Assembly: GCA_035631035.1 (NCBI GenBank)
Contig: DASQJL010000002.1
Location: forward strand, 1-51,302
DNA: 51,302 nucleotides
Direction of reading: 5' to 3'
Origin: Candidatus Binatia bacterium
Lineage (GTDB): Bacteria > Eisenbacteria > RBG-16-71-46 > SZUA-252
The notes under the pieces were generated by a model. It was not told the origin of the DNA and searched no databases. It saw only the letters and a list, made by a program, of their open reading frames with translations. This document shows positions 1-51,302 of the stretch, one piece after another (the first letter of the stretch is position 1; each line of letters starts with the position of its first letter). A program made the position numbers and the translations under genes.

Positions 1-1
1 C

Positions 2-598
2 ACGGTGCACCTGCGCGAAGACCGCCGCCACATCCAGGACGACGACGTGCGGCGCCTGCGCGCGATGCGACGCGGCGAGCTGAACCTCGAGATGGCGCTG
101 ACCGAGGAGATGCTCGCGATCGCGCTCGATCTCCGCCCGGAGCGCTCCACCCTGGTGCCGGAGCGGCGCGAGGAGCTGACGACCGAGGGCGGCCTGGACC
201 TGATGCGCCATGCCCCCGCCGTGCGCCGCGCCGCACCCCGCTTACGTGAGCGCAGCATCGCGCTGAGCCTCTTCCTCGACCCCGAGCCCGCCCTGGCGCC
301 GGTCGCGCGCGACTGCGGTGCCGCGATGGTCGAGATCCACACGGGCGCGTACGCGAATGCGGCGGGAGAGGCGGCGCTCCGCGCCGAGCTCGACCGCATC
401 GCGCTCGCCGCGCGCGCCTTCCACGCCGTCGGACTCGAGGTCCACGCCGGCCACGGCATCACCACCGCCAACGTCGCCCCCCTGCTGCGCGCCTTCCCCT
501 TCACGGAGCTTTCCATCGGGCACCACATCGTCTCGCTCGCGATCGAGGTCGGCATGCGCGCGGCGGTCGAGGCGATGCTCGCCGCGATGAGGGCCTAG
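2..598 (+). CDS. pdxJ: Pyridoxine 5'-phosphate synthase, 5'-truncated by the window edge
   Basis: PdxJ condenses 1-deoxy-D-xylulose 5-phosphate with 3-amino-2-oxopropyl phosphate to make pyridoxine 5'-phosphate, the last ring-forming step of the DXP-dependent vitamin B6 pathway in the cytoplasm. The reading frame is open from base 2 to the TAG at 596-598 and gives about 198 residues. The fragment begins inside the conserved TVHLREDRRHIQD segment, so about 40-45 N-terminal residues lie outside the window. Further family motifs are NLEMA, the EIHTGAYA loop, EVHAGHGI and ELSIGHHIVS near the C-terminus, which contribute to the TIM-barrel phosphate and active sites. The next gene is about 185 bp downstream behind its own regulatory region, so pdxJ probably ends its own unit. 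Confidence is high. Confidence 0.95.
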   Translation, partial: TVHLREDRRHIQDDDVRRLRAMRRGELNLEMALTEEMLAIALDLRPERSTLVPERREELTTEGGLDLMRHAPAVRRAAPRLRERSIALSLFLDPEPALAPVARDCGAAMVEIHTGAYANAAGEAALRAELDRIALAARAFHAVGLEVHAGHGITTANVAPLLRAFPFTELSIGHHIVSLAIEVGMRAAVEAMLAAMRA

Positions 599-651
599 CC
601 GGCACGGCCCTTTGGGGAAGGGACTTCTCCCCGATTCCGAAATCCTTCGAG

Positions 652-695
652 CCGTAACATCGAAGGCAATCCTCCGTAATATTTCGGTTACATGC
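652..695 (+). promoter_or_regulatory. Predicted Pho box: four 11-bp direct-repeat units upstream of porin-pstSCA
   Basis: Four consecutive 11-bp units start at 652, 663, 674 and 685: CCGTAACATCG, AAGGCAATCCT, CCGTAATATTT and CGGTTACATGC. Their cores are GTAAC, GCAAT, GTAAT and GTTAC. The 11-bp phase and the CCGTAAC core resemble the E. coli Pho box half-site CTGTCAT/C. A weak -10-like TACCAT lies at 703-708, 11 bp after the last core, the usual Pho-promoter geometry. The same architecture recurs upstream of pstB and phoB in this window. The direct repeat is seen; PhoB as the binder is inferred. Confidence 0.75.
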
Positions 696-782
696 GGCGT
701 CGTACCATCCGCCGTGCCGATGGAGGAGTCAGCCGGAGCGAGCGCTCCAGAACCAACAGCAGACCTGCGCCAAGGAGTCTCC

Positions 783-1928
783 ATGAAGATGGGATGGTGG
801 GTCGTAACCCTGCTGAGTTGCACTCTCGTCACGCCGGCGTCCGCGCAGACGCCGTCCAATCCTCCGCCCCCGCCGGTCTCCAGCGACCCCGAGTTCCCGC
901 GCGGGAAGATCAGCGGGCTCGTGTTCGGCGACGTGTACTACAACGTGACGGGCGATCCGAATCACGTGTACACGAACGGGGCGGACGCCCTCCCCGCCAA
1001 CCTGGACGGTTCGTCGCCCTCGGCGAGCAGCCCGGCGGCACAGCCGAAGCTGATCGGGAAGGATCTGAACGGCCTTCAGATTCGCCGGATCTACTTCCAG
1101 CTCGACAACGACCTCTCGATTCGCGTCGCGACCCGATTCCGCCTCGAAGCCGACAGCAAGGAGCTCACGTCGGGCGGCAAGATCGGCGTCTACGTGAAGG
1201 CGGCCTACGTCCAGGTGAAGGACCTGGTGCCGCGGGGCAATCTGCTCGTCGGGATGACGAACACCCCCACGTTCGAGAACTCCGAGGAGTTCTGGGCCTA
1301 CCGCGCGGTCGAGAAGACGATCGTGGACTTCCGCGGGCTCGCGTCCAGCTCGGATCTCGGCCTCAACCTCAAGGGCTTCCTCGACGGGGGGCACCGGATC
1401 GGCTACTCGGGGATGATCGGGGACGGCACGGGGCAGAAGCCGGAGAACAACCGGTACAAGCGGATGTATCTCTCCGTGCCGCTGCGCCCGATCGAGGACC
1501 TCCGGATCGAGCCCTACGTCGATTACGAGGACTTCGCCGGCAACGGCGACAAGGCGCTCTACAAGCTGTTCCTGGGCTACGAGCTCCGGCGCGCCGCGAT
1601 CGGCGCGGAAGTCGTCGACCAGGTGGTGCACGTGGTCGGCGCCCGGAACCGGGAGCCGTTCGGGATCTCGCTGTTCGCGCGCGGGCGCGCCTCCGAGAAG
1701 CTCGGGGTCTTCGCGCGCTACGACCGCTGGCAGCCGGACACGCGCGCGGCGAACCGGATCGACTCCGATCTCTACGTCGCGGGTCTCGACTGGGAGCCGT
1801 TCAAGGACCTCCACTTCATGCCCAACGTCGAGGCCACCGGCTACCGCGCGCGCGGCACGGCCGACGCGCCGCCGCACCACGATCTCCAGGCCCGGATGAC
1901 GTTCTACTACCGCTTCTCGAAGCCCTGA
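783..1928 (+). CDS. Outer-membrane porin, first gene of the pst operon
   Basis: This is a 381-residue exported protein. The ATG at 783 was chosen over an upstream frame extension because an AAGGAG ribosome-binding site sits at 772-777 and a signal peptide follows at once (MKMGWWVV, hydrophobic core, TPASAQ cleavage region). After a proline-rich stretch, the mature part shows alternating amphipathic strands (for example IRRIYFQLDNDLSIRVATRFRL split by short turns) and ends in the aromatic YYRFSKP, as in beta-barrel porins of the phosphate-selective OprO/OprP-like type. It is followed after 20 bp by pstS and preceded by a predicted Pho box, so the likely job is phosphate or phosphoester uptake across the outer membrane. 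Anion selectivity cannot be judged from the sequence. Confidence 0.8.
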   Translation: MKMGWWVVTLLSCTLVTPASAQTPSNPPPPPVSSDPEFPRGKISGLVFGDVYYNVTGDPNHVYTNGADALPANLDGSSPSASSPAAQPKLIGKDLNGLQIRRIYFQLDNDLSIRVATRFRLEADSKELTSGGKIGVYVKAAYVQVKDLVPRGNLLVGMTNTPTFENSEEFWAYRAVEKTIVDFRGLASSSDLGLNLKGFLDGGHRIGYSGMIGDGTGQKPENNRYKRMYLSVPLRPIEDLRIEPYVDYEDFAGNGDKALYKLFLGYELRRAAIGAEVVDQVVHVVGARNREPFGISLFARGRASEKLGVFARYDRWQPDTRAANRIDSDLYVAGLDWEPFKDLHFMPNVEATGYRARGTADAPPHHDLQARMTFYYRFSKP

Positions 1929-1948
1929 CCGATACCGGAGGAGGACCC

Positions 1949-3013
1949 ATGCACCGATACGTGCGATTTCTCGTGACGGCCGTGCTCCTCGTGGGCGCGG
2001 CGGGCGGATGCTCCAAGGGAGGCGGCGGCGGCGCGGGCACGACCCTCACGGCCGCGGGCGCCACGTTCCCCTATCCGCTCTACTCCAAGTGGTTCGACGC
2101 CTACAAACAGAAGTCCGGCGTGCAGATCAACTACCAGTCGATCGGCTCGGGCGGCGGGATCCAGCAGCTCAAGGCCGGCACCGTCGACTTCGGGGCGAGC
2201 GACGCTCCGCTCTCGGACGACAAGCTGCGTGAGATGCCGCATCCGGTGCTCCATTTCCCGACCGTGGGCGGCGCCGTGGTGCTCGCCTACAACCTCCCCG
2301 GCCTCAAGCAGCCGCTCCAGCTGACCATCGACGCGCTGGTCGCGATCTACTCCGGCAAGGTCACGAAGTGGAACGACGCCCGCATCGCCGCGGGCAATGT
2401 CGGTGTGGCGCTCCCGGACCTGGCCATCCTGCCGGTACATCGGTCCGACGGGAGCGGGACCACCAACATCTTCACGACCTATCTCTCCGCGATCAGCCAG
2501 ACCTGGCGGGACTCGGTCGGAGCGAACACGTCCGTGTCCTGGCCGAACGGCATCGGCGGCAAGGGGAACGACGGCGTGGCGGGCCAGGTGCGGCAGACGC
2601 CGGGATCGATCGGCTACGTCGAGCTGGCCTACGCCAGGCAGAACAATCTCCCCGTGGCACACCTGCAGAACGCGGCGGGCGCTTACGTCGAGCCGACGCT
2701 CGCCTCGACCACCGCGGCCATCCAGGCCTCCGCCGCCGCGCTCGCCCAGGACGTGCGGACCCCGATCGTGAACGCGAAGGCGCCGGACGCCTATCCCATC
2801 GCGGGGCTCACCTTCCTGCTCGTCGATGCCGACCAGCAGGACGCGGGAAAGGCGAAAGCGATCGCCCAGTTCATCCAGTGGGCCATCACCGACGGCCAGG
2901 CGATGGCCGAGCCGCTCTTCTACGCGAAGCTCCCGCCGGAGGTGGTGCGGGTGGACCAGGCGGCGCTGAGCAAGATCACCTCCGGCGGGAAGCCGGTCCT
3001 GGCGTCGCGTTGA
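1949..3013 (+). CDS. pstS: Phosphate ABC transporter substrate-binding lipoprotein PstS
   Basis: PstS captures inorganic phosphate in the periplasm and delivers it to PstCAB. The 354-residue product starts at an ATG preceded by GGAGGAGG. It has a lipoprotein-type signal ending AAGG-C at residue 21, then a glycine-rich linker. Typical PstS phosphate-binding segments follow: AGATFPYPLYSKW, GSGGGIQQL, DFGASDAPL and RSDGSGTT. The C-terminal lobe contains IGYVELAYA and PIAGLTFLLV. It lies between the porin and pstC, and its TGA stop overlaps the TTG start of pstC (TTGA). High confidence. Confidence 0.96.
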   Translation: MHRYVRFLVTAVLLVGAAGGCSKGGGGGAGTTLTAAGATFPYPLYSKWFDAYKQKSGVQINYQSIGSGGGIQQLKAGTVDFGASDAPLSDDKLREMPHPVLHFPTVGGAVVLAYNLPGLKQPLQLTIDALVAIYSGKVTKWNDARIAAGNVGVALPDLAILPVHRSDGSGTTNIFTTYLSAISQTWRDSVGANTSVSWPNGIGGKGNDGVAGQVRQTPGSIGYVELAYARQNNLPVAHLQNAAGAYVEPTLASTTAAIQASAAALAQDVRTPIVNAKAPDAYPIAGLTFLLVDADQQDAGKAKAIAQFIQWAITDGQAMAEPLFYAKLPPEVVRVDQAALSKITSGGKPVLASR

Positions 3014-4011
3014 GCCGGTCGGCGACGCGCGCGGCGCCGGGCACGGGGCCCCCGGGTCCGGTTGTCGCCGGGCCCCTGGCCCGCCGCCGCGGCCTGGCGC
3101 TCGATCCCATCTACAAGGCGCTCCTCCAGGCGGCGGCGGCCACCGTCTTCCTGGTGGTCGCCCTGATCGTCTTCGAGGTCGCGCGCGGCTCGTGGCTCTC
3201 GATCAAGACGATCGGCTGGAGCTTCCTCGTCCAGTCCCAGTGGGACCCGGTGGCGGACCATTACGGCGCGCTGCCGTACGTCTACGGCACGCTCGTCTCC
3301 TCGCTTCTCGCGCTCGTCCTCGCGGTGCCGCTCGGCATCGGGAGCGCGGTCTTCCTCGCGGAGCTCGCCTCCCACCGGGTGGGATCGATCGTCTCCTTCG
3401 TGATGGAGCTCCTCGCGGCGATCCCGAGCATCGTGTACGGCATCTGGGGCTTCTTCGTGCTCGCGCCGTGGCTCCGCTCCACGCTGGAGCCGTGGCTCAT
3501 CGCCAACTGGGGGGCGATCCCGCTCTTCCGCGGCACGCCGTTCGGGATCGGCATGCTGAACGCGGGGATCGTGCTCGCGATCATGATCCTGCCCACCATC
3601 GTTTCGATCTCGCGCGAAGTGCTCCTCGCCACGCCCCGCACGCTGCGCGAGGCGTCGCTGGCCCTGGGCGCCACGCGCGCCGAGGCGATCGGCGTGACGC
3701 TGGACGCCGCCAAGCCGGGAATCCTGGGCGCGGTGATCCTGGCCCTCGGCCGCGCGCTGGGCGAGACGATGGCGGTGACGATGGTCATCGGAAACTCGAA
3801 CCGGATCTCCGCCTCGCTGCTCTCCCCGGCCGCCACCATGTCGAGCGTGATCGCCAACGAGTTCGCCGAGGCCACCGGCGATCTCTACCTGTCGGCCCTG
3901 ATCCAGATCGCGCTGGTGCTGTTCGCGGTGACGATCGTCGTGAACGCGCTCGCCCGCGCGCTCGTCTACCTCACGACGGGCGGCCGGCGCGACGTCGGAG
4001 CCGCGGCGTGA
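3010..4011 (+). CDS. pstC: Phosphate ABC transporter permease PstC
   Basis: This is a membrane permease of the Pst high-affinity phosphate importer. I place the start at a TTG that overlaps the pstS stop (TTGA, 3010-3013), giving 333 residues. No ATG or GTG with a ribosome-binding site lies between there and the first membrane helix. A basic, proline-rich N-terminus of about 30 residues precedes the first helix (around 40-60). The binding-protein-dependent permease core contains AIPSIVYGIWGFF, the EAA-like loop LREASLALGATRAEAI and GRALGETMAVTMVIGN, diagnostic of PstC/PstA-type permeases. The start is uncertain; the identity is not. Translation is probably coupled to pstS. Confidence 0.93.
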   Translation: MSRSATRAAPGTGPPGPVVAGPLARRRGLALDPIYKALLQAAAATVFLVVALIVFEVARGSWLSIKTIGWSFLVQSQWDPVADHYGALPYVYGTLVSSLLALVLAVPLGIGSAVFLAELASHRVGSIVSFVMELLAAIPSIVYGIWGFFVLAPWLRSTLEPWLIANWGAIPLFRGTPFGIGMLNAGIVLAIMILPTIVSISREVLLATPRTLREASLALGATRAEAIGVTLDAAKPGILGAVILALGRALGETMAVTMVIGNSNRISASLLSPAATMSSVIANEFAEATGDLYLSALIQIALVLFAVTIVVNALARALVYLTTGGRRDVGAAA

Positions 4012-4907
4012 GCGCGGCCGTGCGGAATCCCGCGAAGGGCGCCGGCGGGTGGACCGATCCCGCCCCCGCCCGCGTCCGCCTGTGGCGCGGCTTCGCGAAC
4101 CGGGTCGTCCTGGCCGCCTGCTACGCGGCCGCGGCCCTCGTGGTGCTCCCGCTCGTCCTCATCGTGTGGCATCTCGTCGCGAAGGGATTGCCGGCGCTCA
4201 ACCCGGGCTTCTTCGTGCACATGCCGAAGCCGGTGGGGGAACCGGGCGGAGGCATGGCGAACGCCATCGTGGGGACGCTCGTCGTGGTCGGGATCGGCGC
4301 CCTGTTCGCCCTGCCGATCGGCATCGGGGCGGGCGTCTACCTGGCGGAGTACGGCCGCGGGCGCTTCGCGATGATGGTGCGGTACACGACGGAAGTGCTG
4401 AGCGGCGTGCCCTCGATCGTCGTGGGGGTCGTGGCCTACGGGCTCGTCGTGATGCCGATGGGCCGCTTCTCGGCCATCGCCGGGAGCGTGGCGCTCGCGA
4501 TCCTCATGCTCCCGCCGATCATCCGGGCCACCGAGGAGATGGTCCGGCTGGTGCCGCAGTCGTACCGGCAGGGCGCGCTGGCGCTGGGCGCTCCGCGCTG
4601 GAAAGTGATCCAGCAGGTGGTCCTCCCCGCGGCCCGGGCGGGGATCGTCACCGCCTCGATGCTCGCCATCGCGCGCGCGGCGGGCGAGACGGCGCCTCTT
4701 CTCTTCACCGCGCTCGGAAACCGCTTCTGGTCGCTCCGGATCGATCAGCCGATCGCCACGCTGCCCGTCTTCATCTTCGACTACGCGCGCGCCCCCTACG
4801 CGGATTGGAACCGGCAGGCGTGGACCGGCGCGCTGGTGCTGGTGCTCCTGGTGGCGCTGATCTCGGGGGTGCTGCGGCTGACGGTGCGGAGGATCCGGGT
4901 CCGGTAG
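4008..4907 (+). CDS. pstA: Phosphate ABC transporter permease PstA
   Basis: Second permease subunit of PstSCAB, 299 residues, starting at a GTG that overlaps the pstC TGA (GTGA). Features are an N-terminal helix (around 30-55), the segment GVPSIVVGVVAYG, the EAA loop YRQGALALGAPRWKVIQQVVLPAA and IARAAGETAPLLFTALGN, typical of PstA. The last helix ends in a basic tail. A second in-frame GTG 12 bases downstream is a possible alternative start. It is the last gene of this plus-strand operon: pstB and phoU follow on the opposite strand and converge on it, so the ATPase is transcribed separately. Confidence 0.94.
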   Translation: MSAAVRNPAKGAGGWTDPAPARVRLWRGFANRVVLAACYAAAALVVLPLVLIVWHLVAKGLPALNPGFFVHMPKPVGEPGGGMANAIVGTLVVVGIGALFALPIGIGAGVYLAEYGRGRFAMMVRYTTEVLSGVPSIVVGVVAYGLVVMPMGRFSAIAGSVALAILMLPPIIRATEEMVRLVPQSYRQGALALGAPRWKVIQQVVLPAARAGIVTASMLAIARAAGETAPLLFTALGNRFWSLRIDQPIATLPVFIFDYARAPYADWNRQAWTGALVLVLLVALISGVLRLTVRRIRVR

Positions 4908-4955
4908 GCGGGGGCGACGGCGCGCGAACCGGCGGCTTGCGAGCCGGCGGCGCGC
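4908..4955. terminator. GC-rich hairpin region between converging pstA and phoU
   Basis: The 48-bp gap between the two stop codons contains CGGCT-TGCG-AGCCG flanked by further GCGCGC-type complementarity. It could fold on both strands and act as a shared terminator, but there is no T-tract, so this is tentative. Confidence 0.35.
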
Positions 4956-5639
4956 TCAGGAACCGAGGGTCGCGTCGCGGACCTCGTCGGCGTGATGCTT
5001 GATGACGCGCGCCTCGGCCACGAAGATCGCCTCCTCGGCGATGTTCGTGGCCAGATCGGCGACCCGCTCGAGATTCCGGCTCGCCAGGACCAATTCCAGG
5101 GCGCGCGGCACGGTCTCCGGCTCGTGCACCATGAGCGAGGAGAAGCGCGCGAAGATCTGCGCCTTCAGCGTGTCCACCTCGGCGTCGTTCTCGCAGACGC
5201 GCTTGGCGAGGGGCGCGTCGTGGTTGAGCCACGCCGACACGGCGTCGCGAAGCATCGCGATCGTCCGGTCCGCCATGGTCGCCAGGTCCTCCGGTCCCCT
5301 CCCCGGCGGCATCCCGGAGAGCTTGGTTGCGCTCTGCGAGATGTTCACCGCGTGGTCGCCGATCCGCTCCAGGAAGTTCGACACCCGGATCGAGGCGACG
5401 AGGAACCGGAGGTCGCGCGCGACCGGCTGCTGCAATCCCAGGAAGTCCAGGCAGCGCCGCTCCACCTCCAGCTCGATCCGGTCGATCTCGAGATCCTCGG
5501 TCATCACGTCTCGCGCCAGCACCGTATCCCGCGTCTTGAGCGCTTCCATGGCCTTGGAGAGCGCCGTCTCGGCGCGGCCGGCCATGTCGCTCAACCGGTC
5601 TTGAAGCTGGTGCAGATCGTGATGGAAATGACGTTCCAC
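4956..5639 (-). CDS. phoU: Phosphate signalling complex protein PhoU
   Basis: PhoU couples Pst transport activity to the sensor kinase and keeps the Pho regulon off when phosphate is plentiful. I prefer the GTG at 5639, which has a well placed GAGGAG upstream and gives 227 residues beginning VERHFHHDLHQLQDRL; the frame stays open for 19 codons upstream. The sequence is all-helical with two PhoU repeats. The metal-binding-type signatures are ERIGDHAVNISQ (about 105-116) and LERVADLATNIAEEAIF near the C-terminus. It lies 64 bp downstream of pstB and is the last gene of the phoB-phoR-pstB-phoU unit. Confidence 0.94.
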   Translation of the reverse strand: MERHFHHDLHQLQDRLSDMAGRAETALSKAMEALKTRDTVLARDVMTEDLEIDRIELEVERRCLDFLGLQQPVARDLRFLVASIRVSNFLERIGDHAVNISQSATKLSGMPPGRGPEDLATMADRTIAMLRDAVSAWLNHDAPLAKRVCENDAEVDTLKAQIFARFSSLMVHEPETVPRALELVLASRNLERVADLATNIAEEAIFVAEARVIKHHADEVRDATLGS

Positions 5640-5703
5640 GTCGGCTCCTCGATGGATCCCGGACGGTCGCGGCCCGCGCCGGGCGGCGCGGCCCATGGCG
5701 ACA

Positions 5704-6507
5704 TCAGCCGAAACGGCCGGTGATGTAGTCCTCGGTCAGCGTTTCACGCGGCGACGTGAAGAGGGTCCGCGTGGGTCCCTCCTCGATCCGCTCGCCGTTC
5801 AGCATGAAGACCGTGCGGTCGGAGATGCGCGCCGCCTGCTGCATATTATGCGTCACCATGACCACCGTGATGCCTTTCTTGATCTCCAGCGTGAGCTCCT
5901 CGATCTTGGCGGTGGCGGTCGGATCGAGCGCGGACGCCGGCTCGTCCAGGAGGAGCACCTCCGGCTCGACCGCCAGCGCCCGCGCGATGCAGAGCCGCTG
6001 CTGTTGGCCGCCGGACAGACCCAGCGCCGAGCGCCCGAGGCGGTCCTTCACCTCGTCCCACAGCGCCGAGCGGCGGAGGGCCGATTCCACGATCTCCTCC
6101 AGCCGCCTCCGGTCGCGGGTGCCCTGCAGCTTCGGGCCGTACGCCACGTTCTGGAAGATCGACATGGGAAAGGGGTTCGCCCTCTGGAACACCATTCCCA
6201 CGCGCCGTCGGAGCGCCACCAGGTCGGTTCCGGGACTCAGGATGTCCGAGCCGTGGAAGAGGACGTTCCCCTCGTAGCGCACCGGCGGGAAGAGATCGTT
6301 CATCCGGTTGAAGCAGCGGAGAAGCGACGACTTGCCGCACCCGGATGGGCCGATGATGGCCGTGATCCGGTTCTGCCCGATTCCGAGATCGACCCCCTTC
6401 AGGGCCGCATGGCTTCCATAGAAGAGGGAGAGTCTCCGCGTCTCGAGAATCGGCGCGGTCGTCAGGGCCTGGGTGCGGCGCTCCAGAAGCGTAGCGGTCG
6501 GGTCCAT
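5704..6507 (-). CDS. pstB: Phosphate ABC transporter ATP-binding protein PstB
   Basis: ATPase that powers PstSCA, 267 residues. Walker A is GPSGCGKSS (about 53-61), the Q-loop lies around [11 protein letters not shown], the ABC signature is LSGGQQQRL, Walker B is [12 protein letters not shown], and the switch histidine is in [22 protein letters not shown] and the C-terminal DYITGRFG are PstB-specific. It is separated from pstSCA and transcribed on the opposite strand. A four-unit Pho box begins 25 bp upstream of the ATG, with a -10-like TAGGCT at 6516-6521. The transcript would then start within a few bases of the ATG, and no good ribosome-binding site is visible, so a leaderless start is plausible. 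Confidence 0.96.
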
Positions 6508-6531
6508 CCGGATCGAGCCTAACCGGCGGCG

Positions 6532-6575
6532 GCGTTCGGCGTGTGTCGCCGTTGTTACGTTTCCGTTACGCGCCG
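6532..6575 (-). promoter_or_regulatory. Predicted Pho box upstream of pstB-phoU
   Basis: On the plus strand four 11-bp units start at 6532, 6543, 6554 and 6565: GCGTTCGGCGT, GTGTCGCCGTT, GTTACGTTTCC and GTTACGCGCCG. Read on the minus strand the cores are GTAAC, GTAAC, GACAC and AACGC. A -10-like TAGGCT (minus strand, 6521-6516) lies exactly 10 bp beyond the last core. The box overlaps the TAA stop of phoR, so it would give pstB-phoU an internal promoter inside the phoBR operon. PhoB as the binder is inferred. Confidence 0.7.
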
Positions 6576-7960
6576 TTCCCGGCGGGCTCCGCGGCCGGGC
6601 CTTCCCGCGGCAGCTCGATCCAGAACGTGCTCCCCTGACCGGCCTGGCTCTCCACCCCGACCGTTCCCCCGTGCAGCTGAACGGCGTGCTTCACGATGGA
6701 GAGTCCCAGCCCGGTTCCTCCCAGGGCGCGCGAGCGGCCCCGGTCCACGCGATAGAAGCGCTCGAAGACCCGGGGCAGGTGCTCCGCCTCGATGCCCCGT
6801 CCCGTGTCGGTCACGCGGACCCGCACCGAATCCCCCTGCTCCTCCACGGAGATCTCGACGGTTCCGCGCTCGGTGTACTTGACCGCGTTGTCGAGCAGGT
6901 TCCGGAGCGCGAGCTCGAGGCGCTTGCGGTCCACGCGCGCGCGGACCCCCGCCCGGCTCTCCAGCGAGAGCTTGAGGCCGCGGCGCGCCGCCACGTCCTC
7001 GAACGTCGAGGCCAGGTCGCGCACGATCTCGCCCAGGTCCCAGTCTTTCAAGTCGAGCGGCGCGTCGGAGCGTTCGAGGTCGGCCAGCTCGAGGAGATCC
7101 TCGACCAGCGCCTCCAGCCGCGAGGCCTGGTCCCGGATCGTCTCCACGAAACGCGTCCGGTTCGTTTCATCCTCCAGCCCGCCCGAGAGGAGCGTCTCGG
7201 CGTAGCCGCGGATCGAGGTCAAGGGCGTCTTCAGCTCGTGCGAGGCGTTGGCCACGAACTCGCGCCGGAGGGCGGCCATCGCCTTCACCGGGCCCAGGTC
7301 CTCCAGGCTGAGCAGGATCGATTCCGGTTCGGCGCCCGCGTAGGCGCCGATCGGCGAAGCGCGCACCTCGTACTCGCGGCGCTCCGCCAGATAGAGCGTG
7401 AGGTCGCGGGCGATCGGTTTCCGGTGCTCGAGCGCGTGCTGCGTCATCTGCTCCAGGACCGGCTGGCGCGTGGCCGCGAGGCGCGCGTTGCGGGGCGGGT
7501 GGTCGAGCTCCAGCATTTCCCAGAACCGCGCGTTCGCCTGGCGTATCAGGAGGTCCGGGGCGACGAGAGCCAGCCCCAGCGGGATGTTGCCGAGGATCGC
7601 CCGGCTCGCGTTGCGGCCCTGCTGCAGCTCCTGGAGCTTCGACTCGAAGCTGTCGGCGATGTCGTTCAGGGAGCGCGCGAGTCGCGCGAGCTCGTCGTGG
7701 GCATCCACCGGCGCGCGGCGGGAGACGTCGCCGGCGGCCATCCAGCCCGCGGATTCGGCGACGTGGGCGAAGCGGCGATTGAGGGACCGGAACGGAAGCC
7801 ATCCCGCGCCGAGCGCCACGACGATGGCGCAGGCCGCGAGCGCGATCGTATTCAGGACGCCGATCGGCCCGACGGAGCTGAGGAGCACCCCGATCGCGCA
7901 CGCCGCGAGGAGGAGTGCCAGCAAGAGGAGGAAGAAGGCCCGACCCGTGAGGGATCGCAC
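6566..7960 (-). CDS. phoR: Phosphate-regulon sensor histidine kinase PhoR
   Basis: This is the membrane histidine kinase partner of the response regulator 20 bp upstream. The 464-residue product starts at GTG. It has two N-terminal hydrophobic helices (about 8-30 and 33-55) with almost no periplasmic loop, as in PhoR. Next come a HAMP-like segment (about 60-110), a PAS region (about 118-220), a HisKA domain with phospho-accepting His241 in [11 protein letters not shown], and a HATPase_c domain with [10 protein letters not shown] (N box), DTGRGI (G1), FERFYR (F) and [10 protein letters not shown] (G2). The lack of a large external sensing domain fits indirect sensing through Pst/PhoU. The GAGGTGG upstream of the GTG is rather distant, so the exact start is not certain. 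Confidence 0.92.
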
Positions 7961-7980
7961 GGGGCGTAGCCTACCACCTC

Positions 7981-8712
7981 TCAGCTCTTCGGGACCTCCG
8001 CGGCGTAGCCGACGCCCGTGACGGTCCGGATCAGGCCCGCGTCCTTCCCCAGCTTGGCCCGCAGCCGCCGGACGTGGACGTCCACGGTGCGCGTCTCGCC
8101 GAAGTAGCCGAGCCCCCAGACCTTGTCGAGGAGCTGCTCGCGGGAGAAGACCCGTCCGGGGCGCTCGAGGAGAAATTCCAGGAGGCGATATTCGGTGGGG
8201 GTGAGGCGGAGCTCGCGCTCGCGCACGAAGACCTGATGCCGGTCGGGGTCGAAGCGCACGGGTCCGATCACGGTGGACGCCTGGCGCTCCTCGCCGCGCG
8301 TGCGCCGGAGGATCGCGCTCACGCGCGCGACCAGCTCCTTGGGCGAGAACGGCTTGGTCAGGTAGTCGTCGGCGCCCCGCTCGAAGCCCACCAGCTTGTC
8401 CATCTCGGTGCCGCGGGCGGTCAGGACGAGCACGGGGAGCCCCTTGGTCCTCGTTTCCCCCCGGATCGCGTCCAGGACTTCGAGCCCGCTCAGCTTGGGG
8501 AGGAGGAGATCCAGCACGACGAGGTCGGGAGGGGATTTGAAGATGCGGTCGAGGCCCGCGGCGCCGTCGTTTTCGGCAATGACCCGATACCCCTCGCGGC
8601 CCAGGTTGTAGCTCACGAGGTCGCAGATCTCGGCCTCGTCGTCGACGACGAGGATGGTGGAGCGCACAGGACCCGGCACGTTCTGGGCACCCAGTCTAGC
8701 ACGGGCGTTCAT
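7981..8712 (-). CDS. phoB: Phosphate-regulon response regulator PhoB/PhoP
   Basis: OmpR/PhoB-family transcription factor that would activate the Pho genes when phosphorylated by the kinase encoded next to it. The receiver domain spans about 18-135 with the acidic pair DDE (24-26), phospho-acceptor Asp68 in VVLDLLLPKLSG, and a conserved Thr/Lys switch (LTARG, KPFSPKEL). The winged-helix domain spans about 145-243 (LTPTEYRLLEFLLE, DVHVRRLRAKLG, VTGVGY). The ATG at 8712 gives 243 residues, with an N-terminal extension of about 15 residues before the receiver. A predicted Pho promoter would start transcription almost at this ATG, so either the message is leaderless or translation starts at the in-frame GTG codon 12 or 16. 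Confidence 0.93.
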   Translation of the reverse strand: MNARARLGAQNVPGPVRSTILVVDDEAEICDLVSYNLGREGYRVIAENDGAAGLDRIFKSPPDLVVLDLLLPKLSGLEVLDAIRGETRTKGLPVLVLTARGTEMDKLVGFERGADDYLTKPFSPKELVARVSAILRRTRGEERQASTVIGPVRFDPDRHQVFVRERELRLTPTEYRLLEFLLERPGRVFSREQLLDKVWGLGYFGETRTVDVHVRRLRAKLGKDAGLIRTVTGVGYAAEVPKS

Positions 8713-8735
8713 GGCCGGCAGTCTGGCCGGGGCCT

Positions 8736-8779
8736 GTTACCGGCTCGCGTCGAGACCGTGTCGAATCGGTTACGGCCCC
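8736..8779 (-). promoter_or_regulatory. Predicted Pho box upstream of phoB-phoR (autoregulation)
   Basis: On the plus strand four 11-bp units start at 8736, 8747, 8758 and 8769: GTTACCGGCTC, GCGTCGAGACC, GTGTCGAATCG and GTTACGGCCCC. On the minus strand the cores are GTAAC, GACAC, GACGC and GTAAC. A weak -10-like CAGACT (8725-8720, minus) lies 10 bp beyond the last core. The geometry matches the boxes upstream of the porin and pstB, implying positive autoregulation of phoBR. Confidence 0.7.
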
Positions 8780-8823
8780 GGCACGGGCGCGGCGGCCCGC
8801 TTCCCCCATTTCCCACTCGCGCA

Positions 8824-8853
8824 TTGACTTCACGAGAGCCCTTCCGGTAGTCT
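8824..8853 (+). promoter_or_regulatory. Sigma70-like promoter for secD
   Basis: TTGACT at 8824-8829 and TAGTCT at 8848-8853 are separated by 18 bp, about 65 bp before the secD GTG. It lies in the divergent region shared with phoB but outside the predicted Pho box. Motif match only. Confidence 0.5.
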
Positions 8854-8920
8854 GCCCGGTCTTGACCGAGACCCATTCCAACCACAAACCCGTGCGACAG
8901 ATGGAAACCCGAGGACCGAC

Positions 8921-10537
8921 GTGACGCAGAGCGATCGGAACAAACTCTTCCTGACCCTGATCGGCCTCGCGGCCGCGCTCTACACCCTCTGGCCCACCTT
9001 CCAGTTCTACGCCCTGCCGCCGGCGAAGCGGGCGGAGGTGCTCCAGGCGCGGCCGGCCACCGCCACCAACGACGACGAGCGCGCGCGCCTCACCAAGATG
9101 GCCACGCTGCGCGACAAGGCGATCAAGCTGGGGCTGGACCTCCAGGGCGGCCTCTACCTCCTCCTCGAGGTCGACAAGTCGAAGCTGGGTCCGGCGGAAG
9201 CCAAGAACGCCGTCGATCAGGCGATGCAGATCATCCGCAACCGCATCGACCAGTTCGGGGTGGCCGAGCCCTCGATCCAGAAACAGGGGGACAATCGAAT
9301 TCTGGTCCAGCTCCCCGGCCTCCTCGACCAGGAGCGCGCCAAGGAGCTGATCGGGCAGACCGCCCTCCTCGACTTCAAGATCGTGAAGACCGACGACGAG
9401 GCGCGCGCCCTGTTCGACCGCATCGACCAGTACTTCGCCCGGAAGGCCGCGTCGGCCACCGGGGCCAAGCCCGACTCTTCCGCGCACCCGTGGTCGTCCC
9501 GCTTCCTCACCGTGGCCCAGGCGGGCGAGTCGTTCGCGCTCCCGGAGAACGTCGCGGCGATCGATTCCATGAAGAACGTGCTCCTCGCCGACTCCTCGTT
9601 CGCCATGGACGCCTCCCTGAACTGGGACGCGCACGAGGGGGAGCATGAGAGCCGCACCGGCCGCGCGCTCTACGTGCTCGGCAAGGATCCCCTCATGCAG
9701 GGGAAGGAAGTGGCCAGCGCGCAGATGCGGATGGACCTGGACCAGGAGCGTCCCGGCGCGCCCGGCGTGTCGTTCACGCTGACGGGGCGCGGCGGCGCCG
9801 TCTTCGCCGACGTGACCGGCGCCAACGTGGGCCGCCGGCTGGCGATCATCCTGGACAACCGGGTGCAGTCCGCGCCGAACATCCATGAGCGGATTCCCCG
9901 CGGCCAGGGCTCGATCACCGGCTCCTTCACGGAGGAGGAGGCGCAGAATCTGGCGATCGTGCTCCGCTCCGGCGCCCTCCCGGCTCCCGTCAACATCGCC
10001 GAGGAGCGCTCGGTGGGTCCGTCCCTCGGGCAGGACTCGATCCAGAAGGGGATCGAAGCGGCGGGCGTCGGCACCCTGCTCGTCGTCATCTTCATGCTGG
10101 TCTACTACCGCATGTCGGGCGTCGTGGCCGTGGTGGCCCTGTTGCTGAACATCATCGGGCTGCTCGCCTGCATGGCCGCCTTCCACGCGACGCTCACGCT
10201 TCCCGGCATCGCCGGCATCGTGCTCACGATCGGTATGGCCGTGGACGCGAACGTCCTCATCTTCGAGCGGATCCGCGAGGAGCTGCGGCACAAGAAGACC
10301 GTCCTCACGGCGATCGACACGGGCTACTCGCGCGCCTACCGGACGATCATCGACGCCCACGTGACCACCCTGCTCTCGGCGCTGGCCCTGATGTGGTTCG
10401 GCACGGGCCCGATCCGCGGCTTCGCGATCACGCTCTCGATCGGTCTCATCATCAACCTCATCACGGCCGTCGGCATTTCCAAGATGATCTTCGACGCATG
10501 GTCCCTGCGCCGGAAGGTCAGCACGATCAGCATCTAG
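8921..10537 (+). CDS. secD: Protein translocase subunit SecD
   Basis: SecD, with SecF, uses the proton motive force to pull exported proteins off the periplasmic side of SecYEG. The 538-residue product starts at GTG, preceded by GAGG. It has an N-terminal helix (about 9-27), the conserved DLQGGLYLLLEVD segment, a large periplasmic P1 domain with IIRNRIDQFGVAEPSIQ and VQLPG, and five C-terminal helices (about 370-530). The proton-pathway segment is TIGMAVDANVLIFERIREELR. The length fits the form in which SecD and SecF are separate proteins. secF follows after 9 bp. Its neighbours are unrelated to phosphate and it has its own promoter. Confidence 0.96.
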   Translation: MTQSDRNKLFLTLIGLAAALYTLWPTFQFYALPPAKRAEVLQARPATATNDDERARLTKMATLRDKAIKLGLDLQGGLYLLLEVDKSKLGPAEAKNAVDQAMQIIRNRIDQFGVAEPSIQKQGDNRILVQLPGLLDQERAKELIGQTALLDFKIVKTDDEARALFDRIDQYFARKAASATGAKPDSSAHPWSSRFLTVAQAGESFALPENVAAIDSMKNVLLADSSFAMDASLNWDAHEGEHESRTGRALYVLGKDPLMQGKEVASAQMRMDLDQERPGAPGVSFTLTGRGGAVFADVTGANVGRRLAIILDNRVQSAPNIHERIPRGQGSITGSFTEEEAQNLAIVLRSGALPAPVNIAEERSVGPSLGQDSIQKGIEAAGVGTLLVVIFMLVYYRMSGVVAVVALLLNIIGLLACMAAFHATLTLPGIAGIVLTIGMAVDANVLIFERIREELRHKKTVLTAIDTGYSRAYRTIIDAHVTTLLSALALMWFGTGPIRGFAITLSIGLIINLITAVGISKMIFDAWSLRRKVSTISI

Positions 10538-10546
10538 GAGAGGCTC

Positions 10547-11461
10547 GTGTTCCAGATTCTTCACGACATCAACGTCGATTGGATGGGCCGGCGACGCTTT
10601 GCGTACATGGTCTCCGGCTTGTCGATCCTGGCCGCGATCATCTCCCTGGTCGTGCACGGCGGTCCCCGCTACGGCGTGGACTTCACCGGCGGGACCCTGA
10701 TCGAAGTCTCGATCACGCCGCCTCCCTCCGTGGACGACGTCCGGCGGGGGATCGATCACGCGGGATTCAAGGGCGCGGAGATCCAGCGCCTGGAGCGTCC
10801 CGAGCTCTTCCTGATCCGGCTGCAGACCGGACAGGAGACGCAGAACCCGGGCCCGCTGGTGCGCAGCGCCCTGCAGGCGGCGCACCCCGGCGCGAACGTG
10901 GAGATCCGGCATCTGGAGCACGTGGGCCCCCGCGTCGGGGGCGAGCTGCGCGGCGCGGCCATCAAGGCGGTCTTCCTCGCCCTGGGACTGATCCTGATCT
11001 ACGTCGCGATCCGCTACGACTGGCGCTATTCGCTGGGCGCGGTGGTGGCGCTGTTCCACGACGTCTTCATCACGCTGGGTGCCATCTCCATCTTCAACAA
11101 GGAGGTGACCCTGACCGTGGTGGCGGCGCTCCTCACGATCGCCGGGTTCTCGATCAACGACACCATCGTCGTCTTCGACCGGATCCGCGAGCGGCGCCAG
11201 GCGCTGCGCCGCGAGTCCCCCGAGAAGATCATGAACATCGCGGTCAACGAGACCCTGAGTCGGACGATCATCACCTCCTTCACGGTCGTGCTCACCGTGC
11301 TCGCGCTCTTCTTCCTGGGCGGCGAGGTGCTCCACGATTTCTCCTTCGCCATGCTCGTCGGCGTGATCTACGGGACCTACTCGTCGGTCTACGTGGCGAG
11401 CGCGCTCGCGCTCGAAACCCAGCTCTACCTCGAGCGGCGGACGCCGGCCCGGAAGCGGTAG
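10547..11461 (+). CDS. secF: Protein translocase subunit SecF
   Basis: Partner of SecD, 304 residues, GTG start with AGGAG a few bases upstream. It shows an N-terminal helix (about 20-40), the YGVDFTGGTLIEV signature, a short periplasmic domain and five C-terminal helices. The SecF counterpart of the SecD proton-path motif is FSINDTIVVFDRIRERR. The order secD-secF with a 9-bp gap is the usual operon. The C-terminus ends in a short basic tail. Identity is secure. Confidence 0.96.
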   Translation: MFQILHDINVDWMGRRRFAYMVSGLSILAAIISLVVHGGPRYGVDFTGGTLIEVSITPPPSVDDVRRGIDHAGFKGAEIQRLERPELFLIRLQTGQETQNPGPLVRSALQAAHPGANVEIRHLEHVGPRVGGELRGAAIKAVFLALGLILIYVAIRYDWRYSLGAVVALFHDVFITLGAISIFNKEVTLTVVAALLTIAGFSINDTIVVFDRIRERRQALRRESPEKIMNIAVNETLSRTIITSFTVVLTVLALFFLGGEVLHDFSFAMLVGVIYGTYSSVYVASALALETQLYLERRTPARKR

Positions 11462-11471
11462 GAAGCTCCCG

Positions 11472-12005
11472 ATGCGAACCGCGGCGCTTCCGGCGCGAAC
11501 CGCGGCGATGCTGATCCTGGCCGGATCGGCCTTGGCCCGACCTTCCCTCGGCCGCGCCGAAGCGCCCCCGCCGCCGCCTCCTCCCGTCTCGACGCCGATC
11601 CTCGCTCCCGATTCCCGCGCCGAGGGGCATGGGGCCGACCGCCGCGCGACTCCGCTCCAGCTCTTCGCCACGGCCGAAGAGGCGTGGGCTTCGGGCGACG
11701 CCGAAACCCTGGCTTCCCTGGTCGACACGACGCAGGTTCGAATCGGCCTGAAGCCCGGTTCCACCCCGACGGCGGCGATGACCCGCAGCGCCGCGGCGTT
11801 CCTCTTCCAGGATCAGCTCCGGCTGGTGAGGACGCAGTCGTTCCAGGTCACCCGCGTCAGCGTGGGGAACGCCTCCGCCACGGCGACCGCGCGCTGGTGG
11901 GGCGACTGGGGCGCGCGCGAGGGGACCCGGAAGCTCACCGTGACCCTGAGCGCGGTGCCGCTGGGGGGTCGGTGGTACCTGCGCGAAGTCCGGGTGAAGG
12001 GCTGA
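11472..12005 (+). CDS. Small exported protein with an NTF2-like domain, function unknown
   Basis: This 177-residue product starts 10 bp after secF with a GGAAG site, so it is probably cotranscribed with secDF. It has a basic N-terminus with a hydrophobic core ending near SLGRAEA (signal peptide), a run of seven prolines (about 32-38), then a domain of about 120 residues. That domain begins with a helix (TPLQLFATAEEAWASGD) and continues with beta strands ending GGRWYLREVRVKG. The closing 'tryptophan-tyrosine, reported value' strand pattern is typical of SnoaL/NTF2-like or DUF4783-like domains. I see no catalytic motif. It could be a ligand-binding or envelope-associated protein. Confidence 0.6.
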   Translation: MRTAALPARTAAMLILAGSALARPSLGRAEAPPPPPPPVSTPILAPDSRAEGHGADRRATPLQLFATAEEAWASGDAETLASLVDTTQVRIGLKPGSTPTAAMTRSAAAFLFQDQLRLVRTQSFQVTRVSVGNASATATARWWGDWGAREGTRKLTVTLSAVPLGGRWYLREVRVKG

Positions 12006-12054
12006 GCGCCGACTCGGCGCCCCAAGCCGCGCAGAGCCGCACGCGGCCGCACCC

Positions 12055-12945
12055 ATGAACGAAGCGGACGTCCTCTACACCTCCGACCTCCACGGCAGCC
12101 GCTCCCACTACGAGGCTGCTTTCCGGATGGCCGGCGACCTGGGCGTCCGGGCCGTCGTGCTGGGAGGCGACCTCGCGCCGATGGGCGACCCGGGCGCGCA
12201 GCGGCAGTTCTTCCAGGACTTCCTGATCCCGCTGCTGCGCGAGCGCCTCGCCGCCCCCGGAGCGCCCCAGGTCTTCTACATCTTTGGGAACGGAGACTGG
12301 CGCGCGAACGAGGCCGTGCTCGAGGAGTCGCGGCTTCCGGGCCTTCGCTACGTGCACGGCGGCGCGGCGCCGTTCCTAGACGGGACCTGGATCGCCGGGC
12401 AGAACTGCGTTCCGCCGACGCCGATCCGGCTCAAGGACTGGGAGCGATGGGAGGTCGTGCCGGGGGCGTTGGGACGGCCCGACGGCCAGCGGAGCGCTCC
12501 CGACGGGACGCTCCACGAGTTCACGTTCCAGGGTCGCGAGCGGGAGGAGACCCTCGACGGCGAGATGGAACGGCTGGAAGCGGCGGTCCGGGGAGCCACC
12601 GGCGCCTCCGAGGCCGCCGCCGTCGCCTCCCAGGCGCTGGTCTGCGTCTTCCACGGCCCGCCCCACGACACCGCCCTCGACCAGATCGCGGGGGGCGCCC
12701 ACGTCGGCTCCCGCGTGACGCGCCGCTTCCTGGAGCGGATGCGCCCCGCGCTCTCGCTGCACGGGCACATCCACGAATCCCCCTCGGTCTCGGGACGATT
12801 CGCCGACCGCGTCGGCGCCACCGTCTGCGTCAACCCCGGGCAGACCCCGGCCGCGCTCCACGCCGTCTCCTTCCGCATGGCCGATATCGCGGGCACCCTG
12901 CGCCACACCCTGCACGGTCCGGCGAACCTCGCGGAACCGCGCTAA
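12055..12945 (+). CDS. Calcineurin-like metallophosphoesterase
   Basis: Cytoplasmic phosphoesterase of 296 residues with the family metal-binding blocks in order: SDLHG (10-14), GGDLAP (about 38-43), GNGDW (about 80-84), FHGPPHDT (middle) and HGHIHES near the C-terminus. The third block is normally GNH(D/E); here the His is Gly, a substitution seen in some phosphoesterases that may change the leaving-group step. No signal peptide is present. The nearest genes are the secDF operon upstream and an envelope operon downstream, neither of which suggests a substrate. The class is secure, the substrate unknown. Confidence 0.85.
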   Translation: MNEADVLYTSDLHGSRSHYEAAFRMAGDLGVRAVVLGGDLAPMGDPGAQRQFFQDFLIPLLRERLAAPGAPQVFYIFGNGDWRANEAVLEESRLPGLRYVHGGAAPFLDGTWIAGQNCVPPTPIRLKDWERWEVVPGALGRPDGQRSAPDGTLHEFTFQGREREETLDGEMERLEAAVRGATGASEAAAVASQALVCVFHGPPHDTALDQIAGGAHVGSRVTRRFLERMRPALSLHGHIHESPSVSGRFADRVGATVCVNPGQTPAALHAVSFRMADIAGTLRHTLHGPANLAEPR

Positions 12946-12997
12946 TCGCCTGCGGTTTAGCTGATAGGAAGCCCGGCCCCCCGGCCGAGGATCCCTC

Positions 12998-13006
12998 TGG
13001 TATCCT
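12998..13006 (+). promoter_or_regulatory. Extended -10 promoter for the DUF4159 operon
   Basis: TG-G-TATCCT at 12998-13006 matches an extended -10 element. Transcription would start near 13013, downstream of the most upstream in-frame GTG (13010). This supports translation from the TTG at 13058, which has a GAGG site. No -35 is visible. Confidence 0.45.
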
Positions 13007-13057
13007 TTCGTGGCCGAAGTTGAAGGCCGCGCCGACCCGACCCTGAACGAGGCTCTC

Positions 13058-13816
13058 TTGCCGCCAAAACTCCCACTCTTCCAATGGCTTAGAGTCGCTG
13101 GACGGGTGGGCTCGGGCGTCGCCCTGGGGACTCTGGGAGCGGTCCTGGCGGCCCTCCTTGCCCTTCCCGGTCCCGCGGCCGGGCAGGGCACGTCCGCAAG
13201 CGCCGCTTCCGACCTGACCGGGGGGTTCTCGGTCGCCCGCCTCAAGTACACGGGCGGGGGCGACTGGTACTCCGACGAGACCTCGCTCAAGAATCTCCTC
13301 AGCGCGGTCAAGGCGCGAGGCGACATCCGGGTGTCGCAGCAGAAGGAGGCGGTGGTGACGGCGACCGATCCCGACCTCTGGAACTACCCCCTCCTGTTCG
13401 TCACCGGCCACGGAAACGTGAAGCTGAACGACCAAGAAGCGGCCTCGCTGCGCCGATACCTGGACCAGGGCGGGATGCTCTGGGGGGACGACAACTTCGG
13501 CATGGACAAGTCGTTTCGCGAGGCGATGCAGCGCGTCTATCCCGAGTCGCCGCTCGTGGAGCTTCCGTTCAACCACGAGATCTTCCGGCGGCCGAACCCC
13601 TTTCCGAGCGGCGCGCCCAAGATCCACGAGCACGACGGGGGTCCGCCGCGCGTCTTCGCCATCATTCGCGGCGGGCGGATGGTCGTCCTCTACACGTTCG
13701 ACACCGATATCGGAAACGGGATCGAGGACGCCGGTGTGCACGACGATCCCCAGGCGAAGCGGGACGCGGCGATGCGCTTTGCGATCAACATCGCGACCTA
13801 CGCGGTGAGCCACTGA
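13058..13816 (+). CDS. DUF4159-domain exported protein
   Basis: I take the TTG at 13058 (GAGG 6-9 bases upstream) as the start, giving 252 residues; an in-frame GTG at 13010 lies at the presumed transcription start. The N-terminus has a basic stretch, a long hydrophobic core and a GPAAGQG region, consistent with a signal peptide. The mature protein shows the DUF4159 hallmark: FSVARLKYTGGGDWYSDETSLKNLL, split here as FSVARLKY and GGGDWY, then PLLFVTGHG and the acidic GGMLWGDDNFG. The fold is thought to resemble class I glutamine amidotransferases but no Cys nucleophile is visible. DUF4159 proteins usually sit in Bat/MoxR/DUF58-type envelope clusters. Here it opens a four-gene operon with a DUF4175-like protein. 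Function unknown. Confidence 0.8.
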   Translation: MPPKLPLFQWLRVAGRVGSGVALGTLGAVLAALLALPGPAAGQGTSASAASDLTGGFSVARLKYTGGGDWYSDETSLKNLLSAVKARGDIRVSQQKEAVVTATDPDLWNYPLLFVTGHGNVKLNDQEAASLRRYLDQGGMLWGDDNFGMDKSFREAMQRVYPESPLVELPFNHEIFRRPNPFPSGAPKIHEHDGGPPRVFAIIRGGRMVVLYTFDTDIGNGIEDAGVHDDPQAKRDAAMRFAINIATYAVSH

Positions 13817-13843
13817 GGTCCGGTTCCCCATCATGAGGCGGTC

Positions 13844-16800
13844 ATGACCCCATCGGGCGAAAGCCTTCATGCGACGCTGAGCCGCGCGCGGCGCTTCCTG
13901 GTCTGGCGCGCGGTGGAGCAGGCCGGGTTGGCGCTCGTCGTGGCCGCGATCCTGGTCGCGCTGATCGCGCTCGGGGTCGCGCTCGCCACGCCGCTGCATC
14001 GCGACGAATTCGTCCTGATCCGCCTGGGTCTCCTGGGCACCGGCGCGCTCCTCCTCCTGTTCGCGGCGGCCCGCGTGGTGCTGGCCCCCGCGCGTCTCGA
14101 GGACGCGGCGCTGGCGACCGGGCGCCTCCTGGGCGAGCGGGACGATGAGCTCCTCGGCGCCCTCGAGCTGGCGCGCTCGGGAGCGGACGAATCGCGCGAC
14201 TCCGGAGCCCTTCGCGACGCGGCGGTCGGCGCCGCGGCCGCGCGGGCCGCGGGCGCTCCGATCGCGCGGCTCCGCCGGTGGGATGCGCGCGGCCGCTGGC
14301 TTCTCGCGGCGGGGGGCACCCTCGTGCTCCTCGGCGCCACCGCGGTCGCCGGAGGGGCCAGGACCCCGGCCGTGCTCCGCCATATCGCCGATCCCCGGAC
14401 CGCCCCCATCGCGCCGATCGCGATCCGCGTCGATCCGGGCACGCGCGACATCGAGGGCGGCGAGTCGGTCGTGATCCGGGCCTACGTGCGCGGCACGGGA
14501 CAGCGCCCCAAGCTGGAGGTGGCGGATCGCGGCGACTGGAAGGAAGCGTCGCTCGACGAGGCCGAGGACGCCACCGGCGTGAAGTCCGGCGAGCGCGCGT
14601 GGTCGCTCCTCCTCCGGAACGTCAAAGACGATGTCCGCTACAAGGTGCGCGCCGGCAGCCAGGAATCTCCCGTGTACGCGCTCACCGTGCGCGACCTGCC
14701 GCGCGCGACCGGCTACCGTGTTCGCTACGACTATCCTCCGTACACCGGCCTCAAATCGGAAGAGAGCCACGCGGTGACGGGCGACCTCGCCGCGCCGCGC
14801 GGCACGCGCGCCCACCTCGTCGTCACGCTCAGCCGGAGCGTTCGCCGCGGCGCGCTCCTGTTCGAGGGCGGGCTGTCGATCGCGGCGGAGCCGGGCGAGC
14901 GTCTCGCGGCCTTCACGGTGCCGATCCGGGGCGACGACCGCTACACCGCGCGGCTCGAGGACGCGCGCGGCCGACGGGTGGACCTGGGCCCGTTCGAGGT
15001 CCGCGGCATTCCCGACCGGCCGCCCACCGTCTCGGTGCTCTCGCCCGGCTCGGTCGAGGACGTGGGACGCGACATGACGGCGACGATCATCGCGGGTGCG
15101 ACCGACGACTACGGCGTGCGGAAGATCCTGATCCGCTACAAGGTGCGCGACGGGGCCGAGAAGACCGACGTGCTGCACGAGGAGAAGGGAACGGCGCGCG
15201 AGCTGGCCGTGCGCTACACGTGGGCGCTCCAGAGCTACTCGCTCCTGCCCGGCGAGGAGGTCGAGTACCGGATCGGGGCGATGGACGGCAACGCGGTGGA
15301 CGGGCCGCAGACCACCTGGTCCGACGCGCGCCTCCTCCGCTTCCCCTCCGCCTCCGAGATCCTCGCCTCGATGTCGGGCGAGCGCGACGAGACGATCCAC
15401 TCCCTCGAGGATGCGTGGCAGGACGCGAAGGACCTCTCCCAGAAGGCCGAGGAGCTCTCGCGCGACCTGGGGCGCACCCGCGAAATGACCTGGGAAAAGC
15501 AGCAGGAGGCGCAGAAGACCCTGGAGGGGCAGCAGCAGCTCCAGCAGAAGATCGACCAGGTGGCCGACAAGCTGAGCCAGGACGCGGAGAAGCTCAGCCA
15601 GTCGCGCGCGCTGAATTCCGATCTGTCGCAGAAGATCCAGGAGCTGCACGAGATCCTGAGCCAGATCAAGGACCAGTCGCTCCTTCGCTCGATCCAGCGG
15701 CTCCAGGACGCGATGAAGAATCTCTCGCCGGAGCAGATGCAGGCCGCGCTCCAGAATCTCAAGATGAACCAGGAGCAGGTCATGAAGAGCCTGGAGCGGA
15801 CCATCGAGATGCTGAAGCAGATCCGCACCGAGGAGAAGATGGAGGCCGCGTCGGAGCGCGCCGCCGAGATGGAACGGCGGCAGATCGCGCTCAACGACTC
15901 CCTGTCGCGGGCGAACAAGAGCGAGGAGACGAAGTCGCTGGCGAAGACCCAGCGCGAGAACGAGAAGCTGAGCGCCGAGGAGCGCGCCGCGCTCGACTCG
16001 CTGGCCGCCGATCTCAAGGCGATGGACCTCGATGCCTCGAAGGAATCGGAGCAGCTCGCGGACGATCTCGGGGAACAGGGAGCCAAGCCTGATTTCCAGC
16101 ATGCGTCCGAATCGATGGAGCAGGGCGATCGCGAGAATTCACGCCAGGCCGCCGAGCGGCTGAAGCAGCGCCTCACCCAGCTCCGCCAGGGCGTCGACAA
16201 GATGCGCGAGAAGTTCCAGAACAAGCGGAAGAACGAACTCGCGAAGAAGATGGAGGACGCCGCACAGGACCTCCTCGACATCGGAAGGCTGCAGCAGAAG
16301 ATGCTGAACGATCAGGAGAGCAGCCTCTCCGAGCGCGCCGAGACTCAGAAGGGACTGGAGGACGCGACCACGTCCGTCACGAAGCGGATCGCCGACATCG
16401 GCAAGCAGACGCTCCACATCACGCCGGACATCGGGCAGGCGCTGGGACGCGCGCTCACGAACCAGGAGAACTCGGTCGGACGCTACTCCGAGCAGGACCT
16501 GGGCGGAGGGCTGATGGCCGGGAAGGAGGCGGCGATCGCGCTGAATCAGGCCGCGGCGGGGCTGCTTCGGAGCAAGCAGTCGATGCAGAGCTCCTCCTCC
16601 TCGACCGGTTTCCAGGAGGCGATGGACCGGCTGCAGAGCCTGGCCGGCGAGCAGGAGCAGCTGAACAGCGAGTCGATGGGGATGATGCCGGGCGAAGGAC
16701 AGCAGGAGGGGAGCCAGGCGAACCGGTTGAGCGAGGGAGAGGGCCAGGCGCTCTCCCGCATGGCCGCCGAGCAGGAGGCGATCCGCCGCGGCCTGGAAGA

Positions 16801-17179
16801 GACGATGCAGAAGATCGGCAAGGGAGGCGGGACGCTGGGCAACATGGGCGACGTCGGCGACGAGATGAAGAAGGTGGAGCAGGACCTGCGCGGCGGGCGG
16901 CTCGATCACGACACCGTGGACCGGCAGCAGCGGATCCTGAGCCGGCTTCTGGATGCGCCGCGCAGCGTGGAGAAGCGGGACTACTCGCGCAAGCGGCAGT
17001 CGCGCCCCGGCGTGGACGTGGTGCGCTCCTCGCCCGGCGCGCTCTCGCCCGAGCTTCTCCAGGCGCGCCCCTCGCTGGCCGCGCTGCTCGCGCGGGCGGG
17101 GCGCGACCCGGTGGCGCCGCGCTACCGCGCGCTGGTGGACGAGTATCTCCAGTCGGTGCTGGGCGGGAAGGCCAAGTGA
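13844..17179 (+). CDS. DUF4175-like large membrane protein with long coiled coil
   Basis: This is an 1111-residue protein starting at ATG with GAGG seven bases upstream. Two hydrophobic helices lie near residues 25-48 and 57-85 and a third near 150-168, so the rest is probably periplasmic. The middle part has Ig-like or DUF4175 segments: PDRPPTVSVLSPGS and DDYGVRKILIRYKV. From about 505 to 900 the sequence is highly charged and glutamine-rich, with heptad patterning (EAQKTLEGQQQLQQK, EKLSQS, QKIQELHEIL), which predicts a very long coiled coil. The C-terminal 200 residues contain more Gln/Met-rich helices and a conserved-looking tail (RDPVAPRYRALVDEYLQ). It overlaps the next gene by 4 bp. It may form a periplasmic spacer or scaffold; the function is unknown. 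Confidence 0.75.
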   Translation: MTPSGESLHATLSRARRFLVWRAVEQAGLALVVAAILVALIALGVALATPLHRDEFVLIRLGLLGTGALLLLFAAARVVLAPARLEDAALATGRLLGERDDELLGALELARSGADESRDSGALRDAAVGAAAARAAGAPIARLRRWDARGRWLLAAGGTLVLLGATAVAGGARTPAVLRHIADPRTAPIAPIAIRVDPGTRDIEGGESVVIRAYVRGTGQRPKLEVADRGDWKEASLDEAEDATGVKSGERAWSLLLRNVKDDVRYKVRAGSQESPVYALTVRDLPRATGYRVRYDYPPYTGLKSEESHAVTGDLAAPRGTRAHLVVTLSRSVRRGALLFEGGLSIAAEPGERLAAFTVPIRGDDRYTARLEDARGRRVDLGPFEVRGIPDRPPTVSVLSPGSVEDVGRDMTATIIAGATDDYGVRKILIRYKVRDGAEKTDVLHEEKGTARELAVRYTWALQSYSLLPGEEVEYRIGAMDGNAVDGPQTTWSDARLLRFPSASEILASMSGERDETIHSLEDAWQDAKDLSQKAEELSRDLGRTREMTWEKQQEAQKTLEGQQQLQQKIDQVADKLSQDAEKLSQSRALNSDLSQKIQELHEILSQIKDQSLLRSIQRLQDAMKNLSPEQMQAALQNLKMNQEQVMKSLERTIEMLKQIRTEEKMEAASERAAEMERRQIALNDSLSRANKSEETKSLAKTQRENEKLSAEERAALDSLAADLKAMDLDASKESEQLADDLGEQGAKPDFQHASESMEQGDRENSRQAAERLKQRLTQLRQGVDKMREKFQNKRKNELAKKMEDAAQDLLDIGRLQQKMLNDQESSLSERAETQKGLEDATTSVTKRIADIGKQTLHITPDIGQALGRALTNQENSVGRYSEQDLGGGLMAGKEAAIALNQAAAGLLRSKQSMQSSSSSTGFQEAMDRLQSLAGEQEQLNSESMGMMPGEGQQEGSQANRLSEGEGQALSRMAAEQEAIRRGLEETMQKIGKGGGTLGNMGDVGDEMKKVEQDLRGGRLDHDTVDRQQRILSRLLDAPRSVEKRDYSRKRQSRPGVDVVRSSPGALSPELLQARPSLAALLARAGRDPVAPRYRALVDEYLQSVLGGKAK

Positions 17180-17988
17180 CCCGACGCGTCCCTGGGACCG
17201 GCCGCGCCCGCCACGCCGCGATCGCCCTCGCCGCCCTGCTCGTGACCGCCGCCTTCGGTAGCGCCGGCGCCAAGCCGCGCGACCCCGAGCCCCCGGCCAA
17301 GCCCGACGCGCGCGTCCCCTCCCGGACCAACGCTCCGCAGCCGCTCCCGATCCTGAACCGCGACGACCGCCTGCCCGAGGGATACCAGGATCTCGTGCGG
17401 CGGCTGATGGCGCGCGGGCCCGGCGACACCCTGGGCGACGGCGTGTTCGCGCTCGCGGAGGGCTCGTTCCATGCGGGCGCGTTCGACGAGGCGGGCGGGC
17501 GCTACGCCGACTTCGTGCAGCGCTTCCCGCGGAATCTGCGCGCGAACCTGGCGCTCGAGCGGCTGCTCCTCATGAAGGACGGCCGCGACTTCGGCGACGA
17601 GCCGCTCCGGATCTACGCGCGCGCCGACCTCATGCGCGCCGAGGGGCGCGCGGATTCGGCCGAGACCGCGCTGGCCGCCGGCCTCGCCCGCTATCCGGGT
17701 ACGAAACTGCGCTACCATTTCCGCTACGCGCTGGCGGAGATCGCGCGCGACAAGGGGAACCATGCCGCCGCCATCGAGCAGGCGCTGGCGGTGGCCGACA
17801 CCTCCGGCGATTCGCGCCTGGCCCCCGCGGCGCTCAAGCTGGCCGGGGACGAGACGCTCGCCATGGGCGGGCCGCCGGAGCGCGCGTCGGGCTACTACCA
17901 GTCGCTCCTGGAGCGCTTCCCCGATTCTCCGCTCGCTCCCTCGGTGCGGGAGCGGCTGCTCCAGATCCGAAAGAAGATGCAGCTGTGA
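17176..17988 (+). CDS. Exported tetratricopeptide-like protein
   Basis: This 270-residue product starts at a GTG overlapping the previous stop (GTGA). It has a signal-peptide-like N-terminus (basic, then AIALAALLVTAAFGSAGA), a proline-rich spacer, and from about residue 70 a series of helical repeats with TPR spacing: AEGSFHAGAFDEAGGRYADFVQRFP, split as AEGSFHAGAFDEA and YADFVQRFP, then SAETALAAGLARYP, HFRYALAEIARDKGNHAAAIEQA in two helices, and SGYYQSLLERFPDSP. It sits between the coiled-coil membrane protein and the AsnB-like secreted protein and overlaps both by 4 bp. A periplasmic adaptor role in the same assembly is the simplest reading. Confidence 0.7.
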   Translation: MTRRVPGTGRARHAAIALAALLVTAAFGSAGAKPRDPEPPAKPDARVPSRTNAPQPLPILNRDDRLPEGYQDLVRRLMARGPGDTLGDGVFALAEGSFHAGAFDEAGGRYADFVQRFPRNLRANLALERLLLMKDGRDFGDEPLRIYARADLMRAEGRADSAETALAAGLARYPGTKLRYHFRYALAEIARDKGNHAAAIEQALAVADTSGDSRLAPAALKLAGDETLAMGGPPERASGYYQSLLERFPDSPLAPSVRERLLQIRKKMQL

Positions 17989-19259
17989 CCGGCGCCCGGC
18001 GGTGGCTCGTCGTTCTCGTCCTGGCGGCCTCGGCGCTCGGCGCCCTTCCCGGCGCGGCCGGCGCGCGGCTCCTGGTCCCGATGGACGACAAGCAGGCCGA
18101 CCATCTCCGCGCCTACGGGCTCACCTACTGGGCGCTGGAGCGCGGGCTCCACGGGGAGTGGCTGCTCAACTACCGTGGCGGATCGTTCCTTCTCCCCGAC
18201 AACGCCACGCTCGCGACCGAGGCGGTGGTGCGCGGCGTCACCGTGGAGCCGGTGGACGAGGCGATGGTGGCGCGGATCATGGCCGAGATCGCGGACAACA
18301 ACATGGAGTCGGTGAAGCTCGAGACGGCGCCGCGGATCGCCGTCTACGTGCCGCCCAGCGCGCCGCCCTGGGACGACGCGGTGCAGCTCGCCCTGGACTA
18401 CGCGCAGATCCCCTACACCAAGCTGTGGGACGCGGAAGTTCTCGACGGGAAGCTTTCCCAGTACGACTGGCTGCACCTGCACCACGAGGATTTCACGGGC
18501 CAGTACGGCAAGTTCTTCGCGGCCTTCGCCACGACCGACTGGTACCGGCGGCAGGTGGCGGAGAACGAGGCGATGGCGCACAGCCGCGGCTTCGCCAAGG
18601 TGTCGGAGCTGAAGAAGGCCGTGGCGCGCACGATCAAGGCGTACGTGGCGGCGGGAGGGTTCCTGTTCGCGATGTGCTCGGCGACCGACACCTTCGACAT
18701 CGCGCTCGCCGCGAAGAACGTGGACATCGTGGGGCCGGAATACGACGGCGACGGGGCCGACCCGCGCGCGGACGCGAAGCTGGACTTCGGCGAGTGCCTC
18801 GCCTTCCAGAACTTCCAGCTCGACGAGAACCCCATGGTCTACGAATTCTCCAACATCGATACGACGAACCGCGCCTCCCTGCGCGGCCAGCGCAACGACA
18901 CCTTCACCCTCTTCGACTTCTCGGCGAAGCAGGACCCGGTTCCGTCGATGCTGGTGCAGGACCACACGGCCGTGGTGCCCGGGTTCATGGGACAGACCAC
19001 CGGGTTCGAGAAGTCGATGATCAAGCCCGGCATCACGGTCCTCGCCGAGACCCCCGGGGCCGACGACGTGAAGTACCTGCACGGCCATTACGGCAAGGGC
19101 ACCTTCACCTTCTACGGCGGCCACGACCCCGAGGACTACCAGCACGCCGTGGGCGACCCGCCCACCGATCTGGCCCTCCACAAGCACTCCCCCGGCTACC
19201 GGCTCATCCTGAACAACGTCCTCTTCCCGGCCGCGGAGAAGAAGGAGAAGAAGACCTAG
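17985..19259 (+). CDS. Secreted 'asparagine synthetase B-like' protein (name misleading)
   Basis: This is a 424-residue exported protein starting at a GTG overlapping the TPR gene by 4 bp. The signal peptide ends near GAAGA. The sequence matches a strongly conserved family in Bacteroidota and relatives that is usually deposited as 'asparagine synthetase B': LLVPMDDKQADHLRAYG, WLLNYRGGSFLLPDN, DWLHLHHEDFTGQYGKF, FLFAMCSATDTFDIAL, FYGGHDPEDYQH and the C-terminal SPGYRLILNNVLFP. It has neither an N-terminal Cys amidotransferase domain nor a PP-loop ATPase, so it cannot be a classical AsnB. The glycine-rich GGFLFAMCSATD block recalls a class I amidotransferase or ThuA fold, with Cys as a possible nucleophile. 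It closes the DUF4159 operon. Real function unknown. Confidence 0.75.
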   Translation: MTGARRWLVVLVLAASALGALPGAAGARLLVPMDDKQADHLRAYGLTYWALERGLHGEWLLNYRGGSFLLPDNATLATEAVVRGVTVEPVDEAMVARIMAEIADNNMESVKLETAPRIAVYVPPSAPPWDDAVQLALDYAQIPYTKLWDAEVLDGKLSQYDWLHLHHEDFTGQYGKFFAAFATTDWYRRQVAENEAMAHSRGFAKVSELKKAVARTIKAYVAAGGFLFAMCSATDTFDIALAAKNVDIVGPEYDGDGADPRADAKLDFGECLAFQNFQLDENPMVYEFSNIDTTNRASLRGQRNDTFTLFDFSAKQDPVPSMLVQDHTAVVPGFMGQTTGFEKSMIKPGITVLAETPGADDVKYLHGHYGKGTFTFYGGHDPEDYQHAVGDPPTDLALHKHSPGYRLILNNVLFPAAEKKEKKT

Positions 19260-19276
19260 CCGGGCCGCGGGCGGTT

Positions 19277-19285
19277 TGCTACGCT
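19277..19285 (+). promoter_or_regulatory. Possible extended -10 upstream of the epimerase gene
   Basis: TG-C-TACGCT at 19277-19285 fits an extended -10 element. The implied start near 19292 is only about five bases before the ATG at 19297, suggesting a near-leaderless message. There is no -35, so confidence is low. Confidence 0.3.
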
Positions 19286-19296
19286 CCGCCCCTGCC

Positions 19297-20271
19297 ATGT
19301 ACGATCCGAGCCGCGAGTACACGACCAGCGTTCTCATCGTGGGCGTCACCGGCGCGATCGGGCGGGCGGTGGCCCGCGACCTGATCGTGAACGGCTACCG
19401 CGTCTACGGCCTGATCCGCGATGCCGAATCCCGGGACCGCCTTCCCTACGGCGTCGTCGGCGTGGTGGGGGACGTGCGCGCTCCCCAGACGTGGGAAACC
19501 GCGATCGAGCGGACGCAGGTCGTCGTGAACTGCTCCTTTCCGAGAGACCTGTCCACCGGCGCCCTCACCTACGAAGACGCCGAGCGCGAAGCGGACGACC
19601 TGGCCGCGATCCTGGACCGCCTGTGCGACCTGGTCCGGCGCAGAAAGCGCCGCCTGGTGCACACCTTCGGCGCGCTCCTCTACGAGCCCGACGCCAACGG
19701 ATGGGTGCGCGAGACCTCGGCCATCGCTTCGGGGCGCGGCTACGGCGTGCGCCATCGCCGGACCTATCCCGTCTTCGAGAAGCACCGGAAGAAGGGGCTC
19801 CGGGCGATGAGCGTGAACCCGGCGTTCGTCTACGGGCGCGGCGGCTGGTTCGAACATGGGCTGGTCGAGCCGCTCACCCGCGGGCAGGCGGTCCTGATCG
19901 GCGACGGCCACCAGACGATGCACTACGTGGCCGCCTCCGACGCGGCCAGCGGATACCGTCTCGCGATCGAGCACGGCCTGGACGGCGAGGATTACCTGCT
20001 GGGCGACGACCGCCCCTCCACCCTCGGCGAGTTCACCCGGCTGGTCGCGCGCGAGCTGGGGGTGCCCGAGCCGCGCTCGGTTCCCGAGGAGGAGCTGGTG
20101 GGGCAGCTCGGCCCCTGGAACGTCGACGCCTACACCTTCTGTCCCAAAGTGGACTCGACCAAGGCGCGCGAACGGCTTGGCTGGACCCCGCGCTATTCGA
20201 CGATCGAAGAAGGCGTCCCCGCCGCGATCCGCGAGTACAAGCGCGCGCAGCTTCAGGCGGCGGCCGGCTAA
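19297..20271 (+). CDS. NAD(P)-dependent epimerase/dehydratase (extended SDR family)
   Basis: This 324-residue protein has a Rossmann N-terminus SVLIVGVTGAIGRAVARDL carrying the GxxGxxG dinucleotide motif. It is followed by GDVRAP, which matches the acidic loop after beta-3, and by the late-domain segments VNPAFVYGRGGWF, HYVAASDAASGYRLAIE and the C-terminal ARERLGWTPRYSTIEEGVPAAIREY. These are typical of NAD-dependent nucleotide-sugar epimerases/dehydratases. The catalytic YxxxK is not clear: the equivalent region reads TYPVFEKHRKK, so the chemistry may deviate. The ATG at 19297 was preferred to an upstream in-frame TTG (19276) that lies before the predicted -10. The M28 gene starts 5 bp downstream, so the two are cotranscribed. 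Confidence 0.8.
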   Translation: MYDPSREYTTSVLIVGVTGAIGRAVARDLIVNGYRVYGLIRDAESRDRLPYGVVGVVGDVRAPQTWETAIERTQVVVNCSFPRDLSTGALTYEDAEREADDLAAILDRLCDLVRRRKRRLVHTFGALLYEPDANGWVRETSAIASGRGYGVRHRRTYPVFEKHRKKGLRAMSVNPAFVYGRGGWFEHGLVEPLTRGQAVLIGDGHQTMHYVAASDAASGYRLAIEHGLDGEDYLLGDDRPSTLGEFTRLVARELGVPEPRSVPEEELVGQLGPWNVDAYTFCPKVDSTKARERLGWTPRYSTIEEGVPAAIREYKRAQLQAAAG

Positions 20272-20276
20272 TCGTC

Positions 20277-21887
20277 GTGCGGCTGCGCCCGATACGCCGC
20301 CGCTTCGCTTCGCTTCTACCCGCCGCCCTCTTCGCGCTCCCGCTCTTCGCCTCCTGCGCTCCCGCGCCCGCCGAATCCTGGTGGCGGCACGTCCGCTGGC
20401 TCGCCGACGACGCCCGCCAGGGTCGCCAGACGGGAAGCCCCGGCTACCTCGCCGCGGCGCAGTACGTCGCGCACGAGTTCGAGATGGCGGGAGCGCGCCC
20501 CGCGGGAACCGCCGGCTGGTTTCAGCCGGCCTCCTTCGTCGCGCGGAGAGTGGTCGAGCCGGAGTGCTCGGTCGTTCTGAGCCGCCGGGATCGCGCCGAC
20601 ACGCTCGATCTCGGGGAGGACGCGCTGCTCTCCGCGTCGCTCGATGCCGCCGATTCGATCGATGCCCCCGCCGTGTTCGTCGGGCACGGTCTCGAGCTGC
20701 CCGAGTCGGGCTTGCGCGACCTGGACGGGCTGGACCTGCGGGGCGCGGTCGCGGTCTACCTGCGCGGCGCGCCGCGCGACGTCCCCTCCACGGTCGCCGC
20801 CCATGCCCAATCCACGGGCGAACGTTGGGCGCGGCTCCGCGAGCGCGGCGCGATCGGCCTGGTCACGATCTCCAATCCCAAGGTGCGGTCGCTCCCGTGG
20901 GAGCGCGCGAGGCTCACCCGCCTCGAGGAGGGTTTCACGCTGGCCGATTCCTCCCTGGACGAGAAGGGAGGGATGCGCTTCGCCCTGTACGCCAATCCCG
21001 ATCGCGCAGAGCGGTTCTTCCAGGGGAGCGGGCACACCTTTGCGGAGATTCTCCAGCGGGCCGACGCGAACCAGCCGCTTCCCCGGTTCGCGCTCCCCTA
21101 CAGGATCCGCGCGCGGGTCCGGCTCACGCGGCGGGCCGTGGAGAGTCCGAACGTGGTCGGCGTGATCCCGGGGAGCGACCCCGTGCTGCGCGGCGAGTCG
21201 ATCGTGCTCTCGGCGCACCTCGATCACCTGGGGATCGGCGCGCCGATCGCGGGCGACTCGATCTACAACGGCGCAATGGACAACGCGAGCGGGGTGGCGA
21301 CGCTGATCGAGATCGCTCGCGCGCTGCGCTCGGGCTCCCCGCCGCGGCGCTCCATCGTGCTCCTCGCGGTGACGGGCGAGGAGGAGGGACTCCTCGGCTC
21401 GCGCGTGTTCGCGGCGCATCCGCCCGCAGCCGTGGGGCGCATGGTGGCGGACCTCAATCTGGACATGTTCCTGCCGATCGCTCCGCTCCGCTCCGTGATC
21501 GCCTACGGAGCCGACGAGTCGGATCTCGGCGACTGGTTCCGGGCCGCCGCGGAGTCCTCGAGCGTGAAGGTGGAGCCCGATCCGGAGCCCGCCCAGAACA
21601 TCTTCGTTCGAAGCGACCAGTACAGCCTGGTGCGCGCCGGGGTTCCGTCGCTTTTCGTGGAGATCGGTCCCGGCGGCGACTCGGCCGTGGTGCGGCGGTT
21701 CCAGCTCTGGAGGAAGAACCGCTACCACGCGCCTTCCGACGACACGCGCCAGCCGATCGACTTCCGCGCGGCCGACGACTTCAACCGGCTCTTGCTCCGG
21801 TTCACCCGCGACGTGGCCGACCGTCCCGCGCGGCCTCGGTGGAAGCCCTCCTCGTTCTTCCGGCGCTACGAGCCGGGGCCGAGCTAG
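20277..21887 (+). CDS. M28-family zinc aminopeptidase, lipoprotein
   Basis: Envelope metallopeptidase of 536 residues. The GTG at 20277 was chosen because it lies just after the upstream stop and opens a basic, hydrophobic signal ending LFAS-C (lipobox). The N-terminal part (about 70-250) includes a PA-like region (VFVGHGLELPESG, GAVAVYLRG). The catalytic part carries the two-zinc ligand set: SAHLDHLG (His and Asp region), AMDNASGVA (bridging Asp), TGEEEGLLGS (general base Glu plus Glu ligand), LNLDM (Asp) and NRYHAPSDD (His). It probably acts at the outer membrane or in the periplasm on peptides. The stop codon overlaps the convergent prepilin gene by 4 bp. Confidence 0.9.
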   Translation: MRLRPIRRRFASLLPAALFALPLFASCAPAPAESWWRHVRWLADDARQGRQTGSPGYLAAAQYVAHEFEMAGARPAGTAGWFQPASFVARRVVEPECSVVLSRRDRADTLDLGEDALLSASLDAADSIDAPAVFVGHGLELPESGLRDLDGLDLRGAVAVYLRGAPRDVPSTVAAHAQSTGERWARLRERGAIGLVTISNPKVRSLPWERARLTRLEEGFTLADSSLDEKGGMRFALYANPDRAERFFQGSGHTFAEILQRADANQPLPRFALPYRIRARVRLTRRAVESPNVVGVIPGSDPVLRGESIVLSAHLDHLGIGAPIAGDSIYNGAMDNASGVATLIEIARALRSGSPPRRSIVLLAVTGEEEGLLGSRVFAAHPPAAVGRMVADLNLDMFLPIAPLRSVIAYGADESDLGDWFRAAAESSSVKVEPDPEPAQNIFVRSDQYSLVRAGVPSLFVEIGPGGDSAVVRRFQLWRKNRYHAPSDDTRQPIDFRAADDFNRLLLRFTRDVADRPARPRWKPSSFFRRYEPGPS

Positions 21888-22360
21888 AAGCCCTTCTCGC
21901 TCGCGATGACGAGGGTCGTGCGGCTCGGAGAGAGATTGACCGTGTTCTGGGGCCCCAGCAGCGACTTGGCCGCCTGGAGCAGCGACTTGTCCGCGGAGAT
22001 GACCGACACTCCGACGAGGACGCCCACGTCCGGGAACCGGGACTGCCCCCCGTTCGTGATCCAGTTGTCATAGTCGATCTTGTACGTGCTCTTGAAGAAG
22101 ATCATGTCGCGCGGAAGGTAAGGCGCGAGCTCCACCGGCACGACTCCGGCCTGCTCCTCGGGGGGCCAGTGCTGGTGGTCGCCGAAATACAGGTACACGG
22201 CCGCGCGCACGGCCTGGATGTCGGCGACGGCCTGAGCGGCGCGCACGTCGCGCATGAAGTTCATGTAGTTCGGGATGGCGACGGCCGCGAGGATGCCGAC
22301 CACCGTCATGGCGACGGCGAGCTCGAGCATCGTCAGCCCCTTGGAGAATCCTCGGAGCAC
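21884..22360 (-). CDS. Type IV prepilin-like protein (orphan pseudopilin)
   Basis: This 158-residue product starts at GTG with AAGGAG about ten bases upstream. After a ten-residue basic leader ending in SKG comes the class III prepilin signature LTMLELAVAMTVVGILAAVAIPNYM: hydrophobic with Glu at mature position +5, so a prepilin peptidase would cut after Gly8. The C-terminal domain begins with the alpha-1 extension (QAVADIQAVRAAVYLYFGDH) and continues with a short beta-rich region. PPEEQAGVVPVELAPYLPRD resembles pseudopilins of type II secretion or of competence/T4P minor pilins. No other pilus genes are in the window. Confidence 0.85.
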   Translation of the reverse strand: MLRGFSKGLTMLELAVAMTVVGILAAVAIPNYMNFMRDVRAAQAVADIQAVRAAVYLYFGDHQHWPPEEQAGVVPVELAPYLPRDMIFFKSTYKIDYDNWITNGGQSRFPDVGVLVGVSVISADKSLLQAAKSLLGPQNTVNLSPSRTTLVIASEKGF

Positions 22361-22650
22361 CCCGGTTCCGGCTCCTTCCTTGGCGATCGTCGGCGCTTCG
22401 TGCGACGGTGTTCCGCGCTAGGAGTATCGGCGCTCCGTGGGGCGTTCTTGAAGGCGTGAACCCGATGGCGGAGGAGCCGTTGGGCCGCTGGGCGGAGGAG
22501 GACGGGGCCGCCGCGGGTGAGCAGGGGCCGCCCCCCCGGCGGCCCGCATGCGATGTGGAGGGGGGAATCCTCAGCCGGCGCGTCCGCCGGCCCGGTCGGG
22601 GGGACCGGTCCAAGCCCCGGAAGGCGCGAACGCCCTCCGGGGCGAAGCGC
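22361..22650. other. Gene-free stretch with GC-rich hairpins between prepilin and DUF5916 genes
   Basis: 290 bp hold no convincing gene. The right end carries the strong terminator at 22615-22642. Two more perfect inverted repeats lie to its left: CCGGCG-CGTC-CGCCGG around 22575-22590 and GGGCCGCC...GGCGGCCC around 22528-22548. The left end should hold the prepilin promoter on the minus strand, but I see no clear hexamers. Confidence 0.4.
22615..22642 (-). terminator. Strong UUCG-type hairpin terminating the DUF5916 gene
   Basis: A 12-bp stem (CCCCGGAGGGCG pairing with CGCCTTCCGGGG on the minus strand, one G-U pair) closes on a TTCG tetraloop, eight bases after the stop of the DUF5916 gene. 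There is no T-tract, so it may act as a processing or rho-assisted 3' end. Confidence 0.55.
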
Positions 22651-25299
22651 TCAGATCGGGAGCCAGTAGGTGATCTTGGCGAGCAGCGTGTTCTCGGGCT
22701 CGTTCCGGAACAGGGTGCGCGTGCCGAGGCCGCTCTCGAAGCGGTTGGGGTCGATCGAAAACATCGAGCGATCCTCGAACCGCTCGCGGCTCTGCTTCCA
22801 GACCAGGAAGAAGGTGCTCCCCGGGCGGTACTGCCACCGGTAGACCACGTTCACGTTCATCGACGAGTAGCTGAAATCGTTGTCCCGGAAATCGTAGGGC
22901 GTCGTGGGGTTGTTGCTCGCGTCCACGTTGTGCCCGGCGTAGTTCACCAGGTCGTAGCTGTCGGCTCGCGCCAGCTCCCGCGCCCGGCTGTATTTGCCCA
23001 CCGTGAGGAACGGCTCCGCATAGACCTCGAGCGACTGGTTGCGGGTGAAGAGCAGGCTCGAGCGCAGCGTGACCGACGCCGTCTGCTGGTGGATGTCGCC
23101 GAAGATGTAGGAGATCCCGCCGATCCCCTGCCCGCCGTAGATCGATACGGGGCGCTGGTCCAGGTACTGGGTGTCGTCGTAGCGGTTGTGATAGCCCAGG
23201 CTCAGCGTGTGGTTGACCGCGCTCGACTGGTTCCAGTTGATGTTGGTGGTCAGGTCGAGCGAGACGTTCTGCGCGACGTCCTTGTTCCAGCTCGTCTCGA
23301 ACGACGCGTTCAGGTTCTTCCGGCGATCGGTGGAGGCGCCGACCCAGCCCCCGTAGGTGAGCGGCTCGCTGATGACGGGACCGCCGCGCGTCTCGTAGCG
23401 GTGGTGCCCCCAGTCGTTGAAGAGGGCGCCGAACCACGCTTCGCGGAAGTTCTTGAACTGCATCCAGCCGTTGATGTTCGACGCCAGGTACTGCGGATGG
23501 CCCGCTTCGTAGTGCCAGGCGGGCATTCCCGTGCCGAGGTCGTATCCGGTCCGCCCCGCGTACATCCAGGAGCGGTTGAAGTTGAAGTTGAGATTGGCGC
23601 TGTTGTACACGCGGCTCTTTCCTTCGGGATTGAACCGCCGCTGCAGCCACGCGTAGCTGTTGATCTCGTCCGGGGCCTGGAGATAGCCCAGATCGTTGAT
23701 GTCGAGCTTGGCCGATTCCCACCGGCCGCCGACGTTCCCGCGCCATTTCCCGCCCATGCGGTCGACCTGGAACGTGCCTCCGGTGCCGTAGCGCGGCGCG
23801 TCGCTCGCCCCCGGCGCCGGCTCGGAGTTGATGATCGAGCCCACGAAGGAGCCGCTGGCGCGCCAGGACCGGTGCAGCGAGGTGAGCGCGAAGTCCAGCC
23901 CGCTCGTGTAGGCTTCGCGCGAGGCGCGGTCGCCCCAGGTGGCGCGATCGGCCGTGTTGAGAACCCCGGTCTGCATGAAGTTGATCTGATGGCGCCCCTG
24001 CGCGAACTCCTTGCCGAAGCGTCCCACGAAGAAGCGCGACAGCCGGTCGCCGCTCTTGAAGATGTTGTGCGCCTGCCCGTCCTGCGTGAGATCGGTGGAG
24101 GCGGCGAGCGCGGCGACCGAGATCCCGCCCACCGTCTTGCCGGTCAGCTTCCCGGCGTAGCGGATCCGGGCGTTCTCATCGCCGGTGCCGATGCGCCGCG
24201 AGTAGAAGAGGTTGAACGTGGGATGCTGGAAGAAGCGGCTCCCCTCGACGAAGAAGGGGCGCTTCTCCTGGTAGGAGGTCTCGAACGGCGACAGGTTGAG
24301 CACGGCGGGATCCGCCTCCACCTGGCCGAAATCGGGCTGCACCGTCGCGTTCAGCGTCAGGTCCGACGTGACCCCGTACTTGAAGTCCGCGCCGGCGTCC
24401 TGGAACCCGTCCAGGCGGTCGGGCCGGCTCGGGGAGGAGATCATGGCGTGGTCGGTCTCGCGCTGCACCACGTACGGGAGCACCTCGATCTGGCGCGGAG
24501 CGCGGATCCCGCGCAGCCCCGTGAGCTGGCCGAACTGGCTCACGAAGCCGGCCTGCTTCCGGTCCCAGGTGTGCCAGGCCGTGTCCTGTCCCAGCCCCTG
24601 CATGAAGCGCCAGACGTTGAGTCCCCAGGTCATGTCCTCGCCCGAGCGGTAGCGGATCGCCGAGAAGGGGATCCGGATCTCGGCGTACCACCCCTGGTCG
24701 TCGCGCGAGGTCTCCGCTTCCCACACCGCGTCCCAGTCGTCGTCGTTGCCGTCGCCGTTGTTATAGATGTAGGAGTCGAGCTGCACGCCCAGCGGGTTCA
24801 CCTTGAAGGCATAGCCCGTCGTGTGGTCGTGATAGGGATCGAGGTAGATCGCGACGATGTCCGAGTTCGTCATGTGGTCGCGGCGCGTCAGCGTGGCCGC
24901 GATCTTCGCCTTCGGATCGCTCTTCAGGCAGGCGATGCCGAAGTAGACGGCGCCCTCGTCGTACGCGACCTTGAAGACCGTCTGCTCCGCGGGGGCCACG
25001 CCGCGGTCGGGCTCCCACACGGTGAATCCGCGGGCTGCCGGCGCGGCCTGCCACGCGGCGTCGTCGAGATGGCCGTCGAGACGGATCTCCTGATTGTCGA
25101 GACGGTAGGCCTGGATCGTCGGGCTCGTCGACTTGCGGCCGTCGGCGGAATCGGCGTACGAGGGCCCCTCGTCGGTCGGTGAGAAGCCGGGAAGCGCGGC
25201 GGCCGGCGCGGCCGCGAACGCTCCGATACCCAGGGCGAGGACGAGCGGCAGAACCGGCATGACGCAGGCGGAACGGATACGGGCTCCTGCGCGGGACAT
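22651..25299 (-). CDS. DUF5916 / CBM9-domain outer-membrane beta-barrel protein
   Basis: This is an 882-residue exported protein. The ATG at 25299 has AAGGAG eight bases upstream and opens a clear signal peptide (VLALGIGAFAAAPAAA); the frame continues open upstream but overlaps the Rieske gene. An N-terminal CBM9-like beta-sandwich (about 60-260) includes IRLDGHLDDAAWQ, AVYFGIACL, DIVAIYLDPYHDHTTGY in two blocks and WYAEIRIPFSAIRY. The rest (about 270-882) is a large beta-barrel domain with alternating strands, FRDNDFSYSSMN-like pairs and a C-terminal aromatic strand ending YWLPI. This matches the DUF5916 family of Bacteroidota, Gemmatimonadota and Eisenbacteria, with the segments QPDFGQVEADPAVLNL and EKRPFFVEGSRFF. 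The presumed role is an outer-membrane receptor or binding protein; the ligand is unknown. Confidence 0.85.
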   Translation of the reverse strand: MSRAGARIRSACVMPVLPLVLALGIGAFAAAPAAALPGFSPTDEGPSYADSADGRKSTSPTIQAYRLDNQEIRLDGHLDDAAWQAAPAARGFTVWEPDRGVAPAEQTVFKVAYDEGAVYFGIACLKSDPKAKIAATLTRRDHMTNSDIVAIYLDPYHDHTTGYAFKVNPLGVQLDSYIYNNGDGNDDDWDAVWEAETSRDDQGWYAEIRIPFSAIRYRSGEDMTWGLNVWRFMQGLGQDTAWHTWDRKQAGFVSQFGQLTGLRGIRAPRQIEVLPYVVQRETDHAMISSPSRPDRLDGFQDAGADFKYGVTSDLTLNATVQPDFGQVEADPAVLNLSPFETSYQEKRPFFVEGSRFFQHPTFNLFYSRRIGTGDENARIRYAGKLTGKTVGGISVAALAASTDLTQDGQAHNIFKSGDRLSRFFVGRFGKEFAQGRHQINFMQTGVLNTADRATWGDRASREAYTSGLDFALTSLHRSWRASGSFVGSIINSEPAPGASDAPRYGTGGTFQVDRMGGKWRGNVGGRWESAKLDINDLGYLQAPDEINSYAWLQRRFNPEGKSRVYNSANLNFNFNRSWMYAGRTGYDLGTGMPAWHYEAGHPQYLASNINGWMQFKNFREAWFGALFNDWGHHRYETRGGPVISEPLTYGGWVGASTDRRKNLNASFETSWNKDVAQNVSLDLTTNINWNQSSAVNHTLSLGYHNRYDDTQYLDQRPVSIYGGQGIGGISYIFGDIHQQTASVTLRSSLLFTRNQSLEVYAEPFLTVGKYSRARELARADSYDLVNYAGHNVDASNNPTTPYDFRDNDFSYSSMNVNVVYRWQYRPGSTFFLVWKQSRERFEDRSMFSIDPNRFESGLGTRTLFRNEPENTLLAKITYWLPI

Positions 25300-25415
25300 A
25301 GGCGATCTCCTTACGCGGCGAGGCTCGAGGGCCAACGGAATCACTACCGGCTTCGGTTGCCTGGAAGTTTCGACCGGTCGTGCGCTGCGTAGGGTTTCGA
25401 CAGGGCCTGGGGCGG

Positions 25416-26531
25416 TTAGGTTGGAGCCGGTCCGCTCTCGGAGCCCAGGACCTCGGCCAGGAGCCGGTGAAACCGGTGCACCCCCTGCTCGCGGGTGGGG
25501 GAGTAGCGTCCCCGCTCGTACAGGCGGGAACGGACGCCGCGCTGCACGCTCTCGACGATGACTTCGTCCTCGCGCTCCACGCGGTCCAGGGCCGCGCCGG
25601 CTCCCCGGTCGAGGCGCGAAGGATCCCACACGTACGCGAGGAAGAGCACCTTCGTCCGGTCCACGTCCAGCGGGCGGACCACGTTCACGGAGATGCCCCA
25701 CGGATAGAAGTTGAACATCAGATTCGGGAAGAGCCACCAGTAGTAGGCGGCGATCCTCCGGCCGTGGTCGGGCGAGGAGCGCGGCAGGTCGAACGCGTCC
25801 TCTCCCTCCTTGGCCACACCCACCTGCAGCACCGAGAGCCCGTGCGTCTCGGTCGTGTACTGGCCATAGTCGAGGGCGTCCGAGAGCGCGGCGTGCACGT
25901 AGGGGATATGGAACCCCTCGAGATAGTTGTCGCAGTAGAGCGCCCAGTTGGCGCGCACGATGTATTCGCGGGTCCGCGACGGATCCAGCGCCGCGTCGGC
26001 GATCGGCATCCAGCCGCACCGGGCGTCCATCGGTCCGACGAGGGTCTCGAGCGGCACGGCGGGGCGGAGCGAGGCGAAGAGGAACTTCCCCCACGTCCCG
26101 AACGGGACGCGCGGAAGATCGTCGGCCGGCGACGGGAAGCCCTGCGTCCGGTCGAACTCCGGCATCGAGTGGAACCGCCCATCCAGGGCGAAGCGCCGGC
26201 CGTGATAGCGGCAGCGCAGGACGTGCTCGACCCCCTCGCTTTCGACGACCAGGTTGCCCCGGTGCGTGCAGACGTTGGAGAGGCAATGGACCCGGTCTTC
26301 GGCATCTCGGGTGAGCAGGACCGGCTCGTCGATCATCCCCTCCAGCAGGGACACGGGGCAGACCTGCCCGGGAACCTTGACGCGATCGGTATCCCCCGCC
26401 AGCTGCCAGGAGGGGACGAAGACCCGCTCGCGGCTCGCCGCGAAGACCCCGGGGTCGGAGTAGACCCAGGCGGGGAGCGTGGAGGCGGCGCGGATATCCT
26501 CCGCGATGGAAAAGCTTCGGAACGGGCCCAT
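25416..26531 (-). CDS. Rieske [2Fe-2S] ring-hydroxylating oxygenase alpha subunit
   Basis: This 371-residue cytoplasmic oxygenase has an N-terminal Rieske domain with CTHRG and CRYHGRRF (about 85-115), supplying the Cys-His pairs for the 2Fe-2S cluster. The C-terminal SRPBCC catalytic domain begins with VRANWALYCDNYLEGFHIPYVH, holding the Asp bridging residue and two of the mononuclear iron ligands (the EGFHxxxxH pattern). The overall layout resembles carnitine/choline monooxygenase and phenylpropionate-dioxygenase large subunits. No reductase or ferredoxin gene is next to it. It is divergent from a FadE-type dehydrogenase (102 bp apart), which hints at fatty-acid or aliphatic substrates but does not prove it. 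Class secure, substrate unknown. Confidence 0.88.
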   Translation of the reverse strand: MGPFRSFSIAEDIRAASTLPAWVYSDPGVFAASRERVFVPSWQLAGDTDRVKVPGQVCPVSLLEGMIDEPVLLTRDAEDRVHCLSNVCTHRGNLVVESEGVEHVLRCRYHGRRFALDGRFHSMPEFDRTQGFPSPADDLPRVPFGTWGKFLFASLRPAVPLETLVGPMDARCGWMPIADAALDPSRTREYIVRANWALYCDNYLEGFHIPYVHAALSDALDYGQYTTETHGLSVLQVGVAKEGEDAFDLPRSSPDHGRRIAAYYWWLFPNLMFNFYPWGISVNVVRPLDVDRTKVLFLAYVWDPSRLDRGAGAALDRVEREDEVIVESVQRGVRSRLYERGRYSPTREQGVHRFHRLLAEVLGSESGPAPT

Positions 26532-26633
26532 GGAGGCCGATGAGAATAGGGATTCAAACGACGCCCCGCCACGGGATTCGCTGGGTTATGATGGGCCCGC
26601 GCGCGCCGTACCCCAAGGACAGGAGTCCGACCC

Positions 26634-28916
26634 GTGATCGTGTTGCTGATCGTTCTCGCCCTGCTGGTGCTGATCCTTCTCGTCCCGCCGATCCGCCGCA
26701 ATCTCATCACGAGGCCCCTGATGCCGCTGGTCGCCGGGGCGCTGCCCCGGATGGGCGACACCGAGCGGATCGCGCTCGAGGCGGGGAGCGTCTGGTGGGA
26801 GGCGGAGCTCTTCTCCGGCCGGCCGGAGTGGAAGCGGCTCCTCGCGTTCCGCGCCAAGGCGCTCACCGACGAGGAGCGCGCCTTCCTGGCGGGCCCGGTC
26901 GAGGAGCTCTGCCGGATGCTGAACGAGTGGGAGGTCATGAAGGGCCACGATCTCCCGCCGGAGGTCTGGAGCTTCCTCAAGAAGCAGCGCTTCTTCGGAA
27001 TGATCATCCCCAAGGAATACGACGGGCTGGGGTTCTCGGCGAACGCGCACTCGGCCGTGATCACCAGGATCTCCAGCCGGAGCGTCACGGCCTCGGTCAC
27101 CGCCATGGTGCCGAACTCGCTCGGTCCGGCCGAGCTGCTCCTCCACTACGGGACCGAGGAGCAGAAGCGGCACTACCTGCCGCGCCTGGCGCGCGGCGAG
27201 GATATCCCCTGCTTCGCGCTGACCGAGCCCGAGGCGGGGAGCGACGCCACCTCGCAGAAGAGCGTCGGCATCGTGACGAAGGGGATCTACCAGGGGCGCG
27301 AGGTGCTGGGCATGCGCCTCAACTGGTCGAAGCGCTACATCACGCTGAGCCCCGTCGCCACCGTGATCGGTCTCGCGTTCGTGCTGCGCGACCCCGACCG
27401 GCTCCTGGGCGACAAGGAAGAGATCGGGATCACCTGCGCGCTCCTTCCCGCGAGCCTGCCGGGGATCATGATCGGACCGCGCCACGATCCGCTCGGGGTT
27501 CCCTTCCTGAACGGGCCGACCGAAGGACACGACGTCTTCGCGCCGCTCGACGCCATCATCGGCGGGAGCGCCAACGCGGGGATCGGCTGGCGGATGCTGA
27601 TGGAGACCCTGGCCTCCGGCCGGGGCATCTCGCTTCCCTCGCTCGCGGTGGGCTGCGCCCAGCTCGCCACCCGGACCGTCACCGCCTACGCGAACGTTCG
27701 GGAGCAGTTCGGCCTTCCGATCGGGCGCTTCGAAGGGATCGAGGAGCCGATCGCGCGGATCGGCGGGCGCACCTACCTCATGGACGCGGCGCGGCGGCTG
27801 TCGCTGGGCGCGATCGACGAGGGGCAGAAGCCCGCGGTCATCTCGGCCATCGTGAAGCGCTATCTGACCGAGGGGATGCGCTCGGTGGTGAACGACGCGA
27901 TGGACGTCCAGGCCGGCGCGGCGATCTCGCGCGGCCCGCGCAACGTCATGGCGCCCGCCTACGCCGCGGTGCCGGTCGGGATCACGGTGGAGGGCGCGAA
28001 CATCCTCACCCGGTCGCTCATCATCTACGGCCAGGGGGCGATCCGCTGCCATCCCTACGTGCAGCGGGAGATGGCCGCTATCGCCAGGCGCGACCTGGCG
28101 GCCTTCGATCGCGCTTTCTTCGGCCACCTGGGGCACGTCCTCTCGACGGTGGGGCGCGCGTTCCTGGACGGGTTGACCGGAGGAGCGTTCGAGGGCGTTC
28201 CCGTGAGCGGTCCCGCACGGCCCCTGTTCGGAAGGCTCTCCCACCTGAGCGCGGCGTTCGCGCTCACGTCCGAGGCGGCGATGGCGACGCTGGGCGGAAC
28301 GCTCAAGCGGCGCGAGCGGCTGAGCGGGCGCCTGGCGGACGCGCTGGCGTATCTCTACCTTTCCTCCGCGGCGCTCAAGCGCTTCGTGGACGACGGGCAG
28401 CTCCGCCGCGACCTGCCGCTCGTGCGCTGGTCCTGCGACTTCGCCTTCCATGAGATCGAGACGGCGATCGCCGGCGTTCTCGACAACCTGCCGAACCGGC
28501 CGGCGGCCTGGCTGGTCCGGTTCGCGGCGTTCCCGCTCGGCTTCCGGGCCAAGGCCCCCTCGGACCGTCTCAGCTCGGCGGTCGCCCGCGGCCTGCTCGA
28601 CGACCGCGCGCTCCGGCTGGCCATGACGACGGACGTCTACATCCCTCCCGCCGGGGAGGGGAGCCTCGGCCGGCTCGAGGCGGCCTACGCCAAGGTGGTC
28701 GCGGCCCAGCCGATCGACCGGAAGCTCAAGGAGGCCGTCCGGGCCAGGCGGATCCCCGCCCATCTCGATACGGAGGCGCAGCTTGCCGCGGCCCTGACGG
28801 CGGGCGTGATCGACGAGGACGAGCGGCGGATCTGGCGCGAGGCGGACGTGGCGCGGCGCGACGCGATCCAGGTGGACGCGTTTCCGCTGGAGCAGTTCGC
28901 GGAGCTGCCGGTCTAG
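26634..28916 (+). CDS. fadE: FadE-type acyl-CoA dehydrogenase (DUF1974 C-terminus)
   Basis: FAD-dependent enzyme catalysing the first oxidation of fatty acyl-CoA in beta-oxidation, 760 residues. The GTG at 26634 has AGGAG nine bases upstream. The N-terminus is a membrane helix (VLLIVLALLVLILLVPP), as in E. coli FadE. The dehydrogenase core has FGMIIPKEYDGLGFSANAHS, CFALTEPEAGSDATS, ASGRGISLPSLAVGCAQ and the nucleotide-binding segment VQAGAAISRGPRN. The last 280 residues form the DUF1974 domain typical of the FadE/AidB-like long form. A possible promoter element TATGAT is at 26587-26592. The gene is divergent from the Rieske oxygenase gene. Confidence 0.93.
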   Translation: MIVLLIVLALLVLILLVPPIRRNLITRPLMPLVAGALPRMGDTERIALEAGSVWWEAELFSGRPEWKRLLAFRAKALTDEERAFLAGPVEELCRMLNEWEVMKGHDLPPEVWSFLKKQRFFGMIIPKEYDGLGFSANAHSAVITRISSRSVTASVTAMVPNSLGPAELLLHYGTEEQKRHYLPRLARGEDIPCFALTEPEAGSDATSQKSVGIVTKGIYQGREVLGMRLNWSKRYITLSPVATVIGLAFVLRDPDRLLGDKEEIGITCALLPASLPGIMIGPRHDPLGVPFLNGPTEGHDVFAPLDAIIGGSANAGIGWRMLMETLASGRGISLPSLAVGCAQLATRTVTAYANVREQFGLPIGRFEGIEEPIARIGGRTYLMDAARRLSLGAIDEGQKPAVISAIVKRYLTEGMRSVVNDAMDVQAGAAISRGPRNVMAPAYAAVPVGITVEGANILTRSLIIYGQGAIRCHPYVQREMAAIARRDLAAFDRAFFGHLGHVLSTVGRAFLDGLTGGAFEGVPVSGPARPLFGRLSHLSAAFALTSEAAMATLGGTLKRRERLSGRLADALAYLYLSSAALKRFVDDGQLRRDLPLVRWSCDFAFHEIETAIAGVLDNLPNRPAAWLVRFAAFPLGFRAKAPSDRLSSAVARGLLDDRALRLAMTTDVYIPPAGEGSLGRLEAAYAKVVAAQPIDRKLKEAVRARRIPAHLDTEAQLAAALTAGVIDEDERRIWREADVARRDAIQVDAFPLEQFAELPV

Positions 28917-28936
28917 GAGGCGCCAGGATCTCCGGC

Positions 28937-28980
28937 TCTGCAAAAAACTGAGGTTCTGCAAATAACTGAAAAACAGTTTG
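28937..28980. repeat. AT-rich direct repeat plus small hairpin after fadE
   Basis: Two 16-bp copies, TCTGCAAAAAACTGAG (28937) and TCTGCAAATAACTGAA (28955), recur at an 18-bp period. The second overlaps an inverted repeat AACTG-AAAAA-CAGTT (28964-28978). The patch is much more AT-rich than its surroundings. It could be a fadE 3' end, an operator or an UP-like element for the next promoter. Confidence 0.6.
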
Positions 28981-29031
28981 CGTTGCGCCCCCGGCGTGGC
29001 CGTAGAATCGTGGCCGGTCGAGGCACTGTTC

Positions 29032-29040
29032 TGGTATACT
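29032..29040 (+). promoter_or_regulatory. Extended -10 promoter for the large secreted protein
   Basis: TG-G-TATACT at 29032-29040 is a near-perfect extended -10. No -35 is visible. The predicted start, near 29047, gives a leader of about 38 bases before the TTG start codon. Confidence 0.55.
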
Positions 29041-29084
29041 TGTTGGACACGTAAGGCAACTCCCCTACAGCCTAGGCGAACCGC

Positions 29085-31922
29085 TTGCACCTGCGCGACT
29101 TCCGCATCCTGATCGGCTTCGCCGTGGCACTGGTTTCCGCTGTGCCGGCGTTCGCTGCGACTTCCCCGGCAGGACCGGTACGCCCGGCCGATCGCGGCGT
29201 GATCCGCGAAGAATTCCCCATCCCCACCACGCCCCCGTCCACGACGGTCCCGCTCTCCAAGAGGCTGCCGCTCCTCACGCCGCCGCCGCTGGAAGAGACG
29301 GTCGTGTTCCAGGACAGCCTGAACGCGCTCACGATCAACAATCAGGGGAACTGGACCCACGTCGACAACTCGGCCAAGCCGACGGCGTGGCACCTCGACA
29401 CCTTCTACGGTTGCCAGGGGAACGGCTGGTGGTGCGGGCGGATCGACTCGACCTGGATCTACGACACCAACCGGGCCGGTTACGAGAACAGCTGGACGCA
29501 GTATCTCCAGAACGGCGTCTGGCTGGACAGCCTGCCGAACAACACGTCGATCAAGCTTTCCTTCCGTCATCATCTCAACGTGGAGCAGGGCTTCGACTTC
29601 GGCAGGATCGAGGTGTACGACCTCAGCCAGAACGATTGGGTGACGATCGCCAACTATACCGGGAAGGTGCCCAACAACGGGACCTGCGACACGGCCACGG
29701 TGATCATTCCCGACTCGATCGCCACCGTGTTCTACTCGATCGTGGACCGTTCGCAGCACCAGAAGGTCCAGTTCCGATTCTCCTTCCTCAGCGACGCCGC
29801 CTACTCGTCCCAGGACGGCCTCTATGACGGCGATGGCTGGGCCATCGACAACATCACCGTCAAGGTCGGCACCCAGCTCCGCTTCTTCGACAACTGCGAG
29901 AACGGCCAGGGCAGCTGGACTCCCTCGATCTTCCCGCCGGTGGGCGACCTGTACGCGATCAGCAACAACGTGTTCACCGAGGACATCTGCACCACCAACC
30001 GCACCAACGTGTGGTCGGATTGGGACGCCTCCACGCTCTCGGTGGTGCCGCGCCTGGACAACCTCCTCCGGACCCCGTCCGTCTTCATCAACAAGCCTGG
30101 CGAGGGCTTCGTCGTCTTCGACGTCTACCGGAATCTGCCGGCCGCCGCGTGCTTCTTCTACCACCTGCGCTACCGCACCCGGAACACCGGAGAGCCGGTA
30201 TGGACCGAGTGGGTGGATCCGACGCGCGTCCTCTACTACGGCGCTTCCAAGGACTGGGCGCGGCAGAAGGTGGTGCTCCCCGGCGCGGCGAACCGGGACT
30301 CGGTGCAGGTCGAGTTCGGACTGACCGACTACGGCAGCATCTACTGTGACGGGATCGGATCGTCGAACGGGGTCTACACCTTCTTCGACAACGTCGCCGT
30401 CGGCGTGGTCACCGTGGCGCCCCCCATCTTCATCCAGCGCGACATCGACCTCTTCAACGACACGTTCAGCACGACCGCCTTCTTCAAGGACGACAACTTC
30501 AACACGGCGCTGGGTGACAGCGCGGTGGTCGAGGTGAGCTGCTCGCGAGGGTACAAGACGGGGTTCATGTACTACCGGTTCAATGGAGGCTCCTGGAGCT
30601 CCACGCCGCTCGGAAAATCGGCCGCCGCGCTCCCGAACCTGCGCTACGCGGACGTGCCGGCCGCCGCGTATCCGGCAAACACCAATCTCGAATACTACTT
30701 CGGCGTCACCGACAGCACGGACGCCACGACCTACCTGCCGGCGGGAGCGATCACCGACGGCACGTATTTCCAGGCCGCGATCCTGCCGCTGAAAACGGCG
30801 ACGAATCCGGCGAACGCCTGCTTCGACAGCCTCGCCACCGTACTCTTCATCAACAACTACTCGGGTCGGGAGCCGAAGAACCTCTGGGCCGACGCCCTGA
30901 AAGCACAGGGCTACAAATTCGACACGTGGGATGTGAACGCCCCCACCAGCGCCCTGGGGAATACTCCCGGGGGCGCCAGCACCTCCGGTCCCTACGATTG
31001 GCCGCCGACGCCGGTGAGCGCGCTGACCCAGTACTCCACGATCATCTGGCATGCGGGCAGCCTGACCGCGTTCACGCTGTCGCAGCAGGATCAGGCACTG
31101 CTCCAAACCTGGATCCAGCAAACGGGCAAGAGTCGAAATCTCTGGATCGGCGGAGACAACGTCGCCTACGACCTGACCGTGAACAGCCTGGACTACAACT
31201 CGTTCCTGTCGTTCACCTGCGGGATGAAATACCTGCGCGACATGTGGGAGAACGCGCCCCAGGACACGCTGCACCCGCTGGTTCAAGGCTTCGCCGGGTC
31301 CCCGACGGCCGGACGCTTCATGCACGTGAACGACGACTGTCCGATTCTCGACAAGAACGACCTGATCGCCACGTCGACGCAGGGCGCGGCGAATGGAAAG
31401 GTCGGCATCGCGCTCAAGTACCCGAACAACTTCGCCGCCGCGACCCGGTACGCCACGAAGTACGTCTCGTTCGGCTCGGACAGCGCGCGGGTCTTCTTCC
31501 AGGGGTTCAATTTCAGCAACATCGAAGAGGGCGGGGAGCGTCTCAATTACGCGAAGAACATCATGCAGGGCTACTTCGGGGTGGCCAACTGCTACAGCCC
31601 GTCCGGCGTCGATGAAGATCCGGGTTCCGGCGCGCCGGCGATCCGCAACACCCTCGGCCAGAACGCGCCGAATCCGTTCAATCCCAGCACCGTCATCCGC
31701 TACTCGGTCGCCGAGACCGGCCCCGTCACGATCCGGATCTTCAACGCGGGCGGCGCCCTGGTGCGCACGCTGGTGGACGGCCAGCACGCCCCCGGCGAGT
31801 ACACCGTGCGCTGGGACGGCAAGGACGCGAACGGCCAGCGCCTGAGCAGCGGCGTCTACTTCTACCGCATCGAGACCGGCGCCGGCTTCCGCGATTCGAA
31901 GAAGCTCATCCTCCTGAAGTAG
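29085..31922 (+). CDS. Large secreted multi-domain protein with FlgD-like C-terminal tail
   Basis: This 945-residue exported protein starts at a TTG: an in-frame TAG at 29073 excludes earlier starts, and the signal peptide (FRILIGFAVALVSAVPAFA) begins immediately. About residues 60-265 form a beta-sandwich of the immune-inhibitor-A/MAM-like type (WHLDTFYGCQGNGWWCG, GWAIDNITVK). A second such domain follows to about 440. About 580-830 looks like a ThuA/amidotransferase-like alpha/beta domain (VLFINNYSGREPKNLW, STIIWHAGSLTAF, SRNLWIGGDNVAYDL). The last 85 residues are a FlgD-Ig-like module with NPFNPSTVIRYSV, VRTLVDG, WDGKDANGQRLSSGVYFYRI and a final KKLILLK, typical of C-terminal secretion or anchoring tails in FCB bacteria. 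The substrate is unknown. Confidence 0.8.
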   Translation: MHLRDFRILIGFAVALVSAVPAFAATSPAGPVRPADRGVIREEFPIPTTPPSTTVPLSKRLPLLTPPPLEETVVFQDSLNALTINNQGNWTHVDNSAKPTAWHLDTFYGCQGNGWWCGRIDSTWIYDTNRAGYENSWTQYLQNGVWLDSLPNNTSIKLSFRHHLNVEQGFDFGRIEVYDLSQNDWVTIANYTGKVPNNGTCDTATVIIPDSIATVFYSIVDRSQHQKVQFRFSFLSDAAYSSQDGLYDGDGWAIDNITVKVGTQLRFFDNCENGQGSWTPSIFPPVGDLYAISNNVFTEDICTTNRTNVWSDWDASTLSVVPRLDNLLRTPSVFINKPGEGFVVFDVYRNLPAAACFFYHLRYRTRNTGEPVWTEWVDPTRVLYYGASKDWARQKVVLPGAANRDSVQVEFGLTDYGSIYCDGIGSSNGVYTFFDNVAVGVVTVAPPIFIQRDIDLFNDTFSTTAFFKDDNFNTALGDSAVVEVSCSRGYKTGFMYYRFNGGSWSSTPLGKSAAALPNLRYADVPAAAYPANTNLEYYFGVTDSTDATTYLPAGAITDGTYFQAAILPLKTATNPANACFDSLATVLFINNYSGREPKNLWADALKAQGYKFDTWDVNAPTSALGNTPGGASTSGPYDWPPTPVSALTQYSTIIWHAGSLTAFTLSQQDQALLQTWIQQTGKSRNLWIGGDNVAYDLTVNSLDYNSFLSFTCGMKYLRDMWENAPQDTLHPLVQGFAGSPTAGRFMHVNDDCPILDKNDLIATSTQGAANGKVGIALKYPNNFAAATRYATKYVSFGSDSARVFFQGFNFSNIEEGGERLNYAKNIMQGYFGVANCYSPSGVDEDPGSGAPAIRNTLGQNAPNPFNPSTVIRYSVAETGPVTIRIFNAGGALVRTLVDGQHAPGEYTVRWDGKDANGQRLSSGVYFYRIETGAGFRDSKKLILLK

Positions 31923-32040
31923 TCGGGGCGGGCTTCGGCAGCTCGAAGCCGCTCCCGCAGAGCCGGCTCTGGCGCTCTCGACGACAGCCCTCACAAACTT
32001 CGGTCACTCCTCGTACGGTCTCGGCGTGAGGCGCGCTTGC

Positions 32041-32158
32041 GTGTCGGAAATTCGCGACATCTGTCCACCCATTTCACCGCTGCTAGCGCGTGTGAAACTC
32101 GCGACACCTGTCTTGAATTTTGCCCATCTTGAGCGTGTGTTAGCGCGCGGATTCACGT
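32041..32158. repeat. Imperfect tandem repeat of about 55 bp
   Basis: Two diverged copies begin near 32041 and 32090. Shared blocks are TCGCGACATCTGTC (32053) versus TCGCGACACCTGTC (32099) and TAGCGCG (32084, 32141). Composition is less GC-rich than the neighbouring genes. The blocks look like paired transposase-binding or IS-end repeats, but no transposase gene is present, so this may be a remnant. Confidence 0.45.
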
Positions 32159-32184
32159 CGTGCGGTCCAGTTAATATATAAATA

Positions 32185-32204
32185 AACATGCCCCGGGGCA
32201 TGTT
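32185..32204 (-). terminator. Palindromic terminator of the sucA-sucB-lpd operon
   Basis: AACATGCC-CCGG-GGCATGTT is a perfect 20-bp palindrome. On the minus strand it is followed by TATTTATATATTAA, a T/A-rich tail, and it lies 57 bp beyond the lpd stop, so it fits a rho-independent terminator. Its outer AACATGC...GCATGTT arms are identical to two palindromes inside the HNH gene at 44837 and 44981. Confidence 0.75.
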
Positions 32205-32261
32205 CGCCTTCTCGCCCCGGGGCCGCTTCGGCGCTCGAGTTCTATCGAAGCGTGATTGGGT

Positions 32262-33653
32262 CTAAGCGTGAATCGGGCGTCCATCCACGGCCAGCGCCGC
32301 TTCTTTCACCGCCTCGGCCAGCGTGGGATGCGCGTGGCAGATTCGCGCGATGTCCTCGGCGCTCGCGCTGAACTCGATGGCCGCCACCGCCTCGGCGATC
32401 AGGTCGCCGGCGCGGGGGCCGATGATGTGCACGCCCAGGATCCGGTCGGTCTTGGCGTCCGCCAGGATCTTCACGCGCCCGTCGATCTGGCCCAGGGCGC
32501 GCGCGCGGCCGATCCCCCGGAAGAAGAAGACCCCTTTCCGGAACGCGACCCCGGCCGCGGTCAGCTCCTCCTCCGTTCGGCCGACCGACGCGATCTCGGG
32601 CTGCGTGTAGACGACTCCCGGGATCGCCTCGTAGTTCACGTGACCGTAGCCGGTGGCGATCCACTCGACGCACGCCACCCCCTCTTCGGACGCTTTGTGC
32701 GCGAGCATCGCGCCCCCGATCACGTCGCCGATGGCGTACACGCCTTCCGCCGACGTGCGATAGTGCTCGTCCACCGGGATCCGGCCGCGGTCGTCCGGCT
32801 TCAGGCCGACCGATTCCAGCCCGAGCCCCTCGGTATAGGGCACGCGCCCGACGGCCAGGAGCACGCGGTCCACGCGAAGCGGCTCCTGCCCCTCGCACGT
32901 GACCACGACTTCCTTCCCCTCGACCTTGGCGCCGGTGACCTTGGAGGTCAGCCGGAACTCCATTCCCTGCCGCTTGAACAGCCGGAACGCCTCCGTCGCG
33001 ATCTCCGCGTCCATGCCGGGGAGAATGCGATCCAGGTATTCCAGCACGGTGACCCTGGACCCGAGTCGCAGCCACACCGATCCCATCTCGAGCCCGATGT
33101 ACCCGGCGCCGATCACGGCGAGCCGCCCCGGCACCTCCGGCCAGGACAGGGCCTCCGTGCTGGTGCCGATCCGGTCGCCGTCCACGGTGACGCCGCGAAG
33201 CGGAGCCGACTTGCTGCCGGTCGCGATCAGGATGCTCTTGGCCTCGAGCGTGGCGGGCTCGGCGCCGCCTTCCACCGCCACGCGGCCCGGACCCGTGATT
33301 CTGCCGCGGCCGGAGTAACGCGTGACCTTGTTCTTTCGGAACAGCAGGTCCACGCCGCCCGTCAGGCCCTTCACGATCTCGTCCTTCCGCTTCATCATCA
33401 CGCCGAGATCGAACGAGACCCCCTGCACGGTCACCCCGTGCGGCGCGAGCATCTCCTTGGTCTCGTGATAGCGCTCGCTGGATTCGAGAAGCGCCTTGCT
33501 CGGGATGCAGCCGACGCGAAGGCAGGTGCCTCCCAGCGCGGGCTCGAATTCGACGCAGGCGGTGTTCAGGCCCAGCTGCGCCGCGCGGATGGCGGCCACG
33601 TAGCCGCCGGGGCCGGATCCGATGACGATCAGGTCGTGTTTTGCGTTTGTCAT
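32262..33653 (-). CDS. lpd: Dihydrolipoamide dehydrogenase (E3)
   Basis: FAD flavoprotein that reoxidises dihydrolipoyl groups of 2-oxoacid dehydrogenase complexes with NAD+, 463 residues. FAD-binding GSGPGGYVAAIRAA (about 12-25), redox-active disulfide Cys44 and Cys49 in GGTCLRVGCIPSKALL, NAD-binding GAGYIGLEMGSVW, the second FAD motif GVYAIGDVIGGAMLAHKA, and the dimer-interface catalytic HPTLAEAVKEAAL (His-Glu pair) are all present. It lies 13 bp after sucB and ends the operon before a palindromic terminator, so it most likely serves the 2-oxoglutarate dehydrogenase complex. Other complexes may share it. Confidence 0.96.
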   Translation of the reverse strand: MTNAKHDLIVIGSGPGGYVAAIRAAQLGLNTACVEFEPALGGTCLRVGCIPSKALLESSERYHETKEMLAPHGVTVQGVSFDLGVMMKRKDEIVKGLTGGVDLLFRKNKVTRYSGRGRITGPGRVAVEGGAEPATLEAKSILIATGSKSAPLRGVTVDGDRIGTSTEALSWPEVPGRLAVIGAGYIGLEMGSVWLRLGSRVTVLEYLDRILPGMDAEIATEAFRLFKRQGMEFRLTSKVTGAKVEGKEVVVTCEGQEPLRVDRVLLAVGRVPYTEGLGLESVGLKPDDRGRIPVDEHYRTSAEGVYAIGDVIGGAMLAHKASEEGVACVEWIATGYGHVNYEAIPGVVYTQPEIASVGRTEEELTAAGVAFRKGVFFFRGIGRARALGQIDGRVKILADAKTDRILGVHIIGPRAGDLIAEAVAAIEFSASAEDIARICHAHPTLAEAVKEAALAVDGRPIHA

Positions 33654-33666
33654 TTCCGTTCCGAGG

Positions 33667-35043
33667 TCAGAGTCCGAGCAGCATCCGGGTGGGCCGCTCG
33701 ATCAGCTCCTTCACGTGCTTCACGAAGGTGACCGATTCGCGGCCGTCGATGATGCGGTGGTCGTAGGTGAGCGCAACGTACATCATCGGCCGGATGACGA
33801 TTTCGTCGTCGATCGCGACCGGGCGCTTGTGAATGGCGTGCAGCCCGAGGATCCCGCTCTGCGGCGGGTTGACGATCGGCGTTGAGAGCAGCGAGCCGTA
33901 GACGCCGCCGTTCGAGATGGTGAACGTGCCGCCCTTCAGCTCGTCCAGGCTCAGCTTGTTGTCGCGCGCGCGCTGCGCGAAGTCGGCGATCGCGATCTCG
34001 ATCTCGGCAAAGGAGAGGCGGTCGGCGCCGCGCAGCACCGGCACGACCAGCCCGCGCCCGCCGCCCACGGCGATGCCGATGTCGTAGTAGTTCTTGTAGA
34101 TGATCTCCTTCTCGCGGATCTCGGCGTTCACTTGCGGAAAGCGCATGAGCGCGTCGATCGCGGCCTTCACGAAGAAGGACATGAAGCCGAGCTTCACGCC
34201 GTAGCGCTCCTGGAAGGGCTGCTGGAGCTCCTCGCGCAGCGCCACGACGCCCGACATGTCGATCTCATTGAACGTGGTGAGGAGCGCCGCGGTGTTCTGC
34301 GCCTCCTTGAGCCGCTCGGCCACGCGCAGCCGGAGCGGCGACATCGGCACCGCTTCCTCGGTGGCGGAGGGCTCGCCCACGCCGGCTTCGCCCGCGCCCG
34401 CGACCGCCGCACCCGTGCCAGCCGCACCCGCGGCGGGCTCCGTCCGCGTGCGGCCCGGCTCGGGCTTCCGCGCCATGTGCTCCAGCTCGTCTTCCTTGAG
34501 GACGCGGCCGCCCGGGCCGCTCGCCGGCACGTCGGCCGGCGCGATCCCGTGCTGCCCCATCAGCCGGTCGGCCGAGGGCATGCGGGGGGGCGCGGCGGAG
34601 GGCGGTGCGGGCATCGGCGTCGCGCTCGGTGCGGGCGTTCCCTTCGGGGCCGCCTTGGCCGCGGGGGCGGCGCCGGCCTTCGGAGTGGGGGCGGCCGGAG
34701 CGGGAGCCGCGCTCGCCGCGCCAGCGGCGGGGGCCACCACCGCGCGCGCCGCGGAAGCCGCCGCCTTGGGCGTGCCCTTGGCCGGCTTGGCGCCATTTCC
34801 GCCGGCGCCTTCGGCCATCGTCGCGATCAGCTCGCCGATCTTCACGACGTCGCCCTTCTTCTTGAGCAGCTTCTCGATCGTGCCCGAGACCGGCGCGGGA
34901 AGCTCCAGCGTCGCCTTGTCGGACTCGATCTCGACCACCGCCTCGTCGCGCTCCACCCGATCGCCCTCGCCCTTCAGCCAGGCGCCGATCTGGACCTCTT
35001 TGATGGACTCGCCGACCTCGGGGACTCTCAGCTCAACCGCCAT
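33667..35043 (-). CDS. sucB: Dihydrolipoyl succinyltransferase, E2 of 2-oxoglutarate dehydrogenase
   Basis: E2 core of the 2-oxoglutarate dehydrogenase complex, transferring the succinyl group to CoA; 458 residues. The ATG at 35043 overlaps the sucA 3' end by 11 bp, so translation is probably coupled. The N-terminal lipoyl domain carries Lys43 in EIESDKATLELP. A long Ala/Pro-rich linker (about 80-140) follows, then a peripheral-subunit-binding domain (PSADRLMGQHGIAPADVPASG), a second Ala/Gly linker and the catalytic domain (about 230-458). The catalytic domain has LTYDHRIIDGRES (catalytic His and Asp) and a C-terminal RPTRMLLGL. One lipoyl domain only. High confidence as an E2; the succinyl specificity follows from sucA. 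Confidence 0.95.
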   Translation of the reverse strand: MAVELRVPEVGESIKEVQIGAWLKGEGDRVERDEAVVEIESDKATLELPAPVSGTIEKLLKKKGDVVKIGELIATMAEGAGGNGAKPAKGTPKAAASAARAVVAPAAGAASAAPAPAAPTPKAGAAPAAKAAPKGTPAPSATPMPAPPSAAPPRMPSADRLMGQHGIAPADVPASGPGGRVLKEDELEHMARKPEPGRTRTEPAAGAAGTGAAVAGAGEAGVGEPSATEEAVPMSPLRLRVAERLKEAQNTAALLTTFNEIDMSGVVALREELQQPFQERYGVKLGFMSFFVKAAIDALMRFPQVNAEIREKEIIYKNYYDIGIAVGGGRGLVVPVLRGADRLSFAEIEIAIADFAQRARDNKLSLDELKGGTFTISNGGVYGSLLSTPIVNPPQSGILGLHAIHKRPVAIDDEIVIRPMMYVALTYDHRIIDGRESVTFVKHVKELIERPTRMLLGL

Positions 35044-38008
35044 GCGCCGAAGGCTCCTTGTCGAAGGCCGCGAGCAGGAGCCGCTCCTGCTCGATCTTGT
35101 GGCTGCTCGCGGCACCACTTGCGGGCGTCGCCGATTCCGCGCGGCTCACGACGTGGAAGGGGTGCCGGCCCAACAGCCGGTCCCCGAACCGCGCGCGCAG
35201 GAACGGCCACGCGCCCATGTTGCGCGGCTCTTCCTGCACCCAGGTGATCGCGAGCTCCTTGGGGAGTCCCGCGAACAGCCGCTCCAGCGTCTCCTCGGCC
35301 AGCGGGTAGAGCTGCTCCAGCCGCACGATGGCCGTCGTCGTCTCGCCCAGCTCCTCGCGCGTTCGCATCAGCTCGTAGTAGATCTTCCCCGAGCAGAAGA
35401 GCACGCGCTTCGCTTTGTCGTTCGGCACCGCGGCGTCCGCGAGCACGCGCTCGAACGTTCCGCTCGCGAGCTCGGCCATCGGCGACACCGCGTCGGGATG
35501 ACGCAACAGGCTCTTCGGCGTCATCACGATCAGCGGCTTCCGCCATGGCCGCTTCACCTGGCGGCGCAGCAGGTGAAAATACTGCGCGGGGGTGGTCGGA
35601 TACGCAACCTGGATGTTGTCGCGCGCGGCGAGCTGGAGGAATCGCTCGATCCGGGCGCTCGAATGCTCCGAGCCCATCCCCTCGAAGCCGTGCGGGAGCA
35701 AGAGGACGAGCCCCGAGAGCCGGCGCCACTTCTCCTCGCCGCTCGTCAGGAACTGGTCCACGATCACCTGGCCCGCGTTGGCGAAATCGCCGAACTGCGC
35801 CTCCCAGGCCACGAGGCCGTCGGGCGTCTCCAGGGAATAGCCGTACTCGAATCCCATGCATCCGGCTTCCGAGAGTGGGCTGTTCCGGATCTCGACCTCG
35901 GCCTGTCCGTCGGACAGGTGATGGAGCGGCGTGTACGTGGCGCCGGTCTTCATGTCGTGCAGCACGGCATGCCGGTGGCTGAACGTGCCGCGCTCGGTGT
36001 CCTGTCCGGTCAGCCGGATTCGATAGCCCTCCACCGCGAGCGTGGCCAGCGCGAGCGCCTCGCCGGCGGCCCAATCCAGGGGCCGCTTGCCCTCGGCCAT
36101 CTCGCGGCGCTGCGAGAGCCCGCGAAGAATCTTCGGATTGGCCGTGAAGTCTTCGGGGAGCACCGTCTGCGCGGCGAGAAGCTTCGCGAGCGCGTCCGCG
36201 TTCACCTCGGTCGCCACCTCGGGGGCGTGGGACTCGGGACCGCCCATGTAGCGGGTCCAGGGCCCGGCGGGCGGATCCGGGAGCGTCGTGCGCTTCACGC
36301 TCCGCGTCTCGTGCAGCTCCGATTCCAGGAAGGCGCGCATGCGCTCCGCCATGGCCTCTGCGTCTTCGTTCGTGATCCGCCCCGCGGCGACGAGCCGGTC
36401 GGCGTAGAGCTTGTGAATCGGCTTCCGCTTCGCGATCGCTTCGTACAGCAAGGGCTGCGTGAACGCCGGCTCGTCCCCCTCGTTGTGGCCATGGCGCCGG
36501 TAGCCGTACAGGTCGATCACGACGTCGCGGTGGAACGCGCGGCGGAATTCCATGGCGAGGCGCGCCGCGCGGATCACCGCGTCCGGCTCCTCGCCGTTCA
36601 CGTGAAAGATCGGAGTCTGCAGCATCCGCGCGACGTCGGACGAATAGGGGGTCGAGCGCGCGTCGTCGGGATCGGTCGTGAAGCCGATCTGATTGTTCAC
36701 GATCACGTGCAGCGTGCCGCCCGTCTCGTAGGCCGAGAGCGCGCTCAGGTTCAGCGTCTCCTGCACGATTCCCTCGCCCGCGAAGGCCGCGTCGCCGTGC
36801 ATGAGCAGCGTCATCCCGCGCTCGCGGGCGCGGTCGCCCACCTGGTCCTGCTTCGCGCGCAGCCGCCCGATCGCCACCGGGTTCACGAATTCCAGGTGGC
36901 TCGGGTTGTAGCAGAGCGAGAGATGGATCGTGCGTCCCGAGGGGAGCGCCTTGTCCTTGCTGTAGCCCAGGTGGTACTTCACGTCCCCTCGGTAGTGGTA
37001 CAGCTCGGGGTCCTGGTCCTCGAACTCGTAGAAGATCTGGCGCGGCTCCTTGCCGAGCACGTTCGACAGCACGTTCAGGCGCCCGCGGTGTGCCATGCCG
37101 AAGACGATCTCGCTGATACCGTGCTGGTCCGCCGATTCGACGGCGGCGTCGAGCAGCGGGATCAGCGCCTCCGAGCCCTCCAGCGAGAACGACTTCGACC
37201 CGATGTACTTCCGCTGGATGAACTCCTCGAACACGGCGGCCTGCGTCAGCCGCTCGAGCACACGGCGCTCCTCGTCGGGATGGAGCGGCGTCTGGAACTC
37301 GGGACGCTCCAGCCTGGCCTCCAGCCACTGGCGCCAGCGCACGTCGCGGATGTGGGTGTACTGAATGCCCACCGGCCCGCAGTAGATCTCGCGAAGGCGC
37401 GCGACCAGCTCGCGCAGCGTGCCGGCGGGGCGCCCGCCGATCGCGTCGCTGACCGGACGGTCGAGGTCGGCCTCGGTGAAGCCATGGAACGCCGGGTCGA
37501 GATCGGGCGGATCGGGGCGCACCGAGCCCAGGGGGTCGATGCGCGCGGCGAGATGCCCGCGCGAGCGGTAGGCCTGGACCAGCGAGAAGGCGGACTTGGC
37601 GCTGGGCGGCGCGAAACCGGCCTGCGTCGGCGCCGGGAAGGGCGCGGGCGCACTCCGCTCGGGGACGCCGGGTCGCGGCGCGGGTCGGGAGGCTGGCGGA
37701 GCCGAAGACGCCGGCCGCGAGGCCGTCGCGGCCGAATCGCGATCGACGAAGCTGGACTCCAACTCGGTCGAGACGATCGGCGCATTCGCGCGCGAGCCGT
37801 TTCGCTCGACGATGCGGCCGAAAAGGCCGCGCCGCGGGAAGGAAGGATCCAGCCGGGGATCGGCCGCGAAGCCGTTCGGCTCCGCCAGGTTCTGGAAGTA
37901 GCTCCGCCACTCCTCGGGCACGGCCGAGGGATCGCGGAGGTACTGGGCGTACAGCGCCTCTACGAAGGGGAGGCTCAACGTGTTCAGGGACTGCTTGCCG
38001 TCGGCCAT
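35033..38008 (-). CDS. sucA: 2-Oxoglutarate dehydrogenase E1 component
   Basis: Thiamine-diphosphate-dependent decarboxylase of the TCA cycle, 991 residues. The N-terminus has the short E1o interaction helix (LPFVEALYAQYLRDPSAVPEEWRSYF), then a Pro/Ala-rich linker (about 85-125). The ThDP domain shows FGMAHRGRLNVLSNVLGK, HGDAAFAGEGIVQETLNLS, VNNQIGFTTDP and DLYGYRRHGHNEGDEPAFTQP (HxxGHNExD-type motif). The C-terminal transketolase domain has FGDFANAGQVIVDQF, LLPHGFEGMGSEHSSAR and CSGKIYYEL. Length and motifs match SucA, not the E1p or branched-chain enzymes. It opens the sucA-sucB-lpd operon and is divergent from a succinate-semialdehyde dehydrogenase gene. Confidence 0.97.
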   Translation of the reverse strand: MADGKQSLNTLSLPFVEALYAQYLRDPSAVPEEWRSYFQNLAEPNGFAADPRLDPSFPRRGLFGRIVERNGSRANAPIVSTELESSFVDRDSAATASRPASSAPPASRPAPRPGVPERSAPAPFPAPTQAGFAPPSAKSAFSLVQAYRSRGHLAARIDPLGSVRPDPPDLDPAFHGFTEADLDRPVSDAIGGRPAGTLRELVARLREIYCGPVGIQYTHIRDVRWRQWLEARLERPEFQTPLHPDEERRVLERLTQAAVFEEFIQRKYIGSKSFSLEGSEALIPLLDAAVESADQHGISEIVFGMAHRGRLNVLSNVLGKEPRQIFYEFEDQDPELYHYRGDVKYHLGYSKDKALPSGRTIHLSLCYNPSHLEFVNPVAIGRLRAKQDQVGDRARERGMTLLMHGDAAFAGEGIVQETLNLSALSAYETGGTLHVIVNNQIGFTTDPDDARSTPYSSDVARMLQTPIFHVNGEEPDAVIRAARLAMEFRRAFHRDVVIDLYGYRRHGHNEGDEPAFTQPLLYEAIAKRKPIHKLYADRLVAAGRITNEDAEAMAERMRAFLESELHETRSVKRTTLPDPPAGPWTRYMGGPESHAPEVATEVNADALAKLLAAQTVLPEDFTANPKILRGLSQRREMAEGKRPLDWAAGEALALATLAVEGYRIRLTGQDTERGTFSHRHAVLHDMKTGATYTPLHHLSDGQAEVEIRNSPLSEAGCMGFEYGYSLETPDGLVAWEAQFGDFANAGQVIVDQFLTSGEEKWRRLSGLVLLLPHGFEGMGSEHSSARIERFLQLAARDNIQVAYPTTPAQYFHLLRRQVKRPWRKPLIVMTPKSLLRHPDAVSPMAELASGTFERVLADAAVPNDKAKRVLFCSGKIYYELMRTREELGETTTAIVRLEQLYPLAEETLERLFAGLPKELAITWVQEEPRNMGAWPFLRARFGDRLLGRHPFHVVSRAESATPASGAASSHKIEQERLLLAAFDKEPSAHGG

Positions 38009-38131
38009 GTCGCGTCGCGTTCCTGGGTGTTGGGTGCGAAGCTATCGCTCAGGGGGAACCCGACTTGGCACTGCGAATGCCGTGCCACCGTTCCCCTCCG
38101 CATTAGATACGTCCAATGGAGATCGCGATCC

Positions 38132-38160
38132 TTGGGCGCAAAGCGCAAGCCGCTTATGAT
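38132..38160 (+). promoter_or_regulatory. Sigma70-like promoter of the succinate-semialdehyde dehydrogenase gene
   Basis: TTGGGC at 38132-38137 and TATGAT at 38155-38160 with a 17-bp spacer. The predicted transcript starts near 38167 and carries a leader of about 95 bases before the GGAGGTG site. It sits in the 253-bp divergent region shared with sucA. Confidence 0.6.
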
Positions 38161-38261
38161 GCCATGGAAGAGTGTCCCGAGCATCAGGTTTAGTTGGCTG
38201 CGAATACACGAGTTGCGAGAGAAGGGGCGGGCGTTCCGGGCCCCGTTTGGAGGTGAGAAAA

Positions 38262-39626
38262 ATGCTGCGTTCGATCGACCCGGCCACCGGCCAGGTGATC
38301 CGGGAATACGAAGAGGCGGACGCCGGGAAGATCGCGTCCGCACTGGAATTGGCCGACCGGGCCCAGGCTGCCTGGCGGGAGCGTCCGTTCGGGGACCGCG
38401 CCGCGGTGCTCCGCCGGGCCGGCGGCATTCTCCGCGCGAGGTCGGCCGAGTACGCGGACGTGATGGCCGCGGAGATGGGCAAGCCGGTCGCGCAGGGCAA
38501 GTCCGAGTGCGAGAAGTGCGCGTGGGTCTGCGAGTGGTTCGCCGAACAGGGCGAACGGCTGCTCGCGGACGAAGAGATCCCGACCGACGCCTCGCGGTCG
38601 TACGTGGCCTACCGGCCGCTAGGCGTCGTGCTCGCGGTCATGCCGTGGAATTTCCCCTTCTGGCAGGTCTTCCGCTTCGCCGCTCCCGCGCTGATGGCGG
38701 GAAACGCCGGCGTGCTGAAGCACGCCTCGAACGTGAGCGAATGCGCGCTCGCGATCCAGTCGGTGTGGCGCGAGGCCGGCGCGCCCGAGGGCGTGTTCAC
38801 GACGTTGCTCGTGGGAAGCGCCGCGGTCGGCGACATGATCGCCTCGGAGCACGTGCGCGCGGTGACCCTGACCGGCAGCACGCCGGCAGGCCGATCGGTC
38901 GCCGCGGCCGCGGGGCGCGCTTTGAAGAAGACGGTGCTGGAGCTGGGAGGGAGCGACCCCTACGTCGTGCTCGAGGATGCGGACGTGGAGGCCGCCGCCG
39001 ACGTCTGCGCCGCGGCGCGGCTCGTGAATACCGGGCAGTCGTGCATCGCGGCGAAGCGGTTCATCGTGGTGGATGCCGTCCGCGAGCCGTTCACTGAACG
39101 CTTCGTCGCCAGGATGCGCGCGGCCCGGTTCGGCGACCCGCGCGATCCTGCGAATGGGTTGGGGCCGCTCGCCCGGCACGACTTGAGAGATCAACTGCAC
39201 GCCCAGGTGCGCGCCAGCATCCAGCGCGGCGCGCGGGCGCTGCTGGGCGGCGAGGTGCCTCCCGGGCCCGGCGCCTATTACCCGCCGACCGTGCTCGACA
39301 AGGTCGTCCCGGGAATGCCCGCCTACAACGAAGAGCTGTTCGGTCCGGTCGCGGCGCTCATCGCCGCGCGCGACGAAAAGGACGCCATCCAGATCGCGAA
39401 CGACTCGTCCTTCGGGCTGGGCTCCGCCGTGTTCACGCGCGATCTCGAGCGAGGCCGCCGGATCGCCGAACACGATCTCGAAGCCGGCTCCTGCTTCGTG
39501 AATGCACAGGTGCACTCGGACCCCCGGCTGCCGTTCGGCGGGATCAAGGAATCGGGCTACGGCCGGGAGCTGGCGGCGTTCGGCATCCGGGAGTTCACGA
39601 ACGTCAAAACGATCTATCTGAAATGA
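38262..39626 (+). CDS. Succinate-semialdehyde dehydrogenase-like aldehyde dehydrogenase
   Basis: This 454-residue enzyme probably oxidises succinate semialdehyde (or a similar aldehyde) to the acid with NAD(P)+. The ATG at 38262 has an ideal GGAGGTG. The sequence starts LRSIDPATGQVI and contains VAYRPLGVVLAVMPWNFPFWQVFRF, LTGSTPAGRSVA (cofactor fold), VLELGGSDP (general-base Glu), NTGQSCIAAKRF (catalytic Cys) and PFGGIKESGYGREL. The short N-terminus and the GGSDP and NTGQSC wording match the Sad/GabD2-like branch. Its position divergent from sucA suggests a bypass link between 2-oxoglutarate and succinate, but that is inference. Confidence 0.88.
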   Translation: MLRSIDPATGQVIREYEEADAGKIASALELADRAQAAWRERPFGDRAAVLRRAGGILRARSAEYADVMAAEMGKPVAQGKSECEKCAWVCEWFAEQGERLLADEEIPTDASRSYVAYRPLGVVLAVMPWNFPFWQVFRFAAPALMAGNAGVLKHASNVSECALAIQSVWREAGAPEGVFTTLLVGSAAVGDMIASEHVRAVTLTGSTPAGRSVAAAAGRALKKTVLELGGSDPYVVLEDADVEAAADVCAAARLVNTGQSCIAAKRFIVVDAVREPFTERFVARMRAARFGDPRDPANGLGPLARHDLRDQLHAQVRASIQRGARALLGGEVPPGPGAYYPPTVLDKVVPGMPAYNEELFGPVAALIAARDEKDAIQIANDSSFGLGSAVFTRDLERGRRIAEHDLEAGSCFVNAQVHSDPRLPFGGIKESGYGRELAAFGIREFTNVKTIYLK

Positions 39627-39630
39627 GAAA

Positions 39631-39658
39631 CGGCGCCGCGCGCCAAGGCGCGACGCCG
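39631..39658 (-). terminator. Hairpin between convergent aldehyde dehydrogenase and lipoprotein genes
   Basis: Outer arms CGGCG (39631) and CGCCG (39654) enclose CGCGC-CAAG-GCGCG. On the minus strand the hairpin is followed by TTTCTCATTT, so it best fits a terminator of the Met-rich lipoprotein gene; on the plus strand no T-run follows. Confidence 0.55.
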
Positions 39659-39679
39659 CTGGTCGTCATGGGAAGCGGA

Positions 39680-40045
39680 CTACCGCGTCATCGTGCCCAT
39701 GCTCTTCATCATGCCCATCATGTGATCGTGCATCAGCGAGTCCTGGGCGGCCATGTTCATGATGCCGTCCACCATCGTCTGATCCTTCGCCATTCGGTTC
39801 ATGATGCCCTGCATCACGTTTCCGTTGGCCATCACCTTGTCGATCACCAACGCCTGGGTCGTATCGGAAGCCATCAGCCGGTCCATCATGGTGCCGGCCA
39901 TGTCCGGATTCGACGCGATCGTGTCCATGACCTTCGATTGCGTCTCGGTGCTCGTGGTCATCTGCTTGCTGACGTCGCTGCTGCATCCGGCGACGCCCGC
40001 CAGGCAGATCGCGAGCGCGACGAATACCAGGATCCGTTTCGACAT
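39680..40045 (-). CDS. Methionine-rich small lipoprotein
   Basis: This 121-residue product has a very good GAGGAGGG ribosome-binding site before the ATG at 40045, which is why I use it rather than the longer open frame. The signal ends VAG-C at Cys21 (lipobox). The mature part of about 100 residues has about 20 methionines in helical segments such as DMAGTMMDRLMAS, NVMQGIMNRMA, VDGIMNMAAQDSLMHDHMM and GMMKSMGTM, with two His residues near the end. Short Met-rich lipoproteins of this kind occur in Bacteroidota and relatives. Metal (copper) binding or protection against oxidants is possible but unproven. It is a stand-alone gene. Confidence 0.8.
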   Translation of the reverse strand: MSKRILVFVALAICLAGVAGCSSDVSKQMTTSTETQSKVMDTIASNPDMAGTMMDRLMASDTTQALVIDKVMANGNVMQGIMNRMAKDQTMVDGIMNMAAQDSLMHDHMMGMMKSMGTMTR

Positions 40046-40162
40046 AGACCCTCCTCTATGAGTTTCACCTCCGCCTCGGACTCCTCGGTCCGGCTGGTCC
40101 GACGGCGGGGCCGTGCGCGGGGCATCCGTCCCGGCGCCGGATGATCGTGACATACCTCGGGG

Positions 40163-40191
40163 TGGAAGGGTAAGTACGGAGCGCGTATACT
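40163..40191 (+). promoter_or_regulatory. Possible promoter for the ABC-F gene
   Basis: TATACT at 40186-40191 is a good -10. The hexamer 17 bp upstream, TGGAAG (40163-40168), is a poor -35. The predicted start leaves a leader of about 45 bases. Confidence 0.4.
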
Positions 40192-40242
40192 GTTCCGTCC
40201 GATACGGATGCGCCCTTTCGCCCCACGCCACCAGGGACCCCA

Positions 40243-42348
40243 TTGATCCGCCTGAACGACATCGGCTACTCCATCGGCACGCGCACGCTCTTCGAGGGCG
40301 TGGACTGGAGCATCGGTCCCGGCGACCGCGTGGCGCTCGTCGGGCCGAACGGCGCCGGCAAGACCACGCTCTTGAAGATCATCCTGGGGGAGATCGCGCC
40401 CGAGCGGGGGAATCGCGTCCTGTCCAAGGGGACCCGGTTCGGCTACCTGCCGCAGGAGGCCGCAGAGAAGTTCGAGGGCACGGTCCTGGACCGCGCGCTG
40501 GACGCGCACCGGCACCTGATCGAGATGCGCGAGGAGCTGGACTCGCTCTACCAGGAGATCCCGACGCTCTCGCCGGACAATCCCGAGATGGAGCGCCTGC
40601 TGGACCGCGCGGGCGAGCTGCAGCACCACCTGGAGCAGCACGACGAGCACGCCCTGGAGCCCGAGGCGCGCCGCGTGCTCGCGGGTCTCGGATTCTCGCC
40701 GGAAGATCAGGACCGTCCGCTCGCCGAATTCTCCGGCGGCTGGCGCATGCGCGCCGCACTCGCGGCCCTGCTCTTGACCGATCCCACGCTGCTCTTCCTG
40801 GACGAGCCCACGAATCATCTCGATCTGCCCGCGATGGAATGGCTGGAGGATTACCTCGAGGACTTCCACGGCGGGCTGGTCGTGGTCTCGCACGATCGCG
40901 TGTTCCTGGACCGCGTCACGACGGAGATCCGCGAGCTGGACCAGGAGCAGCTCTCCGAGTACGCGATGTCGTTCACGGAATACCTGGAAGAGCGCGAGGC
41001 GCGGCGGGAGCGGCTGGAGGCGCAAAACGTCCAGCTCGACAAGAAGATCGCGCAGCTCGAGCGCTTCGCCGAGCGGTTCGGCGCCAAGGCGTCGAAGGCG
41101 GCGCAGGCGCAGAGCAAGCGGAAGCAGGCGGAGCGGCTGAAGTCGCGCCGCGTGGTGCTGCCGCGCAAGCCGCGTCACATCCGGTTCCAGTTCCCGCCGC
41201 CCCCGCACGTGGGGCGCGTCATGGTGCAGCTCAAGGATGCCGCGTTCGCCTACGAGAAGCGCGGGCGCGACATCTTCCACGACGCCACGCTCGAGATCCA
41301 GAAGGGCGAGAAGGTCGCGATCGTGGGCGCCAACGGCGCCGGCAAGACGACCCTCCTGCGCGTTCTGGCGGGCCAGCTCCAGCCGCGCGAGGGGGAAATC
41401 GAGATCCATCCGCAGGCGCGGCTCGGCTACTTCGCGCAGCACGCGGCCGAGACGCTCGAAGGAAGGCTCACGGTGCTGGAAGCGGTGGAAGAGGTGGCGT
41501 CCGACGACATGCGGCTGCGGCTCCGCTCGCTGCTCGGGAATTTCCTCTTCATCGGCGACGACGTGTTCAAGCAATGCCGGATCTTGTCGGGAGGCGAGCG
41601 GCAGCGGGTGGCGATCGCGCGCATGCTGCTCACGCCGGCGAACCTGATCCTGCTGGATGAGCCGACGCATCATCTCGATCTGGCCGGCAAAGAGGTCCTG
41701 GAGGAGGCGCTGATCCAGTATCCCGGCGCCGTGGTGGTCGTGACGCACGACCGCTCGCTGATGGCGCGGCTGGCGACGCGCATCCTGGCCGTCGAGGATG
41801 GCCGCGTGGTGCCCTATCCGGGCGGTTACGACGACTACGAGGCCGCGCGGGTGGCGAAGGCGGAGGCCGCGTCGCGCGGCACGCCCGGAGGTGGAAAGAC
41901 CGCGGCGGCTGTTGCGAAGTCGGAAGTCCGGGTTTCGACGCCGTCAGGCGGCGAGAGGTCTGAGAAGCACAGCAAGGCCGGCGCGCACTCGAGCAAGGCC
42001 GGTGCGCACTCGGGCAAGGCGCAGCCCGCCCCGAAGGCGCATGCCGCCCACAACGCGAAAGCCGCTCCGAACGCGCACGCCGCCGCGAAGGCGGAGCCGT
42101 CTCCCAAACGCGCTCCCGACCCTCGCAAGCGGAAGCAGGAAGAAGAGCGTCTCACGCGAGAGCTGGAGAAGCAGGAGGCGGAGCTCAAGCAGATCGAAGC
42201 GCAGCTCGCCGACCCCGGAGTCTACGCCGACGGGGCGCGCACGAAGGAGCTCCTGGCCCGCTACGAGGGCTTGCGCCGCGAGGTGGATTCCCTGTGGGCG
42301 CGTCTGGCCGAGCTCAGCGAGCCGCCGAAGCCCTCGCCCACGCGCTGA
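40243..42348 (+). CDS. ABC-F family ATPase (ribosome-associated type)
   Basis: This soluble protein of 701 residues carries two ABC domains and no membrane domain. It starts at TTG. Domain 1 has GPNGAGKTTLLK (about 34-45), FSGGWRMR and LLFLDEPTNHLDL. The interdomain linker is helical and basic (about 245-320: KKIAQLERFAERFGAKASKAAQAQS in two parts, RKPRHIRFQFPPPP). Domain 2 has GANGAGKTTLL, LSGGERQRVAI and LILLDEPTHHLDL. About residues 545-630 form a low-complexity Ala/Lys/His/Ser-rich tether with repeats SKAGAHS, SKAGAHS and APKAHAA, followed by a C-terminal coiled coil (RLTRELEKQEAELKQIEAQL). This Uup/EttA-like layout suggests translation-factor or antibiotic-protection roles. The last 88 bp overlap the convergent anti-sigma gene. 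Confidence 0.92.
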   Translation: MIRLNDIGYSIGTRTLFEGVDWSIGPGDRVALVGPNGAGKTTLLKIILGEIAPERGNRVLSKGTRFGYLPQEAAEKFEGTVLDRALDAHRHLIEMREELDSLYQEIPTLSPDNPEMERLLDRAGELQHHLEQHDEHALEPEARRVLAGLGFSPEDQDRPLAEFSGGWRMRAALAALLLTDPTLLFLDEPTNHLDLPAMEWLEDYLEDFHGGLVVVSHDRVFLDRVTTEIRELDQEQLSEYAMSFTEYLEEREARRERLEAQNVQLDKKIAQLERFAERFGAKASKAAQAQSKRKQAERLKSRRVVLPRKPRHIRFQFPPPPHVGRVMVQLKDAAFAYEKRGRDIFHDATLEIQKGEKVAIVGANGAGKTTLLRVLAGQLQPREGEIEIHPQARLGYFAQHAAETLEGRLTVLEAVEEVASDDMRLRLRSLLGNFLFIGDDVFKQCRILSGGERQRVAIARMLLTPANLILLDEPTHHLDLAGKEVLEEALIQYPGAVVVVTHDRSLMARLATRILAVEDGRVVPYPGGYDDYEAARVAKAEAASRGTPGGGKTAAAVAKSEVRVSTPSGGERSEKHSKAGAHSSKAGAHSGKAQPAPKAHAAHNAKAAPNAHAAAKAEPSPKRAPDPRKRKQEEERLTRELEKQEAELKQIEAQLADPGVYADGARTKELLARYEGLRREVDSLWARLAELSEPPKPSPTR

Positions 42349-42869
42349 AATCCAAGCACGGCGACCGCGATCAGCACGGGGATCGCGAGCAGGTTCGCGA
42401 TCGTCCCCATCGGCGAGGAGATCTCCCCGATCCCGCCTCCGGCGAAGGCCGTCCCTGAATGGACGGCCGTGATCCACGCGGCGAACGCATCGCGGAGGAA
42501 TGCGGTGAGGGTCACGGCGGTGCCCGGCCAGAACAGGGCCACCAGAATGGGCACCGGCGCGAGCGCGAGCGCCACGACCGCGACCGGCTCGTCCACGACC
42601 GCACGCAGCCAGCGCTGCCACATGGGAACGCGAGGCAGCTCGGCCAGCCGCTGCCGGACGCGCTCGGTCGCTTCGACGCGGCTCATCACGTTCGTCGCGA
42701 ACGTCATCGAAGGGGAGGGTGGCGCGGCGCGGAGCATGGCCTCGACCGCCTGAGCCGCCTGGAGCTCGGCCGAGCAGGTCTCGCAATCGCGCGCGTGCGC
42801 CCGTTGAGCGGGCGTCAGGCCGCCAGGACCCGCGGCGTCGAGTCGCGCTCGAAGCTCATCACATCGCAT
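42261..42869 (-). CDS. Anti-sigma factor with zinc-finger-like HxxxCxxC motif
   Basis: This 202-residue membrane protein is encoded right after the ECF sigma factor, its ATG overlapping the sigma stop by 11 bp. The N-terminus has a ZAS/zf-HC2-type motif, HARDCETCSAEL (His25, Cys29, Cys32), and an upstream Cys at position 3. One hydrophobic stretch lies at about 95-115 and another at about 155-175, so the C-terminal part is membrane-spanning or periplasmic. It would bind and hold the sigma factor at the membrane until a signal arrives. The C-terminal 88 bp overlap the ABC-F gene on the other strand; an earlier stop is not available in frame. Confidence 0.85.
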   Translation of the reverse strand: MRCDELRARLDAAGPGGLTPAQRAHARDCETCSAELQAAQAVEAMLRAAPPSPSMTFATNVMSRVEATERVRQRLAELPRVPMWQRWLRAVVDEPVAVVALALAPVPILVALFWPGTAVTLTAFLRDAFAAWITAVHSGTAFAGGGIGEISSPMGTIANLLAIPVLIAVAVLGFQRVGEGFGGSLSSARRAHRESTSRRKPS

Positions 42870-43455
42870 GGTTCCCTTCCCGATACCGCGCCCGAAGCGC
42901 GGCCCTCGCCCGGCTCAAATGCGTCTTCACCGTGCCCTCGGGCATGTCCAGCACCCGGGCCACGTCCTTGAGCGCCATGTCTTCATAGTAGAACAACGTG
43001 ACCACCGCGCGCTGCGCGTCCGAGAGACCCTCCGTGATCCGATCCCACTCGGAGGCGTCGCCCGTGTCCGCTGCCGAGCTCTCGCGGGCGACCGCGGTGC
43101 GCCCGACTTCCGGCATCTCCTCGAGCGCCGTCTCCTTTCCCATTCGCGTGCGCAGCACGGCCGCGCGATCCACCGCCCGCCGCCAGACGATCCGGTAGAG
43201 CCAGGTCCCGAACGAGGAATCGCCGCGAAAGTCGGCCAGCGATCGCCAGGCCCTCACGAAGGCATCCTGCGCGACCTCCTCGGCGTCCGAGGGCGACCGC
43301 ACCATCCGCAGCGCCAGCCCGTACGCCCGATCGCGATAGCGTTCGACCAGGATGGAGAACGCCCGGGTGTCCCCGGCGCGGCAGCGCGCAAGGAGATTCC
43401 GCTCATCCCCGGCCGGCGTCGGGGACTCCATGGGCGCCGGACGGGAGTCCATCAT
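42859..43455 (-). CDS. ECF RNA polymerase sigma factor
   Basis: This 198-residue extracytoplasmic-function sigma factor starts at ATG with AAAGGGG upstream. Region 2 spans about 20-95: CRAGDTRAFSILVERYRDRAYGLALRM in two blocks, SDAEEVAQDAFVRAWRSL and FGTWLYRIVWRRAVDR. Region 4 spans about 135-190: GLSDAQRAVVTLFYYEDMALKDVARVLDMPEGTVKTHLSRARAALR in helix-turn-helix form. An anti-sigma gene overlaps its end. A DUF6249-like membrane protein is divergent behind an inverted repeat, and may be a target. Confidence 0.93.
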   Translation of the reverse strand: MMDSRPAPMESPTPAGDERNLLARCRAGDTRAFSILVERYRDRAYGLALRMVRSPSDAEEVAQDAFVRAWRSLADFRGDSSFGTWLYRIVWRRAVDRAAVLRTRMGKETALEEMPEVGRTAVARESSAADTGDASEWDRITEGLSDAQRAVVTLFYYEDMALKDVARVLDMPEGTVKTHLSRARAALRARYREGNHAM

Positions 43456-43485
43456 CGACCCCTTTGGACCGGGGATCGGGCCGGC

Positions 43486-43519
43486 CGGGTTTCAGGGGTT
43501 TGCCGATTCCTGAAACCCG
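43486..43519. promoter_or_regulatory. Perfect 11-bp inverted repeat between the sigma gene and the divergent membrane-protein gene
   Basis: CGGGTTTCAGG (43486-43496) and CCTGAAACCCG (43509-43519) form a perfect inverted repeat with a 12-bp spacer, in the 147-bp divergent region. No T-run follows on either strand. It could be a dimeric-regulator operator or a hairpin in the sigma leader. A weak -10-like TATTCT lies at 43538-43543 on the plus strand. Confidence 0.55.
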
Positions 43520-43602
43520 CGGATCGCCCGTGCCGGTCTATTCTGCTGAACCCGAGCGGGACGGCGCGGCCGTCCCCATCACACCCGGACGGAGGTCGCT
43601 CC

Positions 43603-44019
43603 ATGAGCCACGATTTCTTCAGCTTCGCGATCCTGTTCATCATCCCCATCATCGCGGTCACGGGCGGAATTACGATGGGCATCATCCGCACCCTCGGGCA
43701 GCAGCGCATGGCCGAGCTGGCGCGTCGCGAGCGCATCGCCGCCATCGAGCGCGGCATGGATCCCGACAAGCTCCCGCCTCTCGCCGGCGTCGAGGGCTAC
43801 GAGGACCAGAGCTACGGCGGCTACGGTAACGGCCGCCTGCGCCGTGCGCATGGTCTCATGATCGGCGGGCTCATCACGGTAGCCGCCGGGATCGGCATGA
43901 TGATCCTGTTCTACTCCATCGAGCCGCAAAAGCAGCACTACGTGATCGGGACGATCCCGCTCCTGGTCGGCCTGGCGCTGCTCCTGTCCAGTTTCGTGAT
44001 CTGGCCCCGGAAAAAATAG
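43603..44019 (+). CDS. Small DUF6249-like membrane protein
   Basis: This 138-residue protein starts at ATG with GGAGG eight bases before it. It has an N-terminal membrane helix (FFSFAILFIIPIIAVTGGITMG), then a charged cytoplasmic part of the type RERIAAIERGMDPDKLPP. That block (ERxAxIExGMDP) is characteristic of DUF6249 and related small proteins often found next to ECF sigma/anti-sigma pairs. Two more helices (GLMIGGLITVAAGIGMMILFY, and IGTIPLLVGLALLLSSFVIW) complete three membrane spans. It is divergent from the ECF sigma gene. Function unknown; envelope-stress monitoring is a guess from context. Confidence 0.75.
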   Translation: MSHDFFSFAILFIIPIIAVTGGITMGIIRTLGQQRMAELARRERIAAIERGMDPDKLPPLAGVEGYEDQSYGGYGNGRLRRAHGLMIGGLITVAAGIGMMILFYSIEPQKQHYVIGTIPLLVGLALLLSSFVIWPRKK

Positions 44020-44131
44020 GCCGCACCACCGGCTTCCGGGTCCCCGCTCCTCTTGCACTGCACCATCAGGCGGCCGTCGGGGCGCGCATGCCGGGCTCTC
44101 GGCGCTCCACTTCCCCGAGTCGGCCGGAGCT

Positions 44132-45445
44132 TCAGGGCGAAGCGTATCGCACGGCCCTCGACCTTCCCGAAAGGAAGGTCAGGGCCGCACGCATGCGCTC
44201 CTCGAGCGAGCCTCCCTCGATCGTCTCGGAGAACTGAGCGGCTCGTTGCGCTTCGTCTCCGCGGCAGCCCAGGCCTCGGAGTCCGGCAAGCACGTCCTGC
44301 GTCAGCTCGTTCGATCGCTCTACGACAAGCGCCCTCCGACGATTCGCGCGTTTCCGATTCATGAACTCGGCTCCAAATGTCCGGTCGGCTTCGAGCTGAT
44401 TGTGCCCGCGACATCGAAGTCTCAGACCGTCCACCGTGCTCCTTCCTCCACGCGCCAGCGGTTCCACATGATCGAATTCCAAGAAGCGGCGCTCGGCGCA
44501 CCGATGGCCGCCCGCGCTGACGAACGTGCACTGGCCCCGGTCGCGCTCCCAGACGGCGCGGCGAACGCCTGTGGGGATGTAGCGGTTTCGCGCCGGCTTG
44601 CGCGCGATCGACCGGGCGGCCCGCTTGTGAGCAGGCGCTCTACGAGGCTCCGGCGCCCCGAGCCTCCGCTTTTCGGTCTTCTCGATCAACGCTTCCAGAG
44701 CCTGAAGAATCAGCCGCGACAAGTCTTGCGGTGATACCGAGTGGCTGAGCAGTGCCTGCGCATAGCGGAGCCTGTCGTGGGTGTGCTCGTCGAGCGCGAC
44801 CTGAAGCAGGAACCGCTTCGATGCGGCCACCGGAACAACATGCTTCAAAGCATGTTCCTCCGCCGCATGTTCACGCGGGGCTTCTGCCGCGTTCGTGCCA
44901 AGAGTTGGGTTCGAGGACGACGTAACCGGCTGGGCGCCGGCGCTTTCCGCAAATAGCGCCCCCGGCTCCGATCCGTTCTCAACATGCTTCAAAGCATGTT
45001 GCGCGATCGGACGGATCGTCGAAACCGGGGTCGAGACGTCGCTCGGAAACTTCATCGCGAGCGAGTCCCGGACTTCAGCCGCCCGGCGATGGGTCGTCGT
45101 CTCGATCAGCTCGTCGACGTTCTCGGGCGTGAGATGGGGCGCGATCAAGCAAACCGCCGTGAGATGAAGGCGTCCCTCGGCCACAGCATCGAACAGCACG
45201 GGAAAGCGCCGCGCCGCGCGCGCCGCGTGGATCCGTTTCGCCGCCGCGTCTTCCGAGAGCCTCATCGCTTCGACACAGTAGGCGAACATCGACGAGTACC
45301 CTTCCGGCGCGTACAGCTTCCGGGCATCCACCTCGGCAATGTGCGCGAGCGCCATGGCCGCGGCCCCGCGCTCACGCGCGAGGATCCCTCTGAAGTCGCG
45401 AAGAAGCACGGCATCGCTGAGATGCGTCAACGAATACTGAGACAT
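44132..45445 (-). CDS. HNH endonuclease-like protein of a multicopy family
   Basis: This 437-residue protein belongs to a family common in Myxococcota and Eisenbacteria. The N-terminal helical domain (about 1-140) has the family block AHIAEVDARKLYAPEGYSSMFAYC in two pieces, LSEDAAAKRIHAARAARRFP and LHLTAVCLIAPHLT. A variable linker (about 150-210) contains the heptapeptide ALKHV twice, because a 20-nt palindrome occurs twice in its DNA. A second helical part follows (ASKRFLLQVALDEHTHDRLRYAQALLSH in blocks). The HNH module (about 285-350) has CTFVSAGGHRCAERRFLEFDHVEPLARGG and RLRCRGHNQLEA, with Cys pairs for zinc. The last 70 residues resemble RuvA domain III (VLAGLRGLGCRGDEAQRAA). It looks like a nuclease of unknown, possibly selfish, role. 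Confidence 0.85.
   Translation of the reverse strand: MSQYSLTHLSDAVLLRDFRGILARERGAAAMALAHIAEVDARKLYAPEGYSSMFAYCVEAMRLSEDAAAKRIHAARAARRFPVLFDAVAEGRLHLTAVCLIAPHLTPENVDELIETTTHRRAAEVRDSLAMKFPSDVSTPVSTIRPIAQHALKHVENGSEPGALFAESAGAQPVTSSSNPTLGTNAAEAPREHAAEEHALKHVVPVAASKRFLLQVALDEHTHDRLRYAQALLSHSVSPQDLSRLILQALEALIEKTEKRRLGAPEPRRAPAHKRAARSIARKPARNRYIPTGVRRAVWERDRGQCTFVSAGGHRCAERRFLEFDHVEPLARGGRSTVDGLRLRCRGHNQLEADRTFGAEFMNRKRANRRRALVVERSNELTQDVLAGLRGLGCRGDEAQRAAQFSETIEGGSLEERMRAALTFLSGRSRAVRYASP
44837..44856. repeat. 20-nt palindrome, copy 1 inside the HNH gene
   Basis: AACATGC-TTCAAA-GCATGTT. It encodes EHALKHV on the minus strand. Identical to the copy at 44981, and shares its arms with the lpd terminator at 32185. 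Confidence 0.85.
44981..45000. repeat. 20-nt palindrome, copy 2 inside the HNH gene
   Basis: Identical to copy 1, 144 bp (48 codons) away and in the same frame, encoding QHALKHV. The identity extends one base further left (C) on both copies. Confidence 0.85.
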
Positions 45446-45838
45446 GCGAACACCTGTAACGGGGAGGGTCGAGCGGTTCGCCGGCGGGGGTGCCGGTTGG
45501 GGTGGGTCTAGTACAACATGCCGTGACTCAAGCCAGCGGGGTGGCGTTCAGCGAGCCGCGAGGCCGGCGTCAGGATACGAGGGGGATTCGATAGTGCGAA
45601 GCGCCGGGGAGACTCGTGGAGCGGTTAGAAGCGAGCCTGTGTTAGGGGGCTAGAAGCGACTTGGAAGGATCATCAACACCCGTCAATAGGAATGTTTACA
45701 AAATGAATAACTTGACGTGGATCGTCAGCGAAGCGAGCCGAACAGGCTGCACGGCGAGTGGGCGCGGCTCAGTAGCCGTGGCTGGCAGCCGCGGGCGCGG
45801 CAAGCGCACCGGGCCACAGCCGACCCGGCCCGCGTCCC
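45446..45838. other. Gene-free stretch between the dapF-like and HNH genes
   Basis: 393 bp without a supported gene. It contains an AT-rich patch at about 45681-45717 flanked by CGTCAA and TTGACG (inverted repeat), a repeated TAGAAGCGA (around 45627 and 45651), and a nested inverted repeat CGCGGCT...AGCCGCG (45763-45793) that may end the dapF-like operon. The HNH promoter should be here but no strong hexamers are visible. Confidence 0.4.
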
Positions 45839-46699
45839 TTACTGGATCTCCAACAGCCTCGCCACGAGATCCGGGCTCAACATGCCCGTCGCCACCTCCT
45901 CGACCGGGCCCGTCATCACCAGGTCGAGATCGTCCGCGACTTCGATCGTGAGCTCGCCGCCCTCCATCAAGACGGTCACGCGGCCGCCGACGAGCCCTCG
46001 ATCCCGGCAAGCGGCGGCCACCGCGCAGGCGCTCGTGCCCGACGCCAGGGTATGTCCCGCGCCCCGTTCCCAGATCAACGCACGCACGTGATCGCGCGAC
46101 ACCGGCTCGGCGAGCTGCACGTTGATCCGATCGGGAAAGCGCGTGTGATTCTCGATCAGCGGTCCCGCTTCGAAGAGGCGCTCGCGCGTCAGCGGCTCGC
46201 CGAAGACCACGCAGTGCGGGTTTCCCACCGATACCACCGTGACGTCCAGCCCCCGTCCGGCGACTTCCAGCCGCTTCACGCCGCGATCCACCCGCGCGCG
46301 TCCCATCTCCAGCCGCACCGCGCGGACGCGGGTCCCCTCTCGAAACACCTCGGTGCGCACCGGACCCGCCACCGTCTCGACCGAGAAAACGCTCTCGGCG
46401 GTGTAGCCGTGCTCGGCGAGGAACTTGGCCACGATGCGCAGGCCGTTGCCGCTCCGCTCGGCCTGGGATCCGTCAGGATTCCAGATCCGCACGAAGAATC
46501 GATCGTCGCTCGCGCTCACTTCGAGAACGCCGTCCGAACCCACGCCGAGATGGCGATGGCAGAAGAGGCGGACGCGCTCCGGGGTCAAGGAAATCGGAAA
46601 GCGCGCGGCGTCGACGACGATGTAGTCGTTGCCCAGGCCGTGCGATTTCACGAAATCGGCCCCGATGAGGCCCTTCTCGGACGCGGCGACCCGCGTCAC
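45839..46699 (-). CDS. Diaminopimelate epimerase homologue with both catalytic Cys replaced by Ser
   Basis: This 286-residue product starts at a GTG overlapping the previous gene (GTGA). The fold markers of DapF are present: FVKSHGLGNDYIVVD, GSDGVLEV, NPDGSQAERSGNGLRI (about 74-89), VSVGNPHCVVF, HTRFPDRINVQ and ERGAGHTLASGTSACAVA (about 211-228). In classical DapF (E. coli) the two active-site cysteines sit in CGNGAR and ACGSGACA; here those positions are Ser83 and Ser220, read directly from AGC and TCG codons. It is therefore not a standard DapF. It may act on another substrate or be a serine variant. It ends an operon with an esterase and a carboxymuconolactone-decarboxylase-like protein. 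Confidence 0.85.
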   Translation of the reverse strand: MTRVAASEKGLIGADFVKSHGLGNDYIVVDAARFPISLTPERVRLFCHRHLGVGSDGVLEVSASDDRFFVRIWNPDGSQAERSGNGLRIVAKFLAEHGYTAESVFSVETVAGPVRTEVFREGTRVRAVRLEMGRARVDRGVKRLEVAGRGLDVTVVSVGNPHCVVFGEPLTRERLFEAGPLIENHTRFPDRINVQLAEPVSRDHVRALIWERGAGHTLASGTSACAVAAACRDRGLVGGRVTVLMEGGELTIEVADDLDLVMTGPVEEVATGMLSPDLVARLLEIQ

Positions 46700-47286
46700 G
46701 CCAGCCCCGCCACCGCCAGCCCCTCGCGCACCGCCGTAGCACCGCTCCAGGGCTCCGACAGCATGATGGCCTCCTTCACGTCCGCGCGCGCGGCGCCCAC
46801 GTTGACCGCGCCGATGGCGTGCGACCTCAGCTGGCGCCACATCCTTGTCGCCGTCAGGATCGCGACCACGCACAGCTCGCGCTCCACGGCGCCCAGGCCC
46901 GGCCTCGACAGCGTCTTGCCGTAGCCCTCCAGGATCATCCAGTCGGCCAGGTCCGGCGACAGTCCGCGCATCGTCTCCACCAGTTTGTCGTAGTTCCGGC
47001 CGTAGACGCGCCGGCAGAGGGAGTCGCCGTCGCGCCGCCATCGGTCGGGATCGGTGGGGGCCGCCCGATCGGGGACCCCACCCACCAATATCGGCGCGAC
47101 CGCGAACAGCGCCTCGATCGCGCGCGGGAATCCCACGAACAGATAGCTCTGGAGCACGCTTTCGTAGAGGGCCGACGCGTCCACGCCGGCTTCGATCGAG
47201 GCGCGGGCCTGGGCCGCGACGTCGGCGGGGGCGCCCGCCGCGACGGCCGCCGAGACCCGCACCAGCGCAGCCTGCTCGGACGTCAC
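46696..47286 (-). CDS. Carboxymuconolactone decarboxylase-family protein
   Basis: This 196-residue all-helical protein starts at GTG, 16 bp after the esterase. It shows the family layout: an N-terminal helix pair (ALYESVLQSYLFVGFPRAIEAL in two blocks), then RELCVVAILTATRMWRQLRSHAIGAVNVGA, the AhpD/CMD-like block with a central His. The CxxC of AhpD is absent, so a peroxidase role is unlikely; a decarboxylase or unknown enzyme is more probable. Its stop overlaps the DapF-like gene by 4 bp, so the two are likely cotranslated. No aromatic pathway genes are nearby. Confidence 0.75.
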   Translation of the reverse strand: MTSEQAALVRVSAAVAAGAPADVAAQARASIEAGVDASALYESVLQSYLFVGFPRAIEALFAVAPILVGGVPDRAAPTDPDRWRRDGDSLCRRVYGRNYDKLVETMRGLSPDLADWMILEGYGKTLSRPGLGAVERELCVVAILTATRMWRQLRSHAIGAVNVGAARADVKEAIMLSEPWSGATAVREGLAVAGLA

Positions 47287-47302
47287 GCCGGGCCGAACGC
47301 CT

Positions 47303-48307
47303 CTACGGGGAGAGTGCCGCCGTGAGCTTGGGCAGGCTCACGTCGTAGCGGTAGGGGATATTCATGTGCCCGTCCTCGAACTCCTGGTATTCGTGCTTCA
47401 GGCCGAGCGCCGTGAGCTTCTTCGCCATCTGACGCGCGCCCAGCTCGAGATAGAACTCGTCCTCCGTGCCGCAGTCCAAGAAGACGAGCTTCATCTCGCG
47501 AAGCGCGTGCACGTGATGGTCCACCATCGTCAGGGGATCGCGCTCGATCCAGCGCGCCCAGACGTGAGGCTGCAGCTCGCCCGTCTCCCAATCGAACGGA
47601 AGGTCGCAGAACGCCGGCGGGTTCTCCGGATTGGGCGAGTAGGCGGCCGCCATCGCGATCGTGTCGAGCGCCGGGAAGTCGGCTTCGCGCTTCTTCGGCT
47701 GGGCCGCGAACTGCTTCATCCAGCCGGCCACGCCGCCGAACTTGCGGATGCGCCTCGCCGCCGGGCCGAAATCGCGCGGGTAGCACCAGTCGAAGCCCAT
47801 GTCCCCGCTGTGGCAGGCGATGGCGCTGAAGACGTCGGGCTGGCGCATGCCCAAGGACATCGACCCGTAGCCGCCGCTCGACTTCCCCATCACCCCCCGG
47901 TGCCCGAACCCCAGCGTCCGGTACTTCGCGTCCACGTGTGGGACCAGCTCCTCGACGATGTGGTCTTCGTAGGGCCCGAGGCCCTCGGAGTTCACGTACT
48001 GGCTTCCGCCCAGGTGGGTGAAGCAGTCGGGAAGGGCGAGGATCGCGGGCTTGCAGCGGCCCGTGGCGATCAACCCGTCCATCCGCTCGTTCAACGCGGG
48101 AACCCAGGCGCCGTCGTTCAGGAACGACCGGCCGCGCCCCGTGAATCCCGCCAGGCACCAGATCACCGGATAGCGCTCCGAGCTCTTCTCGTAGCCTGGG
48201 GGCGTATAGATCCAGAGATCGCGGACGTGCGGGTCGCCCGGGAGATTGTCCTCGAGCAGCTTGCTCGTCACCGTCTCGACTTGAACCGTGCCTCGGTCGG
48301 GCCGCAT
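47303..48307 (-). CDS. Esterase D-like alpha/beta hydrolase
   Basis: This 334-residue alpha/beta-hydrolase is of the esterase-D/ferric-enterobactin-esterase type. Nucleophile elbow GKSSGGYGS (Ser about 144), preceded by GHRGVMGK, an acid in LVFLDCGTEDEFY, and the catalytic His in FEDGHMNIPYRY near the C-terminus. WIYTPPGYEKSSERYPVIWCLAGF is the typical strand-to-oxyanion segment. No signal peptide. The ATG at 48307 lies only 11 bp from the start of the divergent glycosyltransferase, so the true start may be internal (for example a GTG at codon 13). First gene of the esterase-CMD-DapF-like operon. Confidence 0.85.
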   Translation of the reverse strand: MRPDRGTVQVETVTSKLLEDNLPGDPHVRDLWIYTPPGYEKSSERYPVIWCLAGFTGRGRSFLNDGAWVPALNERMDGLIATGRCKPAILALPDCFTHLGGSQYVNSEGLGPYEDHIVEELVPHVDAKYRTLGFGHRGVMGKSSGGYGSMSLGMRQPDVFSAIACHSGDMGFDWCYPRDFGPAARRIRKFGGVAGWMKQFAAQPKKREADFPALDTIAMAAAYSPNPENPPAFCDLPFDWETGELQPHVWARWIERDPLTMVDHHVHALREMKLVFLDCGTEDEFYLELGARQMAKKLTALGLKHEYQEFEDGHMNIPYRYDVSLPKLTAALSP

Positions 48308-48318
48308 TCTCGGACCAT

Positions 48319-49494
48319 ATGTCCCTGCCCGGATGGTGTCAATCGGCCCTCCTCGTCGCGACCGCGGTCACCGCCGCGGGGTGGCTCGGAGGCGGCTTCA
48401 TCTATTACATGGGCACTCGGCGCGTCCGGGGGCTGACGTCCGTCACGCCGCTCTCCGATACCGAGCTTCCTTCCCTCTCCATCGTCGTCGCCGCCCGGAA
48501 CGAAGCGGCGCGCATCGAAGCCGCGGCACGAAGCCTCCTGGCCCAGGACTATCCCGGGCTGGAGGTCATCGCCGTGGACGACCGCTCTGAGGACGCGACC
48601 GGCTCGATCCTGGACCGCCTGGCCTCCGAAGACCCACGCCTGAGGGTGGTTCACGTGGAGGAGCTTCCAACCGGATGGCTCGGCAAGTGCCACGCGCTGG
48701 CCGTGGGAGAGCAGGCTGCCGCCGGGCAGTGGATCCTCTTCACCGACGGCGACGTGACGATCGCTCCTGACGCCGTGCGCCGCGCCGTGTCGCTCGCCAT
48801 CCACGAGGGGGCCGATCACGTGGCGGTGGCCGCCGATCTGGAGGTCGGCGGCCTGGGCGAGGCGACCTTCCTCGCCTACTTCGTCTACGCCTTCAACCTG
48901 AGTCAGCGCCCCTGGGACGCGAAGAACCCGCGCTCCGGAGCGCACATTGGAATCGGCGCCTTCAACCTGGTCCGGCGCGAGGCCTACGAACGGGCGGGAG
49001 GGCACCGGCGGCTCCGGATGGAGCTCCTCGATGACATGGGACTGGGACTGATCGTGAAGCGGAGCGGCGGGGTCTCGATGTTCGCGGGACACGACGGGCT
49101 GGTGCGCGCCCGCTGGCAGGAGGGCTTGGGCGGCCTGATCGTGGGGGTGGAGAAGAACGCCTTCGCCGCGCTTCGCTACGACGTGCCGGCCACCGTCGGG
49201 GCCGTGGCGCTCCAGCTCGCGCTCTCCTGGCTTCCCGTTGCGGGACTGCTGGCGGCCGACCCGCGCATGCAGGGCGCGGCGATCCTGGCCTGGTCCGGCG
49301 TCTTCCTCGTCTACGCGACCACGGCGCACGTCGTGGAGACGCGCACGTGGCACGCGCTCACCATGCCGATCGGAGCCACCCTCTTCGGCTATTCCATCCT
49401 GGCGTCCATGGTGCAGGCGCTTCGCCGGGGCGGGATCGTCTGGCGTGGGACCTTCTACTCGCTGAAGGAGCTACGGGCGGGCCGTGTGAGGTAG
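48319..49494 (+). CDS. Family 2 membrane glycosyltransferase
   Basis: This 391-residue protein has an N-terminal membrane helix (ALLVATAVTAAGWLGGGFIYY) and a GT-A domain: LSIVVAARNEAARIEAAARSLLAQDYPGLEVIAVDDRSEDATG in blocks, FTDGDV (DxD-like metal site), LLDDMGLGLIVKRSGG and RARWQEG (the QxxRW-like acceptor motif in degenerate form). Three C-terminal hydrophobic segments (about 285-305, 315-335, 345-365) complete the membrane part. The family includes carotenoid and sterol glycosyltransferases such as CrtQ, but the substrate is not determined. It is monocistronic as far as visible and ends before a minus-strand terminator. Confidence 0.85.
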   Translation: MSLPGWCQSALLVATAVTAAGWLGGGFIYYMGTRRVRGLTSVTPLSDTELPSLSIVVAARNEAARIEAAARSLLAQDYPGLEVIAVDDRSEDATGSILDRLASEDPRLRVVHVEELPTGWLGKCHALAVGEQAAAGQWILFTDGDVTIAPDAVRRAVSLAIHEGADHVAVAADLEVGGLGEATFLAYFVYAFNLSQRPWDAKNPRSGAHIGIGAFNLVRREAYERAGGHRRLRMELLDDMGLGLIVKRSGGVSMFAGHDGLVRARWQEGLGGLIVGVEKNAFAALRYDVPATVGAVALQLALSWLPVAGLLAADPRMQGAAILAWSGVFLVYATTAHVVETRTWHALTMPIGATLFGYSILASMVQALRRGGIVWRGTFYSLKELRAGRVR

Positions 49495-49959
49495 CCGAGC
49501 GGGGCGCGTGAGCAGCCGGCGGCCCCGGCCGGGGCCGAGCCCACCGACACGCGAGCAGGCGCAAGAGGCGGGCGCAAAAAAAATCCCCCGCGTGCAGTGC
49601 ACGCGGGGGCCGTTCATCGCGCGCCACGTGGGGGGTCAGGGCAAACAGAATTTGCCGACGCGCGACTCACATTTTGACCCGCCGCTGACAACGGCGAGAA
49701 AGAGGGGGCGGCCAAGGTGCAAATCGGGGAGTGGTGTCACGCCCCTGTGTCTTCCCAGGAGCTGGTCGCCTCCTCTTCGATGTCACACTGTGGCAGAGCG
49801 CGTGCCAGTACTGGGTTAATCGGCACCTGCCCGTAATCGACTATTTCCCAATGACATGCGCGGCTTCCAAAATCAACGCCCTGCGTTTCTGTCAAAAAGG
49901 TGCCGGATGCGGTACAAGCTCGTACTGCACGGTACGTGCCCGGTCCTAAATCCGAGTAG
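49495..49959. other. Gene-free stretch with terminator and nested inverted repeats
   Basis: 465 bp with no credible gene. From left: a terminator hairpin (49576-49609), a nested inverted repeat with GGGTCA (49633) and TGACCC (49675) enclosing GGCAAA-CAGAA-TTTGCC (49640-49656), and about 250 bp of less GC-rich sequence. This region is unusual for the window and may be a remnant of an inserted element. No transposase fragment was recognised. Confidence 0.45.
49576..49609 (-). terminator. Rho-independent terminator on the minus strand
   Basis: CCCCCGCGTGC-AGT-GCACGCGGGGG, a perfect 11-bp stem, followed on the minus strand by ATTTTTTTT. It lies about 350 bp beyond the stop of the M20-like gene, so that transcript has a long 3' tail or the terminator belongs to something unseen in between. 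Confidence 0.85.
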
Positions 49960-51150
49960 CTAGGTGCCTTCCGCCGAAGCCGCGGCGAGCACGCCACGGA
50001 CCTCGGAGACCATTGCCTCGAACTCCTCCAGACGAGGGAATCGGACCTGCGCCCCCGGGGCAAGAGGGACCCCCCATTCGGCCAGGCCCAGACCCAGGGC
50101 GCGCGTGAACACGCCCGACGGGGTCGCCCAAGGTGACGAGGGCCAGATCTCTGGGCCCTCGGAGACCTCGCGCGAAAACCCGATGAGGGCGTGGATCGCG
50201 GGATGGTGGATGTTCGCGCGATCCCACGGGAAATCCTCGACGGCCTCAGCACGGCCTCCGCCCGACACGGCCTCCACGCGGCTCGCGATCGCCTCGGCCT
50301 CCATCGCCTCGGCGGTCTCGAACGTGAGCCAGGCGCGCGGGCGGTCGGGATGCGGCACCGCGGGAATCACCACATCGCCGCGCGGCTCGAAGAGAGCGGA
50401 GCGCAAGCGTTCCTCCGCCGAGCGCCGGCCCGCGCCACCGGCCTCGGCGCCGATGAGCGCGAGCGGCTCCGTCCCGACGGCGAGCTTCCGGATCAGCTCG
50501 AAGTCCAGCGGGCGCGGGCCGTAGGCATCTTCCTGAAGCGCCTGGAGGACCGCGTCCCGCGCGCGGTAGGGGTTTCCATCGCCGCCTCGGAGCGCGATCA
50601 CCGCGCGCCCCCTGGCCCCGAGGAAGATCCTGCGCCGCCCCGAGCCCCATGGCGTCACCCGCATCCAGTAGGCCGCCTTCCCCACCAGGCGATCCCGATT
50701 GGCGCGAAGCGCTTCGGCCAGCCCCCGGGAACCCGAGCTGGCCGAGGGAGCCACGACGAACGCGATTCGCGTCCCCGAACCTGCCTGCGTTCCGGCCGCG
50801 GCTTGGATCCCGGCCACGGCTTCCGCGCCAGCCACGGCGGCTCCGAGGGCCAATCGCTCGGCCCCCTCGACGGCTGCCGGCGCCACCCCGGCCGACTCCG
50901 CATGCCACGTCTGGAAGAGGGTCGCAGCGGGCGGGATGCCGCCCCGAGGAAGGAGCAGGAACACGGGAGCAACTCCCGCCAATTCAATGTATTCCAGGCC
51001 GAGACGGTCCGCGGCGCCGCGCAGGTAGCGTCCCGCCTCGCGCGCCGTCAATCCCGGGAGGGTCTCCCGGGGCATCGTCAGAAATGACTGCAATAGAGTC
51101 AGTTGCGCCTTGACGTCCAGGGCACTTCGGGGCGTTTCGCTCGAATTCAC
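49960..51150 (-). CDS. Degenerate M20-peptidase-like protein, probably inactive
   Basis: This 396-residue product starts at GTG with GGGAGG five bases upstream. The order of segments resembles an M20 peptidase: TMPRETLPGLTAREAGRYLRGAADRLG at the N-terminus, PAATLFQTWHAES where the first metal ligand GHxDT belongs, RIAFVVAPSASSGSRGLAEAL where the DEExGSxG block belongs, and a C-terminal RFPRLEEFEAMVSEVRGVLA. The usual Asp and Glu ligands are lost (HAES, SASSG), so no metal site should form. A GA-rich run lies at about 96-120. A pseudo-enzyme of regulatory or structural function is a guess; the homology is only by pattern. Possible promoter at 51183-51210. Confidence 0.5.
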   Translation of the reverse strand: MNSSETPRSALDVKAQLTLLQSFLTMPRETLPGLTAREAGRYLRGAADRLGLEYIELAGVAPVFLLLPRGGIPPAATLFQTWHAESAGVAPAAVEGAERLALGAAVAGAEAVAGIQAAAGTQAGSGTRIAFVVAPSASSGSRGLAEALRANRDRLVGKAAYWMRVTPWGSGRRRIFLGARGRAVIALRGGDGNPYRARDAVLQALQEDAYGPRPLDFELIRKLAVGTEPLALIGAEAGGAGRRSAEERLRSALFEPRGDVVIPAVPHPDRPRAWLTFETAEAMEAEAIASRVEAVSGGGRAEAVEDFPWDRANIHHPAIHALIGFSREVSEGPEIWPSSPWATPSGVFTRALGLGLAEWGVPLAPGAQVRFPRLEEFEAMVSEVRGVLAAASAEGT

Positions 51151-51182
51151 CCAGCCTCCCTCGTCCCGTTCGGGGAAAGGGC

Positions 51183-51210
51183 ATCATAGCGGCTCCCCAT
51201 TCCCTTGAAA
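51183..51210 (-). promoter_or_regulatory. Promoter of the M20-like gene
   Basis: On the minus strand TTTCAA (51210-51205) and TATGAT (51188-51183) with a 16-bp spacer, about 25 bases before the expected RBS/GTG. The same TATGATGCC context occurs at the promoter at 38155. Confidence 0.5.
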
Positions 51211-51302
51211 CAATGGGATTTGTACTTGACAGCCCCAGGGCCCGGCCGGAGGATCGTGGGCGGTCGGCGACTTGGCCCCCGCCAATGCCGTCGTGTTACA
51301 AC
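51211..51302. other. Window end, no gene recognised
   Basis: The last 92 bp carry TTGACA at about 51226 on the plus strand without a matching -10. I see nothing else to annotate. Confidence 0.3.

What the first reader, a model, noticed from the sequence alone, without database searches (positions are those of the whole stretch)
45839..46699. DapF homologue in which both catalytic cysteines are serine
The two active-site positions (ERSGNG, ASGTSACA) are Ser83 and Ser220, in otherwise conserved blocks. Classical DapF needs both Cys; Cys-to-Ser substitution is known to cripple epimerisation. The gene is in an operon with an esterase and a CMD-family protein, not with lysine genes. It may be a different isomerase or a member of a Ser/Ser DapF-like subfamily.
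Basis: partly seen in the sequence, partly recalled or inferred. Interest (0 to 1): 0.6.

Follow-up and report, generated by a model that had tools for sequence, protein, structure and literature searches.

The report
Cysteine-free diaminopimelate epimerase (Ser/Ser DapF)
This gene makes a version of the cell-wall and lysine enzyme DapF in which both supposedly essential cysteines are serines, and it belongs to a widespread group that is the only DapF in many bacteria with meso-diaminopimelate cell walls, so the textbook two-cysteine mechanism is probably not the only one nature uses.

Summary
The gene is on the minus strand (window 45839-46699). It scores 227.9 bits against the DapF model (cut-off 114.65), and Ser83/Ser220 replace the two catalytic Cys. 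It is not a curiosity: all seven genomes of its Eisenbacteria family that carry it are Ser/Ser, none has another DapF, and a Ser/Ser branch spans many phyla. Among 160 homologues readable at both sites, pairs were Cys/Cys 100, Ser/Ser 58, Ser/Cys 2, Cys/Ser 0: the two sites switch together. DAP-contact residues known from solved structures are kept.

Context places the branch in the DAP pathway: a LysA-DapF(Ser/Ser) single frame; dapB-dapF-dapL, dapF-dapA-dapB and ddl-dapF neighbourhoods; no DAP dehydrogenase; MurE with the meso-DAP motif. In the actinobacterial order Solirubrobacterales, 31 of 31 sampled genomes have one DapF, always Ser/Ser, and no DAP dehydrogenase, while published chemotaxonomy gives the order meso-DAP walls.

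Best reading: a real DAP epimerase with a serine/serine acid-base pair, not a different isomerase. Nothing was assayed, so activity and mechanism are inferred. I found no paper describing it. New variant of a known kind.

The parts
45839..46699 (-). dapF homologue, Ser/Ser type (286 aa, GTG start, stop included in coordinates)
   Evidence: PF01678 187.5 bits; TIGR00652 227.9 bits; AlphaFold2 model pLDDT 95.7, best PDB match 9mro, E 1e-32
46451..46453 (-). codon AGC for Ser83, at the place of the first catalytic Cys (Anabaena Cys75)
46040..46042 (-). codon TCG for Ser220, at the place of the second catalytic Cys (Anabaena Cys224)
46696..47286 (-). CMD-family protein (196 aa) upstream, stop overlapping the dapF start (GTGA)
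   Evidence: PF02627 52.6 bits; overlap read; found directly upstream of dapF in all seven family genomes
47303..48307 (-). putative esterase (334 aa), first gene of the run esterase-CMD-dapF
   Evidence: PF00756 66.1 bits; found in five of seven family genomes

Best explanation
The protein is the organism's diaminopimelate epimerase. [quoted passage not shown] Each serine sits at the N-terminus of a helix facing the cleft between the two domains, where the helix dipole and backbone amides that stabilise the thiolates in classical DapF would also favour an ionised hydroxyl. It belongs to a widespread Ser/Ser branch of the DapF family; in this Eisenbacteria family it stands in place of the Cys/Cys DapF of the rest of the phylum, probably through horizontal gene replacement. 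Shown here: sequence, predicted fold, conserved DAP-binding residues, joint switching of the two sites, single copy, pathway context. Inferred: DAP epimerase activity and the serine acid/base mechanism.
For: Only DapF homologue in the 97%-complete genome and in all seven family genomes that carry it. DAP contacts of Anabaena DapF (Asn13, Asn66, Asn164, Asn197, Glu215, Arg216; PMC12039745) are Asn24, Asn74, Asn160, Asn193, Glu211, Arg212 here, and are kept in 58/58 Ser/Ser sequences (Asn66 in 57/58). Pairs are Cys/Cys 100, Ser/Ser 58, Ser/Cys 2, Cys/Ser 0. LysA and Ser/Ser DapF in one 795-codon frame; dapB-dapF-dapL, dapF-dapA-dapB, ddl-dapF. DAP dehydrogenase over cut-off in 0 of 33 genomes, MurE in 33 of 33, LysA matched in 31 of 33; the 12 MurE read have DNPR. 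In the order of G074, 31/31 genomes have one DapF, all Ser/Ser, with no DAP dehydrogenase, and the order is reported to have meso-DAP walls (PMC3035278). Both serines directly precede helices in the model. A Ser/Cys enzyme of the related proline racemase superfamily is an active epimerase (PMC4113996).
Against: No assay. Cys-to-Ser mutants of related enzymes keep under 0.1% activity (PddB, PMC8225329), and serine is a far weaker acid than cysteine. The window's gene is not beside lysine genes. Gammaproteobacteria carry Ser/Ser beside a Cys/Cys copy, so not every member need have this role. A non-homologous epimerase cannot be excluded. DapL-like and LysA proteins of the window's genome score below strict equivalog cut-offs. 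The LysA-DapF frame could reflect a missed stop codon in one assembly.
Confidence: 0.74

Rival explanations
1. It is a different isomerase or racemase: the DapF fold with a Ser/Ser pair acting on another amino acid, linked to the esterase and CMD genes.
For: DapF-fold enzymes with other substrates exist (histidine, O-ureidoserine and 2,4-diaminobutyrate racemases). The local neighbours are not lysine genes. In Gammaproteobacteria a Ser/Ser copy sits beside a canonical one, twice between leuD and leuB.
Against: All residues that hold both ends of DAP are kept; sole DapF homologue in genomes that have MurE with the meso-DAP motif and lack DAP dehydrogenase; LysA frame-sharing and dap operons in relatives.
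Confidence: 0.11
2. It is a weak or inactive DapF relic, and meso-DAP is made by an unknown non-homologous epimerase or taken up.
For: Cys-to-Ser mutants of related enzymes are nearly dead (PMC8225329). Two family genomes have no DapF match at all (81% and 96% complete).
Against: The family keeps 70-76% identity with the motifs and ligand residues invariant; the branch spans many phyla and is the single copy in 31 of 31 genomes of one order; it is kept inside dap operons. A relic would not be kept like this.
Confidence: 0.08
3. It epimerises DAP, but the acid/base groups are not the two serines: another residue, water or a substrate group does the proton transfer.
For: The large pKa gap for serine. 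Ser/Ser members carry co-varying changes nearby, e.g. Lys/Arg before the first Ser, Gln at Anabaena 199, Ser at 227, and Cys at 167 more often than in Cys/Cys members (48/58 against 16/100).
Against: No other Cys column is both fixed and specific to the branch; the Solirubrobacterales type has Leu before the first Ser and Gly at 227; the two Ser are invariant in 58/58.
Confidence: 0.07
4. Sequencing, binning or assembly artefact, or a canonical dapF missed in the unassembled part of the genome.
For: The genome is in 135 contigs and 97% complete.
Against: Same residues in independent assemblies of the family and across phyla; none of seven family genomes has a second DapF.
Confidence: 0.01

Closest known systems
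Diaminopimelate epimerase DapF, Cys/Cys type (TIGR00652; Anabaena 9mro, H. influenzae 1gqz, A. thaliana 3ejx)
   Same: Fold (Foldseek E 1e-32 to 9mro, TM 0.87), length, DAP-contact residues, single genomic copy, pathway context of relatives
   Different: Both catalytic Cys are Ser; accompanying changes at Anabaena positions 74, 81, 199 and 227
Ser/Cys 4-hydroxyproline 2-epimerases and Ser/Thr trans-3-hydroxyproline dehydratases of the proline racemase superfamily (PMC4113996)
   Same: Natural replacement of a catalytic Cys by Ser in the same overall fold, with activity kept
   Different: Other family and substrates; the epimerase there keeps one Cys; none described there is a Ser/Ser epimerase in the passages read
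C73S and C217S mutants of H. influenzae DapF (PDB 2q9h, 2q9j)
   Same: Ser at one or other catalytic position
   Different: Laboratory single mutants of a Cys/Cys enzyme; natural Ser/Ser proteins carry both changes plus further adjustments
DapF-fold amino acid racemases with other substrates (HisR PMC11602996, PddB PMC8225329, O-ureidoserine racemase 7vdy)
   Same: DapF fold, cofactor-independent
   Different: They use Cys pairs (HisR and PddB by the papers); the Ser/Ser branch keeps the full DAP-contact set and dap context

Membership tests
DapF (TIGR00652 / PF01678) | Sequence profile above the curated cut-off | tested here: met
   TIGR00652 227.9 bits vs 114.65; PF01678 187.5 vs 34.7
DapF (TIGR00652 / PF01678) | Two-domain DapF fold | tested here: met
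   AlphaFold2 pLDDT 95.7, pTM 0.92; 26 best PDB matches are DapF or O-ureidoserine racemase, top 9mro E 1e-32
DapF (TIGR00652 / PF01678) | Two catalytic cysteines at the helix N-termini | tested here: not met
   Ser83 and Ser220. So it is filed as a Ser/Ser variant branch of the family, not as classical DapF
DapF (TIGR00652 / PF01678) | Residues that bind both ends of DAP (Anabaena Asn13, Asn66, Asn164, Asn197, Glu215, Arg216) | tested here: met
   Asn24, Asn74, Asn160, Asn193, Glu211, Arg212; kept through the branch
DapF (TIGR00652 / PF01678) | Place in the DAP/lysine/peptidoglycan pathway | tested here: met
   By genome content and by relatives' gene context, not by the window's own neighbours
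DapF (TIGR00652 / PF01678) | Interconverts LL-DAP and meso-DAP | not testable with these tools
   needs an enzyme assay
Proline racemase / hydroxyproline epimerase superfamily | Match to that family's profile | tested here: not met
   Pfam reports only PF01678; structural matches are much weaker (E about 1e-17 or worse)
PhzF family | Match to that family's profile | tested here: not met
   Pfam reports only PF01678; PhzF structures match at E about 1e-17, 15% identity

The most novel reading that the evidence does not exclude
A thiol-free class of DAP epimerase, spread over many bacterial phyla and the only DapF in at least one whole order with meso-DAP walls, performs efficient cofactor-independent alpha-carbon epimerisation with two serine hydroxyls, so the thiol/thiolate pair is not required for this chemistry.
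Probability: 0.6. Interest if true: 0.8.

Novelty: new variant of a known kind. Interest (0 to 1): 0.68.

Why it matters
DapF is a model for how a weak thiolate base can remove a very weakly acidic alpha-proton, and Cys-to-Ser mutation is a standard way to slow such enzymes for crystallography (PMC12039745, PMC11602996). A natural Ser/Ser branch serving as the only DAP epimerase would put that explanation directly to the test. It would be predicted to escape thiol-directed inhibitors such as aziDAP and disulfide-type redox control as reported for C. glutamicum DapF (PMC5296763). It also means that automatic annotation calls DapF many proteins lacking the residues held to be essential.

Tried and rejected
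Idea that another Cys takes over: no Cys column is both fixed in and specific to the Ser/Ser set. Idea that a Lys/Arg before the first Ser is required: it is Leu in the Solirubrobacterales type. Several independent origins of Ser/Ser: the quick tree needs three changes, but one clade is not rejected (p-AU 0.59), so the number of origins is open. Literature searches for a described Ser/Ser DapF found nothing; the library lacks most subscription papers, so this is weak evidence of novelty. Neighbour scans in L059, L060, L071 and L050 gave no informative family. An earlier count said the esterase is in all seven family genomes; on re-reading it is five of seven.

Full report
What is there. The finding's coordinates hold a minus-strand gene of 286 codons. 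It scores well above the curated cut-off of the DapF equivalog model (227.9 against 114.65 bits), and Pfam finds only DAP_epimerase. Against the solved Anabaena enzyme the alignment runs from residue 14 to 274, and both catalytic cysteines are serines: Ser83 (AGC) and Ser220 (TCG). The start codon overlaps the stop of a CMD-family gene, itself preceded by an esterase. The CMD gene is directly upstream of dapF in all seven family genomes and the esterase is found in five of them.

Where it comes from. Record titles of the nearest relatives (70-76% identity) say Candidatus Eisenbacteria. A search of 40 genomes of the phylum found a match of this type in the window's genome and five others of its family, one match each; two family genomes had none (81% and 96% complete). 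A seventh family member, L033 (G077), came from the other collection and also has a single copy. Other families of the phylum have DapF with Cys, at only 28-36% identity to the query. In a tree built without the columns of the active-site motifs, this family lies inside a 46-member Ser/Ser clade (SH-aLRT 99), far from the phylum's Cys/Cys sequences. That suggests replacement by horizontal transfer (inference).

How widespread. One scan of the genome collection and sampled searches around Chloroflexota, a Thermoleophilia-type actinobacterial class and Gemmatimonadota gave 165 distinct homologues, 160 readable at both sites: Cys/Cys 100, Ser/Ser 58, Ser/Cys 2, Cys/Ser 0. These counts are not a census, since the first scan used a Ser/Ser query, but the two sites plainly change together. 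Ser/Ser members carry record titles from Armatimonadota, Chloroflexota, Myxococcota, Rokubacteria, Latescibacterota, Poribacteria, Spirochaetota, Gemmatimonadota, Acidobacteriota (Geothrix), Gammaproteobacteria and Actinomycetota. The quick tree needs three label changes for Ser/Ser, but a single clade is not rejected (p-AU 0.59), so the number of origins is open.

Is it the working DapF? Of the 37 genomes reached through Ser-type loci, 27 have no other match to the DapF model (one of these, G071, is readable at the first site only). The exceptions are five Gammaproteobacteria, one Spirochaetes and one deltaproteobacterial genome that also have a Cys/Cys copy, two Geothrix with a second divergent copy, and one fragmented case. 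In 33 genomes whose only DapF is of the Ser type, MurE is over cut-off in all; the 12 MurE sequences I could read carry DNPR, the motif of meso-DAP-adding enzymes (the meaning of DNPR is general knowledge). LysA matches in 31 of 33, 22 over cut-off. DAP dehydrogenase, the known bypass of DapF, passes its cut-off in none. In the window's genome the best aminotransferase candidate scores 489 bits to LL-DAP aminotransferase and LysA 254.5 bits, both below strict cut-offs but with these families as best match.

Direct links to the pathway. In an Anaerolineales assembly LysA and Ser/Ser DapF form one open frame of 795 codons with near full-length matches to both models; a missed stop codon in the assembly cannot be excluded. 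In a 0.9-Mb alphaproteobacterial MAG the order is dapB-dapF(Ser/Ser)-dapL, with aspartokinase beside it; in a MAG titled Akkermansia it is dapF(Ser/Ser)-dapA-dapB; in two MAGs ddl directly precedes dapF. In a Thermoleophilaceae MAG a DapL-like gene follows dapF at once.

The strongest single argument. In the order that holds a MAG titled Solirubrobacterales (L080, G074) and the Thermoleophilaceae MAG (L064, G064), 31 of 31 genomes have exactly one DapF, and all 31 are Ser/Ser (28; L183; L236; G224). None has DAP dehydrogenase. [quoted passage not shown] The genomes searched are unnamed and the link between this order and the named one rests on the MAG titles, so a check on named isolates is still needed.

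How it would work. Contacts to DAP in Anabaena DapF (PMC12039745) are Asn13, Asn66, Asn164, Asn197, Glu215 and Arg216. The window protein has Asn24, Asn74, Asn160, Asn193, Glu211 and Arg212, and the branch keeps them almost without exception. The model (pLDDT 95.7) places both serines (residues 73 and 210 of the modelled chain) directly before helices 74-86 and 211-223, as the catalytic cysteines are placed in solved enzymes (PMC12039745). Positions that differ between the two kinds include Cys81 to Ile, Gly227 to Ser, Glu/Asp/Asn199 to Gln and Met/Phe74 to Lys/Arg, which suggests a site re-tuned around the serines; the Solirubrobacterales type shares only part of them. A serine as acid/base in this fold has precedent: a Ser/Cys hydroxyproline epimerase is active (PMC4113996). 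Against it, Cys-to-Ser mutants of PddB keep under 0.1% activity (PMC8225329). Natural Ser/Ser proteins have had the chance to adapt; single mutants have not.

Verdict. The protein is best described as a Ser/Ser variant branch of the DapF family that probably does the classical reaction without thiols. It fails one textbook defining feature (the two Cys), so it should not be filed as classical DapF, and its activity is untested.

Noticed in passing
L067:5992-6819(+), L068:5992-6822(+): In Cellvibrio-like Gammaproteobacteria the Ser/Ser DapF sits between leuD and leuB in leuC-leuD-X-leuB-asd, while a canonical Cys/Cys dapF lies elsewhere in the genome; the role of this second copy is unknown.
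   Followed up: partly
L164:1474-2343(-), L165:1477-2346(+): Two actinobacterial DapF sequences of the Thermoleophilia-type class have a Ser/Cys pair and are sister to a Cys/Cys one: a possible half-way state, with the same arrangement (N-terminal Ser, C-terminal Cys) as the active Ser/Cys hydroxyproline epimerase.
   Followed up: partly
L182, L186, L187, L188: A separate group of Ser/Ser DapF in the same class with short proteins (229-261 aa), still over the DapF cut-off where tested (L182, L187), and single copy in their genomes.
   Followed up: no
L243 and L244 (G065:C138, G069:C2): Two Geothrix genomes have, beside the Ser/Ser DapF, a second very divergent DapF-like ORF with a CCGTG motif at the second site and no recognisable first motif.
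   Followed up: no
window 46696-48307: Esterase and CMD-family genes run into dapF in one transcription direction, with a GTGA stop/start overlap between CMD and dapF; CMD is upstream of dapF in all seven family genomes. Why these are coupled to dapF is unexplained.
   Followed up: partly
Searches (G037, G039; 38 of 61 Chloroflexota genomes): Two genomes of the window's own family and most sampled Chloroflexota show no DapF match at all; how, or whether, they make meso-DAP was not examined.
   Followed up: no
window 48319-49494 (+): Glycosyltransferase family 2 protein whose best NCBIfam match is hopene-associated HpnB (179.9 bits, below its cut-off of 379.25).
   Followed up: no
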